From positions 4,896 to 32,298 of the IMG/VR virus record IMGVR_UViG_3300030451_000922: a stretch of DNA of 27,403 nt; one strand, 5' to 3'. Numbering within the stretch: position 1 is the stretch's first letter; every line of letters starts with the position of its first letter. The position numbers and the translations under genes were made by a program. Of the stretch, positions 1 to 27,403 are shown piece after piece. The notes below the pieces were generated by a model that was not told where the DNA came from, did not search any database, and saw nothing but the letters and a program-made list of their open reading frames with translations. This stretch comes from a virus.

Positions 1-198
1 GAATATCCTCATACATTTGTAAGAGAAGCGAAACGCTGGGTAAACAGTTTACTTAATCCTTATTTATGTAACCAAGCAGATATGCGGAATGAGGCACACA
101 TAAAACTACTAAAACTTCTAGGTTTTACTTTTACTAATTATCATGTTTTCAATGAAGTACCTTTAATACAATTTATTAAACCATGTGCAATCCCCTAG
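1..198 (+). CDS. C-terminal end of a T7 gp13-like virion protein (partial)
   Basis: An open frame runs in from the window's left edge and ends at TAG 196-198, giving 65 residues. It reads RWVNSLLNPYLCN, then MRNEAHIKLLKLLGFTF, a pattern I associate with the GNAT-like proteins at the T7 gene 13 position, where the 'RN..HI.WLK.LGF' segment is typical. The position just before a gp14-like gene fits. It overlaps the next gene's ATG (183) by 16 bases, which suggests translational coupling. The assignment rests on a short C-terminal fragment and on gene order; the N-terminus and any acetyl-CoA binding motif lie outside the window. Confidence 0.6.
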   Translation, partial: EYPHTFVREAKRWVNSLLNPYLCNQADMRNEAHIKLLKLLGFTFTNYHVFNEVPLIQFIKPCAIP

Positions 199-935
199 CA
201 ATAGGAGCTGTATTGGGTGGGGCTCAAGCTGTAACAGGTATTGCAGAGCAGAATAGACAGCACAGAAATCAAGTTGCTGCTGTTAATCGTTCTAATGCAA
301 TGGCTCGGCAGAAATACCTCAATGATATACAGATCTCAGCTTATAACGATCAGCGTAAAGGAGACGTATTTGAAGCTCAGTTAAAAGCTGACGCAGCCTC
401 AAGATCAGCATACTATAAACAAAAAGAAATAAACCAAGCTGAAGCTACAAGAGCACTTACAGCATCAGATCAAAAACTACAAGAACGTATAACCGAACAG
501 ATGTTCGAGAGTCAAGCTAACCTTGCTAAAGCTATACAAGCTCAAGGTACAGTAATGGCTAGCGGACAGCAATCTGGTCAATCCATGTTATTAACTTTAG
601 ATCAAGCCGAACGTGACTTTGGTTACAAGCAAGCACAAATTGATGCTACGGTATATGACGCTACTAAGAACTACGGTATTGAGAGATATGGTATTAACCT
701 AGATCAATTCTCAGCAGATACTAGAGCACTTAACCAAATAACAACTACAGCTGCTGTCGCTCCTGGAGCATCCTTTAAAACCATTAGACCTATTAAACAA
801 GAAGCACCCAGCAAACCATCTATCCTTACTCCAATCCTTGGTGGATTCTCTACTGCTCTCAGTACAGCAGGTACTCTTGGCGGAGAAAACTACTTTAAAG
901 ATTCTTGGGCTAGTGGTGACTGGGGGTGGAAATAA
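183..935 (+). CDS. Internal virion protein, T7 gp14-like
   Basis: This 250 aa protein starts MCNPLAIGAVLGG, a Gly/Ala-rich hydrophobic start typical of gp14-like internal virion proteins of T7-like phages. A long Ala/Gln/Lys-rich helical stretch follows (about residues 20-150), and the tail ends in aromatic residues. In T7, gp14 sits in the internal core and is ejected to form the outer-membrane end of the DNA channel. The gene lies directly upstream of gp15-like and gp16-like genes, with 6 bases to the next ATG, in the T7 order 13-14-15-16. No enzymatic motif is visible. The call rests on the N-terminal signature, composition, length (T7 gp14 is about 196 aa) and gene order. Confidence 0.75.
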   Translation: MCNPLAIGAVLGGAQAVTGIAEQNRQHRNQVAAVNRSNAMARQKYLNDIQISAYNDQRKGDVFEAQLKADAASRSAYYKQKEINQAEATRALTASDQKLQERITEQMFESQANLAKAIQAQGTVMASGQQSGQSMLLTLDQAERDFGYKQAQIDATVYDATKNYGIERYGINLDQFSADTRALNQITTTAAVAPGASFKTIRPIKQEAPSKPSILTPILGGFSTALSTAGTLGGENYFKDSWASGDWGWK

Positions 936-941
936 CAAATT

Positions 942-3900
942 ATGGCATATCAAAGAACTACAAAAGCTCAAGGATTTAGGCAAAGGGTTGTTCCTCAGAC
1001 TGAGAATAAGAACTATACTGATCTAGCTAAGTCCTTAGAGAAAGAACGTAAGCAAGGCGTAACAGATTTTACGGTTGCTTCCAATCAGCAAATAACAGAG
1101 ATGAAACGTATCTCTGGTTTAGAAGACAAAAAAGACATTTATGAATTAGGTAACTTACGTTCCTTTAGTAAAAGTCTAAATACTGCTTTAAAATCGGGTG
1201 CTGAGAATATCCTCAAACCGATGGCAGAAGGGCAGATAGAAAAAGGTATAACTACTGCTATACGTTGTCAGCAAGGCGATCAAGAAGCTTGTGAAGTTAT
1301 TAGAATAAATGACGATCAAGAAACAGAAATCCAAAAACAAATTTCTGAGCAAAGAATTAAGGTAGAGCAAGCAACTGAAAATATAAAGAAAGAATGGGAC
1401 GAAGCTGGTTTTGAAGCTGATTTACGTCAGAAATATAGGCTATTAAATCTTAAAAAGCAGAACTCAAACTTTGCTACAGGTTATAGACGTGGCATGTTAA
1501 TGGAAGCTGCTACAGGCTATGATGCTTGGAGAGATAGTATATTAACTGGTAGTAGTGAAGACCCAATTAAAGATAGAGAAATCGAACATGAAGGTGAACT
1601 ATATAAAGTTAGTGAATATTATGCAACTCAAAACACAGAAGTTAAACAGAAGATTGTAGGAGCCTTACAGGGTGAGTATATAAAAAGACATGGGGTTGGT
1701 TTAAATGAATATATGGTACAAAAGTATCTTACTAACAAAGTTACTGAAAGAACCAATTTATTTAACCAGAATGAATTTAATAAAACCCAAAGAGATTGGG
1801 CTAATACAACAATAGAGTATCATAAAAAGCAGTTTGAAGAAATACTATTTACTGATTTAACTACTGAGAAAGGTTTACAAGAGGCAGATAACGGAATACA
1901 AGAGTGGCTAGCTAATGGCCCAAGTGTAATGGAAGCTTTAGGGGTTGAAGGCCCCCGCAATGCTGCATCTAAGAAAAAACTTATTGAGTATCTTGTTGGA
2001 ACTCTTAAGAGTGAGAGGTTTGCGAATGTAGATGATTCTAACCAGTTATTTAGCTATTTAGAATCCAAGAGATTTTATATTCCAGGTCTATCTAAACAAG
2101 TCGGTTTTGAAGAAGACGGTAGTATTAAGTACGAAAAGCAATCCTTATCTGAGTTACTAGGTAGTGAGTTTGATACTAAGAATTTAAGAGCTGAAGTATT
2201 ACAAGACATCTACAAGAAAGAAGCACAGAAGATAGAGGGTAGTAAACTTAAGTTGAAGAAAGATATTGAAGCTGTTTTTACAAACGCTGGTAATGACACT
2301 GTAGCTTTTGAGCTAGGTATGGCAGAACTATATCAAATGCCAGAATATCACGGTAAATATTGGGCTAATAGTATCTTTAAGCAGCATGATTCTACTTTTA
2401 AGCTAATACCTAAATTAGATGAGAAAGAGAGTAGGAAAATTATGAGGGAGCTTGAGAGAGAATATGATGTTAAAAATGGTGGTAAGATAAGCATACTTAA
2501 TGTAAACACACAACGTATAGATATTAACGTTTTAAAGGAATATAATGACAAAGGTTTATTAAGCGATCCTTATAATGGTAGTCTAGAAGCTAAGAAAATA
2601 CATGAAGGTGGTGTCACAACTTTAGAAAACCTTGTAAAAGGTATATTTGAAAAGAAGAATTTACCAGAAGAAATCGAAACCTTACAAACACAAGCCTTTA
2701 TTAGTTGGGTGTCTCCTAAGATTATTGCAGCAGCAAATGACCACATGAAGATAACAGGTGCAAGCTTTGAAGATTCGTTAAAATATTCTGTGGCATATTA
2801 CAAACAAAAATTACAAGCAGACAACTCTGCCGTTTTTGGAGAGATTGAACAACCTGCTGCATCACATTCTGATAAGGATAATATTTCATTAAATGTAGGT
2901 AAACAAGGTTTTAGTGAACAAATATATAAGAATAATGTTTTAGGTTTAAGTACCACTTCTTTTCTATCAGAAAATTATTTAGATACAATACAAAAAGCTA
3001 ACAATGCTGCATCTAATAATAAAGGTTACATATTTAAAAATAACTTAATAGTTAAAAATGATGCCTTTTATCAGTTAGTTGATGGCAGACCTGGAAAAAT
3101 GTTTGAGGCATTAAGTAAAGTAGATCCTTTAACAACTCACCCTGCTGTTATTTATAATGACCAAATAGTCCAAATGTATGGTAAAGAGGCAGCAATAGAG
3201 TGGTCTCCAGAAATACAGTTAGAAATTGAGCAATGGATGGCTTTGTCTAAAGATGCTAGAAAAGCTTTAGTAAGCAATGAGGATATTAAATTTAATACAG
3301 CATTAAAAAAAGAAGGCTTTATTTCTTTATCTGATCTAACTCAAACTTTAATTACCCCAGATGGTAGCATACCTGTTAATGAAACCGAGTTCGCCTCATT
3401 ATTAATTAGAGCTGGAGTCGAAGAAACCTTTACTTATCAAGAATTTTTAGCAAGACCAGATCTTGTAGAAAAAGCTGTTAAGAAAAAGATGATGGAAGGT
3501 TTAGCATTAATACAACCTCTCACTAATAATAGGAATGAAACTATCCGTAGGTTAACTGCTTACATGATAACTAATGACCACGAGAATTGGAACCAAGGTA
3601 ACTTTAAAAATTATACTCTTGAAACATTAAATGCTTATCACAGTGGTAATAAAGAACGTCTAAATAGTATATTCCATAATAAGGGTTTATCTCTCAACAG
3701 CTTTAATGTAGACGTACCATACGCTAGAGATCTTATTGACACAACTCCTGACCATGTTCTTAAGATAGATCTAAATACAGTAAACTCAGTTGCAGATTTA
3801 GAAGAAGTATTATCTAGATTTAACGAGTTAGACGTACCAGAACAGAAAATAAACATAAGAGAGAAGGAATTATGGGAAGATGGAGCTGGTGTAATAAGTC

Positions 3901-4877
3901 ATCAATTCCGCAGAATTTTGGGCTTAGGTTGGGAACGTATGCCTAATGCAGAATATGAAAGATATATAGAATTTAAAGGAAATTTAGAAGATAAACTAAT
4001 GATTATGAGAGTGTTAGAATCAGCTGAAAAGCGGAACGCACTTTCTAGTGTAAAAGATTTCCTTGGTGATACTGCTTTACGTATCCATTTTCTTGATCCA
4101 TCAAAAGAACTTGAATGGGCATTTTTACCCGCAGTTAAAGATATAATTGGTGAAGAAAGGTTAAACACTATTATAGAAAAAGCTAAAACTAAATATGATA
4201 AAGATGGGACTGGTAGATATGATGATGTTTTATTTGAGTTATTAAGAAATGAACCAGAGTTTAATGCCGTAGAAGAAGGTAATAAAGAGGAAGGTGATGG
4301 GAATACTGAAGCAGGTTTCTTCACTCCAGATACTCCAGAATCTATACAAAATGAGCTCAACTTAAATAAAGCAGAAGCATTAGGAGAACAAATGTTAGAT
4401 ATCATCCATAGCGGTGAATCAACAGTAGATGTAATCGGTAATGGATATGAAGCTATTAACCAAGGCGGGGCAGATGACGGGAAAAAAGTTCTCGGTTTCA
4501 GTGGTACCTACGGGAATCATCCAGCCAATAAAGGTAAAAAATTAGTAGATCTAACTATTAACGAAATACTAGCAATACAAGATAGTGCCTATGACACCTC
4601 AAAATATTCTTGGGATGAAAAAGGCTGGAAAAAATGGTTTGCCTCTGGAGGTTTCCATGCAGTAGGTAGATATCAATTCACAAGAGAAGGTCTAAGAGAC
4701 GCTTTAATCTTAGCAGATATTGACCCTAATGAGAAATTTACCCCAGCCATACAAGATAGATTGGGACTTGCTTTACTTATTGCCCGTGGCCCAGACTGGT
4801 GGGTAAGTATGAAAGGTAATAAAGAGTTACCAAAACTTATTGAAAAATATAACAAAGTATGGGCACAGGTCGAATAA
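942..4877 (+). CDS. Internal core protein, gp15-like, with C-terminal muramidase-like domain
   Basis: This 1311 aa protein occupies the T7 gene 15 position but is much longer than T7 gp15 (about 747 aa). Most of it is charged and helix-rich, with Gln/Lys/Glu-rich probable coiled coil at about residues 25-160. The last ~155 residues resemble lambda-R-like (GH104-type) lytic transglycosylases: a Glu in HSGES at residue 1159, a Gly/Asp-rich loop, VGRYQF at about 1241-1246, QDRLGLALL near 1270, and a C-terminal region rich in Trp. Glu1159 is the likely catalytic acid by analogy. Its inferred role is local peptidoglycan cleavage during DNA ejection, with the rest building the internal core and periplasmic tube. 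In T7 the transglycosylase is at the N-terminus of gp16, so its place here at the end of the gp15-position protein is a notable relocation. Confidence 0.75.
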   Translation: MAYQRTTKAQGFRQRVVPQTENKNYTDLAKSLEKERKQGVTDFTVASNQQITEMKRISGLEDKKDIYELGNLRSFSKSLNTALKSGAENILKPMAEGQIEKGITTAIRCQQGDQEACEVIRINDDQETEIQKQISEQRIKVEQATENIKKEWDEAGFEADLRQKYRLLNLKKQNSNFATGYRRGMLMEAATGYDAWRDSILTGSSEDPIKDREIEHEGELYKVSEYYATQNTEVKQKIVGALQGEYIKRHGVGLNEYMVQKYLTNKVTERTNLFNQNEFNKTQRDWANTTIEYHKKQFEEILFTDLTTEKGLQEADNGIQEWLANGPSVMEALGVEGPRNAASKKKLIEYLVGTLKSERFANVDDSNQLFSYLESKRFYIPGLSKQVGFEEDGSIKYEKQSLSELLGSEFDTKNLRAEVLQDIYKKEAQKIEGSKLKLKKDIEAVFTNAGNDTVAFELGMAELYQMPEYHGKYWANSIFKQHDSTFKLIPKLDEKESRKIMRELEREYDVKNGGKISILNVNTQRIDINVLKEYNDKGLLSDPYNGSLEAKKIHEGGVTTLENLVKGIFEKKNLPEEIETLQTQAFISWVSPKIIAAANDHMKITGASFEDSLKYSVAYYKQKLQADNSAVFGEIEQPAASHSDKDNISLNVGKQGFSEQIYKNNVLGLSTTSFLSENYLDTIQKANNAASNNKGYIFKNNLIVKNDAFYQLVDGRPGKMFEALSKVDPLTTHPAVIYNDQIVQMYGKEAAIEWSPEIQLEIEQWMALSKDARKALVSNEDIKFNTALKKEGFISLSDLTQTLITPDGSIPVNETEFASLLIRAGVEETFTYQEFLARPDLVEKAVKKKMMEGLALIQPLTNNRNETIRRLTAYMITNDHENWNQGNFKNYTLETLNAYHSGNKERLNSIFHNKGLSLNSFNVDVPYARDLIDTTPDHVLKIDLNTVNSVADLEEVLSRFNELDVPEQKINIREKELWEDGAGVISHQFRRILGLGWERMPNAEYERYIEFKGNLEDKLMIMRVLESAEKRNALSSVKDFLGDTALRIHFLDPSKELEWAFLPAVKDIIGEERLNTIIEKAKTKYDKDGTGRYDDVLFELLRNEPEFNAVEEGNKEEGDGNTEAGFFTPDTPESIQNELNLNKAEALGEQMLDIIHSGESTVDVIGNGYEAINQGGADDGKKVLGFSGTYGNHPANKGKKLVDLTINEILAIQDSAYDTSKYSWDEKGWKKWFASGGFHAVGRYQFTREGLRDALILADIDPNEKFTPAIQDRLGLALLIARGPDWWVSMKGNKELPKLIEKYNKVWAQVE

Positions 4878-4907
4878 CCCTACGGGGATCTCACAATCTG
4901 AAAACTA

Positions 4908-7900
4908 ATGGAAGGAAATGAATTTGAAGGAAGTCAAGTCCAAGGACTAGACATTCTAAATACTGATGACGAAGTGCAACAATCGCTTGATATAGCGAAA
5001 GAAACAGCACAAAAAATAAATGATGCTAGGCTTCAAAGAATCTCAGAAGACGAAGAAGCTAATGCTGAACTTATAGCAGCACAAAAACAACAAGAATTAG
5101 ATCAAGGTTTTCTTGCTAACAACCCTGTTCAAGCCGTACAGGAAGTTGGTAAAGCTATATATGGCGGAGCTACCGATGCTATTGAAAGTGTTGGTAGTTT
5201 TGTTGATCTAACAGGCGACACAATTATGTCTGTTGCTAACCGCATACAAGGTAATCCACAAGAATACGGTCAAAACCCATTTAAGTTTAAAGAGTATTTA
5301 AACGAAGGTGGAGCATCACCTGGAATTTTAGATATACCAGATAAATATGAAGTAGAAAATTACTCTGGTGCTGGTCGATTAGTACGGGGTATGATAGAAT
5401 TTGGTCTATTAGCGAAGGCTACTGCTTTGACAGGAGGGGCTATGGCTCCTTCTTTGTTTGGTAAAACAGCTGCTTTTGCTAATAAAGTAAGAGGAGCTAA
5501 GTTATTAAGGGGTGCTTTAAAGAACAATACACCATTAGTTGGAGGTATGGTTCGAGGAGTAGCACGTACAGGTAAAGGATCTAAATTTATTAGGTTTTTA
5601 CCTAAGATGTCTAGCATAGCTGCAGAAGGATCGGTTGCAGATCTTATCTCATCTTCCTCTGACTATGCAAATATGGCTAATTTACTAAACCAATACGCTC
5701 CTTGGTTGCCATTTTCAGAGTTTTTGTCTGTTGACCCAGATAAAGATAACCCTTGGACAGCTAGAATTAAAGCTGTTTTTGCTGGTGCAGGTCTGAATGT
5801 AGCAGGTTATGTGGTTGTAGGTTGGGGTAGAGCTGCTCACGCAGCATTAAGAGCTAGAAAAGCTGGTAAGACTATAGATGAAGCAAATATAATTGGCAAC
5901 AAAGTAATGGATGACAGTATCCGAAACGATATTGCCGATGAATATAAGCAACGTGATGACCTTAAAGCAGATGATGTAAGGAACGGTAAAGGCATACCAG
6001 ATGATCCTTACGGGGATTACATACAACAACATCTTGAAAGTGATGAACTTGGAAAATTATACAGGGGTCTTACTAAAGGTAATTTAGATCAAGTCTCTGG
6101 TAACAACCTCTTTTATCATGGAAGCCACGCTGGTCTCCCAGGTGATTTTCCTTATATAAATCGTCATGAAAGACAATGGCATGATGAAAACTTGTTTGGT
6201 AATGGTTTTTATACTACTGACGACTTAACTATTGCTGCCGTTGACCGTAATTCTACTGATGGGTTGGTTGTCGCACAAAATAAAGACGGTTTAAAACAGG
6301 TAGTATATAGAGTAAAACAAAAAGGTAAAGTAAGACTACTAGATGCTGATAGACTTTATAATTGGAATAGCAAAGCTAGAGAAACAGCAGCATTTAAGCG
6401 AGCTGGTGTACTAGACGATACTGGAGAGTTTGCAACAGCATGGCCTAGTCAAGGGCAGATAAGTTACTCACAATACATTGATCTAATAAAAGAAAGACAG
6501 ATGTATCCCCGTGAGGAAGTTACAGCAGTACTTGATGAAATCAATAACAGTTTAAAAGAACTAGGCTATGGCGGTATTCAATACACATCTAAACAAGGAA
6601 ATAAGTCACACAAAGTAAGAATTTACTGGGATCCTGATACTCAAATTGATCTAGATAAATATAACCTTGCTAACCGTAGCAACTTTGAAACTGAAATGCC
6701 TGTCTTTGAGGAAGGTAATTTTAGTCATAGACCTCCTAGGAAGCCTTGGAAAACAAACATTGAGGCTGGTAGAGGTTTAGACGGTAGTAGAGGAGCTCAA
6801 TATCTAATTGATAGATTAGGTAAACGCTTCATGGCTAAAGGTGTAGATGAATTTGAAGCTAGAGAAATTGAAGAATTTATTGACGTTATTGGTGATAGAT
6901 TTTTTGATGATATCTCAGTATCATTTACAAATAAACTAACAGCTAGAGGTCGCTTTAAATTTGGTGAAAAATTAGTTGAGATACAACAGAAGGTTATAGA
7001 AGAAGAGGGTATCACTGAGACTATGATCCATGAACTATGGCATACCTTATCTAGATATTTACCCAAATCTGATATTAAAAGACTAGATTTAGAGTTTAAA
7101 AATAGAAAAGCTAAGTGGTTAGCTAAAGGTTCTGAAGATGCTACAATGTTCCAAAAAGGTATCTACACTTCTACTAACTACAGATATAAAGACTTAGATG
7201 AATGGTTTGCTGAAACTATGTCAGATGAGTTTTATAGATACCAAACAGAGACAGCCTCATTTGCCCCCACAGGTACCTGGAAGCGTCTAGCACAAGAGGT
7301 AGCCATGCTATTTAAAGATATGTATGCTACGGTTGCATCGAGGCTTGGAGGGTCACAGGCAAGGCGATTATTTGGTAACTATAAACGTCAGCGATATACT
7401 GAGATGAGGAAAAATATATTCCTCCCAGATGCACCAGAGGGAACTTCACCAGTTACACTTGAATGGGAAATGGCTCATGAAAGGGGCTGGAACCCATTTA
7501 TTGAAGACATGGGTGATATTACATCTATGGAGACCTTCCGAGAGATGGACGACAGCGACAACTTTAAGCGTCTGAAAAAAGATGAATTAGAGGGAATCGC
7601 TAAGAATAAAGGGGCTCGTAAAAACGATGCTTGGGATGAAGAAACAGGTAGATCAAATGCTGGTAGAGAAAACGACCCCACACCTGATCGTAACCCTAGT
7701 CAATTTGCAGATGACGAAAAGACTGTCTTCCCAGATGGAAGTGATGATCTAAAAGGCAAGACTAAAAAATTGCTTAAGGAGATGATAGACAATGGTAGTA
7801 CATCTAATCAGATCTTAATAGAGAGACAGATTAGACGTATTGCAGATGGTAGTGAATCACTATACAACTTTGTTAAAGAATTTTCCACAAAATTAACTGA

Positions 7901-10520
7901 CGAAGTTTTTGAGAACCTTAATAATACATATGATTATAGAAAGGTACAGTCTGCTATATTAACACAAGCTGAAGAGATTTATGCACGTATTGACGCTGAT
8001 ATAAAAGGTGGTGGTACAAATAAAAATCTATCAGAATATTTTGAAGTAAATCCAAAAGATCGTATTGAATGGTTCCATAATGGTAATAAAGTAGTTACTG
8101 GTACAGCGGAACAAAAGATAGCATTAGAGCTAGTAATACAAACACTAGCTAAACGTGCATCTATGTTTGCTACGGGTGCTCTGGATTTACCCGCAGGTGC
8201 TAACAAAACACGTCAACTTAAACATGCTAACGATTCTTTAGTTATCGCTTTACGTGAATACAAGAAGATTGGTTTCATGACTGGTAGTGAATTGGCAAGG
8301 CAAAACCCTAAAGGCAGGTTATTACCAGCAGATGCTAGACGTTTAATTGAAAGTGAATTAACAAAAATTGACGAAGATTTTGCTACTTTCCATGCAGAAT
8401 TAGAACGTCTTACTAAAGAAGGTGATGATTCTATACGTGCTGATCTACTAGAAATGCACGCTCTTAGTGGTGGTAAAGTATTTACCCAAGATGACATGAC
8501 TCAATTCATGAGAGTTATATCTAAAGGTGGTAGATTTAAAGGGCAAAATTATAAGTCTGGAATACGGGAGCAAATGCGGGGTATGTTCTATAACTCTGTA
8601 TTAAGTAGTGTTCGTACACCAGTTAAAGCTGTTGTAGGTACTAACTTCCTTGCATTACTAAGACCGTTTCAGGCATGGGCAGGTGCTGCAATAGGTGGTA
8701 ATAAAACCGAAATGGTTATTGCTGCAGCTCAAATAGATGGTATTAATACTATGTTTGCTGAATCTCTCAAGATGTTTAAACACAACTGGGAGTTAGGTAT
8801 AAATAGAAAAGCACAAACCTATGTAGGTAAGTTTAATCTTGAGACTAATACCAAAGAATTTAAGGATATGTCTAAGTTTGTTTATAAGTACGGTTCTCCG
8901 TCTGAGCAACAAGCTTATAAAATAGCCGAAGTTTTAATGGACTTTAACAACTCACCTTGGGTACGCTATTCACAAAATGCTATGGGAGCTGGAGATGCTT
9001 TAGCTAGAAACCTATTAGGTAGATTTGAGATGCGTATGAAAGCTGCTAGGGCTGCTATAGATCAAGGTGTAGATTTAGATGACGTTATAAAAGTAGCTGC
9101 AAATACTGAGGAAAATTTTAGGCGACAAATTTTTAAGAAAGATAAATATGACATGTGGGTTGTCTCAGATAAAGCTGCTACTATGGCAGGTGATGAGATA
9201 GCTTTAACTAAGCCACTTACAGGTGCTTTTAAGGGTCTAGAAGCCATTGGAAGGCTCACTGGAGCACGTTTATTCTTCCCATTTGTACGTACTGGAGTCA
9301 ATGCTATTGACCTCACATTCCAACATACCCCTGGAATTGCTAGATTTCATAGCAAATATAAGGATTTTATGGAGTTTGAGAAGACAGGAGCTAATGCTGA
9401 CTTCATTATGAAAGAATATGGTATAGCTAAAGCAGATATACCAAATCAACTAGCTATTATTAAAGGTAGAGTTGCTACAGGTTATATGTTAGTGTCCTTA
9501 GCTGCTGTTGCTTCTTTAACAGGCAACATGACAGGTATGATGCCTCACGATAAAGAGACTAGAGACCTTTGGAGACTTAATAAAATACAGCCAAACTCAT
9601 TTAAGATAGGTGATACTTACTTCTCCTACGGTGATATAGAACCATTTAACAGTATATTGACTTCCGTAGCTAACGTTATGAACTATCAATACGCTTTAGG
9701 CGAAGATGTTAGGGATAATATGCTAGAGAAGTTAATGTTTATGGCAACAGCTGTACTTGTTGACAAGTCTATGTTAGCAGGTGTAGAAGATATTGGACAA
9801 ATACTTAGTGGACAAACAAGTGAAATACAATTACAACGTGTTGCAGCTAAGTTAACTAGATCTCAACTACCATATGCTGGTTTAAGTTCACAATTAGGTA
9901 ACTTATTAGATGAAAATGAGCGTATATCTAGAGGATTTGCAGAAAGTATTATAAGAAGGGACGTTATATTTAAAAATGGTCTACCTCCTAAGTACGATAT
10001 TCTAGAACCTGGAAATGAAGCAGTTAAGTTTAGTGCATATAGTACTAATCCAATACTAAAAATGATTAATGCAGTGTCCCCTGTTGCTATTACGTATGCA
10101 GGTAACAACGAAGTTAAGAAAGCTTTACGTGATATCAGCTTTAATCTTCCAGAAACTTTAAGGACATGGAAAGGTGAGGAGCTTAACTCATTTGAACAGT
10201 CCGAATTACAGAGATACTTAGCCGAAAGTAACCTACACCAAAGGTTACACGAATTAGTAACTTCAAAAGCATGGAAGGAGCAAGTAGCAGAGTATAATCG
10301 ACTAGGTTTAAAGAAACGTGAAGGCTTTGGAGCAACGGATCAAGAGTTCTATATGGATGTCCAACGTATATTTTTAGACGAAAAGAGGAACGCTATCGAG
10401 CGTTTAAGAGAAGAACACCCTGGATTATATACAAGAATTAGAGAAAGAACAAATTATAAGTTCTATAGTAAGACAGGAGATTATAACGTAATACAAGATT
10501 TAAGAAAACACGGAATTTAA
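4908..10520 (+). CDS. Giant internal virion protein, gp16-like, with ART-like and zincin-like modules
   Basis: This 1870 aa protein sits at the T7 gene 16 position (T7 gp16 is 1318 aa). About residues 160-185 and 1240-1265 are hydrophobic and Ala/Gly-rich, and about 1520-1545 is a strong hydrophobic segment, as expected for a protein that crosses the inner membrane during ejection. Residues about 400-590 look like an ADP-ribosyltransferase fold: FYHGS (402-406), GNGFYTT (about 431-437), GYGGIQYTS near 550, and a final beta-rich part. Residues 708-712 are HELWH, an HExxH zinc site, and DEWFAET follows (Glu765 and Glu769), as in gluzincin-like proteases. The usual final catalytic Glu of the ART module is not obvious, since Gln is found at GGIQ. 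These modules are inferred from motifs only. The C-terminal ~600 residues are the most gp16-like by position. The gene starts 30 bases after the gp15-like stop. Confidence 0.78.
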   Translation: MEGNEFEGSQVQGLDILNTDDEVQQSLDIAKETAQKINDARLQRISEDEEANAELIAAQKQQELDQGFLANNPVQAVQEVGKAIYGGATDAIESVGSFVDLTGDTIMSVANRIQGNPQEYGQNPFKFKEYLNEGGASPGILDIPDKYEVENYSGAGRLVRGMIEFGLLAKATALTGGAMAPSLFGKTAAFANKVRGAKLLRGALKNNTPLVGGMVRGVARTGKGSKFIRFLPKMSSIAAEGSVADLISSSSDYANMANLLNQYAPWLPFSEFLSVDPDKDNPWTARIKAVFAGAGLNVAGYVVVGWGRAAHAALRARKAGKTIDEANIIGNKVMDDSIRNDIADEYKQRDDLKADDVRNGKGIPDDPYGDYIQQHLESDELGKLYRGLTKGNLDQVSGNNLFYHGSHAGLPGDFPYINRHERQWHDENLFGNGFYTTDDLTIAAVDRNSTDGLVVAQNKDGLKQVVYRVKQKGKVRLLDADRLYNWNSKARETAAFKRAGVLDDTGEFATAWPSQGQISYSQYIDLIKERQMYPREEVTAVLDEINNSLKELGYGGIQYTSKQGNKSHKVRIYWDPDTQIDLDKYNLANRSNFETEMPVFEEGNFSHRPPRKPWKTNIEAGRGLDGSRGAQYLIDRLGKRFMAKGVDEFEAREIEEFIDVIGDRFFDDISVSFTNKLTARGRFKFGEKLVEIQQKVIEEEGITETMIHELWHTLSRYLPKSDIKRLDLEFKNRKAKWLAKGSEDATMFQKGIYTSTNYRYKDLDEWFAETMSDEFYRYQTETASFAPTGTWKRLAQEVAMLFKDMYATVASRLGGSQARRLFGNYKRQRYTEMRKNIFLPDAPEGTSPVTLEWEMAHERGWNPFIEDMGDITSMETFREMDDSDNFKRLKKDELEGIAKNKGARKNDAWDEETGRSNAGRENDPTPDRNPSQFADDEKTVFPDGSDDLKGKTKKLLKEMIDNGSTSNQILIERQIRRIADGSESLYNFVKEFSTKLTDEVFENLNNTYDYRKVQSAILTQAEEIYARIDADIKGGGTNKNLSEYFEVNPKDRIEWFHNGNKVVTGTAEQKIALELVIQTLAKRASMFATGALDLPAGANKTRQLKHANDSLVIALREYKKIGFMTGSELARQNPKGRLLPADARRLIESELTKIDEDFATFHAELERLTKEGDDSIRADLLEMHALSGGKVFTQDDMTQFMRVISKGGRFKGQNYKSGIREQMRGMFYNSVLSSVRTPVKAVVGTNFLALLRPFQAWAGAAIGGNKTEMVIAAAQIDGINTMFAESLKMFKHNWELGINRKAQTYVGKFNLETNTKEFKDMSKFVYKYGSPSEQQAYKIAEVLMDFNNSPWVRYSQNAMGAGDALARNLLGRFEMRMKAARAAIDQGVDLDDVIKVAANTEENFRRQIFKKDKYDMWVVSDKAATMAGDEIALTKPLTGAFKGLEAIGRLTGARLFFPFVRTGVNAIDLTFQHTPGIARFHSKYKDFMEFEKTGANADFIMKEYGIAKADIPNQLAIIKGRVATGYMLVSLAAVASLTGNMTGMMPHDKETRDLWRLNKIQPNSFKIGDTYFSYGDIEPFNSILTSVANVMNYQYALGEDVRDNMLEKLMFMATAVLVDKSMLAGVEDIGQILSGQTSEIQLQRVAAKLTRSQLPYAGLSSQLGNLLDENERISRGFAESIIRRDVIFKNGLPPKYDILEPGNEAVKFSAYSTNPILKMINAVSPVAITYAGNNEVKKALRDISFNLPETLRTWKGEELNSFEQSELQRYLAESNLHQRLHELVTSKAWKEQVAEYNRLGLKKREGFGATDQEFYMDVQRIFLDEKRNAIERLREEHPGLYTRIRERTNYKFYSKTGDYNVIQDLRKHGI

Positions 10521-10535
10521 CATTGATTATCAATG
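10521..10535. promoter_or_regulatory. Perfect palindrome covering the tail-fibre start codon
   Basis: The whole gap between the gp16-like stop and the fibre ATG (10533-10535) is part of CATTGATTATCAATG, a 15-base perfect inverted repeat with 7-base arms around a central T. As RNA, this could fold over the start codon. No strong Shine-Dalgarno sequence precedes it. Whether it regulates fibre translation, binds a protein as DNA, or is chance is not shown by the sequence. Confidence 0.35.
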
Positions 10536-13500
10536 GCAGTTACAACTAAAAAAACATTCTCGGCTACGAGTAATGCTACTACAACAGCATTTACTCCCGT
10601 TGGGATACAACTGAATAACCAAGATGATCTAGATGTTTATGTCACATTGTCGGGTGGAAGTAGAGTGTTACAGTTACGCCAAACTACTGGTAGTACTGCA
10701 ACCTCTTCTCACCCACAGGTGAACAACACAGACGGATTATACTACCCTGCAGTTTCTGTAGGTACAACTTTATATAACTACCAACTTTCCACTGATAACA
10801 ATACCATTACGTTCAACTCTGCCCTACCGCAAGGTGCAGTAGTATTTTGTGAGCGTAGAACAAGAGATGCAGACGGTACTTACACTAGCTTTGCTGCTGG
10901 TAGTACAATTAGGGCGAGTGATCTTAATAACTCAGCGAGAGAATCTAACTTTACTGCACAAGAAGCAAGAAACAAAGCCTTTGATTTAGAAGGTAAGATC
11001 TACAACACTTTAGGTCAACAGGATTTAGTAGTCAAAACTACCGATACTGGCACAGTTGACTCGACTATGATAGCTAATGGTACCATAGTCAACGCAGATA
11101 TCAACTCAAGTGCAGACATTGCTGGTACAAAACTAGCTGATGACTCTGTGACTTTAGCTAAACTAGGGTCTGGAGCGTTACCAACAGATATAACTGTAGC
11201 AAGTGCTAACATTGTAAACGGTACTATAGTTGATGCAGATATAAATGCTACTGCAAACATAGATGGAGACAAATTAGCTAATGATTCTGTCTCTCTAGCT
11301 AAGTTAGAAGGAGGAGCATTACCTACAGACATTACAGTAGCAAGTGCTAACCTTGTAGATGGTACTATAGTTAACGCTGACGTAAATGCAGGGGCTGCTA
11401 TAGCTGGTACAAAGGTAGCTCCAGCATTTGGAACGCAGAATATATCCACAACAGGTACACTAGCTAGTGGTGCTCATACTGTTACAGGGAACATAGCGGT
11501 TTCTGGTACAGTAGATGGACGTGACGTAGCAACTGACGGTACTAAACTTGATGGAATAGAGAGTGGAGCTACTGCAGATCAGACAGCAGCAGAGATAAGG
11601 ACTCTTACTGAAGCTGCAACAGACAGCAATGTCTTTACTGACGCAGATCATACTAAACTCAATGGCATAGAAACGGCAGCGACTGCCGATCAGACTGACG
11701 CAGAAATCAAAACTGCATATGAAAACAATGCTAATACTAACGAGTTTAGTGACGCAGAACAAAGCAAACTAGCAGGTATAGAGACTGCAGCTACTGCAGA
11801 TCAAACAGCTAGTGAAATAAAAACACTACTACAATCTGATAAGCTCACCTTATCTGAGATGAACACAACATCTTTAGATACTAGGTATTTTACAGAAACA
11901 GAACTTACAAACGGTGCTCTTGACGGTAGATACTACACAGAAACAGAGGCTGAGGCTAAGTTCCTTAGACAAGATTCTTCAGAAACTATTGCTAGTGGTG
12001 TATCATGGTCAAACTCGGACGCATATGTGGCTACAACAGCTGCTATTAATGCCCGTATAATTGATCTTATAGATGAAGTTGGTGGATTTACAGCTATTGC
12101 TAACCAAACTAGCTTCCCAACAGTTAACCCCCAGGCTGCTACTGGACAAAAAGCCATACTAAGTGTGAGTGCTACAACTGCAACTCTAACACCTAGCGGT
12201 TCAACTATTACAATAGCGAACGGTGCTGGATCAGGGAATACTGTTACTATAACTGGTGCCCCTACAATACCTAATGGTTTTGGTTTCTTAGTAGAGTCTA
12301 CTAGCACATTACATACTTATGCTTTCCATAGGTTAGTTCCTATAGCGACACAAGTTAATACTGTTGCTACTAACATTACTAATATTGTCAATGCTGGTGC
12401 AAACGTAGCTGATATAAATAACTTTGCAGATATATACCAGATACAAGGTAGTGCTCCCACGACAAGAGCTGATGGTTCTTCATTACAAGACGGTGACTTA
12501 TGGTTTAACAACAGTAACGATGACTTACGGGTATGGGATGGTTCTACTTGGGCTATTATCACACCTTCTCAAGCAGTACTTGATGACGTAGCTATTGTTT
12601 CTGGAGTTATTACATATAGTGAAGACTTAGGTCTTATAACAACAGCTGCTACAACAGGTAGTTCTAACGGTTCGCTTGATATAGTAGCTGATATACTAGA
12701 AGACGAAGTAGCATTTACTGTTACTGTCGCTGGAAGTAAGTTTGTAGTAGATGGCGTATCAGCCCCTGCTTTAACATTATACAAAGGTTGGACATATACA
12801 TTTGATGTAAGTGATAATTCTAACGCTTCTAACCCATTACGCTTTAAGAGTGGTGGAAGTGCATACAATACTGGAGTCACCGTAATAGGTACCCAAGGTC
12901 AAGCTGGAGCAAAGGTAACACTTAAAGTCCCAGAATCACAGCCAACAAGTTTCCAATATTATTCTACAGCTAATAGTAACTACGGTAATACTATAACTGT
13001 TAAAGATGACCCAATTAAAACTGTTGCTGATATTAACACAGAAATAGTTGCTGTAGCTGGCGATTCTACAGATATAGGAGCAGTTGCTGCTAAAGCAACA
13101 GAAATAGGTAGATTAGGTACTGCTGCTGCGGTTGCAGACTTAGCAATACTTGGTACTAACGCTATTGTAGCCGATATGGATACACTAGCTGATATTTCGT
13201 CTAATATTACAACTGTAGCTAATAATGACTCTAATGTCACCGCAGTTGCTGGTAACGCAAGTAATATTAATGCTGCAGTAAGTAATGCCACTAATATTAA
13301 CTCTGCAGTTAGCAATGCGACTAATATAAACACAGTTGCTGGCATCTCAGCTAACGTAACGACAGTTGCTGGTATTTCAGCTAACGTAACTACGGTTGCG
13401 ACTAACAACTCTAACGTAACAGCTGTAGCTGGAAACAATAGTAATATTACTGCAGTTGCAAACAACTCAAGTAACATAAACGCTGCTGTAAGCAATGCTT

Positions 13501-14042
13501 CTAATATTAACGCAGCTGTTTCTAACGCATCAAATATTAATAGTGCCGTATCTAACGCAACCAATATTAATACTGTTGCCACGAATATTGCTGACGTAAA
13601 TAATTTTGCAGATCAATACCAAATTGCAAGCTCTAATCCATCAACAGATGGAAGTGGTAACGCATTAGCTGCTGGAGATTTATACTTTAACACTACTGCT
13701 GACGAACTAAGAGTATATAATGGTTCAGCTTGGCAAGGGGGTGTAACCGCAACTGGTGCTTTAGCCCAGTTATCAGGTAATACTTTTTCTGGTAGTAATA
13801 TCCATAATGATAACGTAAAGTCTATTTATGGTACAAGCTCTGACGGTATGGAGATATTCCATAACGCTAGTGACTCAATTATTAATGACACAGGCACTGG
13901 TAGTCTAAAACTACAGACTGGTGGAAATACTAAATTAGAAGTCGTATCCACAGGTGTTACTGTAACTGGACTCGTTTCAGCAACTACTCTAGATGGAGCT
14001 GCTGGTAATAATTTACAACTTGACTTCGGAACACTCTCATAA
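10533..14042 (+). CDS. Tail fibre protein, T7 gp17-like N-terminus
   Basis: This 1169 aa protein has an N-terminal ~150 residues matching the T7 tail-fibre attachment domain in style: an N-terminal beta-rich part with Thr/Ser-rich strands, a YYPAVSVGTT loop, then IRASDLNNSARESNF and a helix with QEARNKAF. The middle is a patchwork of tandem modules: 47 aa repeats (from 11076), 37 aa repeats with ATADQT (from 11544), a 'DLWFN..DDLRVWDGSTW' module repeated later as 'DLYFN..DELRVYNGSAW', and thirteen 10-residue repeats (13200-13589). Such fibres recognise the host surface; the N-terminus docks on the tail and the distal part binds the receptor. The end is Thr/Gly-rich with no recognisable receptor domain. 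Its stop overlaps the next gene's start (TAATG at 14040-14044), so the two fibre proteins are probably made together and may form one appendage. Confidence 0.85.
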   Translation: MAVTTKKTFSATSNATTTAFTPVGIQLNNQDDLDVYVTLSGGSRVLQLRQTTGSTATSSHPQVNNTDGLYYPAVSVGTTLYNYQLSTDNNTITFNSALPQGAVVFCERRTRDADGTYTSFAAGSTIRASDLNNSARESNFTAQEARNKAFDLEGKIYNTLGQQDLVVKTTDTGTVDSTMIANGTIVNADINSSADIAGTKLADDSVTLAKLGSGALPTDITVASANIVNGTIVDADINATANIDGDKLANDSVSLAKLEGGALPTDITVASANLVDGTIVNADVNAGAAIAGTKVAPAFGTQNISTTGTLASGAHTVTGNIAVSGTVDGRDVATDGTKLDGIESGATADQTAAEIRTLTEAATDSNVFTDADHTKLNGIETAATADQTDAEIKTAYENNANTNEFSDAEQSKLAGIETAATADQTASEIKTLLQSDKLTLSEMNTTSLDTRYFTETELTNGALDGRYYTETEAEAKFLRQDSSETIASGVSWSNSDAYVATTAAINARIIDLIDEVGGFTAIANQTSFPTVNPQAATGQKAILSVSATTATLTPSGSTITIANGAGSGNTVTITGAPTIPNGFGFLVESTSTLHTYAFHRLVPIATQVNTVATNITNIVNAGANVADINNFADIYQIQGSAPTTRADGSSLQDGDLWFNNSNDDLRVWDGSTWAIITPSQAVLDDVAIVSGVITYSEDLGLITTAATTGSSNGSLDIVADILEDEVAFTVTVAGSKFVVDGVSAPALTLYKGWTYTFDVSDNSNASNPLRFKSGGSAYNTGVTVIGTQGQAGAKVTLKVPESQPTSFQYYSTANSNYGNTITVKDDPIKTVADINTEIVAVAGDSTDIGAVAAKATEIGRLGTAAAVADLAILGTNAIVADMDTLADISSNITTVANNDSNVTAVAGNASNINAAVSNATNINSAVSNATNINTVAGISANVTTVAGISANVTTVATNNSNVTAVAGNNSNITAVANNSSNINAAVSNASNINAAVSNASNINSAVSNATNINTVATNIADVNNFADQYQIASSNPSTDGSGNALAAGDLYFNTTADELRVYNGSAWQGGVTATGALAQLSGNTFSGSNIHNDNVKSIYGTSSDGMEIFHNASDSIINDTGTGSLKLQTGGNTKLEVVSTGVTVTGLVSATTLDGAAGNNLQLDFGTLS
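11076..11418 (+). repeat. 141-bp coding tandem repeats in the fibre gene
   Basis: Two full units (11076-11216 and 11217-11357) and a partial third (from 11358) each encode a 47-residue module of the type NGTIVNADIN...AGTKLADDSV...GALPTDITVASANIV. The period is exactly 141 bases, with synonymous drift between copies. A related copy lies in the next gene around 14209-14370. Such modules are common in phage fibre shafts and can expand or contract by recombination. Confidence 0.8.
11544..11834 (+). repeat. 111-bp coding tandem repeats (ATADQT modules)
   Basis: Units start at 11544, 11655 and 11766, exactly 111 bases apart. Each encodes a 37-residue module beginning KL.GIE..ATADQT..EI; the third is partial. 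ADQT repeats are familiar from many phage tail fibres. They presumably form part of the elongated shaft. Confidence 0.8.
13200..13589 (+). repeat. Thirteen 30-bp coding repeats (10-residue periodicity)
   Basis: Thirteen in-frame units of ten residues follow the pattern (S/T/A)N(I/V)(N/T).(A/V)(V/A)(A/S)N(A/N/S), for example SNINAAVSNA and TNINTVAGIS. The regular spacing of Asn and of the small hydrophobic residues suggests a trimeric shaft, either beta-structured or coiled. Third codon positions vary between units, so the array is not very recent. Confidence 0.85.
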
Positions 14043-15994
14043 TGGCAAAACAATTAAAATTAAGACGAGGCACAACCTCGCAACATGGTAGCTTTACTGG
14101 AGCCGAAGGTGAAGTTACTGTAGATACCGACAAGGAAACGCTTGTCGTACATGACGGCTCAACAGCTGGAGGACACCCAGTAGCTGCTGAAGATATGGCA
14201 AACGTATCTTCTGCTAACATTGCTGGAAGATTAAGTAACGACTCTATAGCAACATCTAAGATTGCAGCTGGAGCTTTACCTTCAGACGTAACAGTTGCTA
14301 GTGCAAACCTAGTTGACGGGACAATCGTTAATGCTGATATAGCATCAAACGCAGCGATAGCTGGTACAAAGCTAGAAACCTCTGGCGTAACTGCTGGTTC
14401 TTATGGTTCTAGTTCTGCTATTCCTATTGTCACAGTTGATGCTCAAGGTCTAGTTACCTCAGCTTCAACAACTTCGATTGACAGCACAAGAATAGATAAC
14501 GGTACCTCAAACGTCAGAGTTAATAATAACAACTCAATTCAAATGGCTTTTGCTGGTACTGATAGATTTACAGTATCAAACGCTGGGGTTGATGTAACAG
14601 GAACCTTAGATGCAACAGGTAATGTAAGTGTTGGCGGTAATTTAACAGTACAAAATGCTGACCCTTATATAGATATTGTAGACTCAGACCATAACTCAGA
14701 TTTTAGACTTTCTGCAAGTGGCGGAAACTTTGTAGTTAGAGATACCACTAATGGTTCAAATAGAATCACTTTAGCTTCAGACGGTACAGTTGATATAGCT
14801 GGTAACTTAGATGCTAACGGTGGTCTTGATGTAACAGGAAACATAGGAGCAACAGGAAATATCTCAGCTGTAGATATTACAGGTACAGGTGATTTATCCG
14901 CTAAAGATATTACTATTAGTGATACAACACCTACTTTATTATTTACAGATACTGACGCTAACCCTGATTATTCAATCCGTGTAAACGGTGGTCTGTTTCA
15001 GATCTCTGATGCTACCAACGGCAATGCTAATAGAATAGTAGTTAACACTGATGGTCATGTTGATATTCCTGGAAATCTAGATGCTGAAGGCGGTGTTGAC
15101 GTAACAGGGAATATTACAGTAACAGGAACAGTTGACGGTGTAGACATAGCAGCTAGAGATACATTATTTGGTAATCTAACAACTAGCAATGGAGTTCTAA
15201 GTAATGGCGTAACAGCTACTACTCAAGCTCAGTCTGATAACTCAACTAAAGTTTCTACAACTGCATATGTAAGAACAGCTATATCAAACTTAGTAGACTC
15301 GTCCCCCGCTGCCCTTGATACTCTTAACGAGTTAGCAGCAGCTATTGGAGATGATGCAAACTTCTCAACAACTATTACTAACAGCATAGGTACTAAGATG
15401 CCTTTAGCTGGTGGTGAGTTTACAGGTGATGTGACTTGTGAAAACATTACACCTGATGGAGATAGTTCTAGAAACTTAGGTACAAACTCTGTAAGATTTG
15501 CAAACGTATATGCTGACAACTTTGTTGGTGGCGGTGGTAACTTAACAGGTGTATCATCATTTGTATCTGGAATGATCTTGTTATGGTCTGGTGCAATAAA
15601 CAACATACCATCTGGATGGGTACTATGTAATGGATCAAACGCAGCTCCTAACTTACAAGATAGATTCGTAGTTGGTGCAGGTAGTGGATACTCTGTAGGA
15701 GATACAGGTGGTGCACAGTCTGTAACGCTTACTTCAAGCCAGATGCCATCTCACAGTCACTCGATGTCTGTTACTGACCCTGGACACTACCACACCACTA
15801 ACGACTACGTTGCTCGTGCATACTACCAAGAACCAAGAAACATTGGTAGTGCTACTGACGGTAACTGTAACTACACTGGTGATACTAACTCTAAAACAAC
15901 TGGAATTTCAGTTAGTGCTGGAAATACTGGTGGCGGTGGTTCTCACGAGAACAGACCTCCATACTATGCACTAGCTTATATTATGAAGACTTAA
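14042..15994 (+). CDS. Second tail fibre protein with C-terminal tail-collar domain
   Basis: This 650 aa protein starts MAKQLKLRRGTTSQHGSFTG and continues with 'EGEVTVDTDKETLVVHDGST', the N-terminal module seen in many phage fibre and tropism-determinant proteins. The middle carries one copy of the 47 aa module shared with the upstream fibre and two copies of a ~75 aa module ('PYIDIVDSD..FRLSASGG' and 'PTLLFTDTD..YSIRVNGG'). A 'STTAYVRTAI' segment precedes the distal part. The last ~135 residues are a phage tail collar domain: GMILLWSG, PSGWVLCNG, NLQDRFVVGAG, MPSHSHS, ENRPPYYALAYIMK. In many phages this domain forms the receptor-binding or chaperoned tip. It probably works with the upstream fibre, to which it is coupled by a TAATG overlap. 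Confidence 0.85.
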   Translation: MAKQLKLRRGTTSQHGSFTGAEGEVTVDTDKETLVVHDGSTAGGHPVAAEDMANVSSANIAGRLSNDSIATSKIAAGALPSDVTVASANLVDGTIVNADIASNAAIAGTKLETSGVTAGSYGSSSAIPIVTVDAQGLVTSASTTSIDSTRIDNGTSNVRVNNNNSIQMAFAGTDRFTVSNAGVDVTGTLDATGNVSVGGNLTVQNADPYIDIVDSDHNSDFRLSASGGNFVVRDTTNGSNRITLASDGTVDIAGNLDANGGLDVTGNIGATGNISAVDITGTGDLSAKDITISDTTPTLLFTDTDANPDYSIRVNGGLFQISDATNGNANRIVVNTDGHVDIPGNLDAEGGVDVTGNITVTGTVDGVDIAARDTLFGNLTTSNGVLSNGVTATTQAQSDNSTKVSTTAYVRTAISNLVDSSPAALDTLNELAAAIGDDANFSTTITNSIGTKMPLAGGEFTGDVTCENITPDGDSSRNLGTNSVRFANVYADNFVGGGGNLTGVSSFVSGMILLWSGAINNIPSGWVLCNGSNAAPNLQDRFVVGAGSGYSVGDTGGAQSVTLTSSQMPSHSHSMSVTDPGHYHTTNDYVARAYYQEPRNIGSATDGNCNYTGDTNSKTTGISVSAGNTGGGGSHENRPPYYALAYIMKT

Positions 15995-16077
15995 TGCTTA
16001 TGTATTTCTTATTAGTATTCCTTATGTTATATGTAGCATACATCTTACGTGTATATAATCCGCATGATGAATCGTGA
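15994..16077 (+). CDS. 27 aa membrane micropeptide
   Basis: ATG at 15994 shares its A with the fibre stop (TAATG) and reads 27 residues to TGA at 16075-16077. The sequence MLMYFLLVFLMLYVAYILR followed by a short polar tail is nearly all hydrophobic, so a single membrane helix with a positive Arg at its end is predicted. The next gene starts inside it. Its place at the start of the putative lysis cluster makes a role in membrane disruption or holin control possible, but nothing shows that directly. It is below the usual length limit of gene finders; the junction geometry is the main support. Confidence 0.4.
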   Translation: MLMYFLLVFLMLYVAYILRVYNPHDES

Positions 16078-16276
16078 TTTATTAAAGAAAGATTTAAAAA
16101 GAATCGCTGCTGTACTTACAGTAGTTACAAATTGTTTCATTATTTCTGGAGTTATCCATCATTGGAGACCTAGACCAAAAGAAATTCCTCAAAAGGACGA
16201 ATGGAATAATACATACAGATATACTAATGACAACACCACCTCAATGGCAACCAATAAAATTGCCGAATGTAGATAA
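16064..16276 (+). CDS. Small single-pass membrane protein, unknown function
   Basis: I chose ATG 16064 (or the adjacent 16067), giving 70 residues; a GTG at 16049 would add five. An N-terminal Lys/Arg-rich segment (DLLKKDLKR) precedes one hydrophobic helix (IAAVLTVVTNCFIISGVI, about residues 13-30). A His/Arg/Pro-rich polar tail follows. The basic N-terminus and single helix suggest an inner-membrane anchor with the N-terminus in the cytoplasm. It overlaps the preceding micropeptide by 14 bases and the next gene by 50 bases. A spanin or holin accessory role is possible in this context. I do not recognise the family. Confidence 0.5.
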   Translation: MMNRDLLKKDLKRIAAVLTVVTNCFIISGVIHHWRPRPKEIPQKDEWNNTYRYTNDNTTSMATNKIAECR

Positions 16277-16613
16277 GATAGAAACAATATCAATACCGCT
16301 ACCCACAGCTGATGTTCCTAGTTATGTCCCTATGGTAGTACCTCCAAGTGATCTTAGAGAGCCTGAAGGTACTAAACCCGTTAAGACAGAAACTAAGGAA
16401 CAGCCACCTCCACCTAAGTTAAATATACCAATGTTTAACGTAGAGGTACCAATGCCTACTGCAGATACAGTAGTAGTGGCAGGTTATGCAGCAGTATCAG
16501 CTGTAGCGGTAACTACGTTTGCCCAACCGTTTTTTGATACTATTAAAAAACAAATACAAAAGTTCATGCAAGGTAAAATAGATAAATGGAAAAAGAAAAA
16601 ACAAAAGGCTTAG
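16227..16613 (+). CDS. Proline-rich membrane-associated protein, unknown function
   Basis: This 128 aa protein has three visible parts: a Pro/Thr-rich N-terminal half (about residues 1-75, with repeated PLPTAD, PMPTAD and PPPP motifs), a hydrophobic segment of about 20 residues (VVVAGYAAVSAVAVTTF, about 82-100), and a very basic amphipathic C-terminus ending KWKKKKQKA. The PTAD motif occurs twice, at about 26 and 76. The basic tail could contact lipid or DNA. It overlaps the previous gene by 50 bases and the holin-like gene by 28. Similar Pro-rich genes follow the fibres in marine cyanophages as I recall them, without known function. Confidence 0.55.
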   Translation: MTTPPQWQPIKLPNVDKIETISIPLPTADVPSYVPMVVPPSDLREPEGTKPVKTETKEQPPPPKLNIPMFNVEVPMPTADTVVVAGYAAVSAVAVTTFAQPFFDTIKKQIQKFMQGKIDKWKKKKQKA

Positions 16614-16900
16614 TTGGTAAGTTGAAAGATATTGCCGAAGACAAAGAGCATCAAATAGAAGTATTAGGTACCTTTGTACGACTAGGCGTAGTTGTATGGT
16701 CTGGTTTTATTATTACCATGAACTATGTAGATATACCAATGGTTAAGAAGGCTGGTAATTCAGATATAACGTTCGTGGCCAGCGTCTTTACGGGGGCTCT
16801 AGCCACATTCGGCTTGACTACGGGTAAATCACACGGTAACAGCAAAGCACCAAACTGCCCTATGGCAAAGAAACAAGAACAACTCCAAAAACATGACTAA
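16586..16900 (+). CDS. Holin-like small membrane protein
   Basis: This 104 aa protein has an acidic/basic N-terminus, then two hydrophobic segments: about residues 28-48 (TFVRLGVVVWSGFIITMNYV) and about 60-78 (SDITFVASVFTGALATFGL). A polar Lys/Gln-rich C-terminus follows. Two membrane helices, small size and charged ends are the usual features of class II holins, and its position between fibre and terminase genes is where T7-like phages keep lysis genes (T7 17.5). No endolysin lies beside it. It overlaps the next gene by 8 bases (ATGACTAA). The call is by topology and context, not by a recognised family signature. Confidence 0.5.
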   Translation: MEKEKTKGLVGKLKDIAEDKEHQIEVLGTFVRLGVVVWSGFIITMNYVDIPMVKKAGNSDITFVASVFTGALATFGLTTGKSHGNSKAPNCPMAKKQEQLQKHD

Positions 16901-17255
16901 ATGGATAATACTCTTGACTTTGTTGTCACCCGCAGTAGCGAGAGCAAACACTGTCACGCCTCAGTTTACAACAGGGTCGATGCAATCGACAACGACAACA
17001 AACCAAGTAATCACCGAGACTATCGAGCACGACATCAAAGGTGCTGGAGTGACAACCTACAGTGGTACAAACATCACAGTTGGCGGTTCTGGTGGGATAG
17101 GTTCAGAAAATGCAACCTATACACCAACAACCAACGCAGTGGACTGGGATCTACAGATCACAGAAAGAGTAGCTGGAACGATAGAAACAATCACAATAGA
17201 AAGAGAAATCGAAACAGACAGTACCACTACATCTTACTCTATCTTCTCTCAATAA
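16893..17255 (+). CDS. Secreted Thr-rich protein, unknown function
   Basis: This 120 aa protein has a clear signal peptide: MTKWIILLTLLSPAVARA with cleavage probably after ARA. The mature part is strongly Thr/Ser/Ile-rich and beta-like, with TTTTNQVITETIEHDIKG, a Gly-rich turn, and alternating IETITIEREIETD near the end. No cysteine occurs. I recall similar proteins in marine cyanophages, paired with the protein encoded next. A periplasmic or envelope target is implied. It overlaps the holin-like gene by 8 bases. The mature part has no catalytic motif that I recognise. Confidence 0.65.
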   Translation: MTKWIILLTLLSPAVARANTVTPQFTTGSMQSTTTTNQVITETIEHDIKGAGVTTYSGTNITVGGSGGIGSENATYTPTTNAVDWDLQITERVAGTIETITIEREIETDSTTTSYSIFSQ

Positions 17256-17722
17256 CTTCACCCGCTTTTGCGGAGGGAGAGACTGTTAATAATAGTAACC
17301 CTGTGGCAGCTGCTACGGGAAACGTTACAAATCAGGCTGTACAATTCCAGAATAATGGTGCACAAAGCAGACAATATTTTGGGCCAAATATAAGCTGTAA
17401 TGGCAGTACAATGACATTCCAGCCTTTTTATATGGGTAATCATGCTAGACCACTTGATGAGTTTATGCAGCCTACTAGCTATACCCTAGCAGAAAACTGG
17501 GGGTTCCAAATTAACTTTATGGTTCCCTTAGACAAATCAGGTTACAAACAGTGTAAAGAAATTGCCAAACGGCAAGAGGAGAAGATGAGGCTCGACTACG
17601 AGCTTGTACGTGCACTTAAATGTGCAGAGTTACAACAAAAAGGGTTTACGATACGCCCTCAAACCCGTGTATATGGCATGTGTTCAGATATCGTACCAAT
17701 TCAATCATTATTAAACAAGTAA
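17231..17722 (+). CDS. Second secreted protein; start codon unclear
   Basis: The frame is open from 16901 to TAA 17720-17722, but the stretch before about 17225 is just the other frame of the preceding gene, rich in Arg/Asn/Ser/His. Protein-like sequence begins with ILLYLLSITSPAFA followed by EG, a textbook signal-peptide h-region and AxA cleavage site. The mature part (about 150 aa) has NNSNPVAAATGNVTNQAVQF, several Cys, and a helical RQEEKMRLDYELVRALKC region. No ATG, GTG or TTG lies in frame between 16901 and this signal peptide. I placed the start at ATC 17231 as the shortest option that keeps the h-region; the true start could be a non-canonical codon, the distant ATG 16901, or the result of a frameshift. 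The mature sequence resembles a conserved marine-phage protein as I recall it. Confidence 0.5.
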   Translation: MLLYLLSITSPAFAEGETVNNSNPVAAATGNVTNQAVQFQNNGAQSRQYFGPNISCNGSTMTFQPFYMGNHARPLDEFMQPTSYTLAENWGFQINFMVPLDKSGYKQCKEIAKRQEEKMRLDYELVRALKCAELQQKGFTIRPQTRVYGMCSDIVPIQSLLNK

Positions 17723-17723
17723 A

Positions 17724-17882
17724 ATGTTAGCACTAATCAAACCACTCGTCCTTACTGCTTTAAAGAGCCCAAAATTTAAACAGTTTGTCGTAGACTTACT
17801 AGAGAAGCTAGTAGAATCAACTGACAACGAGCTTGATGATAAAGCATTGCAAATAGTTAAAAAGGGATTAGACATTAAATGA
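17724..17882 (+). CDS. 52 aa helical protein, unknown function
   Basis: ATG 17724 follows the preceding stop by one base and runs 52 codons to TGA 17880-17882. The protein is largely helical: MLALIKPLVLTALKSPKFKQ, then FVVDLLEKLVEST and an acidic DNELDDK turn, ending KKGLDIK. The N-terminal helix is amphipathic and basic. The stop overlaps the next ATG (ATGA), which supports translation as part of the operon. Its place just before the small terminase gene hints at packaging or lysis timing, but no function can be assigned. Confidence 0.55.
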   Translation: MLALIKPLVLTALKSPKFKQFVVDLLEKLVESTDNELDDKALQIVKKGLDIK

Positions 17883-18109
17883 ACAGAGCTGGAGAATCGC
17901 AGTTTAACGAGTTACATAACCTTGTCACCGAAGAGTTCTTAAATAGAATTAAAAATGGTGAAGCAACGACTGCTGATTTGAAAGCTGCATCCGATTGGCT
18001 ATACAAAAATGACATTACTGGGGTTGCGTTTGACACGTCACCCCTTAGCAAGTTAGCGAATGTAATGCCAAAGATTGATTTTGATGCAGTACAAAAAGCA
18101 GTAAGCTAA
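17879..18109 (+). CDS. Terminase small subunit (T7 gp18-like)
   Basis: This 76 aa protein is close in size to T7 gp18 (89 aa). It contains LHNLVTEEFLNRIKNGEATT, then ADLKAASDWLYKNDITG, a helix-turn-helix-like pair of helices typical of small terminase subunits of T7-like marine phages. A short tail ends FDAVQKAVS. In the T7 system this protein regulates the large subunit and helps pick concatemer DNA for packaging. It starts at an ATGA overlap and its stop overlaps the next ATG (TAATG at 18107-18111). The call rests on size, helix pattern and position two genes before the HNH and four before the large subunit. Confidence 0.7.
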   Translation: MNRAGESQFNELHNLVTEEFLNRIKNGEATTADLKAASDWLYKNDITGVAFDTSPLSKLANVMPKIDFDAVQKAVS

Positions 18110-18378
18110 TGGCTCCTAGACGTAAACCACTCTCCCAACTACGGAGAAGTGCAAGAAATTACAGACTCAATCCAGAGTCTAGACGAAAGAAAAATGCTGC
18201 CCAAAGAAAACGAAACAAAACCACGGCAAACAAAAATTACAGAGCCGAACTTAACCGTGCCAGGCGGAAGGCTGGGGAATACGGCAAGGGCGGTAAGGAT
18301 TTTTCACACACTAAATCAGGAAGAATAGTACGTGAAAATTCATCAACAAATAGAGCAAGAAACCGTGGGAGAAAATGA
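18109..18378 (+). CDS. Highly basic protein, probable nucleic-acid binding
   Basis: This 89 aa protein is extremely rich in Arg, Lys and Asn: RRKPLSQLRRSARNYRLNPE near the start, ESRRKKNAAQRKRN at 22-35, RAELNRARRKAGEYGKGG at 45-62, and NRARNRGRK at the C-terminus. No hydrophobic segment or zinc motif is present. The composition indicates DNA or RNA binding. The 'ELNR..R..G.YGKGG.D.SH' block recurs in cyanophage proteins next to terminase genes, as far as I recall. It lies between the small terminase subunit and the HNH nuclease, which suggests a packaging role. It overlaps the HNH start through ATGA. Confidence 0.55.
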   Translation: MAPRRKPLSQLRRSARNYRLNPESRRKKNAAQRKRNKTTANKNYRAELNRARRKAGEYGKGGKDFSHTKSGRIVRENSSTNRARNRGRK

Positions 18379-18704
18379 TACCAGTACTTCCTACTTATAA
18401 AGATTACACACAAAACTTAATAGTTATGACATCAACGGATGCTAAGAAACTCTGGAGAAAAGCTATTAAGGAGGCAAACAATTATGAATGTATTTATTGC
18501 GGAGAGCGACATCATGAATTTGATCTTACCATTGACCATGTACGCCCCAGATGTGCTGGAGGTAGCCACATGGCTAAGAACTGTGTTCCAGCCTGTAGAA
18601 GATGTAATCAAGAAAAAGGAAGTATGGACTGGTTAACGTGGTTTCGCACCACATTTCCACCTAACCCATTTAGAGAACAACATATACTAAACTGGATTAA
18701 ATGA
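18375..18704 (+). CDS. HNH endonuclease
   Basis: This 109 aa protein has the full HNH pattern: C39-x2-C42, DH at 54-55 (TIDHVRPRCAGG), N69 in the KNC turn, C74-x2-C77 followed by N78 and K81. The paired CxxC motifs are the zinc ribbon of McrA-type HNH nucleases, and the IDH histidine is the general base. An inner ATG at 18426 (MTSTDAKK) is a possible shorter start that keeps the whole domain. It lies within the terminase operon, with ATGA overlaps on both sides, so a role in cutting concatemers or stimulating TerL is possible, as described for HNH proteins of some cos phages. A free homing nuclease is the alternative. Confidence 0.85.
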   Translation: MIPVLPTYKDYTQNLIVMTSTDAKKLWRKAIKEANNYECIYCGERHHEFDLTIDHVRPRCAGGSHMAKNCVPACRRCNQEKGSMDWLTWFRTTFPPNPFREQHILNWIK

Positions 18705-19024
18705 TTAACCAATTTTTACATGTATCTAAATTAAAGTTAGATGAGTTAAGACAAATAGCTAGAGCCGTGCCCTCCCCGCTAAGGTGGGCTGCGGTATGGT
18801 TCTTACTATGGGTAGAACCCAAATATATAGATTACAAGTCTAAGCAAGCAGTTGACGATGCTCTTAAAAAGTATAAGAAAATGTTTGGGGAAGACAGAGT
18901 AATCGACCTTGTAATTGAAAATACAAAACCCTCTAAAGTTGAGGGATTAAACGATATGTCTATCTATAGATCTCAATTAGACAAAGAATATTGGGAACAG
19001 ATAGACAGAGAATGTGATTTATGA
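18701..19024 (+). CDS. Unknown protein between HNH and large terminase genes
   Basis: This 107 aa protein has a hydrophobic, Trp-rich centre (LRWAAVWFLLWVEPKYID, about residues 27-44) flanked by basic segments. A Lys-rich stretch (ALKKYKKMFGEDRV) and an acidic end (KEYWEQIDRECDL) follow. The centre is long enough for one membrane contact but carries a charged neighbour, so buried amphipathic packing is equally likely. It overlaps TerL by 4 bases (ATGA). I do not recognise the family. Position suggests packaging or lysis. Confidence 0.55.
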   Translation: MINQFLHVSKLKLDELRQIARAVPSPLRWAAVWFLLWVEPKYIDYKSKQAVDDALKKYKKMFGEDRVIDLVIENTKPSKVEGLNDMSIYRSQLDKEYWEQIDRECDL

Positions 19025-20751
19025 GCTTAGAAAAAGAACTACACGAAGATTTCAGAATATTTCTAACAGCTATATGGACACACCTTAACCTGCCTGTTCC
19101 CACAAGGGCACAACTATGTATAGCTGAATATTTACAGCATGGGCCTAAAAGACTACAGATACAAGCATTTCGAGGCGTAGGTAAATCTTGGATTACTGCT
19201 GCCTTCGTACTTTGGACGTTATTTAATGACCCAAACGAAAAAATTATGGTTGTATCTGCATCAAAAGACAGAGCCGACTCATTTAGTATATTTTGTCAAA
19301 GACTTATACTAGAAGTACCTTGGTTGTCGCATCTTAAACCTAAGAATGACGATCAACGGTGGAGTCGCATCTCTTTCGATGTTGGGCCAGCTGCACCACA
19401 CCAAGCACCCTCAGTTAAGTCTGTGGGTATCACAGGGCAGCTAACGGGGTCTAGAGCAGACCTTATGGTACTCGATGATGTCGAAGTACCTAATAACAGT
19501 ATGACGGAGCTACAACGTGAAAAACTCTTACAACTTGTTACTGAATGTGAGTCTATTCTTACTCCTAAACGTCAGTCTCGTATTATGTTTCTTGGTACTC
19601 CTCAAACAACATTCACTGTCTATAATAAACTAAGGGAACGTAGTTATCGACCATTTGTGTGGCCTGCACGGTATCCCCGCAAGATAGCCATGTATGATGG
19701 CTTATTAGCCCCGCAATTAGTCGAAGATTTAGACAATGAAGACAATCTGACATGGAAACCCACTGATACTCGCTTCAGAGAAGACGATTTACTTGAAAGA
19801 GAGTCATCTATGGGTAGATCTAACTTTATGCTACAGTTTATGCTAGATACTAGCTTATCTGACGCAGAAAAGTTCCCATTAAAGTTTGCTGACCTGATTG
19901 TTAACCCAGTCAACCCAACACATGCACCAGAAAACATAATATGGTGCTCTGATCCAGACAATATACACAAAGATCTACCTTGTGTGGGACTCCCAGGGGA
20001 CTATTACTACAGACCTATGGCTATTCAAGGAGAATGGTTAGAATATAGTGAAACTATTTGTAGTGTTGACCCATCTGGACGTGGAGCTGACGAAACGGTA
20101 GCAACATTCTTGTCTCAGTTAAACGGACTTATATATGTGCACGAAATGTACGCATCTAAGGACGGTTATTCGGATAAGACACTATTACAGATACTAAGGA
20201 GATGTCGAAAGTATGATGCGAGTACGCTGCTCATCGAGAGCAACTTTGGCGATGGTATTGTATCAGAGCTATTTAGAAAACATTGTCAGACGACAAAGAC
20301 AAACATTAACATAGAGGAAACTAGAGCAAATGTCCGTAAAGAAGACCGTATCATTGATAGCCTTGAGCCTGTTTTTAATCAGCACAGGTTGGTTATTGAT
20401 CCCAAAGTTATTGAGTGGGATTATGCGTCAAATGCTGATGAGGCGACTGAAAATAGATTCCAATATATGCTTGGATATCAAATCTCCCGAATGTGCAGGG
20501 AAAAAGGTGCCGTTCGACATGACGACAGAATTGACTCCCTTGCCCAGGGTGTTAAATGGTTCACCGATGCCCTCGCCATCTCAGCCCAGCAACAGATTAA
20601 AGACAGGAGACACGAAGAGTGGATAGACCATCTAGAAGCTTGGATGGATGACCCTGAAGCAGAGGCAAATCACATGGTACTAGGAATGGACTTAGACCAA
20701 AGAAGAGAGGCCAGAGGGGCTACCAAAAGCCATACACACACATGGATGTGA
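19021..20751 (+). CDS. Terminase large subunit (T7 gp19-like)
   Basis: This 576 aa protein has all the parts of a packaging motor. The ATPase domain has RGVGKS (51-56) as Walker A and DLMVLDDVE (148-156) as Walker B with its catalytic Glu; FLGTPQ (191-196) is the coupling motif. The nuclease domain has VDPSGRGADE (350-359), LLIESNFGDG (404-413) and HDDRIDSLAQ (501-510), giving the acidic residues expected for two-metal cleavage. Its length is near T7 gp19 (586 aa). It drives DNA translocation into the prohead and makes the end cuts together with the small subunit. A micro-ORF starts within its last 10 bases. By T7 logic this is close to the right genome end. Confidence 0.95.
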   Translation: MSLEKELHEDFRIFLTAIWTHLNLPVPTRAQLCIAEYLQHGPKRLQIQAFRGVGKSWITAAFVLWTLFNDPNEKIMVVSASKDRADSFSIFCQRLILEVPWLSHLKPKNDDQRWSRISFDVGPAAPHQAPSVKSVGITGQLTGSRADLMVLDDVEVPNNSMTELQREKLLQLVTECESILTPKRQSRIMFLGTPQTTFTVYNKLRERSYRPFVWPARYPRKIAMYDGLLAPQLVEDLDNEDNLTWKPTDTRFREDDLLERESSMGRSNFMLQFMLDTSLSDAEKFPLKFADLIVNPVNPTHAPENIIWCSDPDNIHKDLPCVGLPGDYYYRPMAIQGEWLEYSETICSVDPSGRGADETVATFLSQLNGLIYVHEMYASKDGYSDKTLLQILRRCRKYDASTLLIESNFGDGIVSELFRKHCQTTKTNINIEETRANVRKEDRIIDSLEPVFNQHRLVIDPKVIEWDYASNADEATENRFQYMLGYQISRMCREKGAVRHDDRIDSLAQGVKWFTDALAISAQQQIKDRRHEEWIDHLEAWMDDPEAEANHMVLGMDLDQRREARGATKSHTHTWM

Positions 20752-20870
20752 CCAACCCCACCATAACACACGGGGAAGTGGTGCTCCTCGTGGGTGGAAA
20801 CAGCGGTCAGAGGGGTAGATTCGTCTATCCCTCACTACACATCGTGGTAAGTTGCACGATATATGATTAA
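20742..20870 (+). CDS. 42 aa micro-ORF overlapping the terL end
   Basis: ATG 20742 lies inside the last codons of the large terminase (ATGGATGTGA) and reads 42 codons to TAA 20868-20870. The middle, GEVVLLVGGNSGQRGRFVY, has the Gly spacing of a KOW-like or small beta-barrel motif, which is only a resemblance. It overlaps the next micro-ORF by 8 bases (ATGATTAA). No clear Shine-Dalgarno sequence is visible. Chained overlaps support a real gene, but the size makes chance possible. Confidence 0.4.
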   Translation: MDVTNPTITHGEVVLLVGGNSGQRGRFVYPSLHIVVSCTIYD

Positions 20871-20994
20871 AAAATTACTCTTACTCTTACTAATACTAAG
20901 GGTAGCTGCTCCTATCTCGTATATTACGTGGGTAGCTTTGCGGGATGCCGAATTTTGGGATAATTTTTCGTTCCCTATACTACTCAAGCGGTGA
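20863..20994 (+). CDS. 43 aa membrane micro-protein, positional analogue of T7 gp19.5
   Basis: ATG 20863 gives MIKKLLLLLLILRVAAPISY, a basic start and a strongly hydrophobic helix, then a Trp/Phe-containing polar tail to TGA 20992-20994. T7 carries a small hydrophobic gene (19.5) at the same place, right after gene 19, so this may be its analogue; sequence similarity is not claimed. It overlaps the previous micro-ORF by 8 bases and the next possible one by GTGA. The function of T7 gp19.5 is itself poorly known. Confidence 0.45.
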   Translation: MIKKLLLLLLILRVAAPISYITWVALRDAEFWDNFSFPILLKR

Positions 20995-21149
20995 TTGGGC
21001 TGCCCCCCAAAGGGTCGGTTTGGTTCGGTTATCCGTACTTGTTCTCACTATCACGAATCCCCCACAAGAATATTTCAATATATTACAAGGTAGCCCAGCG
21101 GGGATTGACTGCTATGACTGGAGTCTTAGCGAGATCCCTGAGAAAGTAA
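20991..21149 (+). CDS. 52 aa basic micro-ORF with GTG start
   Basis: GTG 20991 overlaps the preceding stop (GTGA) and reads 52 codons to TAA 21147-21149. The product starts (M)IGLPPKGSVWFGYPYLF, continues with ISIYYKVAQRGL and ends LARSLRK; it is aromatic and basic and looks protein-like. A competing 74 aa frame (20945-21169) covers the same DNA but looks less natural. Overlap geometry is the main support. If real, it is the last late gene before the junction. Confidence 0.35.
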   Translation: MIGLPPKGSVWFGYPYLFSLSRIPHKNISIYYKVAQRGLTAMTGVLARSLRK

Positions 21150-21185
21150 CAAAACTTAACAAACCTTGACACATTCTTACCTGAG

Positions 21186-21195
21186 TCTCATGAGA
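21186..21195. promoter_or_regulatory. 10-bp palindrome TCTCATGAGA followed by T-run
   Basis: TCTCATGAGA is perfectly self-complementary, and a run of five T starts six bases later. The stem is short for a factor-independent terminator, so a protein site or a weak terminator for late transcripts are both possible. Confidence 0.25.
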
Positions 21196-21224
21196 TCTGT
21201 TTTTGTCTCAACACATAATATTTA

Positions 21225-21241
21225 CTTATATGTAATATAAG
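21225..21241. repeat. Palindrome CTTATAT-gta-ATATAAG
   Basis: Seven-base arms pair perfectly around a 3-base centre within a very AT-rich stretch (21205-21300). It could aid DNA melting or bind a protein; chance is more likely in AT-rich DNA than for the other palindromes here. Confidence 0.3.
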
Positions 21242-21297
21242 ATTTAATGAATTAGATAATTAAAGATTTATTAATTATGACTGAATGTAACAATTTA

Positions 21298-21326
21298 TTG
21301 ACATTATCCTGGTTTTCTGATATATA
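21298..21326 (+). promoter_or_regulatory. Strong sigma70-type promoter (early host promoter)
   Basis: TTGACA (21298-21303) is a perfect -35 box, and TATATA (21321-21326) is a near-perfect -10 box with the ideal 17-base spacer. Transcription would start near 21333, run into the leader, and reach the early genes from 22087. T7-like phages use such host promoters for early genes before their own polymerase is made, which fits the RNA polymerase gene at 26509. Confidence 0.75.
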
Positions 21327-21333
21327 CAGCCCC

Positions 21334-21346
21334 CTGAAAATTTCAG
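21334..21346. promoter_or_regulatory. Operator-like dyad CTGAAA-a-TTTCAG at the promoter start point
   Basis: Six-base arms around a central A, located at about +1 to +13 of the early promoter. A repressor bound here would block transcription; as RNA it could form a 5' end hairpin. No regulator gene is visible in the window. Confidence 0.4.
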
Positions 21347-21351
21347 CTTGA

Positions 21352-21369
21352 GTAGTACACATGTACTAC
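21352..21369. promoter_or_regulatory. Operator-like dyad GTAGTACA-ca-TGTACTAC
   Basis: Eight-base arms with a 2-base centre give an 18-base near-continuous palindrome about 20 bases after the predicted start point. As DNA it looks like a dimer binding site; as RNA it would need to open at the centre to form a loop. It is the most perfect dyad in the region. Confidence 0.45.
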
Positions 21370-21565
21370 CACCATCATCATAGGCTTGCGGCTGTCAATG
21401 CTTTTGTAAAGGATTACAACAAATATACACATATGAAAATATTTATCAGGTAAGCGGGTTTTTGTTTAAATAGGTGCTATATTAGATATATACAAATAAA
21501 TTTCAAATTTTATGCAACTAAATCACCTCTAATATAAAGAGTGACTACAACGAATAAAAACAAGT

Positions 21566-21930
21566 TACGGGGATCTATCCTTAGAAGATAGAAACAGCAC
21601 CAATTAACAATGTGCGTTACCCTTAATGTGACCCAAACCGCAGCACCGAACAGCAATTAGTAGGGTGAGACTGAAGGGGCGACAGCATCAATAGGGGACT
21701 GTAATGAACTGATAGTTAGGTATCAGGTGAACGGAGGGGAGCGACAACCGACAGCTTCGGGCTAGATAGCACTAAAGGCTAGCAATTAACGATTACAAAG
21801 GGATTCTTGTGCCTAACCACAATCACGAAGACCGCAAACGTAATCAAACATACCAAATTAATTAATAACGTCAGTAGGTTAGCACGATGCGAGCCAACTC
21901 GCCTTATTAGTGGGAACACTACATAATGAG
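21566..21930 (+). ncRNA. Candidate structured leader RNA
   Basis: Perfect or near-perfect hairpins follow one another on the + strand: 21574-21592 (6 bp, TCTATC/GATAGA), 21597-21615 (GCAC/GTGC), 21709-21726 (CTGATA/TATCAG), 21753-21763 (AGC/GCT around TTCGG), 21761-21783 (GCTAG/CTAGC), 21807-21822 (TTGTG/CACAA), 21889-21902 (GCGAG/CTCGC) and 21904-21926 (nine pairs, one bulge, GGAA loop). No frame is open for long on either strand. The region lies between the early promoter and the first early gene, so it would be transcribed first. I do not recognise a known RNA family, and group I intron core elements were not found. Hairpins this short also arise by chance, so the call is tentative. Confidence 0.4.
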
Positions 21931-21951
21931 TTGCTAAACTATTGACTTTCT

Positions 21952-22001
21952 GCGGTGACTGGCTACCATTAACGGGTGTGGTTCGATTCCACTACACTGC
22001 T
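21952..22001 (+). ncRNA. tRNA-like acceptor plus T-arm fold without an anticodon arm
   Basis: The sequence GGTTCGATTCC (21980-21990) is a textbook tRNA T-loop with its closing pairs. The T stem is TGTGG/CCACt with four good pairs. GCGGTG (21952-21957) pairs with CACTGC (21995-22000) as a six-pair acceptor-like stem enclosing it, one base outside the T arm on the 3' side. Only 19 bases join the 5' acceptor strand to the T stem, so there is no room for D and anticodon arms. A reduced tRNA-like element, a degraded tRNA, or an attP-like tRNA 3' fragment are possible. No CCA is encoded. Confidence 0.35.
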
Positions 22002-22086
22002 TTGGTGTGGGTCTAAAGATGCTTGGACTGCTCATAATTCGGTTGAGAGAAAGCTCGCAATTACCACACCATTACACCACAGCACC

Positions 22087-22710
22087 ATGACTTATTCACA
22101 ACTATCACACAATGCACGTGAGATTGTTGCCAAGTTCACGCTTGCGACTTCTCAAGAAGTGCAACTAGGGTGTGACTGGTATCCGTCAGCTCTCTCGATA
22201 GCAGCTCGTATATCTGAGAAATACGAATTGAAGACCGAGGTTGTTGCGGGTGTCATCGCTGCCCTATCACCTAACAATCGCTGGGAGCGTAACATAGTAG
22301 ACGCTGAAGCCATCATTAAATGTTGGCGGTCTGGCGGTACTAGAACTGACATGCTCAACGTCAAGGTATGCACCTACGGGAAGATGAAAGCTAAGGCTAT
22401 TGATATCCTTACACGTGACATACCAATTATTGAGATACTCAACGGCAAGAAGCTGATTGAGTTCTACAACTGCATCACAAATCCTACACTCAACGATGTG
22501 TGTATTGATGGACATGCCTACAGCGTATGGTTTGGCGAACGCCTAACTATGAAAGAGGTTCCACCAATAGGTAAGAAGCTCCGAGCTACCATCAAGCAAG
22601 ATTATCGAGACGCTTGCCAGTTTATTAACGAGGAGCTATCATGCTTCTATTCACCCGCTGATATTCAAGCTATTACATGGGTGACACATAAACGAATATA
22701 CAATGTATAG
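22087..22710 (+). CDS. Conserved phage protein (DUF7178-like), unknown function
   Basis: I start at ATG 22087 (207 aa). The frame is open back to GTG 21976, but that part lies in the leader RNA and its translation looks unnatural. Blocks I recognise from cyanophage proteins: WYPSALSIAARIS (31-43), GVIAALSPNNRWERNIVDAE (55-74), YGKMKAKAIDIL (97-108), FYNCI (126-130) and VCIDGHAYSVWFGE (138-151). The SPNNRWE and DGHA blocks recall HhH-GPD DNA-glycosylase-like proteins, where a VDxH motif occupies a similar place, but the catalytic Lys or Asp pattern is not evident. It is the first early gene after the promoter, so a role in the first minutes of infection is likely. No Shine-Dalgarno sequence is visible. 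Confidence 0.65.
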   Translation: MTYSQLSHNAREIVAKFTLATSQEVQLGCDWYPSALSIAARISEKYELKTEVVAGVIAALSPNNRWERNIVDAEAIIKCWRSGGTRTDMLNVKVCTYGKMKAKAIDILTRDIPIIEILNGKKLIEFYNCITNPTLNDVCIDGHAYSVWFGERLTMKEVPPIGKKLRATIKQDYRDACQFINEELSCFYSPADIQAITWVTHKRIYNV

Positions 22711-22808
22711 TACACGTAGGTTGACTAGGTAACATTGTTATCATTAAAGCGTAAGTAATCTATCCTTATAGAACCGCCTTACCGCCTACCACTCACACCT
22801 GGAAAATC

Positions 22809-22946
22809 ATGAACTACCAAGATGACGACTACGATCCTACTCCTTACTACTTGTATGATGATACAAATGGTGAGCCACCAATCTCATGGAAAGAACGCCA
22901 AGAGTTGGAGGATAAGAAATTCAGAGAGCAATACGGGTGGGCATGA
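22809..22946 (+). CDS. 45 aa acidic protein, unknown function
   Basis: ATG 22809 to TGA 22944-22946. The product starts MNYQDDDYDPTPYYLYDD, very acidic and Tyr-rich, then has a charged helix (WKERQELEDKKFREQYGW). Small acidic early proteins of phages often bind and inhibit host proteins or mimic DNA; here that is only an analogy. It follows a 98-base gap after the first early gene and overlaps the next gene by ATGA, which supports translation. Confidence 0.55.
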   Translation: MNYQDDDYDPTPYYLYDDTNGEPPISWKERQELEDKKFREQYGWA

Positions 22947-23056
22947 CTAAAAAACCACAGCAGCTTTCACCCGAAGAAGCTAAACGCAGACAGCTATTCT
23001 ATCAGAAGATGGCTTACATCGAAATGAAAAAACTACGACCCAAGAACTCCATATGA
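22943..23056 (+). CDS. 37 aa basic protein, unknown function
   Basis: ATG 22943 overlaps the previous stop (ATGA), and the gene ends at TGA 23054-23056, itself overlapping the next ATG. The product is helical and basic: LSPEEAKRRQLFYQKMAY, then MKKLRPKN. No motif is recognised. The ATGA junctions on both ends argue that it is translated despite its size. Confidence 0.5.
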   Translation: MTKKPQQLSPEEAKRRQLFYQKMAYIEMKKLRPKNSI

Positions 23057-23184
23057 AAGAGGAACTATTCGATGAGCTGATGAACATTCTCACACCTAGA
23101 ATGAAGGCTCAACTTGCTAAGTCATTACACAATGACATTGTTCAAATGATGAACGAACAAGATGAAGCAAAGCGAAACAACTGA
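23053..23184 (+). CDS. 43 aa helical protein, unknown function
   Basis: ATG 23053 to TGA 23182-23184. The product MKEELFDELMNILTPRMKAQ continues as a Met-rich amphipathic helix ending QDEAKRNN. It could form a coiled coil or a helical hairpin around the TPR turn. Both neighbours overlap it (4 and 23 bases). The family is unknown. Confidence 0.5.
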   Translation: MKEELFDELMNILTPRMKAQLAKSLHNDIVQMMNEQDEAKRNN

Positions 23185-23359
23185 CTTGCTTTGCGACATG
23201 TATGATATACGCAATCAAGCAAATCTACATGGCTTCGGTTCATTACCCAAAGATAACGATGGAACAGCTTGCACTATTAATGAGTGCATCAATCACATCA
23301 TCACTACCTTAGAATCACATGAACACCTATCAAATCAAGCAATCATACATAACAGCTGA
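23162..23359 (+). CDS. 65 aa protein, unknown function
   Basis: ATG 23162 gives a 65 aa protein with MKQSETTDLLCDMYDIRNQA, a Gly-rich turn, and TINECINHIITTLESHEHLS. Three Cys are present without a CxxC pair. It overlaps the previous gene by 23 bases and the next by 41, which is more than usual for this operon, so one of the starts may lie further in. No family is recognised. Confidence 0.5.
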   Translation: MKQSETTDLLCDMYDIRNQANLHGFGSLPKDNDGTACTINECINHIITTLESHEHLSNQAIIHNS

Positions 23360-23495
23360 CTACTTCACAGTTGAAGCTGACTCACCTGAAAAAGCTCGTG
23401 AGATCTTCAACAAAGAGGGTGGCAACTGGTTGTGTAACCAAGACAGCGGTGACTGTAACCATCAAATCGAGGAGGTTACTTTATGCGAGTCTTAG
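23319..23495 (+). CDS. 58 aa small protein upstream of dcm
   Basis: ATG 23319 to TAG 23493-23495. The product MNTYQIKQSYITADYFTVEA then DSPEKAREIF resembles the small phage proteins with a beta-strand and helix fold in which 'V.A.s.eeA.e.f' is typical. NKEGGNWLCN and four Cys residues follow. It overlaps the previous gene by 41 bases and the methyltransferase by 13. The competing frame at 23371-23571 is Arg/Ser/Val-rich and looks like a shadow. Confidence 0.55.
   Translation: MNTYQIKQSYITADYFTVEADSPEKAREIFNKEGGNWLCNQDSGDCNHQIEEVTLCES
23469..23476 (+). promoter_or_regulatory. Strong Shine-Dalgarno sequence for the methyltransferase
   Basis: GAGGAGGT ends 6 bases before ATG 23483. It fixes the start of the methyltransferase and is one of the few strong ribosome sites in the window. 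It lies inside the end of the 58 aa gene. Confidence 0.8.
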
Positions 23496-24373
23496 ACCTA
23501 TTTTCAGGGATAGGTGGGTTTGCATATGCAGGTCACTTACTAGGGGGCTTCACTACAACACAGTTCGTTGAGAACAACGCATACTGTCAGCAAGTACTCC
23601 GCAAGAACTTTCCACTTGTACCAATTCACGATGACATCACGACATTTGACACATCTTACAAATTCGGTGAGTACGATCTCATCACAGCAGGGTTCCCATG
23701 CCAAGACCTCAGTTCAGCGGGCAAACAGGCGGGACTTCGAGAAGGCACACGCAGCAGCCTGTTCTACAGGGTTATGCAGATTGCTAGGCGTGTTCGACCT
23801 AAGTTTATCCTCCTTGAAAACGTTGCAAATACAATCAGTCACGCCAAAGGGGAGACTTTCCAACACATACTCTATGAAATTGCCAAAAGCGGGTACAATG
23901 CTGAGTGGAGCATTATATCAGCTGCAGACGTGGGAGCATCGCACCTCCGTAAACGCATCTGGATTATTGCCTACGCCAACGACCCAAGATACTATCGCAC
24001 ACCCAAACGCCACAATCACAGCTTCGGGGAGGAGACTATCGTCCAATGGTACGAGTCACAGCCTCAACATACAAGACAAGTTGACGCTATTACCGACACC
24101 CAGAGCGAGCGAGTGGAAAGGCATAGGAGTCAAGGGGAGCAAAAGCAGCTTACGATGGGCGAAACAGGGCTACTTAACTGGAGTGATACAAGAATCCGAC
24201 TCAGTCCCGAATGGCGTACCTACACATCTCAACCCATGCTTCGTAGAGGAGATGATGGGCTATCCCGTAGGGTGGACAGACTTAAATGCCTAGGCAATAC
24301 AATATGTCCGCAAACCGCAACAATTCCCCTGAACAGAGTGAAACAGCTTGACTCTCTCTTCCAGTATAGCTAA
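23483..24373 (+). CDS. C5 cytosine DNA methyltransferase
   Basis: This 296 aa protein has the motif order of m5C methyltransferases: motif I DLFSGIGG (5-12, AdoMet binding), motif IV FPCQDLS (71-77) with the catalytic Cys73, motif VI LENV (111-114), motif VIII LRKRIWI (155-161), and motif X GLSRRVDRLKCLGNTICPQ (259-277). Length is at the short end for the family. The target-recognition segment between VIII and X (about 165-250) is short and polar and differs from what I expect of a standard domain. It probably methylates phage DNA against host restriction or alters early regulation. The 3' half overlaps another protein-like frame (23874-24293), which is unusual. A strong Shine-Dalgarno sequence sets the start. 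Confidence 0.88.
   Translation: MRVLDLFSGIGGFAYAGHLLGGFTTTQFVENNAYCQQVLRKNFPLVPIHDDITTFDTSYKFGEYDLITAGFPCQDLSSAGKQAGLREGTRSSLFYRVMQIARRVRPKFILLENVANTISHAKGETFQHILYEIAKSGYNAEWSIISAADVGASHLRKRIWIIAYANDPRYYRTPKRHNHSFGEETIVQWYESQPQHTRQVDAITDTQSERVERHRSQGEQKQLTMGETGLLNWSDTRIRLSPEWRTYTSQPMLRRGDDGLSRRVDRLKCLGNTICPQTATIPLNRVKQLDSLFQYS
23874..24293 (+). CDS. Overlapping +1-frame ORF resembling the alternative C-terminus of phage cytosine methyltransferases
   Basis: Within the methyltransferase gene, the frame ≡0 (mod 3) is open from 23568 to TAG 24291-24293; from ATG 23874 it gives 139 aa. It reads LPKAGTMLSGALYQLQTWEH, ASGLLPTPTTQD, LLPTPRASEWKGIGVKGSKS, YLTGVIQE, and LNPCFVEEMMGYPVGWTDL. These blocks match, as I remember them, a segment found in many phage and bacterial methyltransferase-related proteins ('LPTPTASEWKG' ... 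'LNP.FVE.MMGFP.GWTDL'). The same DNA also codes for motif VIII to X of the full-length enzyme in the other frame. It could be an overprinted gene, the product of a frameshift, or a trace of an old frame change. No Shine-Dalgarno sequence precedes ATG 23874. Confidence 0.4.
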   Translation: MKLPKAGTMLSGALYQLQTWEHRTSVNASGLLPTPTTQDTIAHPNATITASGRRLSSNGTSHSLNIQDKLTLLPTPRASEWKGIGVKGSKSSLRWAKQGYLTGVIQESDSVPNGVPTHLNPCFVEEMMGYPVGWTDLNA

Positions 24374-24383
24374 TATATTGGAC

Positions 24384-24399
24384 GAGGGACTCAGCCCTC
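24384..24399 (+). terminator. Hairpin GAGGG/CCCTC after the methyltransferase gene
   Basis: A 5-bp GC-rich stem with a 6-base loop lies 10 bases after the methyltransferase stop, in the only sizeable gap of this part (24374-24427). No clear T-run follows, so it may be a processing or attenuation hairpin instead of a full terminator. Confidence 0.3.
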
Positions 24400-24427
24400 T
24401 ACTGTTCACTTACTTTAACAATCCGTT

Positions 24428-24700
24428 ATGAAACCACAAGAACGCACCTCCACTGTAGTTCACAACATAGATGTCAACCCATTGACAGGCTATGCCAAGG
24501 TAGAGCTACTATCTGGGGCAGTCTATGAGTACCACAATGTATCTCGTAAGGCATGTGCCAACTTACTTGCACAACCTAACATGTCATTAGGCTTCTGGTT
24601 CAACAAGAACTGTAAAGCTAATGGTGTTAAGTGTAAGCAGCTTAAAGATGTAAACCTCTCTACCAAATGGATAGAGTTTAAGAAAACCTATGCCAACTAG
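24428..24700 (+). CDS. KTSC-domain-like protein
   Basis: This 90 aa protein fits the KTSC pattern: a conserved Ser near the start, a first strand (VVHNIDVNPLTGYAKVEL, about 10-27), then SGAVYEYHNVSRKACANLL (29-47) and a final 'NMSLGFWFNKNCK' (51-63), which corresponds to the 'S.G.yfn..I' end of the family. KTSC domains are small beta-rich domains found in phage and bacterial proteins, sometimes fused to lysyl-tRNA synthetase; their function is not well known. The gene starts a new block after a short gap and overlaps the next gene by 11 bases. Confidence 0.6.
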   Translation: MKPQERTSTVVHNIDVNPLTGYAKVELLSGAVYEYHNVSRKACANLLAQPNMSLGFWFNKNCKANGVKCKQLKDVNLSTKWIEFKKTYAN

Positions 24701-24908
24701 AATGTCAATGACTGTTACTTTCGATAAGTCTGTAGCCCCCTCTCTTTTAGAGGGTGGTTACAACTACACACCATCTGGAAACAACACTGTTCAAGTGTAC
24801 TTCGGATATGACCAAGACAGGGATATCTATGATATCTTAGAAGAATCTGGGCTTGGACATCTAACTGACTCTGTAATCTACACCGACTACTTCAATGAAG
24901 ATTATTGA
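24690..24908 (+). CDS. 72 aa acidic protein, unknown function
   Basis: ATG 24690 gives 72 aa; inner ATG codons at 24702 and 24708 are possible starts. The product has TVTFDKSVAPSLLEGGYNYT, then a QVYFGYDQDRDIYDILEESG stretch, and ends TDYFNEDY. It is acidic and Tyr-rich with alternating strand-like residues. The DNA at 24737-24755 forms a strong hairpin (CCCTCT/AGAGGG), which may be just coding. It overlaps the endonuclease gene by 14 bases. No family is recognised. Confidence 0.5.
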   Translation: MPTRMSMTVTFDKSVAPSLLEGGYNYTPSGNNTVQVYFGYDQDRDIYDILEESGLGHLTDSVIYTDYFNEDY

Positions 24909-25278
24909 GAATGAAATCTATCAAGCCTACAAATCAGGGCAAGCCAAGCAATGTAAAGAATGTGGAGAAATCAAGCTCCTCAAAGACTTCCCACTATTTA
25001 GTACTGTGGGAGCAGGTCGTAAAAATACTTGCAAACATTGCTCCAATGCGTTAGCTACGATCAGACGTAGGCTACGTAGACAGAACCCGCCACCATCATC
25101 AGCGGGAGACTGCCCTGCATGTGGTAGACATACTACAAAATGGGTACTAGATCATGACCACGAAACCAACAGGTTCAGGGGTTACATATGCGATTCATGT
25201 AATGTAGCCTTTGGCAAGTTTGGGGACGACCCTTACACAATGCAACGTTCACTTCACTGGCTTCAATCTCATGGGTGA
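24895..25278 (+). CDS. Recombination endonuclease VII-like protein
   Basis: This 127 aa protein carries the endonuclease VII signature: C73-x2-C76, DHDHETNRFRGYICDSCN (86-103) with Asp86, His87, Asp88, His89 and the second Cys pair C99/C102. The DHDH-RG-CxxCN core is the His-Me finger of T4 gp49 relatives. In addition, the N-terminal half has its own C20-x2-C23 and C46-x2-C49 pairs, so a second zinc site is likely. Such enzymes cut branched DNA and resolve junctions; in T7 gp3 plays this part. It could also nick host DNA for nucleotides. Overlaps: 14 bases before, 8 bases after. Confidence 0.85.
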   Translation: MKIIENEIYQAYKSGQAKQCKECGEIKLLKDFPLFSTVGAGRKNTCKHCSNALATIRRRLRRQNPPPSSAGDCPACGRHTTKWVLDHDHETNRFRGYICDSCNVAFGKFGDDPYTMQRSLHWLQSHG

Positions 25279-25393
25279 CGAACTACTACCTCTCGAAGAG
25301 GTTGTTGAAAGTCTTTATGACCTACAACATCACGATGAGTCTATTAAAGAACTTATCATTAAATTGAAAACCTTTATCTGGCATCACTCCTAA
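25271..25393 (+). CDS. 40 aa helical acidic protein
   Basis: I choose ATG 25271, which overlaps the endonuclease stop by 8 bases, giving 40 aa. An upstream extension to 25211 would lie wholly within the endonuclease gene. The product MGDELLPLEEVVESLYDLQH then HDESIKELIIKLKTF is an amphipathic helical pair, likely a coiled-coil hairpin. The stop shares bases with the next ATG (TAATG). Unknown function. Confidence 0.5.
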   Translation: MGDELLPLEEVVESLYDLQHHDESIKELIIKLKTFIWHHS

Positions 25394-25656
25394 TGGCTGA
25401 CATTATCGACTTAAAACCAAAGGAAGACTTACAGTACATCGAGACTTTTGATTCCTATGATGACCCTATCGTGTACACTATCTCACGAACATCTGAGTTC
25501 TCATTCGATAGCACAATATGTGGAGTATTCAACTCTGCTGATGCTGTTATGATACGACTCAAGCGTCTCCTGGAATCTCCAGTAAGAGACGGAGAAAAGT
25601 ACATAGTAGAAGTACATACTCTCAGAAACTTAAAGAGAGAGGAGGACTTAGGGTGA
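25393..25656 (+). CDS. 87 aa protein, unknown function
   Basis: This 87 aa protein reads MADIIDLKPKEDLQYIETFD, then DDPIVYTISRTSEFSFDS, then SADAVMIRLKRLLESPVRDG and KYIVEVHTLRNL. The strand-strand-helix-strand order suggests a small alpha/beta domain. It is in the middle of the early operon, starts at a TAATG overlap and ends in a GTGA overlap. Its last codons hold the Shine-Dalgarno sequence for the next gene. I do not recognise the family. Confidence 0.55.
   Translation: MADIIDLKPKEDLQYIETFDSYDDPIVYTISRTSEFSFDSTICGVFNSADAVMIRLKRLLESPVRDGEKYIVEVHTLRNLKREEDLG
25639..25646 (+). promoter_or_regulatory. Shine-Dalgarno sequence for the GTG-started 42 aa gene
   Basis: GAGGAGGA is centred about 10 bases before GTG 25653. 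It supports that non-ATG start. Confidence 0.7.
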
Positions 25657-25781
25657 GTACACTACACCATGACGAACGCCTTGAAGATTTACTTGAGGAA
25701 GTACAAGAAGCGTTCCCCTTCTACTCATACGATAAGCAAGTAGAAATTGCTCAAAAACGTTTTGAGGAGGAGCTTATTTGA
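25653..25781 (+). CDS. 42 aa acidic protein, GTG start
   Basis: GTG 25653, with a strong ribosome site, reads 42 codons to TGA 25779-25781. The product (M)STLHHDERLEDLLEEVQEAF then PFYSYDKQVEIAQKRFEEEL is a charged amphipathic helix with an aromatic turn. I recall small cyanophage proteins with the same 'YDKQVEIAQKRFEE' tail, always short and without known role. Its end carries the ribosome site of the next gene. Confidence 0.65.
   Translation: MSTLHHDERLEDLLEEVQEAFPFYSYDKQVEIAQKRFEEELI
25764..25772 (+). promoter_or_regulatory. Shine-Dalgarno sequence for the TTG-started membrane protein
   Basis: GAGGAGGAG lies 5 bases before TTG 25778, a near-ideal spacing. It is what makes the unusual TTG start believable. 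Confidence 0.7.
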
Positions 25782-25924
25782 AACCACAGTATGATGAGTG
25801 GACTTACCCTGTTGGTGGGATACTAGCTATGGTAGTATTCCTATCACTCTTCTCAGCCATCGTTCAAGATGGTAAACACAAACCCGCCAACCCAGTTATT
25901 AGACAACTAATCGACAGAACATGA
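25778..25924 (+). CDS. 48 aa single-pass membrane protein, TTG start
   Basis: TTG 25778 reads 48 codons to TGA 25922-25924, overlapping the previous stop and the next ATG (ATGA). The product (M)KPQYDEWTYPVGG leads into one hydrophobic helix (ILAMVVFLSLFSAIV, about 15-29). A basic, Pro/Asn-containing tail follows. A membrane anchor or an early membrane-acting protein is likely; the target is unknown. An ATG start would begin inside the helix at 25829, so TTG is preferred. Confidence 0.6.
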   Translation: MKPQYDEWTYPVGGILAMVVFLSLFSAIVQDGKHKPANPVIRQLIDRT

Positions 25925-26214
25925 AAAAAGTTTATCCCAATCGCATACGTGAGCTGAACAAATGGAAAGCTACAGATGAGCTAACTATGGTTAGCGTAGA
26001 AGATGGTATGTATGCAGCTGACAACTGGAAACTACCACCGAGTCACCTCTGTATTATACGAGCTGAACTACCAAACGGAACAGTTAAGGAACGTTCCTAT
26101 CGTTTACAAAAACGAGCTAATGCTTTCATGTTACAGCTCATAGCGAATGGAGCTAACTTTCACCTCATGACTCACGACTCACTTAAAACTACTGCATTTA
26201 GAGATGACACTTAA
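25921..26214 (+). CDS. 97 aa basic protein, unknown function
   Basis: This 97 aa protein reads MKKVYPNRIRELNKWKATDE, then VSVEDGMYAADNWKLPPSHL, a strand-rich ELPNGTVKERSYRLQ part and a helix RANAFMLQLIANGANFHLM. The mix of strands and one C-terminal helix suggests a compact domain. The N-terminus is basic. Overlap ATGA before, 11 bases after. No recognised motif. Confidence 0.55.
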   Translation: MKKVYPNRIRELNKWKATDELTMVSVEDGMYAADNWKLPPSHLCIIRAELPNGTVKERSYRLQKRANAFMLQLIANGANFHLMTHDSLKTTAFRDDT

Positions 26215-26479
26215 TCCACACGACCTATCCGAATTACTATATCGTTTAGGATACTATGTTGATGATGAAACTGGAGAGGTTATGCTAGAGATAGAATCTG
26301 ATGGCCCTCCCCTCGTTGACAAGTTCTTAACTAACTTAGCAGTTCAAGGTCAACTAATCTTGAAACGTAACCACCTGGCAGAACTAGGTTTCTACTTGCC
26401 AAACTGGCAATGTTTCAATAGTATGGAGGAGTACTGTAAAGTATTCCCTTATGAACAACAGTGTAAAGAGTATGACTAA
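26204..26479 (+). CDS. 91 aa acidic protein, unknown function
   Basis: ATG 26204 gives 91 aa: MTLNPHDLSELLYRLGYYVD, then EVMLEIESDGPPL, a helix KFLTNLAVQGQLILKRNHLA, and a Cys/Tyr-containing tail FNSMEEYCKVFPYEQQ. It is acidic. Position just before the polymerase gene matches small early genes of marine T7-like phages. It overlaps the following frame by 8 bases (ATGACTAA). Confidence 0.55.
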   Translation: MTLNPHDLSELLYRLGYYVDDETGEVMLEIESDGPPLVDKFLTNLAVQGQLILKRNHLAELGFYLPNWQCFNSMEEYCKVFPYEQQCKEYD

Positions 26480-26756
26480 TCTAACACAACATCAAATCGA
26501 CCACCTCGATGACTATGAATATGCCCTCTTCCTCGCCTATGGGGACTCCTTCAAACCTACACCGACAGTTCCTCCTGGAACAGGAAGCTATAAGTTGCGG
26601 GAGGAAAAGACTACAAGACTCGTTGACGAAGTTAGAGGAGAAATCCTACGCCTCGGCTTCCGTGTACGGGGTCGCATCAATAAGAGAGGCGTTGCCCTAT
26701 TTAATGGAGCATATCGAGATCACCTTCGGAAAACTAAAAAATGGTCAAGCAGGTAA
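26472..26756 (+). CDS. Frame overlapping the RNA polymerase start; possibly its true N-terminus
   Basis: ATG 26472 sits at the usual 8-base overlap with the preceding stop and opens a 94 aa frame. Its first ~27 residues (LTQHQIDHLDDYEYALFLAY at 3-22) look like real protein, while the remainder covers polymerase coding DNA in the wrong frame and looks less natural. So either it is a small overlapping gene, or the first part belongs to the polymerase and a +1 frame change occurs near 26545. The sequence alone does not decide. Confidence 0.3.
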   Translation: MTNLTQHQIDHLDDYEYALFLAYGDSFKPTPTVPPGTGSYKLREEKTTRLVDEVRGEILRLGFRVRGRINKRGVALFNGAYRDHLRKTKKWSSR

Positions 26757-27403
26757 GTTCTTCAAACCTATTGCAGAGCATATCAATGAGCTTGAACCCT
26801 TAGCGATTGCGACTATCCTACTCAAGATAGTATTCGACAAGGTCTTTACCTTCGATCGTAATGCTGATCTTATTGTACCTATGATGACTGCCATTGGTGG
26901 AGCATTGGAGTCAGAGTGTAAGTTCCGTTGGTATAAACGTGAACACCCAACTATCATGCGATATATCGAACGTGTATATTTCCATGAAGTTACAGGTACA
27001 CAACAAAAGTTAAAGATCGCCAGTGAAAAGTTTGGAGAACGCAATATCAGGTGGAACTCATGGTCAACAAAGACTAAGGTATCACTAGGTAGATGGGGAC
27101 TCACAGCGGTAATGGAATCCACTGGTTGGTTTACAGTAGATAAGCGTAAGTCAAGGCGTAAGAAGTACGAATACCGTGTTGTTGCCACAGATGACTTTAA
27201 CAACAAACGGAACGAACTCATTAAGACTGCTGAATTATTCAGTGGAATACCTTGGCCTATGTTAGTTGAACCAGATGACTGGGGATACGATGAAGAAGGT
27301 AACATAATCTATGGGGGATATCTTACAAATAGTATGATGAAGGGTCACGAATTAACTAGACGTGGCAACCCCACCATTAAACACGGAGAAACGCCTTTAG
27401 CTT
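26509..27403 (+). CDS. Single-subunit T7-like RNA polymerase, N-terminal part (cut by window end)
   Basis: The frame is open from ATG 26509 to the window edge, 298 codons without a stop. It shows the N-terminal domain of T7-type polymerases: LHRQFLLEQEAISCGRKRLQ (about 17-36) aligns with the T7 'LAREQLALEHESYEMGEARF' stretch; EKSYASASVYG follows; LATILL-type core helix and GGALESECKFRW (about 125-136) match T7 'AIGRAIEDEARF'; WNSWS and GLTAVMESTGW (about 200) match T7 'AWSSWH' and 'MLIESTGMV'; PWPM and GGYLTN (about 248 and 265) match the 'KPWTGITGGGYWANG' region. The catalytic domain is beyond the window. It would transcribe the middle and late genes. The first ~17 residues (Met/Ser/Pro-rich) look unnatural, see the overlapping frame at 26472. 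Confidence 0.85.
   Translation, partial: MTMNMPSSSPMGTPSNLHRQFLLEQEAISCGRKRLQDSLTKLEEKSYASASVYGVASIREALPYLMEHIEITFGKLKNGQAGKFFKPIAEHINELEPLAIATILLKIVFDKVFTFDRNADLIVPMMTAIGGALESECKFRWYKREHPTIMRYIERVYFHEVTGTQQKLKIASEKFGERNIRWNSWSTKTKVSLGRWGLTAVMESTGWFTVDKRKSRRKKYEYRVVATDDFNNKRNELIKTAELFSGIPWPMLVEPDDWGYDEEGNIIYGGYLTNSMMKGHELTRRGNPTIKHGETPLA

Follow-up and report, generated by a model that had tools for sequence, protein, structure and literature searches.

The two reading frames

The window, by which we mean the whole stretch of 27,403 nucleotides analysed from IMG/VR virus record IMGVR_UViG_3300030451_000922, carries on its plus strand two long reading frames, one nested in the other (table 1). 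The outer one, here called alpha, lies in frame 0, is preceded by a GAGGAGG ribosome-binding site at about 23469-23475, as read from the sequence, and was described in the initial annotation as a C5 cytosine methyltransferase with a frame running from 23483. That identification stands: PF00145 matches alpha at 3e-50 within an open reading frame that extends to 24373, phrog_363 matches it at 1e-66, and the core motifs I, IV (PCQ), VI (ENV) and VIII are present and kept in alignment A2. The PF00145 match covers just profile positions 1-227 of 324, and neither motif IX nor a recognition domain is found in frame, which is not the composition of a single-polypeptide enzyme. The AlphaFold model of alpha is ordered and confident at residues 1-170 and 270-296, and its fold matches that of M.HhaI (E 2e-17), to which alpha is also related by sequence (5e-25).

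Table 1. Features of the nested pair in the window
Feature	Position	Strand	Remarks
Alpha, putative subunit with the C5 methyltransferase catalytic core	23483..24373	+	296 aa, motifs I-VIII and X
Beta, putative subunit nested in alpha, +1 frame	23631..24293	+	220 aa; ATG 23631 the most likely start; stop TAG 24291-24293
Nine alpha codons, IWIIAYAND	23957..23983	+	Alpha codons 159-167; no base varies among 18 phages; +1 reading SGLLPTPTT
Beta LPTP module 1 (LLPTPTTQD)	23964..23990	+	z up to 46 against alpha-synonymous shuffles
Alpha linker, the overlap as read in frame 0	24002..24268	+	Predicted disordered, pLDDT about 38-57
Beta LPTP module 2 (LLPTPRASEWKG)	24087..24122	+	z up to 43 against alpha-synonymous shuffles
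Beta motif IX-like block (LNPCFVEEMMGYPVGWTDL)	24228..24284	+	Strongest +1 conservation of any block in 149 genes, z up to 117
Alpha motif X (RLKCLGNTICPQ)	24278..24313	+	Overlaps the end of beta; conserved in A2; tail profile matched in the alpha frame in 216 of 236 loci

The inner frame, beta, is read one base later (+1). It had been given as open from 23568 to 24293 and as reading SGLLPTPT, LLPTPRASEWKG and LNPCFVEEMMGYPVGWTDL, with the bases around 24228-24290 yielding LNP..GWTDL and also GDDGLSRRVDRLKCLGN; these coordinates and readings are right, the open stretch reaching from about 23544-23568 up to 24293. Beta is covered by PHROG 1008 (phrog_1008, 1e-17) and by no Pfam or NCBIfam model, and sequence searches of Pfam, NCBIfam and PDB returned no useful match to it. 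Modelled alone with 97 relatives it reached low confidence (pTM 0.43), and the model had no fold match in the PDB. Three PHROGs of unknown function, 26627, 27243 and 35493, match beta proteins (82, 70 and 26 of 103 members, respectively) and appear to be fragments of beta.

The LPTP modules vary in number, with one to six per beta in 11, 61, 43, 21, 7 and 2 loci, respectively, of the 145 compared, and this variation suggests a modular target recognition. The last block of beta, with the consensus LNPxFVExxMGxPxGWT, resembles LTPRECARLMGFPDTFT of in-frame monomers; the hhalign match between them is weak (9 columns, E 0.043) and in register.

Extent of beta and selection on both frames

In a set of 149 diverse alpha genes, the +1 frame has stops at the chance rate up to codon 60, is nearly free of them in codons 63-266 (almost nil against several hundred expected) and has them again past the end of beta, and over about the same codons, 63-266, the per-column conservation of the +1 reading exceeds that of shuffled sequences. 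In window coordinates this stop avoidance begins near 23670. The conserved +1 interval proposed in the initial annotation, 23874-24293, is conserved indeed, but it is too short at its 5' side, where the likely start is at 23631. The 18 close sequences listed each have an ATG at alpha codon 49 or 50, other relatives, L081, L108 and L127 among them, have start codons with a strong Shine-Dalgarno sequence near alpha codons 53-60, and in L213 the open +1 frame itself starts with an ATG (MEQLTLF). A Shine-Dalgarno sequence followed by ATG lies within alpha codons 45-66 in 36 of 146 genes, against 17 expected from shuffles; the enrichment of ATG starts at codons 20-41 is smaller (9 against 4), and there is none for ATG in the control codons 67-88 or 100-121. 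ATG 23631 has no clear Shine-Dalgarno sequence upstream of it in the window, and its position, at the place where the relatives start, makes it the most likely start of beta. Two other candidates were considered. ATG 23874 was rejected because it is not conserved, relatives having T or W there; ATG 23898 is conserved and partly supported by Shine-Dalgarno sequences in the family, but the +1 selection reaches further upstream, and it could only serve as a second, shorter start.

How much of this openness could arise by chance was estimated with synonymous shuffles that keep the alpha protein and its codon usage. The +1 frame remained open over 23874-24293 in just two of 1000 shuffles, and the window's +1 peptide scored 177.9 bits against 75.2 for the best shuffle, in a profile that includes the window among its 15 sequences. 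Across 145 non-redundant loci, most of them outside the profile, the real +1 peptide scored above all 40 shuffles in every case. Conversely, given the beta protein, alpha would be open by chance in about five of the 145 loci, and it is actually open in all.

Substitutions among 18 close phage genes point in the same direction. Parsimony changes at frame-0 codon positions 1, 2 and 3 number 70, 47 and 273 in codons 1-130 and 146, 34 and 34 in codons 158-268, and this flip is the pattern of a gene that is read one base later. Alpha-silent change in codons 1-60 was taken as the neutral yardstick, and nine independent pairs were compared. In codons 159-240, changes that are silent in alpha and alter beta number 8 against 110 expected (0.07 of neutral, P 9e-37), changes that alter alpha and are silent in beta number 81 against 116 expected (0.70 of neutral), and changes that would place a stop in alpha while silent in beta are absent against 13 expected (P 2e-6), a result that is independent of the transition weight. 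From this pattern it follows that beta behaves as a strongly selected protein. Its constraint extends further upstream, at 0.19 of neutral in codons 131-146, 0.41 in codons 101-130 and 0.71 in codons 61-100. As for alpha, the missing stops and the weak constraint on its residues imply that it must be translated through the overlap, where its sequence matters little; the linker thus appears nearly unconstrained, save that stops are forbidden. Judged by these substitutions, both frames are selected as protein, and in codons 159-240 the stronger constraint is on the +1 frame. The close relatives carry no +1 stops and their frame-0 synonymous sites do not drift freely, which is the opposite of what had been named beforehand as speaking against two coding frames.

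Distribution of the nested pair

A beta in the +1 frame inside a spanning alpha reading frame is present in 221 of 236 loci, which were found mostly through beta. Among loci found by alpha motifs alone, a set that still includes the closest relatives of the alpha profile, 71 of the 72 usable ones have the same layout, the sole exception (L253) having a frame break. The association was also seen in 20 bacterial genomes chosen for containing beta: all 17 methyltransferases that are truncated near motif VIII in PF00145 have beta, against none of the 13 with a full-length PF00145 match, whose +1 frame has 5-22 stops. The members come from phages of Synechococcus, Paenibacillus, Mycobacterium, Stenotrophomonas, Bacteroides and Porphyromonas, and also from many bacterial phyla. 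Mycobacteriophage Llama differs from SG4 by a frame change that breaks the alpha frame, and its gene is annotated as two methyltransferase genes (L319 801-1560 against L320 801-1559).

Most of the exceptions among the 236 loci are cut contigs; L114, L144, L188, L084 and L091 either depart from the layout genuinely or are unclear. Wherever the sequence is complete enough to judge, no beta occurs without alpha, save for the two unclear loci L084 and L091. In L114 (1914-3214) and L188 (1321-2881) the alpha reading frame stops just after motif VIII, and the recognition region, motif IX and motif X all lie on the +1 reading frame, a layout by which the recognition region belongs to the beta frame. 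The path from a one-piece to a split enzyme would lead through two frame changes, and L114 and L188 are possible intermediates between the one-piece and the fully nested form. L144 (Paenibacillus macquariensis), where the motif IX block ends the core reading frame and motif X is in a different frame, is perhaps a broken or rearranged gene.

A probable split methyltransferase and its alternatives

With a probability of about 0.88, we consider the locus to encode one split C5 cytosine methyltransferase, made from two overlapping and separately initiated genes in the manner of M.EcoHK31I, an assignment that draws on sequence comparison. Alpha, the frame-0 product, would consist of the core that binds AdoMet and performs catalysis (motifs I-VIII), followed by an unstructured bridge and then motif X; ribosomes starting a second time within alpha, most likely at ATG 23631, would make beta in the +1 frame, which would bring the target-recognition region with its LPTP modules and motif IX. 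Separately initiated on one mRNA, the two would assemble to form a single active methyltransferase acting on a short DNA target, probably shielding phage DNA from host restriction; we infer the protective role, as well as the expression of alpha and beta and their assembly. The placing of recognition in beta we infer from the constraint on beta, from the predicted disorder of the alpha linker and from the layout of L114 and L188. The initial annotation had listed a dual-coding gene that makes two proteins among its options, and sequence evolution in both frames strongly supports it; the two proteins were seen correctly, but it was missed that the +1 protein would carry both motif IX and the recognition part of this enzyme, and that M.EcoHK31I is a precedent.

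Long same-strand nested genes are rare in prokaryotes and their proof is difficult, and to our knowledge one example of a nested C5 methyltransferase pair has been described. The smaller polypeptide of M.EcoHK31I (YGGCCR), of 176 amino acids, is reported to be encoded within the larger one in a different frame (Lee, Kam and Shaw 1995); the putative second polypeptide of the window is likewise encoded inside the first in another frame, and appears longer, at about 220 amino acids. The window pair also differs in being borne by a phage. By published description, the larger subunit of M.EcoHK31I holds motifs I-VIII and X, with the recognition domain predicted there as well, and the smaller polypeptide holds motif IX (PMC3404938). 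Compared by this described layout, alpha of the window agrees in having motifs I-VIII and X without IX, and a motif IX-like block, linked to motif IX of monomers by a weak profile match, is on the putative second, +1-frame polypeptide; unlike in M.EcoHK31I, it is beta that appears to hold the recognition region. Searches of plasmids for an enterobacterial relative of M.EcoHK31I returned distant members only, such as Enterobacter L238. M.AquI (CYCGRG), a C5 methyltransferase split between motifs VIII and IX, has motif X together with motif IX on its smaller subunit (PMC3404938). L114 and L188 have essentially this layout, whereas in the window alpha continues through motif X and beta is fully nested. 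The alpha core is homologous to the monomeric M.HhaI and M.HaeIII, which, in contrast to the window, keep motifs IX and X in one frame together with the recognition domain. The same nested methyltransferase pair is found in Fernvirus phages of Paenibacillus larvae (Shelly gp55/gp56 and Leyra gp61/gp62), although it is distant in sequence, with about 36% in beta. There the inner reading frame bears the label 'g55 internal gene' or counts as a second 'DNA methyltransferase', and the annotations give no explanation of the nesting.

An unlikely alternative, also put forward in the initial annotation, is a frameshift switch, in which the ribosome slips by +1 near motif VIII (about 23940-23990) and produces one protein with the +1 recognition region beside the frame-0 version. 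The domain order of core, recognition region and motif IX would be natural over a shift of this kind, the DNA of codons 159-167 does not vary and the core reading frame of L144 ends with the motif IX block; dual coding, however, accounts for the invariant codons, and a product of the shift would stop at 24290 and lack motif X. Conservation and the lack of stops in the +1 frame begin at about codon 63, far 5' of the junction, L114 and L188 retain a long +1 reading frame far upstream though their alpha ends past motif VIII, and the excess of Shine-Dalgarno sequences with ATG at codons 45-66 gives beta a start region of its own. Less probable still is that beta is a real protein yet no methyltransferase subunit, for example an overprinted anti-restriction or regulatory protein. 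Such a protein would fit the absence of Pfam or PDB relatives and the poor fold of beta alone, but wherever beta is present alpha is without motif IX and an ordered recognition domain, beta is tied to alpha in the loci that can be judged save L084 and L091, its last block resembles motif IX, and in L114 and L188 its frame holds motif X too. That the +1 frame is an untranslated echo of conserved frame 0, or the fossil of a past frame change that the initial annotation had allowed for, is hardly credible: conserved alpha residues do create some upstream +1 similarity (shuffles average 35.8 bits), but all 145 loci exceed their shuffles, +1 stops are excluded, the 13 monomeric controls have stops and no beta, and the +1 frame is the more constrained one.

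For the split enzyme made from two nested genes, the breadth of the pair, the recognition domain apparently in beta and the absence of a Pfam model for beta look new; no description of a widespread family of nested C5 methyltransferases emerged from the literature searches. We see an even chance that the nested two-frame form is one of the major types of C5 methyltransferase in phages and prophages, overlooked for want of a Pfam model of beta, and that in this form the recognition domain is wholly in beta, the frame-0 segment of alpha is just a stop-free bridge and specificity evolves by gain and loss of LPTP modules. The pair spans many bacterial phyla and phage groups, with selection on each frame cleanly measurable, which suggests that many annotated C5 methyltransferases are half-enzymes. 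Recoded cloning of such half-enzymes would destroy beta and give apparent inactivity, and a specificity predicted from the frame-0 segment would be meaningless.

Among the window neighbours scanned no restriction enzyme was recognised, a further difference from M.EcoHK31I, and the methyltransferase therefore looks like an orphan. Around it lie a DUF7178 protein (21976-22710), a weak KTSC-like protein (24428-24700) that is below the Pfam cut-off and a recombination endonuclease VII (24895-25278). Elsewhere in the window, positions 14042-15994 hold a tail fibre reading frame with an Mtd_N domain (PF18454).
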